The translations under genes and the position numbers were made by a program. Below are positions 1 through 64,000 of a stretch of 64,000 nucleotides of DNA, one piece after another. A model generated the notes under the pieces. The model had not been told where the DNA came from and ran no database searches. It worked only from the letters and a program-made list of their open reading frames with translations. The stretch comes from Bacteroidota bacterium (GTDB lineage Bacteria; Bacteroidota; Bacteroidia; Chitinophagales; Chitinophagaceae): the NCBI GenBank assembly GCA_028876495.1, contig JAGWRO010000062.1, forward strand, positions 124,001-188,000. The letters are read 5' to 3'. Within the stretch, counting starts at the first letter, position 1. Each line of letters opens with the position of its first letter.

Positions 1-464
1 TAATTCTTACCACAAGCAAAACTGACTACGCTTTTGATGCATTTCAATATAATGTTTCTGATTATCTGAAAAAGCCTTTTTCATTTAACCGCTTTCAGGA
101 AAGTATTAATAAAGTTGCAGAAGCAAATGATAAGGTAAAAGTTGAAACTGCCAAAGAAGATTTTTTTATCAAAACTGAAGGGAAATTTATACGACTTAAC
201 TATCAGGATATTTTATATATTGAAAGCCTGGGAGATTATGTAAAATATTTTACAGACTCAAAATTTTATTTGACACATAGCACTCTTAAAGCTGTTGAAG
301 AAAAAATGAAAACAAAATATTTTATGAAAGTGCATCGCTCTTATATAGTAAACCTAAATAAAATTAAGGATATCCAGGATAATTCTATAGTAATTAATGG
401 AAAAGTGATCCCCATCAGTAAATCCATGAAACCTGAAGTAATGGGCAGGATCAACGTAGTATAA
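1..464 (+). CDS. LytTR-family response regulator, C-terminal part (5' end outside window)
   Basis: The reading frame is open from base 3, so the gene begins before the window. The first residues match the end of a receiver domain (DYAFDAFQYNVSDYLKKPF, with the conserved KP), followed by a linker and a LytTR DNA-binding domain (FFIKTEGKFIRL, ILYIESLGDYVKYF, FMKVHRSYIVNL). In this family the receiver is phosphorylated by a LytS-type kinase and the LytTR domain binds direct repeats in promoters. An internal ATG at 270 is not the start because the LytTR domain begins well before it. A hairpin with a T-rich tail follows the stop. The cognate kinase is probably upstream, outside the window. Confidence 0.9.
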   Translation, partial: ILTTSKTDYAFDAFQYNVSDYLKKPFSFNRFQESINKVAEANDKVKVETAKEDFFIKTEGKFIRLNYQDILYIESLGDYVKYFTDSKFYLTHSTLKAVEEKMKTKYFMKVHRSYIVNLNKIKDIQDNSIVINGKVIPISKSMKPEVMGRINVV

Positions 465-883
465 TCTGTTCCATTCTACCTTTTATTAAGCTCAGCAGGG
501 GTAACTGGTTTGAAATGTCTCTCTTGTCGGAGACATTTTATTTTTAAACCATTCTTCCCTCCTTATAAAGTGAGGGTATTTTAAACCATAATTAGTACTT
601 GCCTAACTTTTAATAAATCTCCTGCATTTATTACAGATAAAGAATTCTATATATTTCGAGGACACCCCTGTCTTTTGATTTATTAATATTTGCTCTGTCC
701 GAGACCCGAATTCCGCAAAACGACAAAAACAATCCATTCGTCGAAGAATTACATACGATTACCGAATTTTTACGGTAATATTTCTTCGGATTGATCATTT
801 TTACATTCGAAAGACGGTAAAATTACGGTGTGGAAGTAAAAGAAAACATACCCATTTTATTCGAAAACCTCAAACCAAAGAAA
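465..883. other. Intergenic region with a nested palindrome
   Basis: About 420 bases without a gene. Besides the terminator at 513-546 it holds a nested inverted repeat at 742-788: outer arms CGAAGAA/TTCTTCG (742-748, 782-788) and inner arms ATTACCG/CGGTAAT (758-764, 773-779). It sits about 95 bases ahead of the next gene and could be an operator or a 5'-UTR fold. A GTG in frame with the next gene occurs at 830, but the signal peptide argues for the ATG at 884. Confidence 0.5.
513..546 (+). terminator. Rho-independent terminator after the LytTR regulator
   Basis: A 9-bp perfect stem (AAATGTCTC at 513-521, GAGACATTT at 530-538) runs into a T-rich tract (TTTTATTTTT). It ends the regulator transcript. 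A near copy of this hairpin lies at 2287-2317. Confidence 0.75.
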
Positions 884-2182
884 ATGAAAACAATTGTACC
901 CAGCAATAGATTAATCAACAGTCTTTTAATAATAGTATCAGTACTGTTATTCAGTCTTAATTTACAAGCTCAAACAGGCGTAACAACTAATACAACATTA
1001 AATTTTAGCGCCGATCCTGTTTTAGTTGCAGGAACCAATAACAAAGCAGGTGCTAAGTATAAATATGAAAATGTTGCCCCGGGTTTAGATGCCATTTTAT
1101 CTATAGACAGTCTTGCAGGCGGAGCCACTATCAATACGATTGACGATAATACAGGGAAGAATGGAGGTTATATTGAGGGCTTACAACCTCAAATAACATC
1201 AGGGCCTTCTGTTGGCTATTCCTATGCAGTATTTACCATTAGCCTTAAAATTACAGGAACTGATGTAGATCAGAAACTGGATACTTTTAGCCTTACAGCA
1301 TTAGATATTGATGGTACTAAAACATTAAAAGAATTTGACCAGATTTCATTGGGAACCGGTGCTACTGCCTGGTATATGGGATCAAATCCGACCATCTCTT
1401 TAACACGGGTTGGTGCAGGAACTTTTATGGGCATTAATACGGATGGAGTTACCAGGAATGGAGTTGATACCTCAGCGAAGTCAAATATGTTTACTATAAC
1501 AAATACCAATGTTTCTTCTTTTACAGCAAAGCTGGGTATTTTAAATGATCATTCAACAAAAACGCTCAGGCTTTTTAGTATTTATATGAAAGGGTTCGAT
1601 TATCCCGACATGGCAGTTATGCCGATCACCTTGCAATCCTTTACCACGACACTAAATAATAACACTGAGGTAAATGTAAAATGGACCACTGTCACCCAAA
1701 GTAATGTCAGCCATTTTGTAGTCCAAAGAAGTATCGATGGTAAAAATTTCAACGAAGCAGGGATTGTTTTTTCTAACGGAAATTCAACCAAGGCGGTAAA
1801 TTATAGTTTAACTGATAATATCAGTCCGGTCAAAGCTAACCTTATCTATTACAGGCTTTGCACAGTAGACCTTGATGGCAGGTTACAATATTCAGATATC
1901 AGGACGGTAAGAATATCACAAACTGCAGCCCAAAATATTTCCATCGTTACTTATCCTAACCCTTCTAGCAACGAATTGCGGGTAACCATTCCATTTACGT
2001 GGCAGAATAAGAGAGTGTCATATGAACTTTACAATGTTTATGGACAACTTTCAAAAAGAGTAGAGGAGGGAAGTAGCTCTCAAACTGAAACCATTAATGT
2101 AAGTAAGTTACCCACAGGTATGTACATTATGAAAGTAATTTGTGAAGGGCAATCATTTATACAAAAGGTTATCAAATTCTAA
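884..2182 (+). CDS. Secreted protein with type IX secretion (Por) C-terminal sorting domain
   Basis: 432 residues from the ATG at 884, chosen because it puts a typical signal peptide (hydrophobic core, then LNLQAQ) near the N-terminus; a GTG start 54 bases upstream is possible. The middle part is a beta-rich domain of unknown function. It is followed by a module common in gliding-bacteria exoproteins (MPITLQSFTTTL, VKWTTVTQSNVSHFVVQRS). The last 80 residues are a T9SS sorting domain (TYPNPSSNELRVTIP, YNVYGQLSK, LPTGMYIMKV), which directs export across the outer membrane and usually surface attachment. No catalytic motif was seen, so substrate and role are unknown. The gene stands alone between two near-identical terminator hairpins. 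Confidence 0.8.
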   Translation: MKTIVPSNRLINSLLIIVSVLLFSLNLQAQTGVTTNTTLNFSADPVLVAGTNNKAGAKYKYENVAPGLDAILSIDSLAGGATINTIDDNTGKNGGYIEGLQPQITSGPSVGYSYAVFTISLKITGTDVDQKLDTFSLTALDIDGTKTLKEFDQISLGTGATAWYMGSNPTISLTRVGAGTFMGINTDGVTRNGVDTSAKSNMFTITNTNVSSFTAKLGILNDHSTKTLRLFSIYMKGFDYPDMAVMPITLQSFTTTLNNNTEVNVKWTTVTQSNVSHFVVQRSIDGKNFNEAGIVFSNGNSTKAVNYSLTDNISPVKANLIYYRLCTVDLDGRLQYSDIRTVRISQTAAQNISIVTYPNPSSNELRVTIPFTWQNKRVSYELYNVYGQLSKRVEEGSSSQTETINVSKLPTGMYIMKVICEGQSFIQKVIKF

Positions 2183-2286
2183 ATTTATTTCTTTATAAAG
2201 CTATCCCGGTAATTTCTTTCAAATAAAAAGAAACAATGGATATGCGGCATACTTATAAAATTTTTTCTTTGGGGTTATTAATTAAA

Positions 2287-2317
2287 AATGTCTCTCTTGC
2301 GGGAGACGTTTTTTTAC
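2287..2317 (+). terminator. Rho-independent terminator after the T9SS protein
   Basis: Stem AATGTCTC/GAGACGTT (2287-2294, 2303-2310) with one G-U pair, followed by seven T. It is closely similar in sequence to the hairpin at 513-546 on the other side of the gene. Confidence 0.75.
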
Positions 2318-2338
2318 AAGATCACCTGGGAGCATTTT

Positions 2339-2373
2339 AGTCAACCAATAAATTCCTCCTGTTTTTATTTTGA
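2339..2373 (+). repeat. Dispersed intergenic repeat, copy 1
   Basis: Matches the recurrent pattern AGTAAAC-like box, variable middle, TTTTTATTTT at 2362-2371, with exactly 19 bases from the inner AAC (2343) to the T-rich box. Lies between the T9SS gene and the GH2 gene. The first box is degenerate (AGTCAAC). Confidence 0.6.
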
Positions 2374-2462
2374 ATAATTACGCAATGTGCGTTATATTTT
2401 TCTTCGGGATTTTCATTTATCCAAAAACTAAAAGTGTACTTTTAACACGCAAAAAGATTGAT

Positions 2463-4895
2463 ATGAAAAAACTGATACTATTCCTTTCGCTTACTATTCC
2501 GGCTTTAGGCATTACCCATGCACAGCGCATTCATAAACTCTTTGATGCATCATGGAAATTTCATCGCGGTGATGTAGCGAATGCAGAAAACAAAAACTTT
2601 AATGATCAAAACTGGCGCGCACTTGATTTGCCGCACGATTGGAGTATAGAAGATCTTCCCAATCAGTCAGATTCTGTTATCGGGCCTTTCTCTGCAAAAA
2701 GTATTGGCGCTACAGCCACCGGTTATACGGTTGGAGGAATAGGATGGTATCGCAAACATTTTACACTAAACAATACTGTCAACAAAGAAGTGGCGATTTA
2801 TTTTGATGGCGTTTATATGAATAGCAATGTTTACATCAATGGCCATCTTCTTGGGAATCACCCTTATGGATACACGCCGTTTAGTTACAACCTCACGCCT
2901 TATCTTAAAAAAAATGGGGAAGAAAATATTTTAGCAGTAAAAGTAAGTAACCAGGGCAAGAATAGCCGCTGGTACAGTGGTTCCGGAATTTTTCGTCATG
3001 TATGGCTCACCGTTACACCGAAGTTGCATTTGGCGCAATGGGGCGTTTACATTACCTCGTCGAATGTGAGTGATAAAATGGCAACTATAAGAGTGACTTC
3101 AAAAGTTATGAATGAAAATACGGGAGAAAAAAAGACCATTCTGCGTACAAGTATTTTTGATGCAACCAATAAAAATATCGGTGAAACTGAAAAGGAAATT
3201 TCTGTTGCAGGGAATAATTCTGCAAACGCGGGAACGGGTGAAGTGTTGCAAACTTTCCGGGTGAGTGCGCCACACCTCTGGTCGCCCGATGCGCCTTATT
3301 TATACCATGCGGTTTCAGAGTTGATTGTAAATGGTAAGGTAATTGATCAGGAAAAAAATAGTTTCGGAATTCGTTCTATCGACATTTCCGCTGAACATGG
3401 ATTTTTGTTGAATGGGAAACCCATTTTGCTTCGTGGCGGTTGTGTGCATCATGATAATGGCCCGCTTGGTTCCGCTACGATTGATGCTGCCGAAATAAGA
3501 AAGGTGCATTTGCTAAAGTCATTTGGTTTTAATGCCGTGCGTACCAGTCATAATCCTCCATCACAACAATTTTTAGACGCCTGCGACAGCATTGGCATCA
3601 TTGTTATTGATGAAGCTTTTGACCAATGGGAAAGACCAAAAAATCCACAGGATTACCATTTGTATTTTGATACCTGTTGGAAAAAAGATATTGCTTCTAT
3701 GGTATTGCGCGATCGTAATCATCCGGCAGTAGTTTTTTGGAGCATAGGCAATGAGATCAATGAAAGAGCTGATTCATCAGGCCTAGTTATTGCAAAAAAT
3801 CTTCGTGATGAAGTAAAGTCTTTTGACAATACCCGCCCGGTAACTGAAGCTATTTGCCATTTCTGGGATCACCCCGGATATAAATGGGATACTACCGCAG
3901 CGGCCTACGCGCTGCTTGATGTAGGAGGTTATAATTATCTCTGGAAAATGTATGCATCTGATCATGCAAAATATCCTGAACGAATTATGATGGGAACAGA
4001 AAGTTTTCCAATGGAAGCTTTTGACAATTGGCAGCAGGTAAAAGAGCATCCTTATGTGATTGGCGATTTTGTGTGGACAGCAATGGATTATTTGGGTGAA
4101 ACAGGGATTGGGCATACGGGGCTCGATAGCACGCCGGGTTTTCAATTACAAACATTTCCCTGGTTCAACTCATGGTGTGGTGATATTGATCTCATCGGCG
4201 GCAAGAAACCACAAATGTATTACCGCGATGTGGTTTGGGGCCAAAGTAAATTAGAAATGCTTGTCCATAAACCTGTTGCTGAAGGCCATAAAGAAGCGGT
4301 GAGCGCCTGGGGCTGGCCCGATGAAGTTCATTCATATACTTTTCCCGGTGATGAAGGCAAAGAGATGCAAGTGCATGTGTACACTTCATATCCCGTCGTT
4401 CGTTTACAATTAAATGGTAAAACGATTGGTGAACAAAATGTTTCTGAAGAAACAAAGCTTACAGCAACCTTCAATATTACTTATCAGCCCGGAGTACTTA
4501 AAGCGATTGCATTACAAAACGGTATTGCTATTGATTCTGTAGTTTTACAAACAACAGCAAAACCAGCGCAGATTAAGCTTACAGCGGATCGTGCTGTAAT
4601 TCATGCCAACCGAAACGATCTCAGTTATGTTACTGCTGAAATTGTAGATGCCAACGGCCATCTTGTTCCTGATGCAGTGATGCCTTTGCAATTCAGTATC
4701 GAAGGTGCGGGAAAGATTATTGCAACGGCCAACGCCAACCCATCGGATATGGAAAGTTTTCAGCAGCCAAAACACAAAACTTTTCGCGGAAAATGTTTGA
4801 TTATTGTACAACCAAAAGGGAAAGCCGGAAACATTAAATTAAAAGCTGAAGGTAAAGGTTTAAAGGGTGGCGAAGTGATAATTACTACAGATTGA
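2463..4895 (+). CDS. Glycoside hydrolase family 2 protein (beta-galactosidase type, DUF4982)
   Basis: 810 residues from the ATG at 2463, the first start giving a clean signal peptide (MKKLILFLSLTIPALG, then THAQ); a TTG further upstream only adds an unrelated extension. Order: jelly-roll sugar-binding domain (about 30-190, with WYRKHF and GVYMNSNVYINGHLLG), Ig-like domain (about 200-310), TIM barrel (about 320-600), then DUF4982 and Ig-like C-terminal domains. The proposed acid/base is Glu431 (FWSIGNEINE) and the nucleophile Glu513 (MMGTESF). GH2 enzymes release terminal beta-linked sugars such as galactose from the periplasmic side. The gene is monocistronic, with a strong hairpin after it, and is not next to a SusC/D pair. 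Confidence 0.9.
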   Translation: MKKLILFLSLTIPALGITHAQRIHKLFDASWKFHRGDVANAENKNFNDQNWRALDLPHDWSIEDLPNQSDSVIGPFSAKSIGATATGYTVGGIGWYRKHFTLNNTVNKEVAIYFDGVYMNSNVYINGHLLGNHPYGYTPFSYNLTPYLKKNGEENILAVKVSNQGKNSRWYSGSGIFRHVWLTVTPKLHLAQWGVYITSSNVSDKMATIRVTSKVMNENTGEKKTILRTSIFDATNKNIGETEKEISVAGNNSANAGTGEVLQTFRVSAPHLWSPDAPYLYHAVSELIVNGKVIDQEKNSFGIRSIDISAEHGFLLNGKPILLRGGCVHHDNGPLGSATIDAAEIRKVHLLKSFGFNAVRTSHNPPSQQFLDACDSIGIIVIDEAFDQWERPKNPQDYHLYFDTCWKKDIASMVLRDRNHPAVVFWSIGNEINERADSSGLVIAKNLRDEVKSFDNTRPVTEAICHFWDHPGYKWDTTAAAYALLDVGGYNYLWKMYASDHAKYPERIMMGTESFPMEAFDNWQQVKEHPYVIGDFVWTAMDYLGETGIGHTGLDSTPGFQLQTFPWFNSWCGDIDLIGGKKPQMYYRDVVWGQSKLEMLVHKPVAEGHKEAVSAWGWPDEVHSYTFPGDEGKEMQVHVYTSYPVVRLQLNGKTIGEQNVSEETKLTATFNITYQPGVLKAIALQNGIAIDSVVLQTTAKPAQIKLTADRAVIHANRNDLSYVTAEIVDANGHLVPDAVMPLQFSIEGAGKIIATANANPSDMESFQQPKHKTFRGKCLIIVQPKGKAGNIKLKAEGKGLKGGEVIITTD

Positions 4896-4914
4896 CTTGT
4901 TTTATTAATCGTAA

Positions 4915-4945
4915 GAGGTGACACTTTTTCAAAAGGTGTCACCTC
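4915..4945. terminator. Bidirectional terminator between GH2 and mscS
   Basis: Perfect 10-bp inverted repeat (GAGGTGACAC 4915-4924, GTGTCACCTC 4936-4945) between two convergent genes, so it can serve both strands. Confidence 0.65.
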
Positions 4946-4964
4946 CGGAAAAGTTTAGTTAGTC

Positions 4965-5062
4965 AGTAAAGCAACAAATCTCTCTCGTTTTTATTTCGTT
5001 GAATCAGAAAGAAATTAGAATTGAATCCTGTTAACCTTCTAATCTTGCAAATCATGGTTCAG
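4965..5062 (+). repeat. Dispersed intergenic repeat, copy 2, with long 3' extension
   Basis: Core AGTAAAG at 4965 and TTTTTATTTC at 4988-4997 with the constant spacing. Downstream the similarity to copy 3 (8126-8224) continues: both have AGAAATTAG, then TGAATC, a TAATCTT-like stretch and ATGGTTCA or GTGGTTCA at the end. Its end runs up to the stop codon of the mscS gene. Confidence 0.6.
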
Positions 5063-5065
5063 AAA

Positions 5066-6175
5066 TTAATTTCTTTTAACCGTGCTGGTTTCTACCTCGT
5101 TTGTTTTTTCTTCAGCCTGTTTTGTAAAAGCATTGGCGGCAAACAAGGTTTGTGTAGGATAAGCAAATTCAATATTTTCTTTTTCAAAATCCTGCAATAT
5201 TTCCAGGTAAATTTTTTGCTGCGCATCCATGTATAAATTATAATCAGGGCTTTCGATATAATAAACCGTTTCGAAATTCATACTAAAATTACCAAACGCC
5301 GAAAAGTGGCTCCTGTCGAAGGTTGCGTTATCGGTAGCCTCAATAATTGATTTGATCATTCCAGGTATTTTTTTCATTTGCTCCGCGGTAGTTTGATAGA
5401 TCACTCCAATACTAAACACCACCCTGCGCCGCAGCATTTTTTTATAATTATGTACTCTTGAATCAGTAAGGTCTTTATTAGAACAAACAATTTGTTCTCC
5501 GCTTATAGCGCGGATCCTTGTAGTCTTAACTCCGATGTATTCAATAGCCCCGATTACTTTATCGTCAACTATTATAAAGTCGCCTATTTCAAATGGACGG
5601 TCAAAGAATATTACAAAATAGCTGAAGAAATCTCCCAGCACCGCCTGTGCAGCTAATGCAACAGCTATACCGCCAATACCAAGACCGGTGATAATTGTAG
5701 TAACATTATATCCAAGATTATTGATAAGAAATACAAAGCCTAATATCCAGACAACGCCTTTTAAAATGATAATGAGGCTCCGCGCCTGTTTTTTCTTAAT
5801 GTCGCTGTTTTCCTGCTTTTCAAGGAAAGAGAAAATAGCATATTGAATAGCAGAAGTTACCAGGCTTAAAATAAAATAGGTAATGACAAACAATTTGGCA
5901 ACCTCTATGATATGCGTGGTGCGGGTATTAAAAGTGAGGTAATCAAAGGCTCCGAAAATGGCTGCAAAATATAAAAACGGTATAACAGTCTTTTCTATAG
6001 CCAACACTATAAAATCATCAAAAGTGATAACAGTTTCACCAGACCACTTTTTTAATTTCTTAATTACCGGGCCTTTTAAAATTTTGATCAGGCTAAATGA
6101 TACAACTATGATGCCTATCGCTATTGACCAATCTTTAAAAGAGTTTCCAAATAAAATTCTGTCCCAAAAATTCAT
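5066..6175 (-). CDS. Small-conductance mechanosensitive channel (MscS family)
   Basis: 369 residues. The N-terminal half has three to four hydrophobic segments; the pore-lining helix region is GLGIGGIAVALAAQAVLGDF, rich in Gly and Ala as in MscS TM3. It is followed by the beta domain (FFDRPFEIGDFIIVDDKV, IGAIEYIGVKTTRIR) and a cytoplasmic alpha/beta domain. MscS channels open under membrane tension and release solutes on hypo-osmotic shock. The gene is convergent with the GH2 gene and divergent from the next gene; no partner is suggested by position. Confidence 0.9.
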   Translation of the reverse strand: MNFWDRILFGNSFKDWSIAIGIIVVSFSLIKILKGPVIKKLKKWSGETVITFDDFIVLAIEKTVIPFLYFAAIFGAFDYLTFNTRTTHIIEVAKLFVITYFILSLVTSAIQYAIFSFLEKQENSDIKKKQARSLIIILKGVVWILGFVFLINNLGYNVTTIITGLGIGGIAVALAAQAVLGDFFSYFVIFFDRPFEIGDFIIVDDKVIGAIEYIGVKTTRIRAISGEQIVCSNKDLTDSRVHNYKKMLRRRVVFSIGVIYQTTAEQMKKIPGMIKSIIEATDNATFDRSHFSAFGNFSMNFETVYYIESPDYNLYMDAQQKIYLEILQDFEKENIEFAYPTQTLFAANAFTKQAEEKTNEVETSTVKRN

Positions 6176-6526
6176 ATCTATGTTTTAAGTAAAAAATGGA
6201 GGACAAATATTTTGCCAGTTTGATTACTGTAAAAATTTGTCGTTCGGGAATAATGTAAGCATTTTTATTTTTAATGCCCTACTTTTTTATTTAAAAATCT
6301 TTAACTGATTTTTAAAAATAAAGGGGTTGCAAATGTAGCGATCAATTCCTTCTCTGGTAAACCAACAATTTCTCCCGGTTTTTATTTTGGAGAATGAGGA
6401 ATCGGGGAACCGGAAAATTTGCATAATCTTCAACGCCACTACTATTCCTAAAAAAAACTGATATTTGAGAAAATGTAAAAAAAAGGGATACTCAATTTAT
6501 CCTTATACAAACGTAGAACTATTGAT
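6176..6526. other. Divergent intergenic region between mscS and the nitrite-reductase-like gene
   Basis: About 350 bases, AT-rich, containing copy 4 of the dispersed repeat (6356-6388). It must hold the promoters of both flanking genes, but no convincing -33/-7 pair could be assigned. No small gene was seen. Confidence 0.4.
6356..6390 (+). repeat. Dispersed intergenic repeat, copy 4
   Basis: GGTAAAC at 6356-6362 and TTTTTATTTT at 6379-6388 with the constant 19-base interval between the inner AAC and the T-rich box. Lies between divergent genes. Confidence 0.6.
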
Positions 6527-7879
6527 ATGAAAGATGTTAATACCATTAAAATCAATTTTAAAGGGGGTATTATTCCTCCCGCAGATCTTTACAATATTTT
6601 ACTGGCAGCCGGAAAAACAGGCCTGGGTTATGTCAGGTTTGGTTTACGCCAGCAACTTTTGCTTGATATTGAAATGGAAGATCTTGATTTTTTTACTACA
6701 GAACTTGGTATGTTGGGTATCGGTTATGAACTTAATAACGAAGAATTTCCAAACATCATCAGTTCTTATCCCGCAGAAGAAGTATTTATTTTGAATACAT
6801 GGGTGAGGGCAGAAGTGTATCATGAAATTTTTGAATTGTTTAATTATACCCCACGGCTAAAGATAAATATCTGTGATGCCAACCAGAGCTTTACGCCTAT
6901 GATTACCGGAAATATTAATTGGGTAGCCTCGCCTGATGATCCTGATTTCTGGTATTTGTTTATTCGTTTCCCGAAGACAAATATTGTTTATGAGTGGAAA
7001 GAACTTTTTCATACAAAAGACCTGGCCGGAATGTCAATTGGTATTGAAGAAATGATCCTTCATAATAAAGAAAAGTTTTATGATAATGATGAGGCCAATG
7101 GCGATGAATTGCATGAGAAATTGAATACAAGTTCTTTTACTATCAAACCTGTTGAAGTGCCTTTGGCGTTGCCTCCTTTTAATCTTCCATATTATGAAGG
7201 GTTTAACCGCTACAATGATAAATACTGGCTGGGCATTTACAGGCGGGATGAATTATTCAATATTCAATTCTTAAAAGAAATCTGTCTTCTTTGTATTGAA
7301 ACACAAATCAGTCAATTATGCTCTACTCCCTGGAAATCTATTATCATAAAAAGGATCATAGGTAAAAACAGGGAAGACTGGAATTACCTGCTGAATAAAT
7401 ACCAGATTAATGTAAGGCACGCCGCTAATGAACTTAACTTCCAGGTAGAAGATAACAGTTTGAAAGCTTTGCAATTAAAACAGTACCTGGTAAAGTATTT
7501 GAACAATGATGATACAAGAACGTTTGGCATTTGTATCGGCATTAAAACCCGGAAAAAAAGTGAGGTTTTTAGCAGCATACTTGTACGCCGCAAAGCATTG
7601 TTCCACATTGGGAAATGGGGATTTTTTTATACCTACGATATTTTATTTGCCAAAAATTATAACCCCAATGAGCGTACTGATTTTATATTCAGCAGGGATA
7701 ATCCCAAATTAGTAGTGGCTGAACAATTACGTCGTGCCATTCTTTCTTATTATAATTTTATTGGCCCAAAAGAGGCTCCTTATTCAGAAGAATTTGAGGA
7801 GTCGGATGAAATGATGGAAGAACCGGATGATATGAAGCATGAGAATAAACCGAAGGCTGCTACCGATGAGAAAGGTTAA
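6527..7879 (+). CDS. Nitrite/sulfite-reductase-like protein of the Bacteroidota 'rubredoxin' family, lacking the rubredoxin module
   Basis: 450 residues. The N-terminus (NFKGGIIPPADLYNILLAA, YVRFGLRQQLLLDI) resembles the ferredoxin-like half domains of nitrite/sulfite reductases. The central part (KINICDANQSFTPMITGNI, RFPKTNIVYEWKEL, NLPYYEGFNRYNDKYWLGI, STPWKSIIIK, VRHAANELNFQVEDN) recalls a conserved Bacteroidota family usually annotated as rubredoxin because its members end in a CxxC...CxxC rubredoxin domain. Here the C-terminus is an acidic tail (EEFEESDEMMEEPDDM) with no such cysteines, and no siroheme/4Fe4S Cys cluster is visible. The cofactor, and therefore the activity, is uncertain. 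Family recognition is from memory. Confidence 0.6.
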   Translation: MKDVNTIKINFKGGIIPPADLYNILLAAGKTGLGYVRFGLRQQLLLDIEMEDLDFFTTELGMLGIGYELNNEEFPNIISSYPAEEVFILNTWVRAEVYHEIFELFNYTPRLKINICDANQSFTPMITGNINWVASPDDPDFWYLFIRFPKTNIVYEWKELFHTKDLAGMSIGIEEMILHNKEKFYDNDEANGDELHEKLNTSSFTIKPVEVPLALPPFNLPYYEGFNRYNDKYWLGIYRRDELFNIQFLKEICLLCIETQISQLCSTPWKSIIIKRIIGKNREDWNYLLNKYQINVRHAANELNFQVEDNSLKALQLKQYLVKYLNNDDTRTFGICIGIKTRKKSEVFSSILVRRKALFHIGKWGFFYTYDILFAKNYNPNERTDFIFSRDNPKLVVAEQLRRAILSYYNFIGPKEAPYSEEFEESDEMMEEPDDMKHENKPKAATDEKG

Positions 7880-8227
7880 GAATAGGGAGGGTAAGAAAAA
7901 AATCAAAGATTAAACTTGGTTGACAACTGCGGGTAATTCATCGGAACAGCGAACGCTTGTATTTGAAATGGCACTTTGTCGGAATTTAAATATTTCCTGG
8001 TTTTGATAAAATCGGATCCTAATTTATTTTCAAACTATAGCAATTACTTTTCAATAAGGTGTTTATCAAGTGCGTCAACAGGCAATTTATTTGTCTTAAA
8101 TAACATAGCGCAAATATTAAAATAGAGTAAACGAATAAATTCTCCTGATTTTTATTTTGAAGAAGTAGGAAGAAATTAGGACTGAATCATGATAATCTTT
8201 TAATATTATAAACCGTGGTTCATCCGA
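7880..8227. other. Convergent intergenic region
   Basis: About 350 bases between two convergent genes. The only structure recognised is dispersed-repeat copy 3 with its long extension; no gene and no clear terminator hairpin was seen. Confidence 0.4.
8126..8224 (+). repeat. Dispersed intergenic repeat, copy 3, with long 3' extension
   Basis: AGTAAAC at 8126-8132 and TTTTTATTTT at 8149-8158, spacing constant. The extension (AGAAATTAGGACTGAATC, then a TAATCTTTTAAT stretch and GTGGTTCA) matches copy 2. It abuts the stop codon of the permease gene. Confidence 0.65.
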
Positions 8228-10831
8228 TCACACCTCACGCCTCAGCACCTCCAACGGTGGCCGGTTTAAAATTCCAAAACTATTTATCAGGCCCGTGATT
8301 ATCGTAAGCAGGCAAACCGCCAATGCCAAAATCAGTACAGGCAATAAATTGGGATGAAATGGCGTATCAAAAACATAATGCGCCAATGCCCAGCTTCCGG
8401 CGAGCGCTAAGAGAAACCCGGTGAGCGCAGCCAGCAAGCCAAGGAAAAAATATTCGAGCGCGGTGATGGCCAGTATTCGTTTGCGGCTTGCGCCCAGCGT
8501 TCGCAGCAATACACTTTCCTGCATGCGCTGGTATTTGCTGATCAGGACGGATGAGATCAAAACCACCAATCCTGTGAGAATGCTGAAACCCGCCATGAAG
8601 CGGATCACAAAACCAATCTTATCCATAATTGAATTCAATACACGCAATACCAAACCGAGATCAATGATAGAAACATTCGGATATTGTTGCACCATTTCAC
8701 GCTGAAATTTTGCCGAAACTTCCTGCGAAGGAACTTTGGTAAGTATCACTTCAAACTGCGGCGCATCGTTGATAACTCCTTCAGGAAAAACGATTAAAAA
8801 GTTCGTTCGAATCCGGCTCCAGTCCACTTCCCTGAAACTGCCCACAACGGTTTTGATCATCACGCCCTGCACATTAAAAGTGACGGTATCGCCGATATTA
8901 ATGCCGTTTCTCTTTGCGTAATTTTCTTCCATCGAAATCGGCGGTAGACCTTTGGGCGGCGCGTTTCCTGTCCATTTCCCTTTGGTAATCTTTTCTGTAG
9001 AAGTCAGCGAATCGCGGAAAGTGCAACGGTATTCTCTTGTAAAAAGATACCGTGAATATTTTAGCGTGGAATCTTTTTTAAGATCGGCAGCAGTAATTCC
9101 ATTTACTTCATCGAGCCGCATATTTACGATCGGAATCATTTCCTTTACAGGCAGACCGTTGCCTTTTACCAAATTAGCTACACCTTCTTTCTGGCTGCTT
9201 TGAATATCAAACAAAACCATATTGGGCTGATCTTCACTGGTGGCGATGGTAACGCGACCAAGCAAAATAGATTGTACAAAAAACAACGTGCTGATAAGCG
9301 CCGTTCCAAGTCCGATTGAAATGATGAGAATGGTTGTCTGGTTATTCGGGCGATAAAGATTTGCAAGTCCCTGCCTCCATAAATAACTCCATGAAGAAGG
9401 GAAAAATCGTCTTACCAGCCACATTAATAATCGCGCAATCGCGGCAAGGATTACTAAAGCGGCCGCTATGCTCAGCGTGAAATAAAATGCTTTTTTCCAG
9501 TTGCTCATTTCCAGCCATGAAAAGCCATAAACAAATAAAGCGATGAGGCCATAGATCGACCATTTTATCGGATCTTGTTTTTTGACTGCCGGTTCAAAAG
9601 AAGCGCGCAACGCCTGTAAGGGCGATACTTTACGAATAAAAATCAATGGCAACAAAGCAAACAAAATCGAGATGCCGGTGCCCAAAATAATGCCTTCAAA
9701 AACGGCTGTCCATGAAACACTTGTTGTAATCGTTACTGGCAAAAAATCTTTTAAAACAAAAGGTAGAAATTGTTGTATCGCAACTCCCAGGGCTGCGCCG
9801 GCAATTGAACCGATAAAACCAATGCACACGATCTGCACGAGAAAAATAATAAACGCCTGCGAGGCTTTTGCGCCAAGGCAACGGAGGATGGCAATGGAAT
9901 TTATTTTTTCTTTTACATACACATGCACCGCGCTCGCTACTCCTGTGCATCCAAGCAGCAAAGCGATAAAACCGACGAGTGAAAGAAAACGCGTAAGGTC
10001 GGCAAATGAGCGGCCCGTATCCTCCTTTTGCGTTTCGACAGTATCATAATGGTAATCGTTTGCTTCGAGAACAGGCTTTATCTGGTCTGTCAGTTTTTGT
10101 TCATCAACCGCATGATTGAATTTTATAAAATAATGGTAACTGATGCGGCTGCCTTTTTGCATCAGTTGAGTTTGTTTGAGGTAATGAAGGGGAATGTAAA
10201 CAATCGGGGCGATCGAAGAAGTAAAACCCGTTTGACCCGGCGCATTGATCAACTTTCCTGCAATGGCAAAAGTTACTTCACCCACTTTTATCGAATCGCC
10301 GGGTTTAGCATTAAACTGCAACATAAGCGTTTCATCCACCAAAGCTTCCTGCTTGTTTCTGAAATAAGAAGCTGCAGAAGCAGGTTCGGTTTCCAATGAA
10401 CCGTAATAAGGAAATTGCCCGCTTAGGGCACGCACCTGTATCAATCTTGTTCCGCCATTTTTGAGAAACAAAACCATGGAAGCAAAATTCCGCTGTTGTG
10501 ATTGTTGTCCGCCAAGAGAATCAAGTAGGTTTTGAATTGGTTCAGCAGGTGCTTGATTTCCGGAGATCTCAAGATCGGCGCCAAGCAGTGAAGCTGCCTG
10601 GTTGTTTACTTCGTCGCGCAAATTATTTCCGAGAGAATAAATGGCTACCAGCGCTGCAATGCCGAGAATAATGGAAGAGATAAAAAGAAAAAGACGCGAA
10701 CGGCTTCTGCGGCTGTCGCGCCAGGCCATCTGCAACAGCCATTTGAAATGAAGCGCATTAAGAATTCCGTTATTTTCTTCCTGCCCGAATGATTCGTTCA
10801 GGCGGGTGTTTACTGTATCACTATCGTTCAT
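8228..10831 (-). CDS. ABC transporter permease, FtsX-like (YbbP type)
   Basis: 867 residues with two FtsX-type repeats. A first TM after about residue 40 (LFLFISSIILGIAALVAIYS) is followed by a large MacB-like periplasmic domain, then TM groups near 275-400 (SIAILRCLGAKASQAF is the typical FtsX loop), 425-480, a second periplasmic domain, and a C-terminal three-TM block (SVLLRTLGASRKRILAITAL). Its start overlaps the upstream ATPase gene by four bases (ATGA), so the two are translationally coupled. YbbA-YbbP-type complexes are thought to act in envelope lipid or hydrophobic compound handling; the substrate is not established. The TesA-like esterase gene diverges just upstream, the same gene set as in E. 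coli. Confidence 0.9.
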   Translation of the reverse strand: MNDSDTVNTRLNESFGQEENNGILNALHFKWLLQMAWRDSRRSRSRLFLFISSIILGIAALVAIYSLGNNLRDEVNNQAASLLGADLEISGNQAPAEPIQNLLDSLGGQQSQQRNFASMVLFLKNGGTRLIQVRALSGQFPYYGSLETEPASAASYFRNKQEALVDETLMLQFNAKPGDSIKVGEVTFAIAGKLINAPGQTGFTSSIAPIVYIPLHYLKQTQLMQKGSRISYHYFIKFNHAVDEQKLTDQIKPVLEANDYHYDTVETQKEDTGRSFADLTRFLSLVGFIALLLGCTGVASAVHVYVKEKINSIAILRCLGAKASQAFIIFLVQIVCIGFIGSIAGAALGVAIQQFLPFVLKDFLPVTITTSVSWTAVFEGIILGTGISILFALLPLIFIRKVSPLQALRASFEPAVKKQDPIKWSIYGLIALFVYGFSWLEMSNWKKAFYFTLSIAAALVILAAIARLLMWLVRRFFPSSWSYLWRQGLANLYRPNNQTTILIISIGLGTALISTLFFVQSILLGRVTIATSEDQPNMVLFDIQSSQKEGVANLVKGNGLPVKEMIPIVNMRLDEVNGITAADLKKDSTLKYSRYLFTREYRCTFRDSLTSTEKITKGKWTGNAPPKGLPPISMEENYAKRNGINIGDTVTFNVQGVMIKTVVGSFREVDWSRIRTNFLIVFPEGVINDAPQFEVILTKVPSQEVSAKFQREMVQQYPNVSIIDLGLVLRVLNSIMDKIGFVIRFMAGFSILTGLVVLISSVLISKYQRMQESVLLRTLGASRKRILAITALEYFFLGLLAALTGFLLALAGSWALAHYVFDTPFHPNLLPVLILALAVCLLTIITGLINSFGILNRPPLEVLRREV

Positions 10832-11547
10832 CTTGAATTTTTATGGCCTCCAATGTTGCTATTTATTTTGGTTGGATTATCCGATATAATCCTTCCTCCT
10901 TTTAAATGTATGATTCGCTGCGTTCGCGATGCCAGTTCATCATCATGCGTAACCAAAACCAAAGTTGTTCCTGCTTCCTGGTTCAAACCGAAAATAAGAT
11001 CAACGATTTTTCCGCTGGTTTCTGCATCAAGATTTCCTGTGGGTTCGTCAGCAAATAAAATGGAAGGCCGGTTGGAAAAAGCGCGGGCAATAGAAACTCT
11101 TTGTTGCTCGCCGCCGCTCAATTGCGCCGGGTAATGATGGCTCCTTTCTGCCAGCCCGACTTTATCCAAAAACTCCATGGCACGAGAGCGTACTTTTTTT
11201 TCTCCGCGAAGTTCGAGAGGCACCATTACATTTTCGATTGCCGTTAATGTGGGCAACAATTGAAAGTTTTGAAAAATAAAACCGACATAACGATTTCTTA
11301 CTGCCGCAAGCTGGTCTTCATTTAAACTTTCCAAATGATTTTGTTGTAATTCAACACTCCCGTAAGTAGGTTGGTCAAGCCCTGCAGATAAACCCAGCAA
11401 AGTTGTTTTTCCACTTCCTGATGGGCCGACTATCGACATTGTTGAACCAGCCTCCACTGAAAAGGTGATATTGTCGAGCACCGTTAAAAAGCTGCCCCCA
11501 CTTTTATAATTCTTGGTTACGTTTTGAAGAGAAAGAATGGTTTCCAT
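10828..11547 (-). CDS. ABC transporter ATP-binding protein (LolD/YbbA type)
   Basis: 239 residues from the ATG at 11547 (METILSLQNVTKNY); an upstream in-frame ATG at 11601 adds 18 residues that do not belong to the domain. Walker A is GPSGSGKTTLL, the Q-loop lies at FQNFQLLPTLTAIENV, the signature is LSGGEQQRVSIARAF, Walker B is ILFADEPTGNLD and the H-loop is LVTHD. It energises the FtsX-type permease encoded immediately downstream with a four-base overlap. Confidence 0.93.
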   Translation of the reverse strand: METILSLQNVTKNYKSGGSFLTVLDNITFSVEAGSTMSIVGPSGSGKTTLLGLSAGLDQPTYGSVELQQNHLESLNEDQLAAVRNRYVGFIFQNFQLLPTLTAIENVMVPLELRGEKKVRSRAMEFLDKVGLAERSHHYPAQLSGGEQQRVSIARAFSNRPSILFADEPTGNLDAETSGKIVDLIFGLNQEAGTTLVLVTHDDELASRTQRIIHLKGGRIISDNPTKINSNIGGHKNSR

Positions 11548-11590
11548 TATGATTATTTTTTCCAGGTACCAATTAAAAAATTCATCAGGG

Positions 11591-11598
11591 TATCTTTG
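11591..11598 (+). promoter_or_regulatory. Candidate -7 box for the tesA-like gene
   Basis: TATCTTTG fits the Bacteroidota -7 consensus TAnnTTTG, 57 bases ahead of the esterase start. No clear -33 TTG at the usual distance was seen. Confidence 0.35.
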
Positions 11599-11654
11599 CA
11601 AAAGATAAATGATGAGGATGAAAGTATTTAATAAAAATAATTAATTCTGTTTTA

Positions 11655-12359
11655 ATGTTTACAACTTCCCGTTTTACCGGCCCTATAATCAAAAGAATTT
11701 TCTGGTTCTTTTTAATGTTAGCCTTTGTTTCCTGCAATAATAATAAGACGCCTAAAGCCACTCAAAACCAGCAAGTTTTAAAAGATACCACTGTTTCCGT
11801 TTCTGTAAAAAAGAAAACCATCCTTTTTTTTGGAAACAGCCTTACCGCCGGTTATGGAGTTGATCCATCAGAAGCGTATCCGGCTTTAATACAGGATAAA
11901 ATAGATTCTCTCGGATTGAATTATAAGGTTGTCAACGCGGGCGTAAGCGGCGAAACTACAGCCGATGGAAACAGCCGTATTGACTGGATTTTGAAACAGC
12001 CGATTGATATTTTTGTGTTGGAATTGGGTGGCAATGACGGTTTGCGCGGCATTCCTTTGTCGGAAACCAAAAAGAATCTTCAATCCATTATTGATAAAGT
12101 GAAAGCTAAATATCCAAACGTGAAGATTGTGTTGGAAGGAATGCAAATTCCTCCAAATATGGGTCCGGCGTACACTTCAAAGTTTAAAGAAATTTATCCG
12201 GCGATGGCAAAAGAAAATCACATTGACCTTGTTCCTTTTTTGTTGAAAGGTGTTGGCGGTGATCCCAAACTCAATCAACGCGATGGCATTCATCCAACTG
12301 CCGAAGGGCATAAGATCGTTGCGCAAAATGTATGGGAGATTTTGAAGAAAGATTTGTAG
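11655..12359 (+). CDS. tesA: Arylesterase/lysophospholipase-like SGNH hydrolase (TesA family), lipoprotein
   Basis: 234 residues. The N-terminus carries a lipoprotein signal (FFLMLAFVSCNNN). SGNH blocks are visible: block I FFGNSLTAGYGVDP with the nucleophilic Ser, block II VNAGVSGETTADG with Gly, block III LELGGNDGLRG with Asn, and block V RDGIHPTAEGH with the catalytic Asp-His. TesA-type enzymes hydrolyse acyl thioesters and aryl or lysophospholipid esters in the periplasm. The gene is divergent from the YbbA/YbbP-like transporter genes, which supports an orthologous arrangement. Confidence 0.9.
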   Translation: MFTTSRFTGPIIKRIFWFFLMLAFVSCNNNKTPKATQNQQVLKDTTVSVSVKKKTILFFGNSLTAGYGVDPSEAYPALIQDKIDSLGLNYKVVNAGVSGETTADGNSRIDWILKQPIDIFVLELGGNDGLRGIPLSETKKNLQSIIDKVKAKYPNVKIVLEGMQIPPNMGPAYTSKFKEIYPAMAKENHIDLVPFLLKGVGGDPKLNQRDGIHPTAEGHKIVAQNVWEILKKDL

Positions 12360-12387
12360 AGTTTATAGTTCAAAGTTTATAGTTCAA
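12360..12387 (+). repeat. Two 14-nt tandem repeats
   Basis: AGTTTATAGTTCAA occurs twice in a row immediately after the tesA stop codon. A related stretch in the other orientation occurs near 33865-33895 (CTAAACTTTGAACTAACTATA-like). Slippage-type intergenic repeat; no function is implied. Confidence 0.6.
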
Positions 12388-12550
12388 AGAAAAAAATGAT
12401 TAATCAGAACACGATAAAACTGCTTTATTTAAACAATCGTTCTAACTTTATTAAACTGTCCTGATTAACAATCTATCCGTCCTAAAAAAACTTACAGGTA
12501 AGGCAACCTTTATCTGTGATATTACGATTCCTAACCAGAAACTTTTACTA

Positions 12551-13135
12551 TTGTTATCAGCAAAAGAATTGAACATCCATATCAGGGGTTGTGCCCGTAA
12601 CCAAAGAGAGAGCCAGAAAAAAATCTATAACTCTTTCTACAGTTATGGTATGTCTGTTTGTTTGCGGTATGCAAAGCGAAATGAAGATGCTGTAGAGATT
12701 TACAATGATAGCTTCCTGAAAATATTTAAAGAAATCTATCACTACAAACCTTTATACGCTGATGAGGTAAATTCATTTAAAGGTTGGATAAGGAAGATAA
12801 TGATTTATACCGCTATCGATCATTGCAGAAAAAATAACAAGCATTCTTTTACAACTGATTTTGAAACATCGGTGATTTATATTCCGCAAAACGAAGAAAA
12901 TGCTTTAGACCGTATTTCGTATGAAGAGATCATCTCTGCTATACAACAACTTTCACCAGCTTACAGAACAGTTCTTAACCTGTTTATTATTGACGGCTTT
13001 ACACATGACGAAATTGCGAAGCAACTTGATATTTCGGTGGGTACTTCCAAATCAAATCTTTTTAAAGCGCGACAGCAATTACAACAAATTTTAAAAAACG
13101 AAAACAAAATACAAATAGCTAAAAATGTGGGATGA
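12551..13135 (+). CDS. ECF-type RNA polymerase sigma factor
   Basis: About 194 residues if the TTG at 12551 is used; no ATG lies in frame near the expected N-terminus, and that TTG puts the protein at normal length for the family. Sigma region 2 is seen around YGMSVCLRYAKRNEDAVEIYNDSFLKIF, with RAW-like SFKGWIRKIM, and region 4 around SPAYRTVLNLFIIDGFTHDEIAKQL with a helix-turn-helix (DISVGTSKSNLFKARQQL). Its last 11 bases overlap the next gene, whose product has an anti-sigma-like N-terminus. Such pairs usually control a small envelope regulon. Confidence 0.88.
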   Translation: MLSAKELNIHIRGCARNQRESQKKIYNSFYSYGMSVCLRYAKRNEDAVEIYNDSFLKIFKEIYHYKPLYADEVNSFKGWIRKIMIYTAIDHCRKNNKHSFTTDFETSVIYIPQNEENALDRISYEEIISAIQQLSPAYRTVLNLFIIDGFTHDEIAKQLDISVGTSKSNLFKARQQLQQILKNENKIQIAKNVG

Positions 13136-14414
13136 AGAAAACGATAAAAGAATAAAAGACGCGGCAGAAAATTTTCAGCCAGCTTTCGATGAGAACGCAT
13201 GGCAGAAAATGGAGCAAGTGCTCGACAAAAACCTTCCACAAAAGAAGGACAGGAAAAGACTTTTCTTTTTACTTCCTTTTGTTTTGATTCTGGCTGGTTT
13301 TATTTTCTTTATCTTTTTCTATCACAATAGCGATAAAAATTTATTACTATCGAATGTTCCTGTAAATGCCCCGATAAATACCGATCCGGCAAAAGAAAAA
13401 CCGGGTAATGAAAAGACTGCAACTTCACTGAATCTTTTAAAAAATAATAAAAAAGCAATTGCAACAACCGGAAATGATTTTAAGAAGAAAAAGGTAACGG
13501 TTAATTATGAAAATAGAAACGCAGTGAATGATTTGGTAAAAAGCAATAATCAATATAAAACTGATGATAAAAGTATTTCTCCCGATGAAGCACAAAACGG
13601 AGCATTACAACCCGGTAAAAATGCAGGAGAAAGTAAACCAACAAATTCGTCAAATTCTGATTTTGCAGATAAGAATGATCAGCTATCAAATATTTCAAAA
13701 GCTGAGTCAAAACAACCGGCTTCAGAAAAAAATATTTCTCAAATAAGTGATGAAACAACCCCGCCAAAAGTGAATCAGAAACCTCTAAAACAAAAAGTAA
13801 AAAAGCATGAAAGTTTTATAAATGATTTTAGTTTGAGTTTTTCTGCAGGGCCTGGAGTAAGTGCCGTTGGCAATAATGAAGGCAAGCTGACACTGGATTT
13901 CGGGATAGGCATAGGCTACAGTTTTTCAGAACATTTTGGTGTTCGTGCCGGAATTTTTATTTCTAAGAAAATCTATTCGACAACTCCTGAACAATACAAT
14001 CTGCCTGGTGGGAACTATAATTATCTTGAAAAGATTAATGCCAACTGTAACGTCATTGACCTTCCTTTGAATATTGATTATTACTTTAATCAAAAAGGAA
14101 AACATAATTGGTTTGTATCTGCAGGACTTTCATCTTACCTGATGAAAAAGGAAAGTTATGATTACGTTTACAAAACGCCGGGAGGGCAGGTGTACAATAA
14201 AGACTGGACAATTAAGAATCAAAACGAACATTTCTTTTCTATATTAAATCTTTCAGCAGGGTATCAATATTTTCTAAACAAACGCTTTTCATTGGCAGTA
14301 CAGCCTTATATCGATTTACCGCTTACAGGCATAGGAGCAGGAAAAGTAAAACTAAATAGCGGAGGAATTTTGTTTACTGTAAAAGCAAAACCTTTTTTGA
14401 AGAAAGCGAAATAA
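13125..14414 (+). CDS. Membrane-anchored protein with C-terminal outer-membrane beta-barrel-like domain, coupled to sigma factor
   Basis: 429 residues. A short N-terminal cytoplasmic part (MWDEENDKRIKDAAENFQPA, with FDENAWQKM) is followed by one strong TM segment (46-66), a long Lys/Asn/Ser/Gln-rich linker (about 70-225) and a C-terminal beta-rich domain (from about 230: FSLSFSAGPGVSAVG, GIGIGYSFSEHFGVRAGIFIS, FSLAVQPYIDLPLTGIG) like OmpA/PorT-type barrels. Overlap with the sigma gene implies co-translation. An anti-sigma role for the N-terminus is an inference from position and architecture; the domain could not be assigned to a named family. Confidence 0.65.
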   Translation: MWDEENDKRIKDAAENFQPAFDENAWQKMEQVLDKNLPQKKDRKRLFFLLPFVLILAGFIFFIFFYHNSDKNLLLSNVPVNAPINTDPAKEKPGNEKTATSLNLLKNNKKAIATTGNDFKKKKVTVNYENRNAVNDLVKSNNQYKTDDKSISPDEAQNGALQPGKNAGESKPTNSSNSDFADKNDQLSNISKAESKQPASEKNISQISDETTPPKVNQKPLKQKVKKHESFINDFSLSFSAGPGVSAVGNNEGKLTLDFGIGIGYSFSEHFGVRAGIFISKKIYSTTPEQYNLPGGNYNYLEKINANCNVIDLPLNIDYYFNQKGKHNWFVSAGLSSYLMKKESYDYVYKTPGGQVYNKDWTIKNQNEHFFSILNLSAGYQYFLNKRFSLAVQPYIDLPLTGIGAGKVKLNSGGILFTVKAKPFLKKAK

Positions 14415-14448
14415 GAAATCTGAATAATTTAATTACTACATTTATAAA

Positions 14449-15342
14449 TTAATAGTGTTTTTTCTTTAACTGAAAAACCCTTGAAATATTGAAACCGAAC
14501 AATATATTCCCATCTTCCCACTGGTTGGTAGTTTCTGAAATAAATGACTTTTCGGTCATGCCGATGGAATTGGTGAAATGCAATTGGAAAACGTGACCTC
14601 CCGTTCCAAGATCAATTCCAAAAGACAAAACGTTATGTGCTGCACTTCCATTATCATTCAGCCGATAATAATATTCACCATTAATATTTAATCTTTTAGA
14701 AATCCTTCTTGTCGCAGCAAATCCAATAGCAGCAATATTCAGATCAACATGTGCAAAAGAAATTTTGTCTGCATGAATAAAGGTGGGCATCAGTTGCAGA
14801 GAAAATTTTTCAGAAAACTTTTTAGCAATCAGTAATTGCATAACCCATGAAACCCGGTCGCTGAACAATGTTTTTTCCGCATTAAATTGTTTTAAAGTAT
14901 TAATGGCGATCGTCGGGACAAATGATAAACTAAGAGGCATATTTACTTCTCCTGTGGATTGTTTTAGCAGCCTGATTTTGAAAAAGGCATCATACGTTTT
15001 TTGATAAACAGAATGGCCCGCACCAATCATAATGTTGTTCGTAATGCCATAATCAAAACCTAACCTCATTACTGCAGCATCCAGCCCTAAAAAATTATAA
15101 AGTCCGCTATTGATCGGATCGAACCGGTGTGAAATTCTTACATCCAGTACGTGTGCCGGCAGATTTACAATTGAATGTCCATCAACCACACGAGTGTATT
15201 TAAAAGTATTTTCTATGTAATTCGTCTTATTTATTTCCGATTCATGAATCAATTCCCTGAGCAGTTCTGTAGAATCCTGGGCAAATGCTGCGGAAGACAA
15301 ACTTGACAAGGCGATGATTGCCAATATAGGAGGGAATCGCAT
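14449..15342 (-). CDS. DUF5777 family beta-barrel protein
   Basis: 297 residues with a cleavable signal peptide (LAIIALSSLSSAAFAQ). The mature part is beta-rich: STELLRELIHE, then NLPAHVLDVRISHRFDP, GLDAAVMRLGFDYGITNNIMIG, and a C-terminal strand ending in phenylalanine-rich residues (NILFGFNISRVFQL). This pattern is that of DUF5777, a family of predicted outer-membrane barrels without known ligand. It is the last gene of a minus-strand group with YceI, an OB-fold protein and a cupredoxin. Confidence 0.7.
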   Translation of the reverse strand: MRFPPILAIIALSSLSSAAFAQDSTELLRELIHESEINKTNYIENTFKYTRVVDGHSIVNLPAHVLDVRISHRFDPINSGLYNFLGLDAAVMRLGFDYGITNNIMIGAGHSVYQKTYDAFFKIRLLKQSTGEVNMPLSLSFVPTIAINTLKQFNAEKTLFSDRVSWVMQLLIAKKFSEKFSLQLMPTFIHADKISFAHVDLNIAAIGFAATRRISKRLNINGEYYYRLNDNGSAAHNVLSFGIDLGTGGHVFQLHFTNSIGMTEKSFISETTNQWEDGNILFGFNISRVFQLKKKHY

Positions 15343-15368
15343 AAGTATGAGTTTTATAAATGGAGAAT

Positions 15369-15917
15369 TTATTTTTTTTGATAACTGCAGTTGATCTTAA
15401 TTTGAATTTTCTCTGAAATTTTATTGGAGACAATTGTAGGAATTTTTATGTCGTAATCCTTTACAAAAACAGTAAAAGAAGAATAGGCTGAAATTGTTGC
15501 TTTGCTGATAATGATTGCGCCATTTGCGGTTATATTTTTAGTGATTCCATGAATGGTGAGATCACCTTTTACCATCACCGGGTAATTGCCATCTTTAGTA
15601 AAATCGACTTTATTAATGTTGATCAAAGTTCCCTTAAAAGAGGAGCGTGGATATGTATCACTTTCGATATAATTCTCATTGAAGTCTTCTTCCATTTTAG
15701 CTTTCGGAAAATGAAACGCATTGTTGAGTAAGGAAAATTCAATTTGCCCGCTTTGGATATTTAAAACACTTATCACCTGGTTGTTGTCGGCTTCAATATC
15801 CTGTAACGGGCTTTTTGAAAAAAAGGAAATACTTCCGTTTTTGGTGTAATAAAGCTGGCCGTTTGCTTGTTGTAAAACGAATAAAAAGAGAATGAATGAA
15901 AAAAGATTTCTTTTCAT
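15369..15917 (-). CDS. YceI-like periplasmic protein
   Basis: 182 residues with signal peptide (FSFILFLFVLQQANGQ). YceI features include the ISFFSKSPLQDIEA start, an extended barrel strand pattern, YIESDTYPRSSFKGTL and VKGDLTIHGITKNI, the last being the most recognisable YceI motif. YceI proteins are lipocalin-like barrels binding polyisoprenoid or amphiphilic molecules; in Bacteroidota many sit next to cytochromes or DUF5777 genes. It is nine bases downstream of the OB-fold gene and 26 ahead of DUF5777, so probably one operon. Confidence 0.85.
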   Translation of the reverse strand: MKRNLFSFILFLFVLQQANGQLYYTKNGSISFFSKSPLQDIEADNNQVISVLNIQSGQIEFSLLNNAFHFPKAKMEEDFNENYIESDTYPRSSFKGTLININKVDFTKDGNYPVMVKGDLTIHGITKNITANGAIIISKATISAYSSFTVFVKDYDIKIPTIVSNKISEKIQIKINCSYQKK

Positions 15918-15926
15918 TTGAAAGTT

Positions 15927-16367
15927 TTAAAATGTTGTGTAACATCTCGTCAAAAAAACATCCCCCGGCAATCCTAAGTCTTCATCCGTGCTGATGTAGC
16001 CAATGCATATTCCTTTTATTTCAATAGTATCACCGGCTTTAATTTTCGTACTGTTTTCTTCCATCGTGCAATTAACAGAAGCATCTGGAATATGGGTTTG
16101 TAACAAGATCACCTGCGCTCCCTCGCGGTTTTTCTGAATTTGTTTTACTTTGCCAATAACTGCAACTATTTTATTCACAAAGAGAGATTTCGTTTTTGTG
16201 CTATCATGTGATAGTGCCCTGTAAAGATCAACAGCATTGATTTCTACAGCAGTGGCATCTTTTATATTTCGATGAGGTTTGTTCCAAATAATAAAGCCAA
16301 TGAATGCCACTGTTGAAAATGCCATAATGGTGAACAGGATAATATTGATCAGGAGCTTCTTTCGCAT
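15927..16367 (-). CDS. Membrane-anchored OB-fold (tRNA_anti-like) protein
   Basis: 146 residues: one N-terminal TM segment (INIILFTIMAFSTVAFIGFI) followed by a periplasmic domain with the tRNA_anti-like OB-fold pattern (AVEINAVDLYRAL, NKIVAVIGKVKQIQ, VNCTMEE, IKAGDTIEIKGICIGY). The fold name reflects structure only; no nucleic-acid role is implied. It is encoded between a cupredoxin and a YceI protein, and the function is unknown. Confidence 0.7.
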   Translation of the reverse strand: MRKKLLINIILFTIMAFSTVAFIGFIIWNKPHRNIKDATAVEINAVDLYRALSHDSTKTKSLFVNKIVAVIGKVKQIQKNREGAQVILLQTHIPDASVNCTMEENSTKIKAGDTIEIKGICIGYISTDEDLGLPGDVFLTRCYTTF

Positions 16368-16481
16368 GGCCAGTAATTTTTATTTTGAAAAGCCGGGCTC
16401 ATAATGACACCCGGCAGTTTTCCAATCCATGAGATTGAGGGACACGTTAATAATTATTGCCAGGACTCTAAAACGAAAAAA

Positions 16482-16841
16482 CTATTGTGTAACAACAAGC
16501 GTAGCTTTCATGGTTGCATGAAAATTACAGTGATAGGCAAAGGAGCCTACTGTATTAGCGGTGTATGAAAATGACTTGCCGTATTCTATAGAGCCACTGT
16601 TGAAACTTACTCCATCATCCGACGTAACAGTGTGCGCCATTGGATCATTATTTGTCCAGGTAACGGTGCTTCCCACTTTCACCGTTGTTGTTGCAGGGAA
16701 AGCCATGCCTGAAATTGCGATGCTGTTTGGATTGTTGTTATTGCCACCACCGCCTGTTGAGTAGGTTTTAGATTTTGAACAGGAGAAAAATGCAATTGAT
16801 AACCCAGTTGCAATAAAGATTGCAAAATATTTTGTTTTCAT
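16482..16841 (-). CDS. Plastocyanin-like cupredoxin lipoprotein
   Basis: 119 residues. A lipoprotein signal (GLSIAFFSCSKSK) precedes a Gly/Asn-rich linker and a single cupredoxin domain. Type-1 copper ligands are all visible: His in DPMAHTVTSDD, and Cys, His and Met in FAYHCNFHATMKATL. It is therefore expected to carry electrons in the periplasm. It heads the minus-strand group with the OB-fold, YceI and DUF5777 genes, 114 bases upstream of the OB-fold gene. Confidence 0.85.
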   Translation of the reverse strand: MKTKYFAIFIATGLSIAFFSCSKSKTYSTGGGGNNNNPNSIAISGMAFPATTTVKVGSTVTWTNNDPMAHTVTSDDGVSFNSGSIEYGKSFSYTANTVGSFAYHCNFHATMKATLVVTQ

Positions 16842-17152
16842 GATTTAATTTTTGTTTAAAAAAGTTGACCGGTAGTACAATAAAATTTTATCGTGTTTCT
16901 GCTATGTAATCGAAAACTTTTGCAAAAGAGTTGCCTCTTTTATTGGTGGTATGAAATTTTTGCAGATGAGGTATATTAATCCTGAGAGTTTACTAAGATG
17001 TGAAAAGAAGATTTTGAGTCAGCAGTTTTTTTTGCTGGCAGCGTTTTGAAATACAACCATATAGCATTGGGTATAAAGGAAGAAAAAGAGGACCTGGAGG
17101 AATATACTTAAAAGATTAGACAGTAAACAAACTTTTAGTCCAAATTTTAATT
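16842..17152. other. Intergenic region
   Basis: About 310 bases between the cupredoxin start and the glpF stop. A weak, degenerate match to the dispersed repeat (AGTAAAC at 17122, then TTTTAATT after the same spacing) lies just before the glpF stop. Nothing else was recognised. Confidence 0.35.
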
Positions 17153-17884
17153 CTAACTGTTCAATATTAGATACAAAACAGCAGCGATCGCCGCTCCTGC
17201 AATTGGCCCGGAAATGGGTATCCATGCATATTTCCAGTCGTTTTTATCTTTGTTTTTTATTGGCAAAATCGAATGAACAATTCTGGGCCCGATATCTCTT
17301 GCAGGATTGATCGCATAACCAGTAGTGCCGCCCAGGGAAAGTCCGATTGCCCAAACAATAAAAGCAACCGGTATTGCCCCGATAGAACCTAATCCCACGG
17401 GCGTTTTTTCTTTTCCTAATTCTCCGTTGGTGATGTAAAACACCGCCAGCAGTAAAACGAAAGTTCCCAAAAGCTCGCTGATAAAATTAAGCCTGCTGTT
17501 TTTTATGGCAGGTGCTGTGTAGAATGCAGCGCATTTTAAACCTGCCTCTTTTGTAGCTACGAAATGATCTTTATACATTACCCAAACCAAAAATGAACCG
17601 AGCATAGCGCCGAGCAATTGAGCGATGATAAACATAGGAACCCTTGACCATGCAAATTTTCCTGCGATTGCCAAACCAAGTGTTACCGCTGGATTCAGGT
17701 GTGCGCCGCTGTAGGGGCCGGCAATTACCACACCTGTAAAAACTGCCAAAGCCCACCCGGTAGTGATCACCATCCAGCCGGAATTGTTTCCTTTCGTATC
17801 TTTTAAAACCACGTTAGCCACTACACCGTTTCCCAAAAGAATCAATATCATTGTTCCAATGAATTCTGCAATAATCGGGTTCAT
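17153..17884 (-). CDS. glpF: Glycerol uptake facilitator (aquaglyceroporin)
   Basis: 243 residues, six TM segments and two half-helices. The NPA motifs are at 64-66 (SGAHLNPAVTLG) and 193-195 (GYAINPARDIGPR); the Asp after NPAR is typical of the glycerol-conducting branch. It passes glycerol through the inner membrane by diffusion. It lies 29 bases downstream of glpK on the same strand, and glpD diverges from glpK, so all three genes of glycerol catabolism are together. Confidence 0.95.
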   Translation of the reverse strand: MNPIIAEFIGTMILILLGNGVVANVVLKDTKGNNSGWMVITTGWALAVFTGVVIAGPYSGAHLNPAVTLGLAIAGKFAWSRVPMFIIAQLLGAMLGSFLVWVMYKDHFVATKEAGLKCAAFYTAPAIKNSRLNFISELLGTFVLLLAVFYITNGELGKEKTPVGLGSIGAIPVAFIVWAIGLSLGGTTGYAINPARDIGPRIVHSILPIKNKDKNDWKYAWIPISGPIAGAAIAAVLYLILNS

Positions 17885-17913
17885 TCGTTTTGCTTTAGTT
17901 TATGAGTTGGTGA

Positions 17914-19410
17914 TTATTTTTTATCTGAATCAGCCCAAAATTTGGTGGCTTCCACAGCACGGTACCAGCTTTTTATTTGAGCTTGTTTGTCATCTTCTGA
18001 AGGCTGATAGCTCCGGTTAATTTTCCATTGCTGTTGCAACTGCTCTATGTTTTTCCAAAAGCCAACTGCAAGTCCGGCAAGATAAGCGGCACCGATAGCA
18101 GTAATTTCAGTCACTTCCGGGCGCACAACTGATGTTTTGAGAATGTCAGACTGGAATTGCAACAAGAGATTGTTTTGTGTAGCGCCACCGTCAACTCTTA
18201 ATTCAGCAATGGTAATCCCTGAGTCAGATTCCATCGCTTTTAATACTTCCATCGTCTGGAAGGCAATACTTTCCAGTGCGGCTCTTGCAATGTGGCTTCG
18301 GTTCGTTCCACGCGTAATTCCAAAAATACTTCCCCGTGCATATTGGTTCCAGTGTGGTGCTCCCATACCTGCAAAAGCAGGAACGATATAAACGCCGCCG
18401 CTGTCGGCAACTTCAGAAGCGAGTTCTTCAATTTCAGCAGCAGATGAAATTATTTTTAATTCATCGCGCAGCCATTGAACCACCGCGCCTGCAATAAAAA
18501 TACTTCCTTCAAAAGCGTATTCAACTTTGTCGCCGATTTTCCATGCGATGGTTGTAATCAAATTATTTTTTGAAAGGATGGGTTTGTTGCCAATGTTCAT
18601 CAGCATAAAACATCCGGTGCCATAAGTATTTTTTACCATGCCCGGTTGGTTACACATGTGCCCAAACAACGCCGCCTGCTGGTCACCCGCAATTCCGGCA
18701 ATTGGAACTTTGGTACCTAACAATTGCCCTGAACTTTCACCATACACTTCACTTGAAGATTTCACTTCGGGAAGCATACTTTTGGGAATTTGAAAGATAT
18801 CCAGTAACTCTTCATCCCATGATAAAGTGTTGATATTATAAAGCATTGTGCGGGAAGCGTTGCTAACATCCGTTATGTGTAATTGGCCTTCTGTTAAGTT
18901 CCAGATGAGCCACGAATCAATGGTTCCGAAAGCCAGTTTTCCCTGTAGCGCTTTGTCCCGTGCACCTTCCACGTGGTTCAATATCCATTGAATTTTTGTG
19001 GCAGAAAAGTAAGCGTCCAATACCAAACCGGTCTTTTCGCGGATAATAGTATCTAGATTTTTTTCTTTGAGCAGATCGCATTGTGCTGAAGTTCTGCGAT
19101 CCTGCCAAACGATAGCATCGTAAACCGGTTTGCCGGTTTCTTTATCCCAAACAACTGTCGTTTCTCTTTGATTGGTAATACCGATAGCCGCTATTTCGTC
19201 AGGTTTTATTTTCTCTTTTAAAATAGCTTCTGTAATTACTGAAGCCTGTGAAGACCAGATTTCCATCGGATCGTGTTCCACCCAACCGGGTTGCGGATAA
19301 ATTTGTTTAAATTCTTTTTGCGCCAAAGAAACGATTTTACCACTTTCATTAAAAAGAATGGCACGTGAGCTTGTGGTTCCCTGGTCAAGCGTGAGTATAT
19401 ACTTTTTCAT
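17914..19410 (-). CDS. glpK: Glycerol kinase
   Basis: 498 residues from the ATG at 19410 ([18 protein letters not shown]); an upstream in-frame ATG adds 19 residues with no counterpart in the family. FGGY-kinase motifs: [11 protein letters not shown] near the N-terminus, [14 protein letters not shown], the Asp-containing [12 protein letters not shown], and [18 protein letters not shown] near the C-terminus. It phosphorylates glycerol to sn-glycerol 3-phosphate with ATP, trapping the glycerol that enters through GlpF. Confidence 0.96.
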
Positions 19411-19609
19411 TCCTGCAGTTATAGGTTCGAAAATATTCCTTCTAAATTTCTGTAGATTAAGTATCAAGCAAACCGTTAGTAAAGAAACTTATTCTGTCAA
19501 TTTCTTTTTCGAAATAAAAGGAATCAAAATAAATAATTAGAAAGCAAATTAGTAATTTTCCGCGAAGTGCTTTTTTTTATTATTTAGAGAAAAAAATAAA
19601 CACCGTTAA

Positions 19610-21184
19610 ATGAATTTTTTCAACAGAGACCTACTTATCAAATCTTTAAAAGAAACTGAGGAATGGGATATCCTGATTATTGGTGGAGGAGCTACAGGTT
19701 TGGGGATTGCGGTAGATGCAACGGTGCGGGGTTTTAAAACCTTGTTGGTAGAGCAGGATGATTTTGCAAAAGCAACTTCGGGCAGAAGTACCAAACTCGT
19801 TCATGGCGGCGTGCGTTACCTGGCACAGGGCAATATTAGCCTTGTAAAAGAAGCTTTAAAAGAAAGAGGGTTTCTTCTTAAAAATGCACCTCATCTTGCC
19901 AAAAATGAGTCTTTTGTTATTCCGTGCTTTTCATGGGCAAAAGGTTTTTTTTATGCTGTGGGACTGAAAATGTACGATTGGCTTGCGGGGAATAAAAGTA
20001 TTGGAAAATCAAAATTGATTTTTAGAAAAGAAGTTGAAAAAAGATTACCTACCATAAAAAAAGCTTCTTTAAAATGCGGTGTTTTATACCATGACGGCAT
20101 CTTTGATGATGCACGGCTTGCTTTGAACCTGGCGCAAACGGTTGTTGAAAAAGGAGCAGTGGTTATTAATTATTGCAGGGTAATATCTCTATTAAAAAAT
20201 GAAGGTCAAAAGATTTGCGGAGCAACAATAATGGATAAAGAAACGCAGGAAATAGTTGAGGTAAAATCAAAAGTAGTCGTGAATGCTACCGGGGTTTTTG
20301 CTGATGATATTTTAAAAATGGACCAGCCTGAATCTAAGCCGCTCATCAGGCCCAGCCAGGGAATCCATTTAGTTTTAGATGGATCATTTCTGCAATCGGG
20401 TGACTCAATTATGATTCCTCATACAGATGATGGGCGGGTGCTGTTTGCTATTCCGTGGCACGATAAGGTTCTTGTTGGTACAACAGATACCCCTTTAAAA
20501 ATCCCTTCTCCCGAACCGAGGGCACTTGAAAGTGAGGTAGAATTCGTATTGAAAACTGCTGCAAGTTATTTATCTGAAATTCCCACAAGAAAAAATGTGT
20601 TAAGTGTTTTCGCGGGGTTAAGACCGTTAGCGGCTAACGGTGATGAGACAGCAAAAACAAAAGAGATTTCAAGGAGTCATAAAGTTATTATTTCAGAAAG
20701 TGGACTGGTTTCGGTGATCGGCGGCAAATGGACTACTTATCGAAAAATGGCGGAAGATGCTATGAATAAGATCATGAATCACCAACTTCTTTCTGCAAAA
20801 AGCGGATCCACAGAAAATGTAAAAATTCATGGATATTCAATGGAAGCAAACAAACCAGGCTCATTATCTTTTTATGGTTCAGATAAAATTGAAATTGAAA
20901 TGCTGGAAGAAGAAAATGAATACTTTACACAACCTCTGAGTAAAGAAACCCATATAAAAGTGGCGCAGGTAATTTGGGCCGTTCGTAATGAAATGGCGCG
21001 AACGGTGGAAGATGTGCTTGCCCGGCGGATAAGAGTACTATTTACCGATGCGCGACTTGCCATTTTATTGGCCCCAAAAGTGGCTGATATTATGATGAAA
21101 GAATTAAACCATAATGAAATATGGAAAGCAAACCAGGTTGAAACATTTACACAATTAGCGAAAGGATATTTACCAACGCTTTGA
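19610..21184 (+). CDS. glpD: Aerobic-type glycerol-3-phosphate dehydrogenase (FAD-dependent)
   Basis: 524 residues. Dinucleotide-binding motif IIGGGATGLGIAVDA at about 20-34, followed by SGRSTKLVHGGVRYL typical of GlpD. Substrate-side motifs are TDTPL, FAGLRPL and IGGKWTTYRKMAED; the C-terminal DAO_C helical domain contains EMARTVEDVLARRIR. It oxidises glycerol 3-phosphate to dihydroxyacetone phosphate and feeds electrons to quinone. Divergent from glpK with about 200 bases between them. Confidence 0.95.
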   Translation: MNFFNRDLLIKSLKETEEWDILIIGGGATGLGIAVDATVRGFKTLLVEQDDFAKATSGRSTKLVHGGVRYLAQGNISLVKEALKERGFLLKNAPHLAKNESFVIPCFSWAKGFFYAVGLKMYDWLAGNKSIGKSKLIFRKEVEKRLPTIKKASLKCGVLYHDGIFDDARLALNLAQTVVEKGAVVINYCRVISLLKNEGQKICGATIMDKETQEIVEVKSKVVVNATGVFADDILKMDQPESKPLIRPSQGIHLVLDGSFLQSGDSIMIPHTDDGRVLFAIPWHDKVLVGTTDTPLKIPSPEPRALESEVEFVLKTAASYLSEIPTRKNVLSVFAGLRPLAANGDETAKTKEISRSHKVIISESGLVSVIGGKWTTYRKMAEDAMNKIMNHQLLSAKSGSTENVKIHGYSMEANKPGSLSFYGSDKIEIEMLEEENEYFTQPLSKETHIKVAQVIWAVRNEMARTVEDVLARRIRVLFTDARLAILLAPKVADIMMKELNHNEIWKANQVETFTQLAKGYLPTL

Positions 21185-21316
21185 AAAAAATTAAATGTAA
21201 TTAGTCAAAAAATAATAACGGGAAGTGATTTATTTGCTTTCCTTTGCCTGAGTTTTCTGGTTATAAAAACCAATTAAAATTTTTCCTAAAATTCCAGTCT
21301 TTTAATTAAAACTGAT

Positions 21317-23995
21317 ATGCGAATTTCATTCAAAATACTTGCCCTTATTTCGTTGATGTTTTTTGTTTCCTGTAAGACATCTAAGATTGCTAAATCGATA
21401 GTTACTTCGGTTGTATCAGGCGAAGCGTATCACAGCAGCTATGATGATACCACATTAGCGGTCGACAACAGTTCTATCCTGATGCCTTACAATCGTTTTA
21501 TTGATCCCGCAGGAACGGTAATTCGTTTTGGGAATATGGCACGGGAAAATCATAGTCTTGATTGCGTGATGCTTCCTGACGGAAATGTGTTGGCCGTAGA
21601 AGACAGGTATGGCGTGGCTTTTATTGATGTAAAACAAAATAAACTATTATTTCATCTTGATTATGCAGGAGAATACAGCGGGTTGATGAGTACCTATTCA
21701 GGATTAAAATCATACCGGGATGAAACAGGAGAGCACCTTCTTTGGGGAGCAGCGAATCCATATAAAGAAGTTTCCCTAATCCTCGATGCAGTTTGGGATG
21801 GTGAAAAAGCAGTGATTAAAGATTCGATTTCGTTTGAAGCAGCAGCGCCGGCACCATTGTCATTGCCAAACGATATTGCCATTAATGAGGAAGACGGGCA
21901 AAAATATTTGTACGTGGTTTTAAACGGAAACAATCAACTTCAAAAACTAAGGCTGGCCGATAAAAAAATCATCTGGACAACAGCCACAGGAATGGCGCCT
22001 TTTGGTATTGCGCTTGCCGGATCAAAAGCTTATGTTACCAATTGGGCCGGCCCGGTTCCGACTGATAAAGCAAAGGAGACTGCAGGCATTCCTTACGGAG
22101 AAGTGTATGTAGATCACAGAACAGGCGCCACTTTAGAGGGAACGATAAGTATTATTGACTTAAAAACAGGTAATGCAGAAAAAGAGGTTGAAGTGGGGCT
22201 CCATCCCAACGCGATCATCAGCAGTAAGGATGGAAAGTTGGTGTATGTTTCAAACGGAAACAGTGATAATGTTTCAGTGATCGATACGCAAAGTGATAAG
22301 GTAATAGATTCAGTTTCTGTAAGATTGAACCCCGAAGAAAATCATTATATCGGTGATTCACCGAATGCTCTTGCTTTGAGTGAAGACGGAAAAACCTTGT
22401 ATGTTTCAAATGGAATGGACAATGCGGTTGCGGTTGTAAATATTGGCGAAATTTCTTCGTCTGCTGGTGAAGAAAATGTAAAAGTGAAAGGATTTATTCC
22501 AACGGAAGCGTATCCGGCAGGCTTGGCGTTACATGGAAATTCATTGTATGTGGCCAATCTTGAAGGCGAGGGGGCAAGGACAGAAATTAATAATAGTTAT
22601 AACGCACATCACGAGGAAGCGACCATCTCTATAATTCCTCTGCCTTCTTCCAATGATTTAGATGCTTATACTAAAAAAGTAATAGAGTCAAACCTTTTGT
22701 TCCGTACAAAAATCACCGGGCTTTTACCACGGGATGGAATTGCGCCAAAGCCGGTTCCGGAAAGGATTGGTGAACCTTCTGTTTTTAAACATGTACTTTA
22801 TATTATAAAGGAAAATCGCACGTACGACCAGGTATTGGGTGATATGAAAGAAGGAGACGGTCAACCATCTTTATGTATTTACGGAAATAATGTTACGCCC
22901 AACCAGCATAAACTCGCCAAACAATATTTGCTGCTTGATAATTATTATGCTTCAGGAAAATCTTCTGCTGAAGGACATTCATGGGCAGATGCAGCAATCG
23001 TTACTGATTATATTGAAAAGAATGTCCGTGCATGGTTTCGTAGTTACCCGCATGTGCTATACGATGCAATGGTTTACAATAAAAATGGTTTTATCTGGAA
23101 CAATGCATTGGATCATGGAAAAACGGTCAGAATTTATGGCGAAGCCTGTGTGCCCGAATTTAATGGAAGCCTAAACTGGACAAGCATCTATCAAAATTAT
23201 CTTGCCGGAAAGCAAACCGATTTTACCAACGTGACCACTATTTCAAGAGTGAAACCAATCATGTCGCAAACGTATCCTTGTTATGACGGCCATAATTTTA
23301 ATGACCAGATGCGTGCGGATGCTTTTATAAATGAATTGAAGGAAGCGGAAAAAAAGCCTGGAGATCAGTTGCCTCAATTGATGGTAATGGCATTGCCGAA
23401 CGATCATACTGCCGGAATGGCACCTGGATTTCCAACACCAAGAGCAATGGTTGCAGACAACGATTTGGCATTGGGCCGTATCATTGAAGCGGTTACCAAA
23501 AGCCGGTTTTGGGATTCAACCGTTGTTTTTGTTTCAGAAGATGATTCGCAGGATGGATGGGATCATGTTTCTGCCTATCGTACTACAGGATTTGTTATCA
23601 GCCCGTATTCTCATTTACAAAAAACGGTTCATACCAATTATAACCAAACCTGCGTGGTTCGCACCATTGAACAAATTTTGGGTTTGCCCCCGATGAATAT
23701 TATGGATGCCACCGCCTTGCCGATGTTTGATTGTTTTTCAACTGCCAGCAATAAACATTCGTTTTCTTTTGTAAAAAATAATGTTCCGTTAAATGAAATG
23801 AATAAGGGCACTGCTTCCTTAAGCGGTAAGGCGAAAAAGTTTGCACAATTTTCAATGCTTCCTGAATTTGCTCATATTGACGGAGGCAATGATGATTTAC
23901 TAAACCGGATTCTTTGGTTTGCTTCAAAAGGAAATACGCCTTATCCTAAGCAACTTACTTTACCGAAGGGAGATCGGAAGGATGCCGATGATTGA
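21317..23995 (+). CDS. Lipoprotein: YVTN beta-propeller fused to phosphoesterase (phospholipase C-like)
   Basis: 892 residues with a lipoprotein signal (LISLMFFVSCKTSK). The N-terminal half is a seven-bladed type beta-propeller with YVTN repeats (KLVYVSNGNSDNVSVID, KTLYVSNGMDNAVAVVN). The C-terminal half (about 490-830) is a PF04185-type phosphoesterase: ENRTYDQVLGDM, EGHSWADAAIVTDY, MALPNDHTAGMAPG and EDDSQDGWDHV supply the metal- and phosphate-binding residues of the alkaline-phosphatase superfamily. Such proteins cleave phosphomonoesters or phosphodiesters outside the cytoplasm; the actual substrate is unknown. A dispersed repeat follows its stop. Confidence 0.85.
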   Translation: MRISFKILALISLMFFVSCKTSKIAKSIVTSVVSGEAYHSSYDDTTLAVDNSSILMPYNRFIDPAGTVIRFGNMARENHSLDCVMLPDGNVLAVEDRYGVAFIDVKQNKLLFHLDYAGEYSGLMSTYSGLKSYRDETGEHLLWGAANPYKEVSLILDAVWDGEKAVIKDSISFEAAAPAPLSLPNDIAINEEDGQKYLYVVLNGNNQLQKLRLADKKIIWTTATGMAPFGIALAGSKAYVTNWAGPVPTDKAKETAGIPYGEVYVDHRTGATLEGTISIIDLKTGNAEKEVEVGLHPNAIISSKDGKLVYVSNGNSDNVSVIDTQSDKVIDSVSVRLNPEENHYIGDSPNALALSEDGKTLYVSNGMDNAVAVVNIGEISSSAGEENVKVKGFIPTEAYPAGLALHGNSLYVANLEGEGARTEINNSYNAHHEEATISIIPLPSSNDLDAYTKKVIESNLLFRTKITGLLPRDGIAPKPVPERIGEPSVFKHVLYIIKENRTYDQVLGDMKEGDGQPSLCIYGNNVTPNQHKLAKQYLLLDNYYASGKSSAEGHSWADAAIVTDYIEKNVRAWFRSYPHVLYDAMVYNKNGFIWNNALDHGKTVRIYGEACVPEFNGSLNWTSIYQNYLAGKQTDFTNVTTISRVKPIMSQTYPCYDGHNFNDQMRADAFINELKEAEKKPGDQLPQLMVMALPNDHTAGMAPGFPTPRAMVADNDLALGRIIEAVTKSRFWDSTVVFVSEDDSQDGWDHVSAYRTTGFVISPYSHLQKTVHTNYNQTCVVRTIEQILGLPPMNIMDATALPMFDCFSTASNKHSFSFVKNNVPLNEMNKGTASLSGKAKKFAQFSMLPEFAHIDGGNDDLLNRILWFASKGNTPYPKQLTLPKGDRKDADD

Positions 23996-23999
23996 TTAT

Positions 24000-24036
24000 A
24001 GTAAATAAAGAAATAACCCCGATTTTTATTTTTGAT
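24000..24036 (+). repeat. Dispersed intergenic repeat, copy 5
   Basis: AGTAAAT at 24000-24006, TTTTTATTTT at 24023-24032, constant spacing. The 3' flank (GATTTTGATTTGCGAGGG) is shared with copies 6 and 8, marking a subfamily different from copies 2 and 3. Confidence 0.65.
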
Positions 24037-24119
24037 TTTGATTTGCGAGGGCACGAGCATAGGAGTGAGCTGATTAGGAGCAATATCGAAACAGCTCTTC
24101 TCAAAAGAAAAACAGGAAT

Positions 24120-24932
24120 ATGGCTATACCAATTCAATACTTTTGTACCCGGTGGGGTAGTGAGCACATCAACTGGGCCGATTTTTGCCAAAAGGTAAAG
24201 GCTGAAGGATATGATGGCATTGAATATGGAATAGCGGCTTCCACTACCTCTGAGGAATTGGATGAGTTATGGAATGCTGCTGAAAAATATGGCCTTTCAT
24301 TGATTGCTCAGCATTACGATACGGTGGAACCGAAGTTTTCAAGCCATTTAAATCTTTATGAACTGTGGTTGAAGAAAATTAAAAAGTACCCTTGGGTTAA
24401 GGTGAATTCACAAACAGGCAGAGATTTTTTTTCGCCGGAAGAGAATACGCGATTAATTGAAACCGCTGCAGCAAGCGGTATGAATATCTTACATGAAACC
24501 CACCGTGGCAAGTTTGCTTTTGCTGCGCATATTACAAAAGATTATCTTAAAAGATTACCCGGACTGCGCCTGACATTGGACATTTCTCATTGGGTGTGCG
24601 TTTCAGAATCTTTCCTGGAGGATTTTGAAGATGCTGTTGAATTGGCGATCACAAGGACTGATCATGTTCATGCGCGCGTAGGCTATACCGAAGGACCACA
24701 GGTTCCTGACCCAAGAGTTTCTACATGGGAGGAGGCGCTTGAAAAACACCTTGGCTGGTGGGGCAGGGTAGTGAATTTGAAACGAAAACAGAATTTGCCT
24801 CTCAGTATCACTCCCGAATTCGGCCCTTTTCCCTACATGGTTCCAGACTCAACAACCGGCAAACCTGTAAGTGACCAATGGGAAGTTAATGCCTGGATCA
24901 TGAGGTTACTAAAAAAGCGTTATGGACAATAA
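24120..24932 (+). CDS. Sugar phosphate isomerase/epimerase (AP endonuclease 2-like TIM barrel)
   Basis: 270 residues. The TIM-barrel signature of xylose-isomerase-like proteins is present: FCQKVKAEGYDGIEYG at the first strands, HETHRGKF, LTLDISHWVCVSE and HVHARVGYTEGPQVPDP, which contain the Glu/Asp/His residues that bind the divalent metal. The substrate is probably a sugar or sugar phosphate but cannot be told from sequence. It stands alone between a dispersed repeat and a strong palindromic terminator. Confidence 0.85.
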   Translation: MAIPIQYFCTRWGSEHINWADFCQKVKAEGYDGIEYGIAASTTSEELDELWNAAEKYGLSLIAQHYDTVEPKFSSHLNLYELWLKKIKKYPWVKVNSQTGRDFFSPEENTRLIETAAASGMNILHETHRGKFAFAAHITKDYLKRLPGLRLTLDISHWVCVSESFLEDFEDAVELAITRTDHVHARVGYTEGPQVPDPRVSTWEEALEKHLGWWGRVVNLKRKQNLPLSITPEFGPFPYMVPDSTTGKPVSDQWEVNAWIMRLLKKRYGQ

Positions 24933-24972
24933 ATACTGGTGCAATAAACAGATGAAGGAGTGACTCTTTTTT

Positions 24973-25013
24973 CCTTAACCAGTCCCCGGTTTGTAAACGA
25001 GGACTGGTTAAGG
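24973..25013. terminator. Bidirectional terminator, 13-bp perfect stem
   Basis: CCTTAACCAGTCC (24973-24985) is exactly repeated inverted at 25001-25013 with a 15-base loop, between the isomerase gene and the convergent DUF5602-like gene. Confidence 0.75.
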
Positions 25014-25019
25014 GATTGT

Positions 25020-25934
25020 TTATCTCAAAACCATCATATCCAAACTTACATAATGCATGTTATTAGAATTGTCTTTCCAAATATTATATCGTGTAGGGTA
25101 GTAGGTATTAGCCGGATCAAAATATTGGGGCTGCCTGATATCTTCATGAATAGTATTTCCACTTTCCAAAATGGCCATAGTAATCATTGGTTCATCAAAA
25201 ATTACATGACCATTGTAGCTACCATAAATAAATGTTTTTGTAAATAACTGCCCATGAAACTCCGGTGAAAGAAGGTCTACCCAATGGGCACCCATTTGGG
25301 GAACACCACCGGGTATATGAAGGTATAGCGGAGGCATATACCCTGCGGGAGGATCATTTTTAAATGCAGCAGAATCAACTGTATAAGGTGGAATGGCTAA
25401 TTGCGCGGCCAATGATATTTTATAAAAATGAAAATCAAAATGAGGGATGTCATATACATGTGCAGGCTCATGACCCTGGGGATTCCAATCAATTACAATA
25501 TGATCAAATGGAGTTACGCTTTTTGCTTTTTGGTGCAACTTTAATGTGAAGGTGCTGGCAGCAAAATTTGTTGGATCCTGTGTAAGGCCCTGTAAGGCGC
25601 CATCAGTCATTTCAACCCCAATTGCCAATGGTTTACCATCATGAGCTATATTGATCCATGACCTTATATGTCCATTACCCATTTGCACCTGGGGACCATA
25701 AAAAGTATTGTACTTTAAAGAAGATATTTCTGAAGCAGACTTCCTGTCTGCAAGGCCAGCCCCTGCATCAGGCATTACAATTGTTGCATTATCGTTCATT
25801 GCAAAGCTGTCATTTTGTAATGTTAAGCTTTTTATATCTTTTTTGCTGCAAGAGATAAAGGTTGCGATGAATACTGTAGTAATAATAAAATAAGTAAATA
25901 ATCTTAGTGAACTAAATTTGAATTTTGTTGGCAT
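25020..25934 (-). CDS. Lipoprotein with DUF5602-like domain
   Basis: 304 residues. A lipoprotein signal (ITTVFIATFISCSKKD) is followed by a beta-rich domain containing YGPQVQMGNGHIRSWI, a His-rich part (DHIVIDWNPQGHEPAH, IPHFDFHFYKIS) and HIPGGVPQMGAHWVDL, FIYGSYNGHVIFDEPM. The histidine pattern suggests metal binding and resembles the DUF5602 (TTHB210-like) family, recalled from memory. Function unknown. The next genes upstream on the same strand are a cupin and a Crp-type regulator. Confidence 0.6.
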   Translation of the reverse strand: MPTKFKFSSLRLFTYFIITTVFIATFISCSKKDIKSLTLQNDSFAMNDNATIVMPDAGAGLADRKSASEISSLKYNTFYGPQVQMGNGHIRSWINIAHDGKPLAIGVEMTDGALQGLTQDPTNFAASTFTLKLHQKAKSVTPFDHIVIDWNPQGHEPAHVYDIPHFDFHFYKISLAAQLAIPPYTVDSAAFKNDPPAGYMPPLYLHIPGGVPQMGAHWVDLLSPEFHGQLFTKTFIYGSYNGHVIFDEPMITMAILESGNTIHEDIRQPQYFDPANTYYPTRYNIWKDNSNNMHYVSLDMMVLR

Positions 25935-26033
25935 AATAATCTTTTTTGAAATTGAGTTTTAAATTTTGAATTTACAGTTTTCTTAGAGTAAGAGAGAAAT
26001 GAAAATCTCACTCCTGTGAAATTAGAACATTTG

Positions 26034-26465
26034 CTATTTTGGTAACACAGGAATCAAACCATACCTGGTCATTACTATCTTTAGTTTTTCAATATCAGGA
26101 GGCCCGCCTGCATTTACAATTTCAGCACACTCTTTAAAGAAGTTTGGCCCAATAAGGGCTGGAGTAATTACTGCCAAAGCCTTGGCATTCTCTTGCCTTA
26201 GATTATCAAATCCGTGTACTGCACCGCGGGGAATAAAATAAGATTCACCCTGTGCAATATCAACCGGGGTGCCTTCAACAGTAAATGTAATTACTCCTTC
26301 TAATCCATAAATCGTTTCATCATAATGTTCATGATAATGAGGAATAGGTACTTTAGCGCCCACGGGGACAGTAAATTCAAACATCGCTACCGAGCCATTG
26401 CTATCGGCTGTTTCCAGCAGGAAATCAATTGTTACCTGCCCAACTCTGATTGTTTCTTTTTTCAT
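26034..26465 (-). CDS. Small cupin-domain protein
   Basis: 143 residues, a single cupin barrel. Motif 1 is PHYHEHYDETIYGLEG with the metal-binding His-x-His and Glu, and motif 2 is YFIPRGAVHGFDN with the last His. Substrate unknown. It is encoded 67 bases downstream of a Crp-type regulator on the same strand, which may control it. Confidence 0.8.
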   Translation of the reverse strand: MKKETIRVGQVTIDFLLETADSNGSVAMFEFTVPVGAKVPIPHYHEHYDETIYGLEGVITFTVEGTPVDIAQGESYFIPRGAVHGFDNLRQENAKALAVITPALIGPNFFKECAEIVNAGGPPDIEKLKIVMTRYGLIPVLPK

Positions 26466-26532
26466 AATAGTTTTTAATTTATGAGCAAGCTAATTACATA
26501 AACAAACAAAGGCTTTGATTTGAATCAAGAAA

Positions 26533-27114
26533 TTATTTGGCGACTATTTTTTTTCGAACCCGGCTTAGTGTTTCGGGTGTCATTCCTAAGTAAGCTGCAA
26601 TTTGGAACAAAGGTAAACGCAGAAGGAGTTGGGGTTCCTCGTTGAGAAACCGTATATATTTCTCTTCGGGAGTTTCAATGGTGGCTTCTCCTAATCGTTT
26701 TTTTAGCATGTAATTTGTTTCCTGCTGTGCCTTGATAAAATACATGGTAAAGGGCGCAATATTTGTAACAGTATATATCCAGTTCTTTTGATTTATTGCC
26801 AAAAGCTTACTGTCTTCAAGAGCTTGTAGATTTAATTCTGTTGGAGTATTATTTAAAAAGCTTACCAGCTCACTGCACCAACCATTTTCAACTTTAAAAT
26901 AGATATTTCTTTCTTCTCCATTGCTATTAATAAGGTATTGACGCAGGCATCCTTTCTCAATGAAATAAACTTTTCTGGAAATATCCCCTTCTTTAAATAA
27001 ATATTCATTCTTCTTCACATCAATCATTTCAATCAAGGGCATGAGTTTCAAAAAATCTTTGTCCGGGAATTCAACTATGCGTCTAAATTCTGTTAAGAGT
27101 AAAGAGTCGTTCAT
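26533..27114 (-). CDS. Crp/Fnr-family transcriptional regulator
   Basis: 193 residues. The N-terminal cyclic-nucleotide-binding-like barrel (about 25-115) has KKNEYLFKEGDISRKVYFIEKG, but the usual RxSxxxG phosphate-binding cassette is not obvious, so the ligand may not be cAMP. The C-terminal part holds a winged helix (RLPLFQIAAYLGMTPETLSRVRKKI) of the compact form common in Bacteroidota. It probably acts on the adjacent cupin and DUF5602 genes or on itself. Confidence 0.85.
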   Translation of the reverse strand: MNDSLLLTEFRRIVEFPDKDFLKLMPLIEMIDVKKNEYLFKEGDISRKVYFIEKGCLRQYLINSNGEERNIYFKVENGWCSELVSFLNNTPTELNLQALEDSKLLAINQKNWIYTVTNIAPFTMYFIKAQQETNYMLKKRLGEATIETPEEKYIRFLNEEPQLLLRLPLFQIAAYLGMTPETLSRVRKKIVAK

Positions 27115-27196
27115 GGTTTTAATGATAATGTTCAGGGCATTGTGTTGTATTGTTGCCTTCCAGTTCAGGAATGTACAACAATCATCCTAAAAATAC

Positions 27197-27235
27197 AGCA
27201 AACGAAGAAATTGAGTCAATTTTTATTTTTGATTT
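27197..27235 (+). repeat. Dispersed intergenic repeat, copy 6
   Basis: AGCAAAC at 27197-27203, TTTTTATTTT at 27220-27229, followed by the GATTTCGATT flank shared with copies 5 and 8. Confidence 0.65.
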
Positions 27236-27317
27236 CGATTAGTGAGGATGCCTACCGGAGATTTAGCTGTTCGCTTTTACATCTTTTCTAACGTGATTAA
27301 AATTACTAGCGGTATAT

Positions 27318-27353
27318 AGTAAACGAAGAAATAAGTCAGATTTTTATTTTTGA
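27318..27353 (+). repeat. Dispersed intergenic repeat, copy 7
   Basis: AGTAAAC at 27318-27324 and TTTTTATTTT at 27341-27350. Second copy in the same 272-base gap, 121 bases after copy 6 and in the same orientation. Confidence 0.65.
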
Positions 27354-27386
27354 TCGATTAATAGAAGTGATAAATGCTCTTTCAAT

Positions 27387-28625
27387 TCAGCTTGCATCCG
27401 CCATAATAAACTGGTTAATAGCTTCTATGTAATGGCAACCTTTGTGATCGCTTCCTAACATCTTTACAGCTATGCTGTTAATAACGTTCTGGATTCTTTT
27501 TGTATCAGATTCTTTTTTAGATTCATTTAGTTTTGGATCGTTATTAAAAATTGTAAACTGATTGATCTTTTTCAATTTTGATTTAATAGATTTTAGTACC
27601 GGTATTTGTTTGCGCATTTCGTGCCATTGCATAAATTCCTGTATTTGAACAGCAATAATCTTTTTTGCTTTTGGTACTTCAGCAGCACGCTTTTTTAAAT
27701 TGTCATCTTTTAATTTCGAGATTTGATCTACATGAATCACTTTTATATTTGGCAAATCATTTACACCTGGTCCAACATTGCTTGGCATAGATAAATCTAT
27801 AATGATTTTTTTTCCTTTATTTACCAGGTTTGATTTTAAAACAACCGGTTCTATAGAGTTAGTAGCTACTATTATTATATCTGAAATAATTAATTGTGAA
27901 GCAAGATGTTCGCTGGCAGCGTAATTAATATTTAATTCTGTGGAAAGATTGATTGCTTTATCAATTGATCGGTTGATGACAGTTATATTTTCAGGTTCGA
28001 AATTACTGAGCAGATTTTTGCAGGTGTTGCGTCCGATTTTGCCGGCTCCTAAAACCAGGATTTTACTTTTGCCATTAAAGTTTGTTTTTTCTTTAATGTA
28101 CCGCGCTGCAGAGAATGACACAGATACAGAACCACTGCTTAATTTGGTATAAGTTTTAATTTTTTTTGATGACTGAAAAACACTACTCACTAATCTTTCC
28201 AAAAATGCCCCCATCAATTTATGATCCCTGGAAAAATTAACCGCTTGTTTTAACTGGCTTACGATTTCATAATCGCCCAGTATTTGAGAATCCAATCCGC
28301 AGCCTACATCATATAAATGGCGTATGGCTTCCTTCCCTTTTTTTATGTAAGCCATTTGCAAAAGAAGTTCAAAATCGCCGCTGGCCTGGCTGTACAACAA
28401 TTCTATTAATGAAGAAGCCTCTTTAGCAAATCCATAAATCTCAGTCCTGTTGCATGTTGAGAGGACAAACATTTCTTCCACACCAAAAGAAGGCGCCAAT
28501 TCTAAAATTGATTCGTATTGTTTATAAGAGATGGAAAATTGTCCTCTTGTAGCAGCATCTGTATTTTTATAACTTATGCCTACCACAAAAAACTCTTCTG
28601 ATGAATATGCTTTATTGGAGCTCAT
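27387..28625 (-). CDS. hemA: Glutamyl-tRNA reductase
   Basis: 412 residues. Active-site Cys58 in FVLSTCNRTEIYG, the binding segment LYDVGCGLDSQILGDYEI, and the NADPH-binding motif ILVLGAGKIGRNTC; a C-terminal dimerisation helix follows. It reduces glutamyl-tRNA(Glu) to glutamate-1-semialdehyde, the first committed step of tetrapyrrole synthesis by the C5 route. It lies downstream of a globin-like lipoprotein gene on the same strand but is separated from it by a strong hairpin. Confidence 0.95.
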   Translation of the reverse strand: MSSNKAYSSEEFFVVGISYKNTDAATRGQFSISYKQYESILELAPSFGVEEMFVLSTCNRTEIYGFAKEASSLIELLYSQASGDFELLLQMAYIKKGKEAIRHLYDVGCGLDSQILGDYEIVSQLKQAVNFSRDHKLMGAFLERLVSSVFQSSKKIKTYTKLSSGSVSVSFSAARYIKEKTNFNGKSKILVLGAGKIGRNTCKNLLSNFEPENITVINRSIDKAINLSTELNINYAASEHLASQLIISDIIIVATNSIEPVVLKSNLVNKGKKIIIDLSMPSNVGPGVNDLPNIKVIHVDQISKLKDDNLKKRAAEVPKAKKIIAVQIQEFMQWHEMRKQIPVLKSIKSKLKKINQFTIFNNDPKLNESKKESDTKRIQNVINSIAVKMLGSDHKGCHYIEAINQFIMADAS

Positions 28626-28670
28626 TCTTTTTTTTTAAAATTATAAATGATAAAGGGAAGTAGAGAGGAT

Positions 28671-28719
28671 TTTTTCGAAAAGACCTACCTTATATTTCCG
28701 GAAGGTCTTTTTCGAAAAA
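28671..28719 (-). terminator. Terminator hairpin after the globin-like gene
   Basis: Near-perfect inverted repeat of about 16 bp (TTTTTCGAAAAGACCT at 28671-28686 and AGGTCTTTTTCGAAAAA at 28703-28719, one unpaired T). It lies between the globin-like gene and hemA; the T-run on the minus strand fits termination of the former. Confidence 0.65.
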
Positions 28720-28733
28720 CTGAAAATTCAATT

Positions 28734-29297
28734 TTAATTCTGAACTATTTTGCTTCTTAATGATTCGACAATTTTACCTACACTAATTAAAGCGGGTGTT
28801 GAGGCCGGAACGCCTGCTTTGGCAGCTCCTGCGAACAGATCTTTTTCAAATGCATCCATATCACTGTTATCAGCTTTGTCATTCATGCGTGGGTTAGTGG
28901 CAGGGTTATGCGCAGTAACCATATCCAGTCCGGTATATACATAATCTTTTGCTCCTGTTCCCACAGCTACAAAATCAGTAAGGTTTTTGCTAAGTTCCTG
29001 GAAGCCGCTTAAGTTTCCATTTCCTACTTCTGATAACAATACGGTGAAATGCCCGTTGATAGCTGTGTCGCCGGCAATAACAAAAATAGTGCTGTCAATA
29101 ATATTACGGATCAGCAACCTTCCTTTCTCAATTTGTGTTCCCGAATTTGCAGGATCTGCCACCATTGCTGAACCGCCAAGGGAATCATATAAAGTAGGTT
29201 GCGCTGCTGGTGCTGGGGTGTCTTTTTTCTTACATGATTCAAAAATCAATGTCGAAAAGCATAGCGTGATGATAGAGACGATGATTAAATTTTTCAT
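28734..29297 (-). CDS. Group 1 truncated-hemoglobin-like lipoprotein
   Basis: 187 residues. A lipoprotein signal (IITLCFSTLIFESCKKK) precedes a globin-like pattern: TLYDSLGGSAMV at the start, a middle helical part, then DYVYTGLDMVTAHNP with a candidate proximal His130, and a C-terminal helix pair (DMDAFEKDLFAGAAKAGVP, VGKIVESLRSKIVQN). The match to truncated haemoglobins is by spacing and these blocks; conservation is modest. Location outside the cytoplasm is unusual for the family. Two genes further along the minus strand is hemA. Confidence 0.65.
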   Translation of the reverse strand: MKNLIIVSIITLCFSTLIFESCKKKDTPAPAAQPTLYDSLGGSAMVADPANSGTQIEKGRLLIRNIIDSTIFVIAGDTAINGHFTVLLSEVGNGNLSGFQELSKNLTDFVAVGTGAKDYVYTGLDMVTAHNPATNPRMNDKADNSDMDAFEKDLFAGAAKAGVPASTPALISVGKIVESLRSKIVQN

Positions 29298-29343
29298 TTT
29301 TTTTTGTTTTAGAGATTTTAAGATAAATGTTTAAAAACTGTGT

Positions 29344-29772
29344 TTATAGATTGTGTTTAATAAATGATGAAATTTTTTGAGTAATACTTGGAGGCAATGC
29401 CGGGCAACCATTTGCTATTTCTTCTTTTGTAGGAACATATCTTTTCGCATCGTAGTTAAAGGAAGTTTGAAAATTATATACGATATGATCTCCTGAAGCT
29501 TTTGCAGGATAAAAAGTAAATAGGGCTATTTGTGTTTTAGGATTTACCATTACGTGGTTAACTCCTTTTTGTTGATAAAGCCATGTTTTTATTTTATTGG
29601 CATCGTCCTGGTTTAAAGAATTTTTTATATCAATTCTTGCCATTACTATGGTGTGAGGATCGGGAGCTTTAGGCCTGGTAACCCAATAAATATGTATCGC
29701 TAAAACAATGGTGAGAAAACCAAACACCATCATGATTCTTTTGAATAACTTTTTACTTTTTTCGTCTTTCAT
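29344..29772 (-). CDS. Small membrane-anchored protein, HMA-like fold without CxxC
   Basis: 142 residues: a short basic N-terminus, one TM segment (MMVFGFLTIVLAIHIYWV) and a periplasmic domain whose pattern (MARIDIKNSLNQDDANKIK, QKGVNHVMVNPKTQIALFTF) is that of a ferredoxin-like heavy-metal-associated fold, but the metal-binding CxxC is absent. Not recognised as a named family. It ends 46 bases ahead of the globin-like gene and is probably cotranscribed with it. Confidence 0.5.
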   Translation of the reverse strand: MKDEKSKKLFKRIMMVFGFLTIVLAIHIYWVTRPKAPDPHTIVMARIDIKNSLNQDDANKIKTWLYQQKGVNHVMVNPKTQIALFTFYPAKASGDHIVYNFQTSFNYDAKRYVPTKEEIANGCPALPPSITQKISSFIKHNL

Positions 29773-30172
29773 AATAATAGTTTTTTGATTAAAATGCTTA
29801 TTTTATTGATTTCCTTTTTACAGTTACGAAAAATGATAAAGGATGGTTTGCAAATCCGAAAAATATTTTGGAATTGATAGTGGAGATGTATGTTAGAAAA
29901 ACAAGGGTAATAAAGAAAACTTTCTTCAATTTATTTAAAAAGAATAATAACCATCATGCCAATCTGATCTTGCAGATTGAGGCAGTAAACGAATGAATAA
30001 CACTGGTTTTTATTTTTGATTTCGATTCGCGAGGAGGCATATGTAAGAATTGCCTTTGTCGCAAACATAAAATATAAAAGGGAAAAAGTTAGGAAGTAAA
30101 TATGTAATCATTTTCTTAATATCCTAACGTTACAGAAGAGGTAAAGAGTAATTTGGTGCCAGTCTCGGTTAA
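29773..30172. other. Intergenic region with a dispersed repeat
   Basis: About 400 bases between two minus-strand genes. It contains repeat copy 8 and a small hairpin (AATCTG/CAGATT near 29961-29978). No gene was recognised. Confidence 0.4.
29984..30023 (+). repeat. Dispersed intergenic repeat, copy 8
   Basis: AGTAAAC at 29984-29990, TTTTTATTTT at 30007-30016, then GATTTCGATTCGCGAGG as in copies 5 and 6. Confidence 0.65.
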
Positions 30173-31351
30173 TCACCATTCTCTCTCTATTTCTCCATTT
30201 AATATTTGCATAATGAAGAGGTGTTTGTTTTCATAATAATCAGGCTGTGGAGTTTTTCCAAAATAAACGGGACGGAAATTAAAATCATGGAAAGGAGCAT
30301 ACGTAGTGTCGTTTATGTTTTGCATAAAAAATCCCGGATGATTGATTAAAATAGAAGTAAAATTATAAGTGATACCAAAACCTTTTTCTACCATTTCACT
30401 TGGAGCTATGTTGTATAATTGAAGATATTTATCGTACAGGTATTTTCCGAAGGTGTTGTCTTTTGCAAGGTAATGCGGCGTGGTGAAGCGGATGGGGAAG
30501 CCCATATAAGTATTATTGTACCAGCAGGCAAACCCATCCCAGTTGGGCATGCCGATCAAAGACACCTGGTTGATTAGCGCAATCGGGTAGCAGGCATCTG
30601 CCAGTTTCTTAGAAAAAGTCTGGTTAAGGCTGGCGCCAATAATCACGACGGGTTTGGTGGTATCGATCAGGTATCTTAACCCGTTTGAAGATATGGAACT
30701 GTCCAGCACAATCTCCTTAATATTTAGCAGTGGCTTTCCATCTACAAAATTGATCTCTTTAAAGTAGTTATCTATCCGGTTGTCATTTTTCTTATGAACA
30801 ATGTAAATATGATCGCCGCCATGTTTTTGCAAAATGTAGCTGAAGATGCCTTCGCAATGGGTTTTTAAAGTAGAATTGACGATCAGTAAATCAGGGTTTT
30901 GCCTGATGCCGCCATCATTGGGATAGGTGGCAGAAATAAAAGGGATGTTTTTTTGAAAGGCAAACTTCGCCAGTTGGTCGTACTCAGGCTCTTTAACTGA
31001 GCCGATAATCAGGTCGATGTTATCTAATTTTCCACTACTTATTAATGTGGTTACAGGTTGCGCAACAGATTTGGAATCATAAATAAAAGCTTCTACATGG
31101 TGGGCATGAAGGTTTATTGTGTCGAGAGCCAACTCTGCTCCCTGAATAAAATCAGCACCACCAATGGTATATTTCGGAATTGAATTTTCTGACTTCAGGT
31201 GGTAACCGGCAAACACAGAATCAAGGTAAAGCGGAGCAATAATGGCAACGCGGTACGTTTTATAAACAGGCGTGTATTTTATTTGTGCAAAAGAATTTTG
31301 GATGCCTCCAAATCCAACAAGAAAACTAAAAAATAAAATGTATTTCCTCAT
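30173..31351 (-). CDS. Periplasmic type-1 ligand-binding protein (amino-acid ABC substrate-binding-like)
   Basis: 392 residues from the ATG at 31351, which gives a standard signal peptide (MRKYILFFSFLVGFG, then NSFAQ); a longer frame start at 31399 would overlap guaA. The fold pattern is that of type-1 periplasmic binding proteins (Peripla_BP_6): VAIIAPLYLDSVFAG, GADFIQGAELALDTI, IDLIIGSVKEPEYDQLAKFA, PFISATYPNDGG. No permease or ATPase is adjacent, so it may act as a stand-alone sensor or binding protein. It lies 38 bases downstream of guaA on the same strand. Confidence 0.75.
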   Translation of the reverse strand: MRKYILFFSFLVGFGGIQNSFAQIKYTPVYKTYRVAIIAPLYLDSVFAGYHLKSENSIPKYTIGGADFIQGAELALDTINLHAHHVEAFIYDSKSVAQPVTTLISSGKLDNIDLIIGSVKEPEYDQLAKFAFQKNIPFISATYPNDGGIRQNPDLLIVNSTLKTHCEGIFSYILQKHGGDHIYIVHKKNDNRIDNYFKEINFVDGKPLLNIKEIVLDSSISSNGLRYLIDTTKPVVIIGASLNQTFSKKLADACYPIALINQVSLIGMPNWDGFACWYNNTYMGFPIRFTTPHYLAKDNTFGKYLYDKYLQLYNIAPSEMVEKGFGITYNFTSILINHPGFFMQNINDTTYAPFHDFNFRPVYFGKTPQPDYYENKHLFIMQILNGEIEREW

Positions 31352-31389
31352 AATTTTAAATTCATAACCGCCTTTTATTTTGCATCTCA

Positions 31390-32922
31390 TTATTCCCATT
31401 CAATGGTTGCCGGCGGTTTGCTGCTGATATCGTACACAACGCGGTTAATCCCTTTTATATTATTGATAATTTCGTTCGAAACATACGCAAGAAAATCGTA
31501 GGGGAGATGTGCCCAATCGGCGGTCATACCATCTACTGAAGTTACGGCGCGCAGGGCTACTGTAAATTCGTACGTTCTCTCGTCACCCATTACACCTACG
31601 CTTTTTACCGGCAATAAGATAGCACCTGCCTGCCAAACAGTTGCATACAGGTCAAATTTTTTCAAAGCATTAATAAAAACCGCATCTGCTTTTTGCAGTA
31701 ATTGAACTCTTTCTTCAGTCACTTCTCCCAGAATTCTTATTGCCAGGCCTGGTCCGGGAAATGGATGCCGCTGAAGCAATGAAGAAGGTATTCCCAATTC
31801 AGCACCGACCTTTCTCACTTCGTCTTTAAATAATAAACGAAGCGGTTCTATTAATTTTAATTTCATCCGCTCCGGAAGGCCGCCAACATTGTGGTGCGAC
31901 TTGATAGTTACCGAAGGCCCGTGAACAGAAACCGATTCGATCACATCAGGATAAATGGTTCCCTGGCCGAGAAAATCGATGCCGGTGAGTTGGTGCGCTT
32001 CTTTATCAAAAATTTCTATAAAGCTATTACCGATGGCTTTTCTTTTTTCTTCAGGATCTGTTTTACCCGCAAGCTTTGCATAAAAATGATCTTTTGCGTC
32101 TACGCCTCTAATATTCAAGCCGATGCTTTTGCACGATTCCAAAACCTGTTCAAATTCGTCTTTACGAAGCACGCCGTTATCAACAAAAATTCCATAAAGA
32201 TTGGTGCCAATGGCTTTATGAATTAAAGTAGCTGCCACTGTAGAATCTACGCCGCCGCTTAAGGCCATAATTACTTTTTTATCGCCGATAATTTGTTTGA
32301 TTTCAGCAACTGTATCGTTAATAAAATGTGCAGGAGTCCAATCCTGGTTGCATTTACAGATATTTACCAAAAAGTTTTTAATGACTTTTTTACCTTCAGC
32401 AGAATGATATACTTCAGGGTGAAACTGTAAACCAAAAATGGGATTATTGGTTTGTTTACTGTAAAAAGCTGCAACAGGAATGTTGTGCGTAGAAGCGGTT
32501 ATGGCAAAGCCTTCCGGAAGTTGTTTAATGGTATCACTATGGCTCATCCATACGTCAGAATCGTTTCTAACATCTTTCAGTAATTCATCCTCTTTTTGTA
32601 TTTGCAGTTTCGATCTTCCATATTCGCGTTTATCACTTTTCTCTACAACGCCGCCATACATTTTTGCAACCAATTGAGCACCATAACAAATTCCGAGAAC
32701 AGGAACTTTCTCATTGATGCCTTTCACATCTATTATCAATGCGTTTTCATCATTGACAGAAAAAGGAGATCCGGAAAGAATCACTCCTTTAATTTCAGGA
32801 GAATATTTGAAATCTTTGTTGTAAGGTATTATTTCGCAATAAACATTGGCTTCTCTTACAGACCTGGCGATCAACTGTGTGTATTGGGAGCCAAAATCAA
32901 GGATTAGAATTTTTTGGGTCAT
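31390..32922 (-). CDS. guaA: GMP synthase (glutamine-hydrolysing)
   Basis: 510 residues. The class I amidotransferase domain has Cys79 in [17 protein letters not shown] and the His-Glu pair in [11 protein letters not shown]; the ATP pyrophosphatase domain has the P-loop [15 protein letters not shown]; the C-terminal dimerisation domain ends [16 protein letters not shown]. It converts XMP to GMP using glutamine and ATP. Length and motifs are normal. Confidence 0.97.
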
Positions 32923-32927
32923 GCCTG

Positions 32928-32935
32928 CGAAGGTA
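32928..32935 (-). promoter_or_regulatory. Candidate -7 box of guaA
   Basis: On the minus strand TACCTTCG (TAnnTTCG) ends five bases before the guaA ATG. If used, the transcript would begin at or within a few bases of the start codon, that is, be nearly leaderless. Confidence 0.35.
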
Positions 32936-33120
32936 AATAGTTTAATGTTTGCGAGTACAAGCCAAATTTATTTTAAAAATATATTTATCCTCATTATTAC
33001 TTTATAAATAAAATACAAAAAGGGGCAGCAGCTACCGCTAATACAAAATAACAGGGTTTAAAAAAATAAATTTCGATAATTTTATATAATACTTTTCTAC
33101 TACAGCTTAAATAATATGTT

Positions 33121-33825
33121 ATGAAATATTTGCTTCTGATTCTGGTTGCGTCCACTGTATTTATTTCCTGCGCATCAATTTCCGGAAATGGGAATGTGCG
33201 CGAAGAAAACAGGAGCATCTCTAATATTTCTGAAGTAAAAACTTCGGGTTCAATTGATGTCGAAATCCTTAGTGGTGATCATTATGCACTTACTGTTCAA
33301 AATGATGAAAACCTACTTCCCTATGTGATTACTGAAATTGATAATGGCGTTTTAAATATCCATTATAAAGCTGGTTACTCCGTGATGAACGATCATGCAA
33401 AAGTATTCGTTACAGCCCCTTCGATTGAAAAAATAGTTTCTTCAGGTTCTGCTGATATTACCAGCAAGGGAGAAATTAAAAATTCTGATCAGATAGAGAT
33501 AGGAACTTCAGGCTCAGGAGATATTAACGTTGAAGTGGATGCGCCTTCTATAATCGTTAGCGGTTCGGGATCGGGAAATGTTACCCTTTCTGGCATGACA
33601 AAAGATTTCGATTGCAAAATGAGTGGCAGCGGCGATGTTAAATGCGCCAATTTAAAATCTGAGAATGCCGTGATCCATGTTTCAGGAAGTTCTGATGTAC
33701 ATGTTTTTGCCAGTGTAAGTTTAAAGGTGAGTGTAAGTGGCAGCGGCGATGTTTATTACGGAGGCAATCCCACTTCACCGGAAATACATATTGCAGGAAG
33801 CGGAACCGTTCAGGCGGTGAAGTAG
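33121..33825 (+). CDS. DUF2807 head-GIN-domain lipoprotein
   Basis: 234 residues with a lipoprotein signal (LILVASTVFISCASISG). The mature protein is a right-handed beta-helix-like repeat of Ser/Gly-rich strands (VKTSGSIDVEIL, IGTSGSGDINVEV, IVSGSGSGNVTL, KMSGSGDVKCANL, VSVSGSGDVYYGG), typical of putative auto-transporter adhesin head-GIN proteins. Role unknown. It precedes the nusB operon but is separated by about 100 bases of tandem-like repeats. Confidence 0.85.
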   Translation: MKYLLLILVASTVFISCASISGNGNVREENRSISNISEVKTSGSIDVEILSGDHYALTVQNDENLLPYVITEIDNGVLNIHYKAGYSVMNDHAKVFVTAPSIEKIVSSGSADITSKGEIKNSDQIEIGTSGSGDINVEVDAPSIIVSGSGSGNVTLSGMTKDFDCKMSGSGDVKCANLKSENAVIHVSGSSDVHVFASVSLKVSVSGSGDVYYGGNPTSPEIHIAGSGTVQAVK

Positions 33826-33837
33826 TGAATTACGAAT

Positions 33838-33895
33838 TGGAAACTTACAACTTATAACTCTAAACTCTGAACTCTAAACTTTGAACTAACTATAT
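33838..33895 (+). repeat. Imperfect short tandem repeats
   Basis: A stretch of degenerate repeats of an AACTCTAAACTCTGAACT-like unit between the DUF2807 gene and nusB. Similar in kind to the repeats at 12360-12387 and to the ATTCAAAATTC-type stretch at 35755-35795. Confidence 0.5.
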
Positions 33896-33903
33896 TATCT
33901 TCG
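33896..33903 (+). promoter_or_regulatory. Candidate -7 box of the nusB operon
   Basis: TATCTTCG fits the TAnnTTCG variant of the Bacteroidota -7 box, 24 bases ahead of the nusB ATG. Confidence 0.35.
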
Positions 33904-33927
33904 CAGCCGAAAATCAAGTTCTTAAAA

Positions 33928-34860
33928 ATGCTAAGCAGAAGAAATATCCGGGTAAAAGTGATGCAAACACTATACAGTGTTGAATCGATGAACAAAGAAA
34001 CCCGTCCCGGAGAACCATTACAAATCCTCAAAAAGAACCTGGAAAACGCACAGCAACTTTTTACTTTCCTCGTTTATTATATGCTGGATGTGGCCCGTTT
34101 TTCAGAAAAAGACGCGTTACAAAAATCACAAAAATATCTTCCTACAGAAAATGATCTGAAGGTAAATACCAAGATTGCAGGCAATGAACTGCTATGGACG
34201 ATTATGGAAAATTCTTCTTTTCAGCAATCGGTTGAAAAATTTAAAACTAAATATTTGGTAGATGATGAGTTGATCAGGAAAAGTTATTTAAAGTTGATCA
34301 ATTTACCGGAATATAAAGAATACATCAGCGAACCTTCGCGCGATAAAAAATCAGAAAAGAAAATCTTTGAAATTATTTTCTCTGAGATCATGATCGAAAA
34401 TGAAGATTTTCTGAGCGAGGTCGAAGAAAAGTTTATCCATTGGGACGATGATGCCGAAATGATGATCGTATTGATGGAAAAATTTTTACATAAGCCTGCG
34501 ACGTTCAATTTTGAACAAATGGTAGGCGAAGAAAAAATGAAATTTGCTACAGATCTTTTGCAATCTGTAACAGACAAAGACGAATATTGTCTCGGGCTTA
34601 TAAAGCCGAAATTAAAAAACTGGGATTCTGAAAGGATAGCATTGCTGGATATGATCCTGATAAAAATGGGTGTTTGCGAATTATTATATTTTGAAACCAT
34701 TCCGACGAAAGTTACGATCAACGAATATATCGATCTGGCAAAAGAATACAGCACCGAACAAAGCGGACATTTTGTGAATGGTATTTTAGACAACATTCAT
34801 AAAGAATTGCTGACTCAAAATAAAATCCATAAGACGAATTACAAAAACAGCACTTTATAA
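33928..34860 (+). CDS. nusB: Transcription antitermination protein NusB
   Basis: 310 residues, the long form usual in Bacteroidota. The N-terminus MLSRRNIRVKVMQTLYSVES and the C-terminal all-helical NusB domain (about 190-300: KPKLKNWDSERIALLDMILIKMGVCELL, TKVTINEYIDLAKEYSTEQSGHFVNGILD) are characteristic. NusB binds boxA RNA with NusE in rRNA antitermination. It is followed by DUF1573, yajC and coaE in a frequent Bacteroidota order. Confidence 0.92.
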   Translation: MLSRRNIRVKVMQTLYSVESMNKETRPGEPLQILKKNLENAQQLFTFLVYYMLDVARFSEKDALQKSQKYLPTENDLKVNTKIAGNELLWTIMENSSFQQSVEKFKTKYLVDDELIRKSYLKLINLPEYKEYISEPSRDKKSEKKIFEIIFSEIMIENEDFLSEVEEKFIHWDDDAEMMIVLMEKFLHKPATFNFEQMVGEEKMKFATDLLQSVTDKDEYCLGLIKPKLKNWDSERIALLDMILIKMGVCELLYFETIPTKVTINEYIDLAKEYSTEQSGHFVNGILDNIHKELLTQNKIHKTNYKNSTL

Positions 34861-34868
34861 TACCTTTG
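34861..34868 (+). promoter_or_regulatory. Candidate -7 box of the DUF1573-yajC genes
   Basis: TACCTTTG is an exact match to TAnnTTTG, directly after the nusB stop codon and 19 bases ahead of the DUF1573 ATG. Confidence 0.4.
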
Positions 34869-34887
34869 CACTTTGAAAAAATATGAC

Positions 34888-35322
34888 ATGAAAAGATGGT
34901 TGCTTGCAATTTTGTTGGTTGGCTCATTGTATTCCTGCGACATCAGGCGTGTAAAAAATGGCCCTATGAGCCTTGCCCATATGGATGGTCATTTTTTTGA
35001 TGATACTACTTCTGTTGAAATAATCGATTCAACGTATGATTTTGGAAAGGTAACAGAAGGAACAAAAGTGGTTTACAATTATCGGTTTGTAAACACCGGT
35101 AAAAAGCCTTTGGTGATTGCTTCGGCCAGGGCCAGTTGCGGTTGTACCGTACCTGAAAAACCAGAGGAGCCTGTTAAACCTGGTGAAACAGGAACTTTAA
35201 AAGTGGTTTTTAATAGTGCTGACAGGCCGGGACCTACCTATAAAACCATTACCGTAGTTTCTAATGCTTACCCGGCTTTTCCGGTTTTGCAACTAAAGGG
35301 TGAAGTGGACGCAAAAAAGTAA
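34888..35322 (+). CDS. DUF1573 lipoprotein
   Basis: 144 residues from the ATG at 34888, which starts a lipoprotein signal (WLLAILLVGSLYSCDIRR); a TTG 15 bases upstream is in frame. The domain is an Ig-like DUF1573 fold (YDFGKVTEGTKVVYNYRF, SARASCGCTVPEKPEEPVKP, VVFNSADRPG) with the characteristic CGC. A TACCTTTG -7-like box at 34861-34868 suggests its own promoter in addition to read-through from nusB. Function unknown. Confidence 0.85.
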   Translation: MKRWLLAILLVGSLYSCDIRRVKNGPMSLAHMDGHFFDDTTSVEIIDSTYDFGKVTEGTKVVYNYRFVNTGKKPLVIASARASCGCTVPEKPEEPVKPGETGTLKVVFNSADRPGPTYKTITVVSNAYPAFPVLQLKGEVDAKK

Positions 35323-35381
35323 ATTTTTCTTGAATCAATAAATTTCTAATCACTGGTAACACAGTAAACAAAACAAAAAAC

Positions 35382-35723
35382 ATGAATTTAGCAATGGTAT
35401 TTTTAATGTTAGGGCAAGGTCAGGGCGGCGGAGGATTTCAATTTGTATTTTTAGGATTAATGATCCTTGTCTTCTGGTTATTTATGATAAGGCCACAGTC
35501 AAAAAAAGCAAAACAACAGAAAACATTTATGGCAAATTTGCAGAAGGGTGATAAAATCGTTACGATTGCCGGCATTCATGGCACCATCAACAAGATGAAT
35601 GACGATGGCACTTTCTTGCTTGAAATAAACCCCGGTTCTTATATCAAAATGGAAAAAAGCGCTGTAAGTATGGAAATGACTGCCAACTTGAATAAAGTGA
35701 GCACTCCCGCGCCGATAAAATAA
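35382..35723 (+). CDS. yajC: Preprotein translocase accessory subunit YajC
   Basis: 113 residues: one TM segment (FQFVFLGLMILVFWLFMI) followed by the YajC signature RPQSKKAKQQKTFMANLQKGDKI and a small beta domain (VTIAGIHGTINKM). YajC associates with SecDF in the inner membrane. Position after nusB and DUF1573 is conserved in the phylum. Confidence 0.93.
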   Translation: MNLAMVFLMLGQGQGGGGFQFVFLGLMILVFWLFMIRPQSKKAKQQKTFMANLQKGDKIVTIAGIHGTINKMNDDGTFLLEINPGSYIKMEKSAVSMEMTANLNKVSTPAPIK

Positions 35724-35796
35724 AAATTGGAAGAATAGTAATTTAGATTGCCGGTTCAAAATTCAGCATTCAAAATTCCTAATTCAGAATTCCCTC

Positions 35797-36384
35797 ATGC
35801 TTCGAATAGGACTCACAGGAGGAATTGGCAGTGGGAAAAGCACTGTTGCCCGCATATTTTCTGTGTTGGGCATTCCTGTGTACGATTCAGATACGGCTTC
35901 AAAAAGATTAATGGCTGAAGATGAAATGTTGAAAGATAAGATCATTCAATCTTTCGGAAAAGAATCTTATACAAATGGCAGGTTAAACCGGAAGTACTTG
36001 TCTGAACAGGTTTTTAGTGATCCTAAAAAAACAGATTTATTGAATTCAATCGTTCATCCGGCAACGATCAAAGATGCAGAAGAATGGATGAAAAAGCAAA
36101 ATTCGCCCTACCTTATTAAGGAAGCGGCATTGATATTTGAAAGTGGCTCCAACCGGTTTTTGGATAAAGTTATTGGAGTAAGTTCACCACTTTCTTTGAG
36201 AATGGAACGAACCATGAAAAGGAGCAATATAAGTGCTGAACAGGTAAAAGCGCGTATAAACCTGCAGATGGATGAAGAAGAAAAAATGGCTTTATGCGAT
36301 TACATCATCGTTAACGATGAACAACAAATGTTGATACCACAGGTGCTTTTATTGCACAAAAAGTTTTTATCTCTTACCAAATAA
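35797..36384 (+). CDS. coaE: Dephospho-CoA kinase
   Basis: 195 residues. P-loop GLTGGIGSGKSTVARIF at 5-21, then the CoA-binding Asp in VYDSDTASKRLMAED, KYLSEQVFSDP, VHPATIKDAEEWM and a lid region. It phosphorylates dephospho-CoA at the 3' hydroxyl, the last step of CoA synthesis. A YbbR-type gene often found between yajC and coaE is missing here; instead there are 73 bases of short repeats. Confidence 0.94.
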   Translation: MLRIGLTGGIGSGKSTVARIFSVLGIPVYDSDTASKRLMAEDEMLKDKIIQSFGKESYTNGRLNRKYLSEQVFSDPKKTDLLNSIVHPATIKDAEEWMKKQNSPYLIKEAALIFESGSNRFLDKVIGVSSPLSLRMERTMKRSNISAEQVKARINLQMDEEEKMALCDYIIVNDEQQMLIPQVLLLHKKFLSLTK

Positions 36385-36410
36385 AAAAATACCTTTTTTC
36401 TTTGTTTACT
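36377..36410 (-). repeat. Dispersed intergenic repeat, copy 10 (minus orientation)
   Basis: Read on the minus strand: AGTAAAC (36404-36410), then TTTTTATTT (36379-36387) with the same 19-base interval. It overlaps the coaE stop and lies between convergent genes. Confidence 0.5.
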
Positions 36411-36434
36411 ACGAAGTAATAGTTTGTTCTGTTC

Positions 36435-39062
36435 TTATCTGGATGCATTGTTATTAGCCAGTTCACTTATCAGGCAGGCAACCAGCGAGGTCCAGCCGGT
36501 TTGATGGCTTGCGCCGAGTCCTTTACCGTTATTCCCATGAAAATATTCGAAGAATAAAAAGAGGTGCTGGTTTTCAGGCCGTTGATAAAACCAATTGTAC
36601 TCTGCGTAAATTGGTCTTTTGTTTTCATCATTTTTTTGGAATAAAGTGATTACTCTTTTGGCCAGTTCGTCCGCTACCTGCCTCAGGTTCATTTGGTTTC
36701 CGGAACCCACAGGGCATTCCACCAGAAGGTCGTCTCCATAAAATTCGCCATACTTTCTTATGGCCTGGATGATGATATAATTGATCGGAATCCAAACCGG
36801 CCCACGCCAATTGGAGTTTCCTCCGAATAGATTTGAAATAGAATCACCTGGATCATATTGAATACCATATTCCACATTATCAATCGTTACAGCATATGGA
36901 TTCTTTTCATGGTATTTTGATAAAGCACGAATTCCTCCGGGCGAAAGAAATTCTTCTTCATTAAGCAAGTGCTCCAGGATATTTTTTAATCTTTCTTTAG
37001 GTACAAGCGATAACAAAATATCGTTGCCATCTTTCCGGTCTTCATTAGGCCAGAAACGGTTGTTTTTCTTTCGGTAGTTTTCAAACCAATTGGTTCTTTT
37101 TTTGAAATCCGGAAGTTGGTCTCTTACTTTCTTTTGAATAGTTGAAACTGCAAAAAGCGTAGTAAGGCCAACTATAGATTGTATACGCAGTTGTATTGGG
37201 CTGCCTTCGGAAAGAGCGAGTGTATCGTAAAAGAACTTGTCATCTTCGTTCCACAAACCATGCAGGTTAAGTGCTTCAGCAATTAACACAAAGTGCTCAA
37301 AAAATTTGGTTGCGGCATCTTCAAAAGTTGGATCTTCAGTAGCAATTTCAAGCGCCATATCCATCATGTTGAGGGCGTACATCCCCATCCAGCTTGTTCC
37401 ATCTGCCTGTTCCAGGCGGTGCTTTCCCGGCATTTCAATACTGCGGTTGAATATGCCGATATTATCCAGTCCAAGAAATCCTCCATGAAAGATATTGTTG
37501 CCACTTGCGTCCTTTCGGTTGATCCACCAGGTAAAGTTGATAATGAGTTTATGGAAAATTTTCTTTAAAAATGCGGTATCTTTTTTACCGGTGGCGGCTT
37601 GCTCGATACGATAAACCTGGAGGGCTGCCCATGCCTGAACAGGAGGATTTACATCACTGAAATGCCATTCATACGCAGGTAACTGGCCATCGGGTTTCAT
37701 GTACCATTCCCGCATGATGAGCAACAGTTGATGCTTGGCAAATACGGGATCAAGCATTGCCATCGGAATGCAATGAAAGGCAAGATCCCAGGCAGCATAC
37801 CACGGATACTCCCATTTATCAGGCATTAAAATAATATCCTGGTTCTTCAAATGTTTCCAATCATGATTTCTGCCGAAAAGTTTGTTGTCATTAACAGGTG
37901 TAATACCGTCGCTGGTGGTAAGCCATCTTTCTACGTCATAGTGATAATATTGTTTGCTCCACAACATTCCGGCAAGTGATTGCCGCTGAATATTTTTTAA
38001 TTCCACGGGGGAATTATTGGGAAGGATCTCATTATAAAATTCATCCGCCTCAGCCTTACGGCTTGAAAATATATTTTCAAAGCCTTCTTCAAACGGCTTG
38101 TCTGATTCTTTATCTGAAAGCCGCAGATAGATGGTTTTTGATTCTCCCGCTTCCAGGTTGTATTCGTAAACCGGAGAAAATTTAGTTCCATAATTTCTTT
38201 TTTTGAGAGGGGCAATATTTTTTTTATGGATGATCGCATTATGAAAAGCGTCTTTTACAAATGGAGTGGGATTTGGTTGCCCTGTTACTTTTTTTAAGTT
38301 GGTTTCATTATCGGTAAATAAGGCCATCGCGGGAGGATGAAAATATAAATAGTAGGTTCCCAATCTTTGATGAGATGCCTTAACCGTATTAGGATTTTTA
38401 TAGGTGATAGCGGGATTCTCTTCCAGGCTTTGATTACTGGAGCGGTTATAAAACCACAGCGTTGGCAAAACCGTAACAGGAGCCGATTTTGAAGAGCGGT
38501 TATGTATATTTATTTTGATAAAAATATCCTGTGAATCCTGTTTGGCATAGGTAATGTGAACATCAAAATATTCATTATCATTAAAAACGCCTGTATCTAA
38601 AATTTCATATTCAGGATCGTTACGCGAACGTTGCTTGTTTACATTCCTGAGATCATCATATGGAAATTCCTGTTGAGGATATTTATAAAGGAATTCCATA
38701 TAATAATGCGTAGGTATATTATCCAGGTAGTAATACAATTCTTTTACATCTTCTCCATGATTTCCCTGCCGGTTGCCCAGCCCAAAAAGGCGTTCTTTTA
38801 AAATAGGGTCTTTGCCATTCCATAAGGCTACTGCAAAACAAAGATTTTGAAAATAATCTGAAATGCCTGCGATGCCATCTTCTCCCCAGATATAAGATCG
38901 GTAATGAGATTGATCAAAAGGGAAATAATTCCAGGCATCGCTGGTATAACTATAATCTTCCCGTACAGTGGCCCATTGCCGTTCGCTTAAATAAGGTCCC
39001 CATTTTTCAAGAGGTACTTTGTTTTGTGAATTGTTTTCCAGTCGTTGATGTTCGGCTGTCAT
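36435..39062 (-). CDS. GH63-like glucosidase (MGH1-type domain)
   Basis: 875 residues, no signal peptide, so cytoplasmic. The N-terminus (WGPYLSERQWATVREDYS, FPFDQSHYRSYIWGEDGIAG) and the (alpha/alpha)6-barrel parts (MPDKWEYPWYAAWDLAFH, LPAYEWHFSDVNPPVQAWA, NSNWRGPVWIPINYIIIQA, LFFEYFHGNNGKGLGASHQTGW) match bacterial GH63/MGH1-like enzymes. Such enzymes act on alpha-glucosides such as glucosylglycerate, mannosylglycerate or short glucans; the exact substrate cannot be read here. Convergent with coaE, no operon partner. Confidence 0.8.
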   Translation of the reverse strand: MTAEHQRLENNSQNKVPLEKWGPYLSERQWATVREDYSYTSDAWNYFPFDQSHYRSYIWGEDGIAGISDYFQNLCFAVALWNGKDPILKERLFGLGNRQGNHGEDVKELYYYLDNIPTHYYMEFLYKYPQQEFPYDDLRNVNKQRSRNDPEYEILDTGVFNDNEYFDVHITYAKQDSQDIFIKINIHNRSSKSAPVTVLPTLWFYNRSSNQSLEENPAITYKNPNTVKASHQRLGTYYLYFHPPAMALFTDNETNLKKVTGQPNPTPFVKDAFHNAIIHKKNIAPLKKRNYGTKFSPVYEYNLEAGESKTIYLRLSDKESDKPFEEGFENIFSSRKAEADEFYNEILPNNSPVELKNIQRQSLAGMLWSKQYYHYDVERWLTTSDGITPVNDNKLFGRNHDWKHLKNQDIILMPDKWEYPWYAAWDLAFHCIPMAMLDPVFAKHQLLLIMREWYMKPDGQLPAYEWHFSDVNPPVQAWAALQVYRIEQAATGKKDTAFLKKIFHKLIINFTWWINRKDASGNNIFHGGFLGLDNIGIFNRSIEMPGKHRLEQADGTSWMGMYALNMMDMALEIATEDPTFEDAATKFFEHFVLIAEALNLHGLWNEDDKFFYDTLALSEGSPIQLRIQSIVGLTTLFAVSTIQKKVRDQLPDFKKRTNWFENYRKKNNRFWPNEDRKDGNDILLSLVPKERLKNILEHLLNEEEFLSPGGIRALSKYHEKNPYAVTIDNVEYGIQYDPGDSISNLFGGNSNWRGPVWIPINYIIIQAIRKYGEFYGDDLLVECPVGSGNQMNLRQVADELAKRVITLFQKNDENKRPIYAEYNWFYQRPENQHLFLFFEYFHGNNGKGLGASHQTGWTSLVACLISELANNNASR

Positions 39063-39267
39063 TTGAATCTTTTATTTTTTTGAATAAATTAATGAAATGG
39101 TAATGATTTTAATACCCTTTTATTCCATTTTTGTAAAGTAAATACTTTTCAAACTACTGTTACAAATCTATTTGATGCATTTCTTTTATTGTTGAACATG
39201 AAAATATTTGTTTATTTTGTTATTAATTGGTCAATATGGTAATATTCAATTAATTATACTATCACCT

Positions 39268-39275
39268 TATTTTTG
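39268..39275 (+). promoter_or_regulatory. Candidate -7 box of the cytochrome gene
   Basis: TATTTTTG matches TAnnTTTG 23 bases ahead of the cytochrome ATG. Confidence 0.35.
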
Positions 39276-39298
39276 TTTTAAATTATCAGAATTATTTT

Positions 39299-40267
39299 AT
39301 GAGAAAGATTTTTCTAAAAGTTCTTTTTGCTGTTATTATTTTAATTGCCGGGGGAGCTGCCTATTTAAAATTTGCACTTCCTAATGTTGGACCAGCTCCT
39401 AAAGATTTGCATGTAAATATTACTCCCGAAAGGGTAAAGCATGGAGAATATCTTGCTAATCACGTAACGCTTTGTATGGATTGCCATTCCACACGCGATT
39501 GGACTAAATTTTCCGGCCCAATGGTATCAGGCACCAATGGAAAAGGTGGTGAAAAATTTGATGAAAAAATGGGTTTCCCAGGCACTTTTTATGCAAAAAA
39601 TATAACTCCTGCCAATATTAAAGACTGGACTGACGGAGAGATATTTCGTACAATTACTACAGGTGTTGATAAATTTGGAAATGCCCTTTTTCCAGTAATG
39701 CCTTATCATTATTATGGCAAAATGGACAAAGAAGATATTTATGATATTATTGCTTATATAAGAAGTTTACCACCAATAGAAAATAAAGTACCTGACAGGA
39801 GCATTGATTTCCCCATGAATTTTATTGTAAACACCATACCTGTAAAAGCTACTTTAACACAGAAACCGCCAAAGTCTGATACCGTAAAATATGGCGCTTA
39901 CATGGTTAATGCTTCTGGTTGTATTGAGTGCCATACACCTGCAAGTAAAGGGCAGATAGATACCAAGTTTGCTTTTAGCGGCGGAAGATTGTTTCAAATG
40001 CCTGGCGGTAAACTTTATTCGGCAAATATCACATCTGATAAACAAACAGGAATTGGAGCCTGGACAGAGCAGGAATTTGTAAATAGGTTTAAAGCGTACC
40101 AGGATCCGGCAAATGTACCTACAATTGATTCAAGAGAAGTGAATACGGTGATGCCATGGACAATGTTTGCAGGAATGGATACATCAGATTTGAAATCTAT
40201 TTACGCTTATCTGCAAACAATTAAACCGATCAGAAAAATGGTGGTTCATTTTATGCCTTCAAAATGA
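39299..40267 (+). CDS. Membrane-anchored dihaem cytochrome c
   Basis: 322 residues: an N-terminal signal anchor (KVLFAVIILIAGGAAYLKFA) and two cytochrome c domains, each with one CxxCH haem site (Cys59/Cys62/His63 in LCMDCHS; Cys208/Cys211/His212 in GCIECHT). Methionine candidates for axial ligands follow (VMPYHYYGKM, VMPWTMFAGM). It resembles the cytochrome subunits that accept electrons from periplasmic dehydrogenases. No dehydrogenase gene is adjacent. Confidence 0.88.
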   Translation: MRKIFLKVLFAVIILIAGGAAYLKFALPNVGPAPKDLHVNITPERVKHGEYLANHVTLCMDCHSTRDWTKFSGPMVSGTNGKGGEKFDEKMGFPGTFYAKNITPANIKDWTDGEIFRTITTGVDKFGNALFPVMPYHYYGKMDKEDIYDIIAYIRSLPPIENKVPDRSIDFPMNFIVNTIPVKATLTQKPPKSDTVKYGAYMVNASGCIECHTPASKGQIDTKFAFSGGRLFQMPGGKLYSANITSDKQTGIGAWTEQEFVNRFKAYQDPANVPTIDSREVNTVMPWTMFAGMDTSDLKSIYAYLQTIKPIRKMVVHFMPSK

Positions 40268-40483
40268 TAGAGGCCGTTTTTAAATCTTTGCCAACCGTTT
40301 TCCAAATTGAAACAAAAAAGCTTAATAACTTTTATTGGCTGCAAAGATATTTTTAGTAGCTCCAATAGAGATTGATTATTAAAAATACCCTTTAGGTGAT
40401 GTAAGCCACCCCTCTGATATTTTCTGAATAGATACTTACCTGCAAATTATAATAAGGCGTTTAAAGAGAAAATCATGCTAACC

Positions 40484-40513
40484 GTCGAGTATTTCCGGCT
40501 AAGGGTCGAAAAA
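40484..40513 (+). promoter_or_regulatory. Putative LytTR operator, copy A
   Basis: GTCGAGTAT (40484-40492) and GTCGAAAAA (40505-40513) are direct repeats with a 21-base period, two helical turns, as in LytTR-type binding sites. The same block recurs at 41691-41720 (minus) and 47231-47260 (plus). Confidence 0.5.
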
Positions 40514-40628
40514 ATTTTGGATTGTACTTTGTACCAATAACCTTTGCAAATGCCCTGATAGAAATTTCCTTATTAATAAAAATTTTGTAGTAAAGTTTGA
40601 TGCTGTAAAGAGGTCGCATAAATTGGAT
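40514..40628 (+). pseudogene. Degenerate RiPP precursor-like sequence, copy A
   Basis: At DNA level 40563-40605 aligns almost base for base with 47355-47398 of the intact precursor gene. In the matching frame it reads NFLINKNFVVKFDAVKRSHKLD and then stops, compared with NLLVRKNVIVKFDSAHSK in the intact gene: the LxxKxx(I/V)xxF leader pattern is kept. No start codon exists in this frame between the preceding stop (40500) and the leader, and no Thr/Ser core follows. It is therefore probably a relic. The segment between the operator and the leader is about 50 bases shorter than in copy C. Confidence 0.5.
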
Positions 40629-40667
40629 TAATTCGGTTAATGCAATGCGACCTTCTTTACTTTTTTT
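40605..40667 (+). terminator. Strong hairpin with T7 tail
   Basis: GTAAAGAGGTCGCAT (40605-40619) pairs with ATGCGACCTTCTTTAC (40645-40660), one bulge, and is followed by seven T. It lies 340 bases beyond the cytochrome stop but directly after relic A, so it probably terminated that gene or ends a short transcript starting near 40550. Confidence 0.75.
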
Positions 40668-40934
40668 GCTATTGTAATAAATGCAAGTAGATTTTACATC
40701 TTTATTTTTGGGGTAACATTTGAATGAGATTTCACTATAGTTCTCTTATTAAATGGGCAGTTGAAATCGGGTTAACGGTACTTTGCATTTCTTTGGGTTA
40801 AAAACCCAAACGCCTGTAAAAATGTTTTTCTTATGAGTGTATTGAATGGCTGAGACTGACTAAGTTGCCATTGCCTCGCCAGAATAATTGAGCATTAATA
40901 GGGATGCAGAAGGGATTCGAATATTCAGGAATTT

Positions 40935-41384
40935 TTATAAACCTTCAGTCTTATACGAATATTGATCAAGGAGTGCATTTATTTTTAAACTTTGATTTTT
41001 CCTCAGTGCATCAAGAATTACATTCTTATGAAATTGCACAATACCTTTCCTAAAATCTTCAAAACTCATTTCAAGTGTTCTGGCAGAAAAGGACGGAATA
41101 ATTTTCAATTTATCATCATTTTTCTCGAAAGTAATTCTCTCATTTGTTTGAGCAAATTCAAATTCTTTGGTTACTTGCTTTTTCTGAAATAAAGAATTAG
41201 ATATCTGTAGCATACGGAAGGCGAAATCTATTATAGGCATATCATTACAATCCATTACGAATGATTCGTGGTCTTTTTCAAATATTAAATTACCGGGGAA
41301 AAGATTATATCGTACTGGCTTTTCATCAGTGTAAACTTCTTCTTCAGAATCATCAATAGAAAAATTATATTTTATTTCAAACAT
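40935..41384 (-). CDS. Uncharacterised 149-residue protein
   Basis: 149 residues, no signal peptide or TM segment, acidic N-terminus (FSIDDSEEEVYTDEKPVRY), then FPGNLIFEKDHESFVMDCND, PIIDFAFRMLQISNSLFQ and FEFAQTNERITFEKNDDK. The alternation of hydrophobic residues suggests an alpha/beta cytoplasmic protein. No family was recognised. It lies between precursor-like copies A and B and upstream of lanB, in opposite orientation; this position could mean immunity or regulation, but could also be chance. Confidence 0.65.
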   Translation of the reverse strand: MFEIKYNFSIDDSEEEVYTDEKPVRYNLFPGNLIFEKDHESFVMDCNDMPIIDFAFRMLQISNSLFQKKQVTKEFEFAQTNERITFEKNDDKLKIIPSFSARTLEMSFEDFRKGIVQFHKNVILDALRKNQSLKINALLDQYSYKTEGL

Positions 41385-41505
41385 TGTTCATAATTTTAAA
41401 AGGATTTAAGAGCCCTGTTTTACTGTTGTTCCCAATGATAATTACTATTCTTATAATCTGCATTTATGGTTTTGCAACGACCAATTTGCGTCCTTTTTAA
41501 ATCAA

Positions 41506-41709
41506 CTAATCTCCTTTTCCATTCGTTGTATAACAAAAATTTAAAAAGAGATCGAAGATCATTTGATTATATCTTATCTGTATTATCAAACCTCTTTGAG
41601 CAATCAAATTCTTCAACAATATCTTCCTAAACAAATAAACGTTTAGAAACTTACATGCAAAATTTAGTTTTATAGATTCAAATACAAAACTTTTTCGACC
41701 CTTAGCCAT
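41506..41709 (-). pseudogene. Precursor-like sequence, copy B (67-codon ORF, probably relic)
   Basis: The minus strand from 41720 repeats the layout of the intact precursor locus: operator (41720-41691), then a stretch matching 47275-47310 (SIKLNFACKFL against MIKVSFASNHL), then a leader-like part (YLFRKILLKNLIAQ against LLVRKNVIVKFDSAH), with about 40 bases around the true start missing. An open frame of 67 codons from ATG 41709 covers this. That ATG lies inside the operator block, which is conserved in copies A and C where it is not coding, so the frame is probably fortuitous. A divergent second precursor (end FCYTTNGKGD) cannot be excluded. Confidence 0.4.
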
Positions 41710-41720
41710 AGATACTCGAT
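41691..41720 (-). promoter_or_regulatory. Putative LytTR operator, copy B
   Basis: On the minus strand ATCGAGTAT (41720-41712) and GTCGAAAAA (41699-41691), same 21-base period as copies A and C; the intervening GGCTAAGG is identical to copy A. Confidence 0.5.
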
Positions 41721-41849
41721 ACTTTAAAGAAATTTCACGATTTTTAAATTTTTATATGGTTACAAAGAAGTGCTGGCAATAAATTTAAAACCTCCTCAAC
41801 CTAAGAAGTTATTTGAACTTTTAACCCTGCATATAAAACTTTAAATTTT

Positions 41850-41884
41850 AGTAAACAAACAAATAAGCAGCATTTTTATTTTGA
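41850..41884 (+). repeat. Dispersed intergenic repeat, copy 9
   Basis: AGTAAAC at 41850-41856 and TTTTTATTTT at 41873-41882, constant spacing; about 200 bases ahead of lanB. Confidence 0.6.
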
Positions 41885-42088
41885 ACTTTTTTTAAATTAA
41901 AAGATGAGATGTTTTCAAATTTTTGTTCAATATTTTTTTTATTAAGTTTCATAATCAGCTTCAAAAACCATTTGCCGGATTTCATTCCAGGTAATTAATA
42001 TATTATTTTGTACGGTTTTAAAAGTGTTTTACTTTGGCTATAATTTAAATCAACCTGGAATTCAATAACTAAGCTAAACTATTATTAA

Positions 42089-45000
42089 ATGGAGGAATTA
42101 TTTAAGGACTTTGGAAAAGTTTTTATTCGTACACCCCTATATTCTTATTTATCCCTTTTTGATAATAATAATGAAACGAAAAATTTAGAAGATCTTGTTC
42201 ATTTACGGCTTGCCGACCCTGTTTTTTTAGAGGCATTGTATTGGAGTTCTCCGCAATTGTTTGAGGCTGTTTTAAAATTAAAAGAAGGCAGGCTTAAAGG
42301 TCCGAAAGAAAATAAATTGATGCATACATTAAAAAAGTATCTCATCCGGGCAAGTACCAGATGCACACCTTATGGTATTTATGCAGGAACAAGTCTCTCC
42401 AATTTAGGCATTGAGCCAGACAATACAGATAGCCAAATGGAACGCAAAGTAAGGGTGGATATGGGTTTAATGCAAAATATTAAATCAAGGCTGGAATCCG
42501 ATGCCGAAATTTATCCTCACTTGCTATATTCAGTTAATAATTCTCTGTATAGTATTCCAGGCCAATTCCGTTTTATGGAAACCCTTTTTGAAAACGGGAA
42601 ATCAAATTACCAGTTAAGTTCCCTCGACCACACTATAGTTCTGGAAAATATAGTAAAGCGGGCCAAAAGTAGCTTGATATCATTTGCTGATATTCATATT
42701 TTGCTGGGAATGGATAATTCAATTGAAGAGGTGAATGATTTTATAAATGAACTTATAAAAACACAATTTTTGCTTAGCGAACTGCAGCCAGGTGCAACAG
42801 CAGTCACTCTGTTAGACAAATATGCGTCAGTTTTGAATAGATTATCAGCAGAGGGTATTATTGCCGCAAAAAAATATCTGCATCTTTTTTCAAAGATCCA
42901 AAATGTATTACTTCAATTTAATAATTTGCCCATAGGAGTTCTGCCGGTTGAAGAAATAAAATACCTAAAAGATTTGCTGGATGAATGTGGAATTGAAAAG
43001 TTACAGGATCATATATTTCATGCAGACCTGAAAAAGCCAATTCCCCCTGACTTTATATTTTCTGAGGATAAAGTAAATGAAGTAAAAAAAGGAATTTCTA
43101 TTTTAGGAAAACTAAGCGGTACTTCTTCTCCGGAAAAAAATAAAATGGATGAATTCAAAATCCTTTTCCGGCAAAAGTATGATACACGTGAAATCCTCTT
43201 ATCTGAAGCATTGGACCCTGAATTTGGTATTGGATTTCCTCCTAAAGAATCCATAGGTGATACGGGCTTCAATTTCTTAATAGAGAAAGTGGTATCATCC
43301 TCTGAAAATTCTGAAAAAGACAAAACTTTTAATTGGCAGACATGGCTGAAGGATAAAGCAGGAGCTTTAAATGATCCAATTGAAAAAGGAGAAATTCAAA
43401 TTGAAGAGAAAGAACTGGAAGGGATAAATGATCATCTTTACCTGCTGCCCGGAACCTTTTCGGTATTGGGAAGTTTACTGCCTTCAGGAAAGATATTGCT
43501 CGAAGGAGTAGGAAGCACTCATGCAAATTCTTTGCTTGGAAGGTTTGCTTATCTGGATGAGAAAATGGAAGCAGTATGTAATGAATTGGCAAATGCTGAA
43601 AAAAAAAATAATCCTGAAGTTATTTTTGCTGAAATAATATTTGTTCCGGAAGGAAGGGAGGGCAACGTTACATCAAGGCCGGTCTTTACTGAATATGAAA
43701 TCCCTTTACTTGCAAGTGCTGGTTTAGGAGCAGGAAAGCGAATACCCGTGAATGATTTGCTTGTATCAATACGGGAAAACGAAATTATACTTAGGTCCGG
43801 GAAATTGAATCAACGGGTTATTCCGCGGCTTTCAAATGCACATAATTACATGAATAGCCCTGTACCCGTTTATCAATTTTTATCTGCTGTTCAGCATAGT
43901 GAATACGGGGAATTAGGTATTAACTTGGGCAATTGCTTTTCTAATAAAAGTTTTTTACCACGAATTGCTTTTGATAATATTATTTTTCACCGGGCAAGGT
44001 GGTTTTTAAGGGAAAAGGATATATCTGGAATTACCGAATCAGATGACCCTTTAAACGCGTTGGCGGATTTTTTTAAAAAGTGGAATGTTCCACGGTTTGT
44101 TAGCTTTGCAGAGGGGGATAATGAATTATTTATAGATTCTGCCAATCATAGTTATTTAGAACTTCTGTTAGAGGGAATGAGAAGGAGTAATTATGTAAAA
44201 CTTGTTGAATGGGTGTATGAAAGTAGTGGGGTAAATAGTTTAAATATTGAAAAAATGCCTCTGCTTCAATTTATTCTGCCTTTAGCTAAAAGTAATAAAA
44301 CCCATTTCAAGACAATAAAAAAGTCAGGAACACCCCATCATGTTCAACAAATCTTTGAACCAGGAAGTGAGTGGGTTTACTTTAAGATTTATTGCGGAGC
44401 TACTTTCTCGGATAAAATTCTAATAAACGTTATAAGTCCGGCTATCCATTTACTTTTGAAAGAAAGCGTAATAAAAAAAGCATTTTTTATTCGTTATGCA
44501 GATCCTCATTACCATATTCGTTTTCGGTTGCAATTAGTTAATAGTATTGATAAGGAGCACCTTACAACTGTAATGAAAACTGTTTATGATTTGGTTCATC
44601 CTTTTTCTGTAAACCGCACGATTTGGAAGTTTCAGTTAGATACCTATGAAAGAGAAATAGAGCGTTATGGAGAGGATTCAATATTGGACAGTGAATTTGT
44701 TTTTTATCAGGATAGCCTTTTATATCTTAATTGCTTGCAGGATGAAGAGTATATGCAAGATAGCATGATTAGATTCTTAAGCGCAATTAAAAATATGGAT
44801 AAATGGCTAACGCTCTTTAAAATGTCTGTGGAAGAAAAAGCGGATTATTGTTTAAGCATTTGTGACTCCTTTGCCAGGGAGTATGATTCATCTGTAAAAT
44901 TCCAGTTTGATTTAAAGTACAGGGAATTTAAAAATCTACTACCGTCATTTTTGAATTCTGATAGGTTTGAAAAGGAATTTAAAGAAAGAGACAATAGTTT

Positions 45001-45154
45001 GAATGAGATTTTAATGCCAAAAGAAAATTTTGGCAGTTATATTCACATGAGTATGAACAGGTGGTTTTTTACTCAACAAAGGCTTATGGAATATATGTGT
45101 TATCTCTTTAGTCATAAATATTATAAACAACTTTTACATTATAATCAGAATTAA
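42089..45154 (+). CDS. lanB: LanB-type lantibiotic dehydratase (full length, glutamylation and elimination domains)
   Basis: 1021 residues, the length of class I LanB enzymes such as NisB. The N-terminus VFIRTPLYSYLSLF places Arg14 in the position of a conserved LanB arginine, and LIRASTRCTPYGIYAG (86-101) matches the Arg/Thr motif of the glutamylation domain. The C-terminal part is a SpaB_C-type elimination domain: EWVYFKIYCG (761-770), FFIRYADPHYHIRFRL (799-814) and VNRTIWKFQLDTYEREIERYG. LanB transfers glutamate from tRNA to Ser/Thr of a precursor and then eliminates it to give dehydro residues. No LanC, protease or ABC exporter gene is adjacent; the gene is followed within seven bases by a frame for a LytS-type kinase. 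Confidence 0.92.
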   Translation: MEELFKDFGKVFIRTPLYSYLSLFDNNNETKNLEDLVHLRLADPVFLEALYWSSPQLFEAVLKLKEGRLKGPKENKLMHTLKKYLIRASTRCTPYGIYAGTSLSNLGIEPDNTDSQMERKVRVDMGLMQNIKSRLESDAEIYPHLLYSVNNSLYSIPGQFRFMETLFENGKSNYQLSSLDHTIVLENIVKRAKSSLISFADIHILLGMDNSIEEVNDFINELIKTQFLLSELQPGATAVTLLDKYASVLNRLSAEGIIAAKKYLHLFSKIQNVLLQFNNLPIGVLPVEEIKYLKDLLDECGIEKLQDHIFHADLKKPIPPDFIFSEDKVNEVKKGISILGKLSGTSSPEKNKMDEFKILFRQKYDTREILLSEALDPEFGIGFPPKESIGDTGFNFLIEKVVSSSENSEKDKTFNWQTWLKDKAGALNDPIEKGEIQIEEKELEGINDHLYLLPGTFSVLGSLLPSGKILLEGVGSTHANSLLGRFAYLDEKMEAVCNELANAEKKNNPEVIFAEIIFVPEGREGNVTSRPVFTEYEIPLLASAGLGAGKRIPVNDLLVSIRENEIILRSGKLNQRVIPRLSNAHNYMNSPVPVYQFLSAVQHSEYGELGINLGNCFSNKSFLPRIAFDNIIFHRARWFLREKDISGITESDDPLNALADFFKKWNVPRFVSFAEGDNELFIDSANHSYLELLLEGMRRSNYVKLVEWVYESSGVNSLNIEKMPLLQFILPLAKSNKTHFKTIKKSGTPHHVQQIFEPGSEWVYFKIYCGATFSDKILINVISPAIHLLLKESVIKKAFFIRYADPHYHIRFRLQLVNSIDKEHLTTVMKTVYDLVHPFSVNRTIWKFQLDTYEREIERYGEDSILDSEFVFYQDSLLYLNCLQDEEYMQDSMIRFLSAIKNMDKWLTLFKMSVEEKADYCLSICDSFAREYDSSVKFQFDLKYREFKNLLPSFLNSDRFEKEFKERDNSLNEILMPKENFGSYIHMSMNRWFFTQQRLMEYMCYLFSHKYYKQLLHYNQN

Positions 45155-45185
45155 TAGAAAAGTGGATTATATAAACAAAAATAAC

Positions 45186-46325
45186 ATGACTAGGCGGCCT
45201 TTTCTTGAAAGACTTGCCGCTTTTAATTTTGACAGGTTTTATACTCCCCGAACCCGTTTTTTATTTCACTTTTTAATGTGGCTTATATTCACTTTTCTTC
45301 TACAAATTACCTTGTTTTTCGATTCCAGCCTTCCTTTGAACAATACTTTTGCTTTTGCGGGCAGAAGTTTGATATGTAATATGACTCTTTTTTATCTTTT
45401 TTTTTATGTTGTCGTTCCGCATACAATTTTAAGAAACAGGATTATTCTTGCGATCCTTTCTATCCCGGTTTGTATAATAATATGGCTCATTCTTAACCAC
45501 GTGTGCCTGGTTTTTATTGGCAGGCATTTTAAGGTAGAAGCACCTTATTATAAGCAAGGCATAGAAGCGCATCTCCACCGAAGTATTGCCAGCGAAATAT
45601 CACCTATGAATATTCTTGTCGGACTGGTTCCTATATTTTATTCTATTTCACCGTTCTTCTTTACTAAGATCGTTTTTGATATTATTCGATTTTATTCCAA
45701 ATGGTTCAAATCAGAAAAAAAGACGGTGAAATTAGAAATCGAGAAATTAAATCTTGAAAAGGATTTTCTGAAGGCGCAGCTTAACCCTCATTTTTTATTT
45801 AATACCTTAAACAATTTATACGGTCTTTCTTTGCGAAGTGACCCGCAAACTCCACTGGTGATTACCCAGCTTTCAGAAATGATGCGCTATACTCTTTATG
45901 AATCTAATGCTGAAATGGTACCTGTTGCCAAAGAACTTGAATATCTTAAGAATTATGTTCTTATGGAAAAAATGCGTTATAAAAATAATACAGACATAAC
46001 ATTTAATATCGATGATTCACAAGTAGACAGACAAATGATTGCACCATTACTTACTTTTACTTTTGTTGAGAACGGATTCAAATATGGATTAAAATCGAAG
46101 AATGAAGGATTTATAAAAATTAATATTTCTGTTCTCGACAATATTTTTTATTTTACTATAGTAAATGATAAAACAGAAAAAAATACTCAGAAAGAATTTG
46201 GGGGAATAGGCCATGAAAATGTAAGAAAGCGATTACAACTTTTATATCCCGAAAAGCATGAATTGGAAATATCAGACCGGGGTAAAACATTTTATGTTGG
46301 GTTGGTGATAAATCTACAAAAATAA
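45186..46325 (+). CDS. LytS-type sensor histidine kinase (His_kinase family)
   Basis: 379 residues from the ATG at 45186; a GTG at 45162, seven bases after the lanB stop, is also possible. Four hydrophobic segments are seen (LFHFLMWLIFTFLLQITLFF, LFYLFFYVVVPHTIL, AILSIPVCIIIWLILNHV, ILVGLVPIFYSISPFFF). A cytoplasmic kinase core follows, with the H-box LKAQLNPHFLFNTLNNLYGL (His202 from this start) and the N-box region LLTFTFVENGFKYGL; ATPase glycines are at GGIGHENVRKRLQLLYP. It autophosphorylates and passes phosphate to the LytTR regulator encoded two bases downstream. Tight spacing with lanB implies one operon. Confidence 0.92.
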   Translation: MTRRPFLERLAAFNFDRFYTPRTRFLFHFLMWLIFTFLLQITLFFDSSLPLNNTFAFAGRSLICNMTLFYLFFYVVVPHTILRNRIILAILSIPVCIIIWLILNHVCLVFIGRHFKVEAPYYKQGIEAHLHRSIASEISPMNILVGLVPIFYSISPFFFTKIVFDIIRFYSKWFKSEKKTVKLEIEKLNLEKDFLKAQLNPHFLFNTLNNLYGLSLRSDPQTPLVITQLSEMMRYTLYESNAEMVPVAKELEYLKNYVLMEKMRYKNNTDITFNIDDSQVDRQMIAPLLTFTFVENGFKYGLKSKNEGFIKINISVLDNIFYFTIVNDKTEKNTQKEFGGIGHENVRKRLQLLYPEKHELEISDRGKTFYVGLVINLQK

Positions 46326-46327
46326 AT

Positions 46328-47044
46328 ATGAGTACAATTAAATGTCTGATTATAGATGATGAGCCAATAGGTCGTGAGATTACGGAAAACTTTGCAAAGC
46401 ATATTCATTTTCTGGAAGTGGTGGCTGTATGTGAAGATGCATTAGAAGCAATGGACATCCTTGAAAATACTCAAATTGATCTATTACTTACCGATATACA
46501 AATGCCTAAAATTAATGGGTTGGAGTTGGTTTCTTCCTTACCTTCTCCACCGATCATCATCTTTATTACCGCTCATGACAAATTTGCAATAAATAGCTTT
46601 GAATTGGGTGTTGCCGATTATTTATTGAAGCCGGTGGCTTTTGACAGGTTTTTAAAGGCTATTAACAAGGCTAAATTAGAAATTGAAATTCGAAAGGGTG
46701 CTTCATTAAATCCGAATAAAAGTAGTGAACATATTTTTATTAAGGCTAACAACAAATTAAACAAAATTAATTACAGTGATATCCTTTACATAGAATCTTT
46801 AAAGGATTATATAAAAATATTTACTGCAGAAGAGGTTTTGATAACCTATTCGAGCATGAAAGCTATAGAAGAAAAATTACCACTCATGCAGTTTGTCAGG
46901 ATTCATAATTCGTATCTTGTATCCATAAAAGCTGTAAAGGCAGTAATGGGAAACACGGTTGAGTTAACCAACGAAGTATCATTACCGATCTCCAAAAGTC
47001 GTAAAGACGAACTATTTGCTGCTTTAGATATCAATAATCAATAA
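46328..47044 (+). CDS. LytTR-family response regulator of the lanB operon
   Basis: 238 residues. The receiver domain (IKCLIIDDEPIGREI) has phospho-acceptor Asp56 (LLLTDIQMPKINGLE), and the usual Thr and Lys (FITAHDKF, ADYLLKPVAF). The LytTR domain at about 135-235 has HIFIKANNKLNKINYSDILY, KDYIKIF and FVRIHNSYLVSI. Its gene begins two bases after the kinase stop. The best candidate targets in the window are the three 21-base-period direct repeats at 40484, 41691 and 47231. Confidence 0.93.
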   Translation: MSTIKCLIIDDEPIGREITENFAKHIHFLEVVAVCEDALEAMDILENTQIDLLLTDIQMPKINGLELVSSLPSPPIIIFITAHDKFAINSFELGVADYLLKPVAFDRFLKAINKAKLEIEIRKGASLNPNKSSEHIFIKANNKLNKINYSDILYIESLKDYIKIFTAEEVLITYSSMKAIEEKLPLMQFVRIHNSYLVSIKAVKAVMGNTVELTNEVSLPISKSRKDELFAALDINNQ

Positions 47045-47059
47045 TTATTTTCTACTACT

Positions 47060-47218
47060 GTGAAGGCTCTGCCATCTTTTAAAAGTATGGAATCCGTTAT
47101 ATTAAAAGTTGATTCTAAAAAAATAAATTTTTCAACTGATATAAAGGTTAGAAGCGGTAATTTGAAAATGGAATTAGCCAATATTGGCATATTGTCGGAT
47201 TTTCCAAAAATCCCCTAA
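47060..47218 (+). CDS. Unassigned small ORF downstream of the response regulator
   Basis: The frame stays open after the regulator stop codon (47042-47044), in the same frame, up to TAA at 47216. Starts are GTG 47060 (52 residues) or ATG 47087 (43 residues). The peptide (MESVILKVDSKKINFSTDIK, then VRSGNLKMELANIGILSDFP) is not recognised. It could be a real small gene, a remnant of a longer gene, or chance. No Cys and no precursor-leader pattern. Confidence 0.25.
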   Translation: MKALPSFKSMESVILKVDSKKINFSTDIKVRSGNLKMELANIGILSDFPKIP

Positions 47219-47230
47219 TTGTGGTTAATT

Positions 47231-47260
47231 GTCGAGTATTTCTGTCTAAACGTCTAAAAT
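47231..47260 (+). promoter_or_regulatory. Putative LytTR operator, copy C, upstream of the precursor gene
   Basis: GTCGAGTAT (47231-47239) and GTCTAAAAT (47252-47260), 21-base period, 60 bases before the second ATG of the precursor frame. An additional GTCTAAA at 47244 lies between them. Confidence 0.5.
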
Positions 47261-47319
47261 ATTTTTAAACTAAGATGATAAAAGTAAGTTTTGCATCTAA
47301 TCATCTAAAAAAATCTCGT

Positions 47320-47484
47320 ATGACTTCAACTACTTTAAATTCCAAGAAAGAAAATTTACTGGTTAGGAAAAATGTTATTGTAAAGTTTGATTCGGCTCAT
47401 TCTAAGAATGACTCGCAAAAGCGTAATATGAATAGGATAACTATTACAATCCCTACTATTATAGGAACATCAATTGCCTATTAA
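47320..47484 (+). CDS. Candidate cysteine-free RiPP precursor peptide for LanB
   Basis: 54 residues from ATG 47320; ATG 47275 in the same frame would give 69. Residues 13-23 (LLVRKNVIVKF) follow the LxxKxxIxxF leader pattern of Bacteroidota class I lanthipeptide precursors. After a polar linker (SAHSKNDSQKRNMN) the peptide ends RITITIPTIIGTSIAY, with Thr41, 43, 46, 50 and Ser51 available for dehydration. There is no Cys anywhere, so (methyl)lanthionine rings cannot form within the peptide. There is no GG or obvious protease site apart from Lys34-Arg35. It follows the lanB-kinase-regulator genes and has its own putative operator. Precursor status is an inference from leader pattern, position and duplicated locus. 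Confidence 0.6.
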   Translation: MTSTTLNSKKENLLVRKNVIVKFDSAHSKNDSQKRNMNRITITIPTIIGTSIAY

Positions 47485-48016
47485 TAGATTTTCCGAAATT
47501 TAGCAATCGCCTCATTTCTTTAAAACGTCGGGCTACTCTGTTTATCGTTTGAAAAAGGGTTTGTAGTTCTGTTAGTAAATTTAATTTTATTTACCTGGGG
47601 GTAAAAATTTTTTACTTGCTTAAGACAAATTTTTGCCCGTTTGATTAAAAAAAAACGAAGCGGATAAATTCAGTTATACCAAAACTGATCTCTTATAAAA
47701 ATTTTGTTATTATATAATTAATAATACAAAAGAATATTGAGTTACTGAAAATAAAAAGCCCGTAAACATTTCGTTCTACGGGCTTTTTATTTTCTTTGAA
47801 TTTAATTTTGTCGGGTAGACAAGATGATTTCAAAACTCGTAAAACAATTTATTATCAAAAAATTACACATTAAAAAATTCTCCGAGTAACCGAATTAGTA
47901 ACCTAACGTTATTATTCAAATTTGGGCAAAATATTTGGTTTAGAAAAATTAAATAATTTTCAACTCTCGGTCCTTTTAAGCTTTGGATCAATTATTATTT
48001 TCTTGTTTTAGCAATT
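47485..48016. other. Intergenic region with terminator
   Basis: About 530 bases, AT-rich. The only clear structure is the terminator at 47753-47788; no gene and no further precursor copy was recognised. Confidence 0.45.
47753..47788. terminator. Rho-independent terminator, 12-bp perfect stem
   Basis: AAAAAGCCCGTA (47753-47764) and TACGGGCTTTTT (47777-47788) with a 12-base loop and T-rich sequence after it. The A/T flanks make it functional in both directions; it separates the precursor locus from the convergent PUL regulator genes. Confidence 0.85.
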
Positions 48017-48784
48017 TTATTTTTTAAGTTGCATTGAATGCATATATTCTGTTGGTGTCATATTGAATTGCTTTTGAAAATTTCTTGTGAAATTGCTTTG
48101 GGAGCTATAGCCTACGATTGCAGATATTTCATAAATTTTATAATCGCCGCCGGCGAGAAGTTCAGCTGCTTTTTTTAACTTGATTACATTAATTAATTCA
48201 AGAGGAGACAGATCTGAAACTGCTTTTATTTTGCGATAAAGAGTTACCCTGCTCATGTTCATCATTCCGGCCAGTTTCTCTACATCCATTTCTGTATCTT
48301 CCAATCGTTGAGAAATAGTTTCATTTAAAGTTTCTAAAAAAAGTGCATCAGCTTTTGAATGAGCCATACTTTTGATATGGACTAGTGGAGATCCTGCAAA
48401 ATATTCTTTTATCTTATTTCTGTTGGCCAAAAGACTTGTGATTTGAGCCAACAAATGCTCTTTTGAAAAAGGCTTTTCAATATAGGCATCAGTGCCTAGC
48501 TCAAGTCCTTTTACTTTTGATTGAAGCGTGTTTTTGGCGGTGAGAAGTATTACAGGAATGTGGCTGTATTCGAAGTTCGATTTTACAATTTTACAAAATT
48601 CAAACCCGTCCATTTCCGGCATCATTACATCACAGATTATAAGTTGCAGGGCTTCATTGGATAGGATTTCCAGGGCTTCTTTCCCATTTTCTGCTTTTAA
48701 AATCCGATATTTATCTCTCAAAATCCTTTCGAGGAAATCAAGAATATCTTCTTCATCATCAATAAGTAAAATAAGGGGTAACAT
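48017..48784 (-). CDS. Response regulator with AraC-type DNA-binding domain
   Basis: 255 residues. Receiver domain with Asp52 (LIICDVMMPEMDGFEF) and IEKPFSKEHLL, followed by an AraC HTH domain (about 150-250: MDVEKLAGMMNMSRVTLYRK, IYEISAIVGYSSQSNFTRNF). It begins six bases after the stop of the sensor gene. Together the two correspond to the C-terminal modules of a hybrid two-component system, here as a separate protein. It should activate the divergent SusC/D operon. Confidence 0.93.
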   Translation of the reverse strand: MLPLILLIDDEEDILDFLERILRDKYRILKAENGKEALEILSNEALQLIICDVMMPEMDGFEFCKIVKSNFEYSHIPVILLTAKNTLQSKVKGLELGTDAYIEKPFSKEHLLAQITSLLANRNKIKEYFAGSPLVHIKSMAHSKADALFLETLNETISQRLEDTEMDVEKLAGMMNMSRVTLYRKIKAVSDLSPLELINVIKLKKAAELLAGGDYKIYEISAIVGYSSQSNFTRNFQKQFNMTPTEYMHSMQLKK

Positions 48785-48790
48785 GTTTTT

Positions 48791-51700
48791 TTAAATTTTC
48801 TCAATCTGTAATTTTTTATGTAAACGCAGTTTATCTTCTGGGTGTTCAGTATTTAAGGGTAAAGTAAGCAAAAAAGTATTGAAATCACTTTCCATGAAAA
48901 TTAATTCCAGACTTCCTTTGTGCAGTTCAGTAAGTGATCTGGCCAGCGCCAGCCCAATACCAGTCCCTTTTTGATTTTTCGTTTCTTTAATTCTATAAAA
49001 AGGTTCAAAAATCTTTTCAGAAAACTCTTTTTTAATAACAAAACCGTCATTTTCAAATATAATAGAAAATGAATTTTTCTCTTTTTCTACCGGCATTATT
49101 TTTATCAAAACTTTCTTTTTAGCGTATTTCACTGCATTAGATATCAAGTTGCTAAAGATCTTTTGCAATGCTTCAGCATCTGCCTGCGCAAATACCGGAG
49201 AAGAGGTTAGGATCAGGTCAAAATCAAGCCCCTTCTTTTGAGCAAGTATTTTAAAGCTTAGATAGTTTTCTTTCAATAGCTCATTCACATTTACCCGGGT
49301 AAAATCGAGTGTAAACTTTTTAACTTCGGTTTGCCTGAAATCCAATACCTGTGATACCAACTGGGTAAGTCTATTGGTATTACGATCCAGGCAGTCGAGA
49401 TCTTCTTTTATTTCCGGGATGTCCGCTTTTTTTTCAAGAAGATTTTCAACCGGACCTTTAATCAGGGTTAAGGGTGTTCTTATTTCATGAGCTACATTGG
49501 TAAAAAAATCAATCTTACTTTCATAAATTTCTTTTTCTTTTTTTTCATGTTGCCTATTATGGTAGTTATTCAAAATGTAATAGAAAATTAATATTCCAAT
49601 TAAGGTATATATAAGATAGGCCCACCAGGTAGCCCAAATTGGCGGCGAAATTATAATTGTAAGATGTTTCTCATTTTGATTTCGCCAAACTCCGTTTAAA
49701 GAGGCTTTTATTTTGAAAATATATTTTCCGGGCGAAAGGTTGGTAAAATATACTTTCCGGTTAGTCTTGAGAATAGTCCAATCTTTATCCAATCCTTCCA
49801 GTTCATATTTATAATTTGTCATTTCCGGAGAAATATAACTTAAGGCTGCAAAGTCAAAACTGATTGAAGATTTATAATAGGGCAATTTGATTTTATCAGT
49901 ACACACAATTGCCTGTTGCAAAAGATTACTGTCTTTTTTGGGATTTATATCCTCACTAAAAACCTGCATTCCTGTTATGTATACCGGAGGAATGAAGTCG
50001 TGTTCTGATATTTTGTCGGGCATAAAAGAAATCATCCCTTTTACACTACCAAAGTATAAGCGGCCGGTAGAATCTTTATAACCTGAGTGATAATTAAATT
50101 GGTTATTCAATAAACCGTTTGCCTGGGTAATAACAACAGGGCTTTTTAACCCCGGCCTGAAATGGACAAGGCCCCTTGAAGTGCTTGCCCAAAGATTTTT
50201 ATTATTATCTTCCAATACCTTAAAAATAAAGTTTGACGGAAGACCATTCCTGGTAGTGTATTCAGTAAATTTTTTCCTGCTGCTGTCTAATTGGCAAAGG
50301 CCACCTCCCTCTGTAGAAAACCATATGTTGCAATTACTGTCTTCAAATACATCATTCACATAATTATTATTAAGACTATTCTTGTTACCGGGTTCATTAA
50401 ATAGGTGACCGCTTTGGTGAGTGACAGGATTGAACCAAAACACCCCATCATTATTAGTACCTGCCCATATTAATTTATTATGGCTTTCTATTAGGCTCGT
50501 TATGAAAATATTTTCAGGAATTTCCTTAGGACAAAAGAATTCATCTTTTTGCCTGTTATAATAGTATAAACCGTTGCTCGTGCCTACGAGTATCTTTCCA
50601 CTACTGGTGCGGTAAAAGCAAAGGGCGAAATTACTTCGAAGGCCGTTGATGCCAGGTTTTGACGAAAAGTGTTTTTTTATTTCGCCGGTACGAATATCCA
50701 TTAAATCGATACCATGTTCAAAAGTTCCAATCCACAAGTTGTTGCCATCAGCTAAAACACCATGAATATTGGTATATGCTATACTGTTTTTTTTTCCGGT
50801 TGGTTTAAAATTCTGAAGCTTTCCGGTAGCAGCACTTATTTTATTTAACCCTCCGTCTTCAGTTCCTACCCAGAGATTGCCGAACTTGTCCCTGCAAATT
50901 TCGCGTACTGCATTGCCGTAAATGGGATGTTCAGTACTTCCCGGAAAATATTTTATGAATAGTGCATTTTGCCTATCGTAATAATTGATTCCTCCAAAAA
51001 AAGTGCCTGCCCATATTGCGCCTTCCTTGTCTTTAAAAAGAGTATAGATCGCATTATCATCTAATGAATAATTATCCTTGTAATTTTTTTTTAGGTTGGT
51101 AAAAGTCCTGGTATCACAATGATAAATAAAAATACCCGTTTCAGTTGCAATCCAATATTCATTGTCGGCACTTTTTAAAATGTCTCTTACAAAAATGGTT
51201 GTTTTATCACGGTTGTAAGTAAGTATATCTTTATAACTACCAGTGGCGATGTCAAAGAGTTTAAGCCCCTGGCTAGTGGTACCTATAAAAATTGAATTAT
51301 CGCCTCCGCGTATTTTTTGAACCCACCTCGAAGAAGGAGTCTTTGAATGAGAGAAAATGTCAAAAGCAGTAAATGTTTCTTTGTCAGGATTAAATTTTTC
51401 TAAATAACCATTTTCAGTAGAAGCCCATATCTCACCGTCATCAGACATACAAAGAGACGTAGCCCTAAAATAAGTGAGTGGATTAAATTCTTTTAATTTA
51501 TTGGTTTCAAAATTAAAGCGGCAGATAGTATTAGAGGAAATAAACCACAACTGTTCTTTGTTATCAATTGTAATATCATATATGTTGCTTAGTGAATCAA
51601 TAAAAGGTTCAAGTTTTTCTTTTTCAGGATTAAATTTATATAATCCACTTTGGGCACCTACCCATAACATTCCGTTCTTGCCTGGTAATATGCTGAAAAA

Positions 51701-51967
51701 ATAATCTGTAGCCAGGTGTTTCTCATCTTCGGGATAATTGATACGAAATACTTTAAAATGAAATCCGTCAAAACGATTCAGTCCGTCTTTTGTGGCAAAC
51801 CACACAAATCCTTTCGAATCCTGGCTTATAAAGTAAACCGTATTATTGGAAAGTCCGTTCTCAACCTGGTAATGTCTGAAATAATAAGGCTGGCTGTAAG
51901 CATCTTTTTGAAAAAATGCCAAAAAGATAATTAAAGAATAAAAAAAATTTAAGATAAAATTTTTCAT
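48791..51967 (-). CDS. Two-component sensor with double beta-propeller (HTCS-like, without receiver)
   Basis: 1058 residues: signal peptide/anchor at the N-terminus, 14 Reg_prop-type repeats forming the periplasmic sensor (GFVWFATKDGLNRFDGF, GNLWVGTEDGGLNKI, CNIWFSTEGGGLCQL), a Y_Y_Y domain (YKYELEGLDKDW, LSPGKYIFKIKA), one TM segment near 775-795, a dimerisation/phospho-acceptor domain with His827 (FFTNVAHEIRTPLTLIKGP) and the ATPase domain (LISNAVKYAKK, KGTGIGLALARSL). Such sensors bind oligosaccharides released from the target glycan. The receiver and AraC modules, usually fused, are in the next gene. Confidence 0.94.
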   Translation of the reverse strand: MKNFILNFFYSLIIFLAFFQKDAYSQPYYFRHYQVENGLSNNTVYFISQDSKGFVWFATKDGLNRFDGFHFKVFRINYPEDEKHLATDYFFSILPGKNGMLWVGAQSGLYKFNPEKEKLEPFIDSLSNIYDITIDNKEQLWFISSNTICRFNFETNKLKEFNPLTYFRATSLCMSDDGEIWASTENGYLEKFNPDKETFTAFDIFSHSKTPSSRWVQKIRGGDNSIFIGTTSQGLKLFDIATGSYKDILTYNRDKTTIFVRDILKSADNEYWIATETGIFIYHCDTRTFTNLKKNYKDNYSLDDNAIYTLFKDKEGAIWAGTFFGGINYYDRQNALFIKYFPGSTEHPIYGNAVREICRDKFGNLWVGTEDGGLNKISAATGKLQNFKPTGKKNSIAYTNIHGVLADGNNLWIGTFEHGIDLMDIRTGEIKKHFSSKPGINGLRSNFALCFYRTSSGKILVGTSNGLYYYNRQKDEFFCPKEIPENIFITSLIESHNKLIWAGTNNDGVFWFNPVTHQSGHLFNEPGNKNSLNNNYVNDVFEDSNCNIWFSTEGGGLCQLDSSRKKFTEYTTRNGLPSNFIFKVLEDNNKNLWASTSRGLVHFRPGLKSPVVITQANGLLNNQFNYHSGYKDSTGRLYFGSVKGMISFMPDKISEHDFIPPVYITGMQVFSEDINPKKDSNLLQQAIVCTDKIKLPYYKSSISFDFAALSYISPEMTNYKYELEGLDKDWTILKTNRKVYFTNLSPGKYIFKIKASLNGVWRNQNEKHLTIIISPPIWATWWAYLIYTLIGILIFYYILNNYHNRQHEKKEKEIYESKIDFFTNVAHEIRTPLTLIKGPVENLLEKKADIPEIKEDLDCLDRNTNRLTQLVSQVLDFRQTEVKKFTLDFTRVNVNELLKENYLSFKILAQKKGLDFDLILTSSPVFAQADAEALQKIFSNLISNAVKYAKKKVLIKIMPVEKEKNSFSIIFENDGFVIKKEFSEKIFEPFYRIKETKNQKGTGIGLALARSLTELHKGSLELIFMESDFNTFLLTLPLNTEHPEDKLRLHKKLQIEKI

Positions 51968-52519
51968 GGTTGGGTAAATCAGATAGTTATCGGCAGCCTA
52001 TTGTTTATTTCCCGCCCAGGCTGAATTCTGTTAGGAGGGGTTTGTTAGCAAAAGTGAATTAAGATTCTTCATTATCTATTTTTTTTCTTAATTATTGTTT
52101 CTGAATCTTAATTTCTAATTCCCAAAATTCGTCAACAATTTAACGATATGAAGTGAAGTTAGAAAAAAAATGGAAAGGGAAATTTATTTTAAAATGTTCA
52201 AAATCTTTTGCCAGGGGGCTGAAATCAATACCAACAAAGCATTCGTGCTTCATTTACATCATTTAATCCAATTTTCCAAAAACAAATTGAAACAAAAAGC
52301 TAAAATTTTGATACTTTCTGAATAAAGGAAACCAATATTTAGTAGGTACTTCACACCCTGAATTAAAAACGCTTTTACGTAATTGCATTGAACCCCGAAA
52401 AGAAGCTTGAAATTTAAAATTAACAATAACGCTTAATACCCTTTAGTTGAGAATTAAATAATGACATTTCCAAAAAATGGCATATAAATTTTTATTAGAA
52501 TTAAAGCCCTTATTTAACA
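51968..52519. other. Divergent control region of the polysaccharide utilisation locus
   Basis: About 550 bases between the sensor gene and susC, AT-rich, with no gene. It contains an 11-bp perfect inverted repeat (AATTAAGATTC 52057-52067, GAATCTTAATT 52103-52113), 35 bases apart, about 90 bases from the sensor start. The binding site of the AraC-type regulator should lie nearer to susC but was not identified. Confidence 0.5.
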
Positions 52520-55500
52520 ATGAACAAATACATTAATTATTTTTTAAAACCTAAAACTTTCGGTATGAAAAGTTCTTTACTAACATTGTTGGGAAGATTT
52601 AAGAAGATGAACCAACCAAAGCATCTTCTGTTTCTTCGAAGGCAAGTCTTTTTACTTTCTTTTCTTGTTTTATGTTCGGTTGCTGTAAAGGCACAAACGG
52701 GAAAAGTGATAACAGGATCAGTGGTGGATTCGTCTGGTAAGACACCATTGATCGGGGTAACTGTTAGTACAAATGCTTCAAAAAAATCAACGATCACAGG
52801 TGAAGACGGAAAGTTTTCTATTATGATTACCAATGCTGATAAAAAACTTACTTTTTCCTTTGTTGGAATGAAACCTGTTATAAAAACCCTTAACGGGCAA
52901 TCTGATTATACCATTCAATTATTTCCTAATGAAAATACAGATCTAAGTGAAGTTGTTGTGGTCGGATATGGTACCCAAAAAAAGGAATCATTAACCGGAG
53001 CAATTTCTACAGTTACCAGCAAGGATATTGACAGGGTACATGGAGGATCAACAGTAAGTAGTACATTGGCCGGAAAATTACCCGGTGTTACTTTCAGGCA
53101 AGCGGAAGGTAGGCCTGGAGCATCAGCTAACATCCAAATTCGTAACATGGGTACTCCATTGTATGTAATAGATGGCATTCAACAGGATGAAGGACAATTT
53201 AATAATTTGGCTCCAAATGATATTGCAAGCATTACCGTTTTGAAAGATGCATCCGCCGCGATTTATGGAGTAAGGGCTGCAAACGGAGTAGTTGTAGTAA
53301 CAACCAAAAAAGGAAGAACCGGCCGTAATAATATAGATGTAAACGTCTACAAAGGCTGGCAAAGCTTTTTTCGCTTTCCAAATGTAGTAAACAACACCGC
53401 AGACTTTTTATATTACAAGGCTGACGCACAATTAAACTCATATGGAAATACCAGTATTACTCAAGCCATTTTAGATTCAGCAAAAGTCAGCAATGATCCG
53501 CAGTATAGAAGCTTTGACTGGAGAAAATATGTTTTAAATAATAACGGTGCGTCTTTAAATTCTGCAAATATTAGTATAAGTGGTGGCTCAGATAAAGTAA
53601 ATTATTATGTTTCCGGTACTCATTTATTTCAAAACTCTGTCCTCGGTAGTGAATATAATTTTGAACGTACTAATATTCAATCAAACGTTACTGCAAAACT
53701 AACAAATGGATTAAAAGTTGGTTTTGACATAAATGGACGGGTTGAAACAAGACAAAATCCTGGTGTTCCGGGAGGAGATGATTACTTTTTGGCAAGATTG
53801 GCAGTGCTCAGAAATACTCCACAGGAAAGACCTTATGCGAATGACAATCCACTTTATTTAAATGACCTTGGACCTCATTTGGAATCAAACTACGCTTTTT
53901 TGAATAATAATCTTTCAGGCCATTATCGCGATGACTGGAGAGTAATTCAAACCAACTTTCATGTAGACTGGGATCTTCCCTGGGTAAAAGGGCTTTCCAT
54001 AAGAGGATTAGGTTCTTATTACATGGCTGATGAATTGCTCAATAACCAGGAATATACTTACAAAGCCTATACCTATCATCCTGCGGATAGTACCTATGAG
54101 GTAACAGGGGGTGCTACCAACCCTTGGCGCGAAAGAGGCCAAACTAAAAATATCAATACTACTCTGCAGCTACAGGCAGCGTATAATAAAAATTTTGGAC
54201 AAAATTCTATTTCTGCAACTGTGGTTGCGGAAAGGCTCCAACTTCACCATTTATATAATTGGTTGCACGCTAATCCACAATCCAATTTCTTACCATTAGT
54301 AAGTTATCCCATTATAGATCAATATAATGATGTTGATCAAACACAGGCGCGTATCGGCTACATTGCACGTATTACTTATAATTATGCCGATAAGTATTTC
54401 CTGGAATTTCAGGGAAGAAGAGATGCTTCTTACTTGTTTGCCCCCGGATACAGGGTTGGATATTTTCCGGGAGGATCTGCAGGATGGAGGATCAGTGAGG
54501 AGCCATTCTTTAAATCAATATTAGGAAATAAGACCAATATTATCAGCTCATTAAAGTTCAGAGGTTCCTATGGTGTATTAGGTGATGATAATCCTAACAA
54601 TAATCCTATCGTATCTCCCTTTGCCTATTTGCCGGGTTATAATTATGGTACTGTTGGCTCAGCCGTTCTTGATGGAGTGACTGTGCCTGCTTCAAGGGAC
54701 AAAGGAACTCCCATAACCAACGTTTCATGGCTAAAAAGTAAAATAACGGATTTGGGAGCCGATTTTACACTTTTAAACGGCAAATTATCGGGTTCATTTG
54801 ATTGGTTTTACAGGGAACGAACGGGGTTGCTGGGTACGAAAAATGATGTAATTGTTCCACAGGAATTGGGATACGTCCTGGCCCAGCAGAATATTAATGC
54901 TGATGCCCAATATGGTGAAGAAGGCTCATTAAATTATTTTGGAAAAGCCGGCCAGGTGAACTTTACAGTTGGCGGAAATTTATCTTTTACCCGATCAAAA
55001 TTCCTGCATTCATACAACCCACTTTATTATAACTCCATTGACCGATACTTTAATTCTTATGAAAATCGGTTCAACAATATCGGCTGGGGTTATATATGTA
55101 TCGGACAATTTACTTCGCAGGAACAGATAAACAATTACAAAGTGGATATTGACGGAAAGGGAAACACAAGCCTTCTTCCCGGCGACCTGATCTATAAAGA
55201 TGTAAATGGAGATGGGAAGATTGATGGACTTGATCAACGGCCTATTGGCTATGGATATGGCAGGCAGCCACAAATTAATTTTGGTTTCAGCATTTCAGCC
55301 AATTATAAAGGATTTGATTTTCATGCTGATTTTTCCGGTGCAGCAGGCTATACCTGGTATCAAAACTGGGAGCAAAGATGGGCATTTCAAAACAATGGTA
55401 ACCTTAATTCAATATTTGAGGACCGCTGGCACAGAGCTAATATTTACGATCCTAATAGTGCCTGGATTCCGGGCAAGTATCCACCTAACAGGTATAATCC

Positions 55501-55777
55501 GGGTTTTTCACATAGTGATTATTCAACTCAGTCAACTTTCTGGCTGCACAATGTATCTTATATAAGAGCAAGGACGATAGAAATTGGATATTCTCTTCCA
55601 AAATCTCTCTTGCAAAGAGCCAAAATTCAATCTGCCCGGTTTTATATTAACGGATATGACTTGTTTTCTATTGATAATCTCTCCAAATATGGGGTGGACC
55701 CGGAAACTATTGATGACAATGGCCTCCAGTTTCCGCAAAACAGGGTAATTAATGTAGGAATAAATCTTTCTTTATAA
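52520..55777 (+). CDS. susC: SusC/RagA-like TonB-dependent outer-membrane transporter
   Basis: 1085 residues; the signal peptide (FLLSFLVLCSVAVKAQ) fits a start at 52520, 52565 or 52607. A carboxypeptidase-D regulatory-like domain follows (VITGSVVDSSGKTPLIGVTV), then the SusC signature around DLSEVVVVGYGTQKKESLTG, the plug domain (PLYVIDGIQQDEGQFNNLAP, LKDASAAIYGVRAANGVVVV) and a 22-strand barrel ending NRVINVGINLSL. It imports oligosaccharides with the SusD partner encoded 23 bases downstream, energised by TonB. Confidence 0.96.
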   Translation: MNKYINYFLKPKTFGMKSSLLTLLGRFKKMNQPKHLLFLRRQVFLLSFLVLCSVAVKAQTGKVITGSVVDSSGKTPLIGVTVSTNASKKSTITGEDGKFSIMITNADKKLTFSFVGMKPVIKTLNGQSDYTIQLFPNENTDLSEVVVVGYGTQKKESLTGAISTVTSKDIDRVHGGSTVSSTLAGKLPGVTFRQAEGRPGASANIQIRNMGTPLYVIDGIQQDEGQFNNLAPNDIASITVLKDASAAIYGVRAANGVVVVTTKKGRTGRNNIDVNVYKGWQSFFRFPNVVNNTADFLYYKADAQLNSYGNTSITQAILDSAKVSNDPQYRSFDWRKYVLNNNGASLNSANISISGGSDKVNYYVSGTHLFQNSVLGSEYNFERTNIQSNVTAKLTNGLKVGFDINGRVETRQNPGVPGGDDYFLARLAVLRNTPQERPYANDNPLYLNDLGPHLESNYAFLNNNLSGHYRDDWRVIQTNFHVDWDLPWVKGLSIRGLGSYYMADELLNNQEYTYKAYTYHPADSTYEVTGGATNPWRERGQTKNINTTLQLQAAYNKNFGQNSISATVVAERLQLHHLYNWLHANPQSNFLPLVSYPIIDQYNDVDQTQARIGYIARITYNYADKYFLEFQGRRDASYLFAPGYRVGYFPGGSAGWRISEEPFFKSILGNKTNIISSLKFRGSYGVLGDDNPNNNPIVSPFAYLPGYNYGTVGSAVLDGVTVPASRDKGTPITNVSWLKSKITDLGADFTLLNGKLSGSFDWFYRERTGLLGTKNDVIVPQELGYVLAQQNINADAQYGEEGSLNYFGKAGQVNFTVGGNLSFTRSKFLHSYNPLYYNSIDRYFNSYENRFNNIGWGYICIGQFTSQEQINNYKVDIDGKGNTSLLPGDLIYKDVNGDGKIDGLDQRPIGYGYGRQPQINFGFSISANYKGFDFHADFSGAAGYTWYQNWEQRWAFQNNGNLNSIFEDRWHRANIYDPNSAWIPGKYPPNRYNPGFSHSDYSTQSTFWLHNVSYIRARTIEIGYSLPKSLLQRAKIQSARFYINGYDLFSIDNLSKYGVDPETIDDNGLQFPQNRVINVGINLSL

Positions 55778-55800
55778 ATAAAAAACCGAAGTAAAAAATT

Positions 55801-57717
55801 ATGAAAAAAATAGTGTCAATAATAACGATATGTCTTCTATTGTTTGTAGGTTGGGGATGCAAAAAAGACAATTCATTCCTAGATGTACAGCCGAATACAT
55901 TCCTGACAAATCAGCAGGTTTTCAGTGATCCAAACTTGGTACTTTCAGTCTTGGCGGATTTATATAACAGGCAGGTAGACTTTAGCTCACTTAATGGAGG
56001 CTGGCGCACTTTTGCCGATTTTAGTGAAAGTTTTCCTTCTGAAAACGGTAGTTCTTATATAGTGCAAAGGACTGGCTGGGGATATGGAGAATGGGGACTT
56101 AACTGGTTTGATAGCTACAATTATATCCGTGATCTGAATTTGTTTCTACAAAGAGACAGTGCTTCAACCGGTCTTTCTGATCAATTGAGAAAAAGGTTTT
56201 ATGCTGAGGGCCGCTTTTTACGCGCGAATTTTTATTTTGAAATGACAAAGAGGTATGGAGGCGTTCCCTTAATCACTAAACCCCTGACCTATGATTATAG
56301 TGGAAAGGTGAACGATCTCCAGGTTCCGCGGGCGACAGAGTCAGAGATGTATGATTTTATTATCAATGAGGCCGAAGCCATCAAGAATGACCTCCCTGCT
56401 GATGTGTCGGAGAAATCAAGAGCTACTAAGGGAGCAGCTTTGGCTATGGAAGCGAGGGCAGCCTTATATGCCGGATCTATTGCAAAGTATGGAGCAACTG
56501 CGCCTGCTGTTTCACTTCCTGGAAAACAGGTGGGAATAGACCCATCAAAAGCAAATGGTTATTATACTATTGCATTAAGAGCCGCCCATGAAATTATAAA
56601 TGGAGATGCAGGTGGGTATAAGCTTTATACAGCTCCTACCGGAGCAACACCAGCGCAACTAGCCGATAATTTTGCCAACTTATTCCTGGACAAAACAAGC
56701 CCGGAAACCATATTTGCTAAGGATTTCGCCAAAGGTGTAACTCATGGATTTACAACTAATGATCAACCATTTTCATTTTCAGACGAAGGCGGCGATGCAG
56801 GCAGGCTTAATCCATCTCTTAACCTCGCAGAACAGTTCGAAAAACTAGATAATACATACGCTCCATTCGCTACAACAGACGCCTCCGGCAATCCTGTTTT
56901 TTACAATAATGCACAGGACATTTTCGCTGATCGGGACGCAAGGCTTGCCGGCACAATTATTTTGCCTGGTGGTTCTTTCAAGGGGCAAACAGTTGACATA
57001 TGGGCTGGTTACCGTTTGGCAAACGGCACCATTGTTACCAGTGATGAAGCGGGTCATTTAAAGCCAATTGTTCCCGGCGGACCGGACGTACAGGTTGTCG
57101 GTGCTGATGGTCCGGTTAATGGACTTGAACTTAGAACCCAAACCGGATTTTACATCAGGAAATATTTGGATCCTACAGTTGGTTCTGGTAGAAGAGGGCA
57201 GGGTAGTACAGTAGCTTTTATTCGTTACCGTTATGCCGAAGTTTTATTAAACGCTGCGGAAGCCGCATTCGAACTGGGTGATAATACTACTGCTGCAATG
57301 TATATTAACCAGGTAAGGGCGAGGGCAGGATTAACTACTCCATTAGCGCCTTCAGATATTACTTTCAACCGTATTGTACATGAACGCAGAGTGGAACTGG
57401 CTTTTGAAGGTCTTTATTTTTACGACATGAAACGTTGGCGTCTTGCGCATATCGTATGGGACGGAACTCCTACCACAGTAAGCGATTTAAAAACAAATAT
57501 TGGAAAAGCTACACAGCACAGTACACAACCTTGGGGATTATGGCCTTATAAGGAATATGATCCGGGAAATCCTGATAATGGTACCTGGGTATACAAAGAG
57601 GTTCTTCCATCATTGGTAACTGGCGCCAATCGTTTTCTCCTTGGAAATTACTATACGCAGATAGGCGATGATGTTTTAGCGGCAAACCCTAAAATTGTAA
57701 AACAACCGAATCAATAA
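55801..57717 (+). CDS. susD: SusD/RagB-like glycan-binding lipoprotein
   Basis: 638 residues with lipoprotein signal (CLLLFVGWGCKKDNSFLDVQ). SusD features include the N-terminal NTFLTNQQVFSDPNLVLSVL, TPR-like helices (RKRFYAEGRFLRANFYFEMT, RYGGVPLITKPL) and the C-terminal RagB part (VAFIRYRYAEVLLNAAEAAF, VHERRVELAFEGLYFYDMKR). It captures the glycan at the cell surface and forms the lid of the SusC transporter. Confidence 0.96.
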   Translation: MKKIVSIITICLLLFVGWGCKKDNSFLDVQPNTFLTNQQVFSDPNLVLSVLADLYNRQVDFSSLNGGWRTFADFSESFPSENGSSYIVQRTGWGYGEWGLNWFDSYNYIRDLNLFLQRDSASTGLSDQLRKRFYAEGRFLRANFYFEMTKRYGGVPLITKPLTYDYSGKVNDLQVPRATESEMYDFIINEAEAIKNDLPADVSEKSRATKGAALAMEARAALYAGSIAKYGATAPAVSLPGKQVGIDPSKANGYYTIALRAAHEIINGDAGGYKLYTAPTGATPAQLADNFANLFLDKTSPETIFAKDFAKGVTHGFTTNDQPFSFSDEGGDAGRLNPSLNLAEQFEKLDNTYAPFATTDASGNPVFYNNAQDIFADRDARLAGTIILPGGSFKGQTVDIWAGYRLANGTIVTSDEAGHLKPIVPGGPDVQVVGADGPVNGLELRTQTGFYIRKYLDPTVGSGRRGQGSTVAFIRYRYAEVLLNAAEAAFELGDNTTAAMYINQVRARAGLTTPLAPSDITFNRIVHERRVELAFEGLYFYDMKRWRLAHIVWDGTPTTVSDLKTNIGKATQHSTQPWGLWPYKEYDPGNPDNGTWVYKEVLPSLVTGANRFLLGNYYTQIGDDVLAANPKIVKQPNQ

Positions 57718-57739
57718 TATTTTATTCAAATTATTAATC

Positions 57740-58450
57740 ATGAAAAGTTTTTTAAGATATATAGTATTTCCTACGCTTTTTTTATCACTATATTCCTGTA
57801 AGAAGGATAACTATTCTCCTCCTGGTACTTTTTTAACAGGTGCCATAATGTACAAAGGTGATTCCATCAATGTAGAAAGAAACCAGGTGCCTTACCAGTT
57901 ATATCAATATGGTTTTGGGAAGGTTGGCCAGATAGGGAGTAATACAACATTTGAACAAAACGGAAGCTACTCACAGGTGCTTTATAACGGGGATTATAAA
58001 CTGATCATTCCTAACGGGCAGGGGCCATTTATATGGAAGCAGGATGCGTCAGGAAACCCTGATTCATTAGCCATCACTTTAAACGGGAATCAGACAGTTA
58101 ACCTTGATGTGACGCCTTACTATATGATAAGGAATGCCCAGATATCAGCAAGCGGAGGTATCGTTACTGCAACTTTTAAAGCAGAGAAAATCATTACCGA
58201 TTCAGTAATGGCTAAAGATATTGAGCGCGTAAGCCTGTATGTTAATAAGACACAGTTTGTTTCTGGAGGCGATAATATTGCCGTACAAGATATGGCGGGT
58301 AGTGATATCACTGATCCAAACAATATCACATTGAGTGTTACAGTTCCATCAATCACGCCGTCTCAGAATTACATATTTGCACGCGTTGGGATTAAAATAG
58401 CTAATGTTGAGGACATGATTTTCTCTCCATTGCAGAAAATACCTTTATAA
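57740..58450 (+). CDS. DUF3823 lipoprotein of the SusC/D operon
   Basis: 236 residues. Lipoprotein signal (FPTLFLSLYSCKKDN), then an N-terminal DUF3823 domain (FLTGAIMYKGDSINVE, GKVGQIGSNTTFEQNGSYSQ) and a C-terminal Ig-like domain (RNAQISASGGIVTATFKAEK, VPSITPSQNYIFARVGIKI). DUF3823 proteins commonly follow susD and are thought to be extra surface glycan-binding proteins. A terminator-like hairpin follows. Confidence 0.85.
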   Translation: MKSFLRYIVFPTLFLSLYSCKKDNYSPPGTFLTGAIMYKGDSINVERNQVPYQLYQYGFGKVGQIGSNTTFEQNGSYSQVLYNGDYKLIIPNGQGPFIWKQDASGNPDSLAITLNGNQTVNLDVTPYYMIRNAQISASGGIVTATFKAEKIITDSVMAKDIERVSLYVNKTQFVSGGDNIAVQDMAGSDITDPNNITLSVTVPSITPSQNYIFARVGIKIANVEDMIFSPLQKIPL

Positions 58451-58487
58451 TTTTTCGATTTTTTTAGATAAAAAATTCTACTGTAAA

Positions 58488-58519
58488 AAACCAGGGAGAC
58501 CTATCAGGCTTCCTGGTTT
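58488..58519 (+). terminator. Terminator hairpin after the DUF3823 gene
   Basis: AAACCAGG (58488-58495) pairs with CCTGGTTT (58512-58519) and further internal pairs extend the stem; a T-rich stretch follows after a few bases. It separates the surface-protein genes from the enzyme genes and may attenuate them. Confidence 0.6.
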
Positions 58520-58693
58520 ATAGAATTTTTCTGAAAGAATAAAACTTCGTTATAGGATTTAACCCTTTTAATTTTAAGATTTCAAAAAAATAAAATCTAA
58601 ACAATCTGGACTAGGGGCTCACATCACTGCTCATTACAAGTTTGGTTTATAAACAGCTTCGCTTTGGCGGTTAATGATTTGAAATTAAAAAGT

Positions 58694-60529
58694 ATGAAAA
58701 AACTTCGTTTACTACTGGGTTTTCTGCTAATCGTTTTTTCCCCACACGCACAGCAGCCTTCCTGGAAAATTGTTTCAGGACACATTACTACTCATTGGGC
58801 TGATGATGTAAATCCTTCCAGTACATTGCCAGATTACCCGCGTCCGCAATTGCAAAGAACTAGCTGGCAAAATCTTAATGGTCTTTGGAAATATGCCATA
58901 CTTCCTGTTTCAGAGAATGAAACAAAGCCCACTTCTTTCCAGGGAAATATTTTGGTTCCGTTTGCGGTAGAATCTGCCTTATCCGGTGTAAGTAAAACAG
59001 TTGGTAAAAACAGTATTCTTTGGTACCAAAGAGACATAACAGTTCCGGCTAAACGAAAAGGGAAAAGGATATTGCTGCATTTTGGCGCGATTGACTGGAG
59101 AAGCGATGTTTATTTGAATGGAAAACATGTAGGCAGGCACGAAGGCGGTTATGATCCTTTTACTTTTGACTTAACGGATGCGTTGAAGAAAGGCAGCAAA
59201 CAGCAATTGACGGTTCGTGTTTGGGATCCAACCGATGAAGGTCCTCAGCCTCATGGTAAACAAGTGGTGAAGCCCGGAGGCATCTGGTACACTGCGGTAA
59301 CAGGCATATGGCAGACAGTTTGGCTTGAAACAGTACCTGATACGTATATTGTATCCACAAAGCAAACTCCTGATCTGGATCATAAAACACTCACCGTAAA
59401 AACATCTATAGAGAATTTTCAACCTGATGATGAGGTAACAATTTCAGCCTGGAAGGGCAGTGTAAAAGTTGCAGAAAAGAAAGGGGCCGATACTTCATTC
59501 ACGCTTTCTATTCCCGATCCGGAAGTATGGTCGCCTTCTCATCCTTTTTTATATGATCTCAGACTTACGGTGATGCGTAGGGGAAAAGTTATCGATGAAG
59601 TAAAAAGCTACTTTGCTATGCGCAAAATTTCTATTGCTCCTGATGCAAATGGAATTCAGAAAATGATGCTCAATAATGAATTCTTGTTTGAATTTGGTCC
59701 ACTCGACCAGGGGTGGTGGCCTGATGGATTATATACTGCGCCGACAGATGATGCTTTAAAATTTGATATTGAGAAAACTAAAGAAATGGGGTTCAATATG
59801 ATTCGTAAACACATAAAGGTTGAACCGGCAAGATGGTATTACTACTGCGATAGTTTAGGGATGTTGGTTTGGCAGGACATGCCCAGCGGTGATTTGGGTA
59901 ATGGATGGGAGCCAAGACCTGGCGTACTTGGAAGAGGTACGGAAAGAGTACGTACGCCCGAAAGTGAAGGCTATTATCGCAAGGAATGGAATGCGATTAT
60001 TAACGCTTTATATAACTATCCCTGTATCGTGGTATGGACTCCTTTTAACGAAGGCTGGGGACAATTCAAAACAGTGGATATAACCAACTGGACAAAACAG
60101 AAAGACCCGTCAAGGTTGGTAAATAGTGCAAGTGGAGGAAACTTTTTCCCCGTGGGAGACATTGAAGATTTACATAATTATCCTGACCCGGCTATGCCGC
60201 GGCCGGATGTTTTTGGAAAAAATAAAGCATTGGTGTTAGGAGAATTTGGCGGCCTGGGTTTGCCTGTAGAAGGGCATACATGGCAACAAAAAAGTTGGGG
60301 ATATCAAAGTTTTAAAAGCAACGACAGTTTATTTAAAAGGTACTGTTCTTTGACTGATAAGTTAGAAGAATTGATTAAAGCAGGTTTATCCGCAGCCGTG
60401 TATACGCAAACAACAGATGTGGAAGGAGAAGTAAACGGCTTTATGACTTACGATAGAAAAGTAATGAAGATGCCAATCGAAAAATTGAGAGCGGTTAATA
60501 AAAAAATGTACACTATAAAGCAAGAGTAA
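58694..60529 (+). CDS. Glycoside hydrolase family 2 protein
   Basis: 611 residues from ATG 58694, which starts the signal peptide (LRLLLGFLLIVFSPHAQQ); the longer TTG frame is unlikely. Sugar-binding domain (YPRPQLQRTSWQNLNGLWKY, WYQRDITVP, DWRSDVYLNGKHVGRHEGGY), Ig-like domain, and TIM barrel with acid/base Glu453 (VVWTPFNEGWGQ) and nucleophile Glu517 (LVLGEFGGLG). The closing domains of larger GH2 enzymes are missing, as in a known short subgroup. Specificity cannot be read; beta-galactosidase or a related exo-activity is likely. Part of the SusC/D locus. Confidence 0.9.
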   Translation: MKKLRLLLGFLLIVFSPHAQQPSWKIVSGHITTHWADDVNPSSTLPDYPRPQLQRTSWQNLNGLWKYAILPVSENETKPTSFQGNILVPFAVESALSGVSKTVGKNSILWYQRDITVPAKRKGKRILLHFGAIDWRSDVYLNGKHVGRHEGGYDPFTFDLTDALKKGSKQQLTVRVWDPTDEGPQPHGKQVVKPGGIWYTAVTGIWQTVWLETVPDTYIVSTKQTPDLDHKTLTVKTSIENFQPDDEVTISAWKGSVKVAEKKGADTSFTLSIPDPEVWSPSHPFLYDLRLTVMRRGKVIDEVKSYFAMRKISIAPDANGIQKMMLNNEFLFEFGPLDQGWWPDGLYTAPTDDALKFDIEKTKEMGFNMIRKHIKVEPARWYYYCDSLGMLVWQDMPSGDLGNGWEPRPGVLGRGTERVRTPESEGYYRKEWNAIINALYNYPCIVVWTPFNEGWGQFKTVDITNWTKQKDPSRLVNSASGGNFFPVGDIEDLHNYPDPAMPRPDVFGKNKALVLGEFGGLGLPVEGHTWQQKSWGYQSFKSNDSLFKRYCSLTDKLEELIKAGLSAAVYTQTTDVEGEVNGFMTYDRKVMKMPIEKLRAVNKKMYTIKQE

Positions 60530-60697
60530 CTATTTTGAAAAGGATTGGGAGAGCTAAGTCGATCAGTTTGTAGAAGCTGCCATTTCTCATCTTGTACGGC
60601 CTGGCAATATTGACTCCCGGGTATTCTGCCAGAACTGGTCAAATGAGAGTGAGAGGGAAGTTATTGAAAAAATTGGATAGAAATAAAATAATCAACT

Positions 60698-62812
60698 TTG
60701 AAAATTAAAATTATCAATAATTGTTTTTTTACAGCGATTATTTTGCGTTCAATATTTCCTTTTCAGCAGTTGAAGGCGCAACAAAATTTAAAAGCAACCA
60801 TTGTAGAACGCCCGCCCACAAACGATATCAATTCATTTTATGTAAGCAATAAAAAACCATTGGAGCCATTAGTTTTTATCAAGCTTCCGGTGGGCAACAT
60901 TAAGCCCGAAGGTTGGATCTTAAAATATCTTGAACTGCAAAGAGATGGACTTACAGGCAATCTTGGCGAAATAAGTGCATGGCTTGAAAAGAAAAACAAT
61001 GCCTGGTTTAGCGGCACCGGAAAAGGCGGTCACGGCTGGGAAGAAGTGCCTTATTGGTTAAAAGGGTACGGAGATTTAGGATATATTTTAAATGATAAAT
61101 CAATAATAGACGAAACAAAGTTATGGTTAGAAAAAGTGTTTGAGAGCCAGCGCCCCGATGGCTTTTTTGGCCCCGGCGAAGTGGTGAGAAATGAAAAAAA
61201 TCAAATTGTAAAAATACCAGACCTGTGGCCCAATATGATTATGCTTTGGTGCCTGCAATCGTATTATGAATACAGCAATGATAAGCGTGTGATTCCTTTT
61301 ATTACCAAATATTTTCATTGGCAATCAATGGTTCCTGACAGTATTCTTTTAAAAACTTACTGGGAAAACAGCCGCGGAGGCGACAACTTGTACAGCATTT
61401 ATTGGCTTTATGATCATACGGGTGAAAAATCGCTACTGGATTTGGGAACCAAAATTTTCAGAAACACTGCAAATTGGGATCAAAAGAATAATTTGCCTAA
61501 CTGGCACAACGTGAATATAGCGCAATGTTTCAGGGAACCGGCTACTTACTATATGCAGGCCAAAGACAGTAGTTTATTAAAAGCAACCTATAATGATTTT
61601 CACCTGGTAAGAAATATTTATGGACAAATGCCTGGTGGTATGTTTGGGGCCGATGAAAATGCGAGAAAAGGTTACACAGATCCCAGGCAGGCTGTAGAGA
61701 CCTGCGGCATGGTAGAACAAATGGCCAGTGATGAAATATTAAGCGGTATCACAGGAGACCCAATGTGGGCCGATAATTGCGAAGATGTTGCCTTTAATAC
61801 TTATCCGGCAGCAGTCATGCCCGATTTTCGCGGTCTTCGATATTTGACCGCTCCAAATATGGTAATAAGCGATGATAAGAATCATTCGCCGGGTATACAA
61901 AATGCAGGTCCTTTTTTAACGATGAACCCTTTCAGCAGCAGGTGTTGCCAGCACAATCATTCGCAGGGCTGGCCTTATTATGAAGAGCATCTTTGGATGG
62001 CTACGCCTGATAATGGCATTGCAGCAATGATGTATAACAGCAGCGATGTAAGTGTAAAAATTGGAGATAAAAAAGGGCAAACGGTTATCCTCAAACAAAG
62101 GACCAACTATCCTTTTGATGAAAAAGTTACTATACAGGTAAACACATCTTCGCCGGTTAATTTTCCTTTGTACCTGCGCATTCCGCGCTGGTGCAATAAT
62201 GCAACCGTATCTGTCAATGGCAAACCTTTGACTTTGGAAGCGAAGCCAAGTTCTTATATACGGCTTAAAAATAAATGGAAGCAGGGTGATGTGATACAAC
62301 TGTCATTACCTATGCACCTTTATTTACAATTGTGGACAGAAAATAAAAATAGTGTGAGTGTCAATTATGGTCCGCTTACTTTTTCTTTAAAGATTAAAGA
62401 ATACTATCAACAGGTGAGCAGCAAAGCCTCTGCTATTGGAGATTCCAAATGGCAACCTGAAGCCGATCAATCCAAATGGCCTGCCTACAATATTTATCCT
62501 GCAAGCATGTGGAATTACGGTTTGGAATTAAATAGCTCACCACTTTCTGAACAATTTGAAATTATAAAAAAGCCATGGCCCGAAAGTAATTTTCCTTTTA
62601 CGCAGAATGATGTACCGATTATGATTAAAGCAAAAGGAAAACTGATTCCTGAATGGACTTTGGATAAATACGGATTGTGTGGCGTGTTGCCGCAAAGCCC
62701 TGTGGGGGTCCACACGCAGGAACAAAACATAGAATTAATTCCGATGGGTGCAGCGCGATTAAGAATTTCTGCGTTTCCGGTGGTGAAAAAAAGTAGGGAA
62801 AATGAATTATAA
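60698..62812 (+). CDS. GH127-type beta-L-arabinofuranosidase
   Basis: 704 residues with a TTG start (60698), the only start that keeps the signal peptide (FFTAIILRSIFPFQQLKAQ). The catalytic zinc site of GH127 is complete: Glu334 and Cys336 (AVETCGMVEQ) and Cys416-Cys417 (SRCCQHNHSQGWPYYEEHLW); in the known enzyme HypBA1 one Cys of the adjacent pair is the nucleophile. N-terminal helical barrel (PEGWILKYLELQRDGLTGN, WEEVPYWLKGYGDLGYIL), then beta-sandwich domains (YLRIPRWCNNATVSVNGKPL). GH127 and related GH146 enzymes remove L-arabinofuranose from plant glycans; the family choice between them is uncertain. Confidence 0.85.
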   Translation: MKIKIINNCFFTAIILRSIFPFQQLKAQQNLKATIVERPPTNDINSFYVSNKKPLEPLVFIKLPVGNIKPEGWILKYLELQRDGLTGNLGEISAWLEKKNNAWFSGTGKGGHGWEEVPYWLKGYGDLGYILNDKSIIDETKLWLEKVFESQRPDGFFGPGEVVRNEKNQIVKIPDLWPNMIMLWCLQSYYEYSNDKRVIPFITKYFHWQSMVPDSILLKTYWENSRGGDNLYSIYWLYDHTGEKSLLDLGTKIFRNTANWDQKNNLPNWHNVNIAQCFREPATYYMQAKDSSLLKATYNDFHLVRNIYGQMPGGMFGADENARKGYTDPRQAVETCGMVEQMASDEILSGITGDPMWADNCEDVAFNTYPAAVMPDFRGLRYLTAPNMVISDDKNHSPGIQNAGPFLTMNPFSSRCCQHNHSQGWPYYEEHLWMATPDNGIAAMMYNSSDVSVKIGDKKGQTVILKQRTNYPFDEKVTIQVNTSSPVNFPLYLRIPRWCNNATVSVNGKPLTLEAKPSSYIRLKNKWKQGDVIQLSLPMHLYLQLWTENKNSVSVNYGPLTFSLKIKEYYQQVSSKASAIGDSKWQPEADQSKWPAYNIYPASMWNYGLELNSSPLSEQFEIIKKPWPESNFPFTQNDVPIMIKAKGKLIPEWTLDKYGLCGVLPQSPVGVHTQEQNIELIPMGAARLRISAFPVVKKSRENEL

Positions 62813-62834
62813 AAATTCTTTCATAATCAAGTAG

Positions 62835-62888
62835 GGGAAGATGAAAAAGAGGAACTTATTCTTAAGTACCTTAATCTTCCCTCTTTTT
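62835..62888 (+). terminator. Terminator after the GH127-type gene
   Basis: GGGAAGAT (62835-62842) pairs with ATCTTCCC (62874-62881), followed by TCTTTTTT. The long loop (about 30 bases) makes it weaker than the other terminators. Confidence 0.55.
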
Positions 62889-63056
62889 TATTATATCGGG
62901 AATTTAAAAGATAGATTGAGTGGCTTTATGACATACTAAAGAAAAGTAATAAATACGCCAATCGATAAACTGAAAGCAACGAAAAAAATTATAAATAATA
63001 ACGTAATAGTTTACAAACAGGCCTGCACGGTTTTAAAACCTGCCAGGTTTTGCATA

Positions 63057-64000
63057 ATGAATTTGATGAAGCATTTTTATTCATTATTTCTAATAGTATT
63101 AGTAACGGCATCCACACATGTATTTGCGCAAGTAAAAGTGGTGATGAAAACTCCATTTACTGATGCCACAAAAAAAGCGATTGTTCCATTCCCGGAATAT
63201 CCGCGTCCGCAAATGCAACGTGATGACTGGATAAACCTGAATGGGAAATGGAATTATGTTGGAGGTAAAAAGGTAACTGATCCAACTACCGTAACAGAAC
63301 CCGCATCATTTGATAAAGCCGAAAAAATTACTGTGCCTTATCCTCCTGAATCTTATTTATCGGGCATCCAAAGAAAGCAGGAAATCAATATGTGGTATAA
63401 TCGCACATTTACCTTGCCATCATCATACAAAGGCAAACACGTTTTGTTGAATTTTGGTGCATCTGATTATCAAACAGTAGTTTTTATTAATAATAAAAAA
63501 GCAGGAACGCACATTGGTGGTTATGATGCTTTCAGTTTTGATATTACGTCCTATTTAAAAAATGGCGAAAACACCATTGTTGTTGGTGTGCAGGATAAAA
63601 ATGATGGACGATCAGTGTCCGGCAAAAACGGTCCGCGGGGTGATTATACCTTTACTTCAGGCATCTGGCAAACGGTTTGGTTAGAACCTGTATCTGCAAA
63701 TTATATACAAAGCATTCGCTTAACACCTGATGTTGCCCATAAGAAGCTTTTCATAAAAGTTATTACAAACAATGATGATCCGGTTGTTGTAATTGCTTCA
63801 TCAAAAAACAAAACAATTGCAACCGAAAAAGGTAAAAGCAATTACCAATTTTCTATCAATATAACAAATCCAATTCTATGGTCTCCTGATAACCCTTTTT
63901 TATATGATTTGCGAATTCAGTTAAAAGGTAAGAATGGTAAAACACAAGACGATATCAAAAGTTACTTTGGCATGCGTTCAATTACATTGGGTGAAGTGAA
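63057..64000 (+). CDS. Glycoside hydrolase family 2 protein, N-terminal part (runs off the window)
   Basis: The frame opens at ATG 63057 (or 63066, MKHFYSLFLIVLV) and remains open to the window end, about 314 codons. Signal peptide ending THVFAQ, then the GH2 sugar-binding domain (FPEYPRPQMQRDDWINLNGK, GKHVLLNFGASDYQTVVFIN, HIGGYDAFSFDIT, SGIWQTVWLEPV) and the start of the Ig-like domain (PILWSPDNPFLYDLRI, SYFGMRSITLGEV). It is clearly similar in layout to the GH2 at 58694. The catalytic barrel lies outside the window. Confidence 0.88.
   Translation, partial: MNLMKHFYSLFLIVLVTASTHVFAQVKVVMKTPFTDATKKAIVPFPEYPRPQMQRDDWINLNGKWNYVGGKKVTDPTTVTEPASFDKAEKITVPYPPESYLSGIQRKQEINMWYNRTFTLPSSYKGKHVLLNFGASDYQTVVFINNKKAGTHIGGYDAFSFDITSYLKNGENTIVVGVQDKNDGRSVSGKNGPRGDYTFTSGIWQTVWLEPVSANYIQSIRLTPDVAHKKLFIKVITNNDDPVVVIASSKNKTIATEKGKSNYQFSINITNPILWSPDNPFLYDLRIQLKGKNGKTQDDIKSYFGMRSITLGEV

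What the first reader, a model, noticed from the sequence alone, without database searches (positions are those of the whole stretch)
42089..47484. LanB operon with a cysteine-free precursor and no LanC: a possible dehydrated linear RiPP
Seen: a full-length LanB (1021 residues, both domain motifs), directly followed by a LytS-type kinase and a LytTR regulator, and then a 54-residue gene with a leader pattern LxxKxxIxxF and the end RITITIPTIIGTSIAY. The precursor has five Thr/Ser in the last 14 residues and no Cys at all, and no LanC, protease or exporter is found within the neighbouring 10 kb. Known: LanB makes dehydro-Ala/Dhb; LanC is needed to close thioether rings. Inference: the product would be a dehydro-amino-acid-rich peptide without lanthionine, possibly under self-induction through the two-component system.
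Basis: partly seen in the sequence, partly recalled or inferred. Interest (0 to 1): 0.85.

Follow-up and report, generated by a model that had tools for sequence, protein, structure and literature searches.

The report
Dehydratase cassette with cysteine-free peptide
A bacterium, probably of the Bacteroidota, carries a four-gene cassette in which a lantibiotic-type dehydratase is paired with a small threonine-rich peptide that has no cysteine and no ring-closing enzyme, and the same pairing recurs in ten relatives, so it may make an unusual ring-free dehydrated peptide, possibly a signal.

Summary
Window 42089-45154 is a full-length LanB, followed by a LytS-type kinase, a LytTR regulator and a 54-residue cysteine-free peptide gene (47320-47484). 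The genome has no other LanB, no LanC above cut-off and no C39 domain. Ten relatives found have LanBs 42-48% identical to this one, one clade with it (100/100). All 11 loci carry a homologous peptide gene directly after the LytTR gene; none has Cys in its last 25 residues. None has LanC in the locus, against 16 of 20 other LanB loci. A profile of the ten relatives' peptides ranks the window's first of 1372 frames (E=0.0012). Two of the 11 genomes, this one and G251, have no LanC above cut-off at all. A 21/22-bp-period direct repeat of LytTR-operator type precedes the peptide gene in 10 of 11. In nine relatives a C39 exporter and radical-SAM module lie upstream; the window and G251 lack them. 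Most likely LanB dehydrates the Thr/Ser core and no lanthionine forms; self-induction is plausible but unproven. A rival substrate exists in the relatives. The chemistry is inferred, not shown.

The parts
42089..45154 (+). lanB: full-length class I lantibiotic dehydratase, glutamylation plus elimination domains, 1021 aa
   Evidence: PF04738 7.7e-103, PF14028 2.7e-50; NisB 4wd9 6.7e-34; seven of eight stretches looked at are kept in 11 of 11
45162..46325 (+). LytS-type histidine kinase, 387 aa
   Evidence: PF06580 4.7e-24; homologue in 11 of 11 clade loci
46328..47044 (+). LytTR response regulator, 238 aa
   Evidence: PF00072 2.7e-22, PF04397 1.6e-19; homologue in 11 of 11
47230..47257 (+). putative LytTR operator: TGTCGAG-N14-CGTCTAA, 21-bp period, 90 nt before the peptide start codon
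   Evidence: 11 of 14 match to the motif read from relatives; 10 of 11 loci score 11 or more
47285..47293 (+). putative -7 box TAAGTTTTG, 27 nt after the repeat
   Evidence: the nine letters 27 nt after the repeat (or half site) are alike in the other ten loci; chosen by eye
47320..47484 (+). precursor peptide gene, 54 aa: leader with LxVxKx5F, Cys-free core ending RITITIPTIIGTSIAY

Best explanation
The four genes are a modification-and-control cassette for a ribosomally made peptide. LanB recognises the leader of the 47320 peptide through its LxVxKx5F stretch, esterifies Thr and Ser of the core with glutamate from tRNA-Glu, and eliminates the glutamate to give dehydrobutyrine and dehydroalanine. 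The core has no cysteine and the genome has no recognisable cyclase, so the residues stay open and the product is a ring-free, dehydroamino-acid-rich peptide of the type I-Dhb-I-Dhb-I-P-Dhb. The kinase and LytTR regulator control the peptide gene through a direct repeat 90 nt upstream; a natural model is that the exported product activates the kinase. Shown by sequence: the parts, their co-inheritance, the kept motifs, the lack of Cys and LanC. Inferred: leader recognition, dehydration, absence of further rings, regulation, signalling. Unknown: leader protease and, in this genome, exporter.
For: Full-length LanB with both domains; motifs recalled as catalytic kept in 11 of 11. Peptide gene directly after the LytTR gene in 11 of 11, no Cys in the last 25 residues of any; Thr is 53 of 176 residues (30%) in the last 16 of the 11, against 4.7% in four window proteins. 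Profile test E=0.0012, first of 1372. pN/pS 0.18 among four homologues. LanC in 0 of 11 clade loci versus 16 of 20 other LanB loci. No LANC_like above cut-off in G000 and G251. One confident precursor copy per genome, beside lanB. Clade support 100/100. L073 carries kinase, regulator and peptide of the window/G251 type (kinase 49 and 62% identical to these, 25-29% to the other eight; regulator 58 and 62% against 35-36%) and a LanB closest to that of G251 (54%), behind a C39 transporter that is 80-83% identical to those of the other type, so the quartet behaves as a unit. Repeat upstream of the peptide gene in 10 of 11.
Against: No mass data. The window lacks the exporter and accessory module found in nine relatives, so its cassette could be reduced or depend on unlinked export. 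Nine of 11 clade genomes have LANC_like proteins elsewhere, so a distant LanC could act in those, though the cores have no Cys. In subtype B the leader carries Cys and the last motif position is C. One conserved LanB stretch (N[IV]ARR in the ten relatives) reads NVTSR in the window. The window peptide is only 22-34% identical to the relatives. L073 lacks the full repeat (8 of 14). In nine relatives an upstream Thr-rich, Cys-free GG peptide competes as LanB substrate; eight of these nine match a loose form of the leader motif.
Confidence: 0.6

Rival explanations
1. The dehydrated core is only an intermediate: the dehydro residues react with another nucleophile (Lys, N-terminal amine, glutathione or a thiol of another peptide) or are reduced, so the final product is cross-linked or adducted.
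For: Dehydroamino acids of Bacteroidota LanB products pick up glutathione in E. coli (PMC9993889, passages). Relatives have more modification genes next door: radical SAM in 9 of 11 by similarity (Pfam for L047 and L051), SagB-like dehydrogenase and flavoprotein in L050.
Against: The window and G251 loci have no homologue of the radical SAM, C39 transporter or HlyD genes in the stretches compared (26 kb around the cassette for the window), yet keep LanB and peptide.
Confidence: 0.16
2. LanB serves mainly or also the radical-SAM module: its substrates are the GG-leader peptides upstream of the exporter (ending TTVDTHWPTT), and the downstream peptide is a minor or regulatory gene.
For: These peptides are Thr-rich and Cys-free and lie in the syntenic module in nine of 11 loci; eight match the loose leader pattern [LIV]x[LIV]xKx5[LIVFC], and DTTVDTHWPT resembles the downstream core DTTVTIPPT (by eye). 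A C39 exporter that could cut at GG is next to them.
Against: In the window and in G251 the module is absent, but LanB and the downstream peptide persist. The profile of the downstream peptides does not pick up the GG peptides up to E=5. The leader pattern is loose and its chance rate was not measured.
Confidence: 0.12
3. The window's copy is a decaying remnant of the larger exporter-bearing cluster and makes nothing.
For: Exporter and module are missing, there is no C39 domain in the genome, and 19 of 19 other genus members lack LanB (10 of them at least 90% complete).
Against: LanB, kinase and regulator are intact full-length frames, and peptide and repeat are recognisable. G251 has the same reduced form.
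Confidence: 0.12

Closest known systems
Class I lanthipeptides of Bacteroidetes (LanB + LanC, LxLxKx5L leader; pinensins named in PMC7268733 as the ones isolated by then)
   Same: Full-length LanB and a leader motif variant; kinase/LytTR-like pairs lie near lanB in LanC-bearing outgroup loci too (L052, L053, L074-L077; by eye)
   Different: No LanC, no Cys in the core, no GG site before the core in the window peptide
Linaridins (cypemycin type; recalled)
   Same: Thr-derived dehydrobutyrines in a largely linear peptide
   Different: Made by other enzymes than LanB (recalled); not tested here
Dehydrazoles, thiopeptides, goadsporin (PMC10676384, passages)
   Same: Dehydroamino acids kept in the product
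   Different: Those use YcaO azole chemistry and a split LanB or LanMbC; here LanB is one chain and no YcaO was among the neighbours scanned
Flavobacterium LanB locus L012
   Same: LanB without LanC in 19 kb
   Different: LanB in two frames, 29% identical to the window's

Membership tests
Class I lanthipeptide system | LanB dehydratase with Lant_dehydr_N and Lant_dehydr_C | tested here: met
Class I lanthipeptide system | LanC cyclase in cluster or genome | tested here: not met
   0 of 11 clade loci; none over cut-off in the window's genome
Class I lanthipeptide system | Cys in the precursor core for thioether rings | tested here: not met
   0 Cys in the last 25 residues of 11 of 11
Class I lanthipeptide system | Leader motif FxLD or LxLxKx5L (motifs from PMC7268733) | tested here: inconclusive
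   L-x-[IV]-x-K-x5-L in L049 and L073, F at the last place in the window, C in the other eight; a loose form of the pattern is met by 11 of 11
Class I lanthipeptide system | (Methyl)lanthionine in the product | not testable with these tools
   needs mass spectrometry
LanB-type tRNA-dependent dehydratase | Glutamylation and elimination residues (stretches recalled from NisB work) | tested here: met
   IRxxTRxTP[YF]G, RYxDPHxHxRxR, REIERYG and SYIHMSxNRWF in 11 of 11; counterparts of the first three in the NisB alignment
Thiopeptide/goadsporin/dehydrazole type | YcaO cyclodehydratase and split LanB or LanMbC | tested here: not met
   LanB is one chain; no YcaO among the 12 neighbouring proteins scanned; not searched genome-wide
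Linaridin | Linaridin-type dehydration enzymes | not tested
   no search made
Peptide-pheromone two-component system (Agr-like) | Peptide sensed by the kinase and regulator binding the peptide's promoter | not testable with these tools
   only the repeat upstream of the peptide gene is seen

The most novel reading that the evidence does not exclude
A separate RiPP class: a monophyletic LanB family with no cyclase and no cysteine-bearing substrate, which makes ring-free, dehydrobutyrine-rich peptides that act as autoinducers through a co-inherited LytS/LytTR pair, the four genes moving as one cassette.
Probability: 0.33. Interest if true: 0.82.

Novelty: new variant of a known kind. Interest (0 to 1): 0.65.

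Why it matters
A large genome survey of lanthipeptides started from LanC and discarded peptides without Cys in the estimated core (PMC7268733, passages), so a LanB family of this kind would be missed by design. If the product is a linear dehydropeptide, a full-length LanB would be the sole maturase of a natural product, which separates dehydration from ring closure in class I systems. The cassette is small (four genes), has 11 known natural variants and can be tested directly by co-expression. If the peptide is a signal, it would be a dehydrated pheromone in a phylum for which I recall few peptide signals.

Tried and rejected
LanC in the own genome: two hits below cut-off are two similar 364-aa proteins with a signal-peptide-like start; one (L002) lies between frames that look like sugar-metabolism genes (by eye). 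C39 in the own genome: none. Chance ORF: rejected by the profile test and pN/pS. Chance neighbour: rejected because the same gene stands at the same place in 11 of 11. The other small ORF (47060 or 47087 to 47218) was considered as a second precursor: no family match, not among the profile's listed hits, no counterpart noticed in relatives; set aside. Anti-phage reading: no PADLOC match for LanB, kinase or peptide. PDB search of the peptide: no match up to E=1. Structure prediction was not used. Literature: eight searches showed me no paper on a full-length LanB with Cys-free precursors and no LanC; listings were capped (20 of 905), I saw only passages of PMC7268733, PMC9486935, PMC9993889 and PMC10676384, and the library is open-access only, so this is weak evidence of absence.

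They confirmed the C39 domain (L047), a second radical SAM protein (L051) and a receiver domain (L049), and put numbers to the L073 argument. They also showed that the relatives' GG peptides carry a loose leader match, so I raised that rival from 0.08 to 0.12 and lowered the best explanation from 0.63 to 0.60, the first rival from 0.17 to 0.16, the novel case from 0.35 to 0.33 and the interest from 0.66 to 0.65.
Full report
What is there. The window is G000:C50:124001-188000 of a 4.7-Mb, 99-contig genome. That it belongs to the Bacteroidota is inferred from its SusC/SusD genes and from its LanB relatives. The four genes at 42089-47484 are in one direction: LanB, LytS-type kinase (7 nt later), LytTR regulator (2 nt later), and after 275 nt a 54-residue peptide gene. 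Pfam confirms the first three over cut-off. The peptide frame matches no Pfam or NCBIfam family, and the peptide no PDB chain. Neighbours scanned between 33.1 and 57.7 kb are a DUF2807 protein, NusB, a DUF1573 protein, YajC, CoaE, a GH63-like hydrolase, a cytochrome c and a 149-aa protein without match on one side, and an AraC-type response regulator, a hybrid-type sensor kinase and a SusC/SusD pair on the other. Genes further out were not scanned.

Genome content. One LanB. LANC_like gives two hits, both below the curated cut-off, in two similar 364-aa proteins with a signal-peptide-like start (by eye). Peptidase_C39 gives none. None of the other 19 genomes of the genus held has a LanB match; 10 of the 19 are at least 90% complete.

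Relatives. LanB searches of 394 family, 396 order, 395 phylum and 79 + 3 + 6 genus genomes (overlapping sets; the first three are samples) found ten relatives that stand apart: 42-48% identity in my alignment, everything else listed at 33% or less. They lie in three other genera of the family: g7 (7 of 79 genomes), g16 (2 of 3), g19 (1 of 6). In a tree of 27 LanBs the 11 form one side of a branch with 100/100 support and a long stem. Within it the window groups with G251 (L049) and G1072 (L073) at 95/91, the other eight together at 100/99.

The peptide is a family. In all 11 loci a small ORF follows the LytTR gene on the same strand after 102-275 nt. Leaders share L-x-[IV]-x-K-x5 with invariant L13, K17 and K22 (window numbering); T41 and T43 are nearly invariant. 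Cores end in stretches such as DTTVTIPPTGFTTF, SLITVTLPTTSFSMM, TDITITGGMTSTI, TDLTITGSLYPL and, in the window, NRITITIPTIIGTSIAY. No peptide has Cys in the last 25 residues. Eight have Cys in the leader (VCKCK, once VSKCK); the window, L049 and L073 have none at all. In the last 16 residues of all 11 (176 residues) Thr is 53 and Cys 0. A profile of the ten relatives, without the window, puts the window's frame first of 1372 with E=0.0012, the next at 1.6; a profile of only L049 and L073 also puts it first, but at E=0.018, outside HMMER's inclusion limit. Among four equal-length g7 peptides pN/pS is 0.18. A profile of all 11 finds one confident copy in each of the 11 genomes, always this one; two further hits have E above 0.3.

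No cyclase. With a LanC profile built from five outgroup proteins that Pfam calls LANC_like, 0 of 11 clade loci (about 20 kb each, 64 kb for the window) have LanC, whereas 16 of 20 other LanB loci do; five of those 16 supplied the profile, and three of the four misses are stretches of only 10-13 kb. Across whole genomes nine of 11 have a LANC_like protein over cut-off, some of LanC size and others in longer frames; I looked at the neighbourhood of one only (G366 C4, beside a second LanB, L055). The window's genome and G251 have none. These two are also the two whose cassette is reduced to the four genes.

Two architectures. In nine of 11 loci LanB is preceded by homologues of an outer-membrane barrel protein, a radical SAM protein, a C39-peptidase ABC transporter and a HlyD protein; in the window (26 kb around the cassette) and in G251 none of these is found in the stretches compared. 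In the full window the only match is a 32% ATPase hit 30 kb away. Families were tested for L047 (radical SAM, barrel, C39), L051 (radical SAM) and L050 (SagB-like, flavoprotein); the rest is by similarity, weakest for L073's radical SAM (23%), whose locus has no match to the 281-aa protein. L073 is telling: its transporter is 80-83% identical to those of the eight others, but its kinase is 49 and 62% identical to those of the window and G251 against 25-29% for the eight, its regulator 58 and 62% against 35-36%, and its LanB is closest to G251's at 54%, though equally far from the window (45%) and from L047 (47%). So LanB, kinase, regulator and peptide look like a unit, which is the best evidence that the downstream peptide is the LanB substrate.

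A result against this. The module also encodes a Lys-rich GG peptide that ends TTVDTHWPTT or alike in eight loci, with a homologue in L073 (PSVDPQWPTT). These are Thr-rich and Cys-free too, and eight of the nine match a loose form of the leader motif (VDIDKLKAFGI type). The profile of the downstream peptides does not find them up to E=5. LanB may act on both in those genomes; in the window and G251 only the downstream peptide remains.

Enzyme. The window LanB aligns with NisB (4wd9, 6.7e-34, residues 42-969) and best with 9g04 (3.2e-52, residues 1-1017). Of eight stretches looked at, seven are kept in 11 of 11, among them IRxxTRxTP[YF]G, RYxDPHxHxRxR, REIERYG and SYIHMSxNRWF; the eighth, N[IV]ARR in the ten relatives, reads NVTSR in the window. 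Which stretches are catalytic is recalled from work on NisB. PMC9486935 (passages) predicts anti-elimination for the full-length LanBs of its network, which would give the Z isomer.

Regulation. Between the LytTR gene and the peptide, 10 of 11 loci have a direct repeat like TGTCGAA-N14-GGTCGAA with a period of 21 (22 in L049), starting 90-108 nt before the start codon (the script prints one more). In the window it is TGTCGAG...CGTCTAA at 47230, 11 of 14. In both strands of the 64 kb 6 places, this one included, reach 11 or more at spacings 20-22, so about 0.01 would be expected in the gap by chance. The motif was read off the relatives first, so this is a fair test for the window but not for them. 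Boxes of similar letters stand 27 nt after the repeat, picked by eye. That LytTR regulators bind direct repeats about two turns apart is recalled. L073 has only a lone half site at the matching place (by eye).

Reading. The simplest account is a LanB that dehydrates a Cys-free core, with no ring closure, under its own two-component control. It works like the dehydration half of a class I lanthipeptide system but should not be filed as a lanthipeptide: two defining features, LanC and core Cys, were tested and not met. Leader removal and export are open: the window peptide has no GG, so a C39 cut is not expected, and this genome has no C39 domain. No immunity gene was recognised among the genes scanned, which fits a signal at least as well as a bacteriocin (inference).

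Known or not. Walker et al. (PMC7268733, passages) started from LANC_like and discarded ORFs without Cys in the estimated core, so this family could not appear there. Eight full-text searches showed me no report of a full-length LanB with Cys-free precursors and no LanC. I call it a new variant of a known kind, with a fair chance that it deserves a class of its own once the product is seen.

Noticed in passing
window 47060-47218 (ATG at 47087): A second small ORF between the LytTR gene and the repeat, with a leader-like LKVDSKKINF stretch and no Cys; it may be a remnant precursor or chance.
   Followed up: partly
L047 6437-6640, L048 6577-6792, L051 6406-6606 and alike (oriented coordinates): Lys-rich GG-leader peptides ending TTVDTHWPTT beside a radical SAM protein and a C39 exporter; a radical SAM RiPP module joined to the LanB cassette, with a loose match to the LanB leader motif.
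   Followed up: partly
L047 2976-3865, L048 3457-4006 (oriented): Tandem copies of a GG-leader peptide with NISKC[YH]CT near the end, between the outer-membrane barrel gene and the radical SAM gene.
   Followed up: no
L050 2425-4161 and L051 2266-3928 (oriented): A SagB-like dehydrogenase and a flavoprotein (PF02441) in the module of the two g16 loci (families tested for L050 only).
   Followed up: partly
L049 15256-15615 and L073 14907-15269 (oriented): A stand-alone receiver-domain protein of about 120 aa directly after the peptide gene in two subtype-A loci (Pfam for L049); not seen after the window's peptide gene.
   Followed up: partly
L012: A Flavobacterium LanB in two frames with no LanC in 19 kb: perhaps another LanC-free LanB system.
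   Followed up: no
window 8228-11601: An ABC ATPase and permease-like pair (by eye) more than 30 kb from the cassette; its ATPase gives the only match of the window to the relatives' C39 transporter (32%).
   Followed up: no
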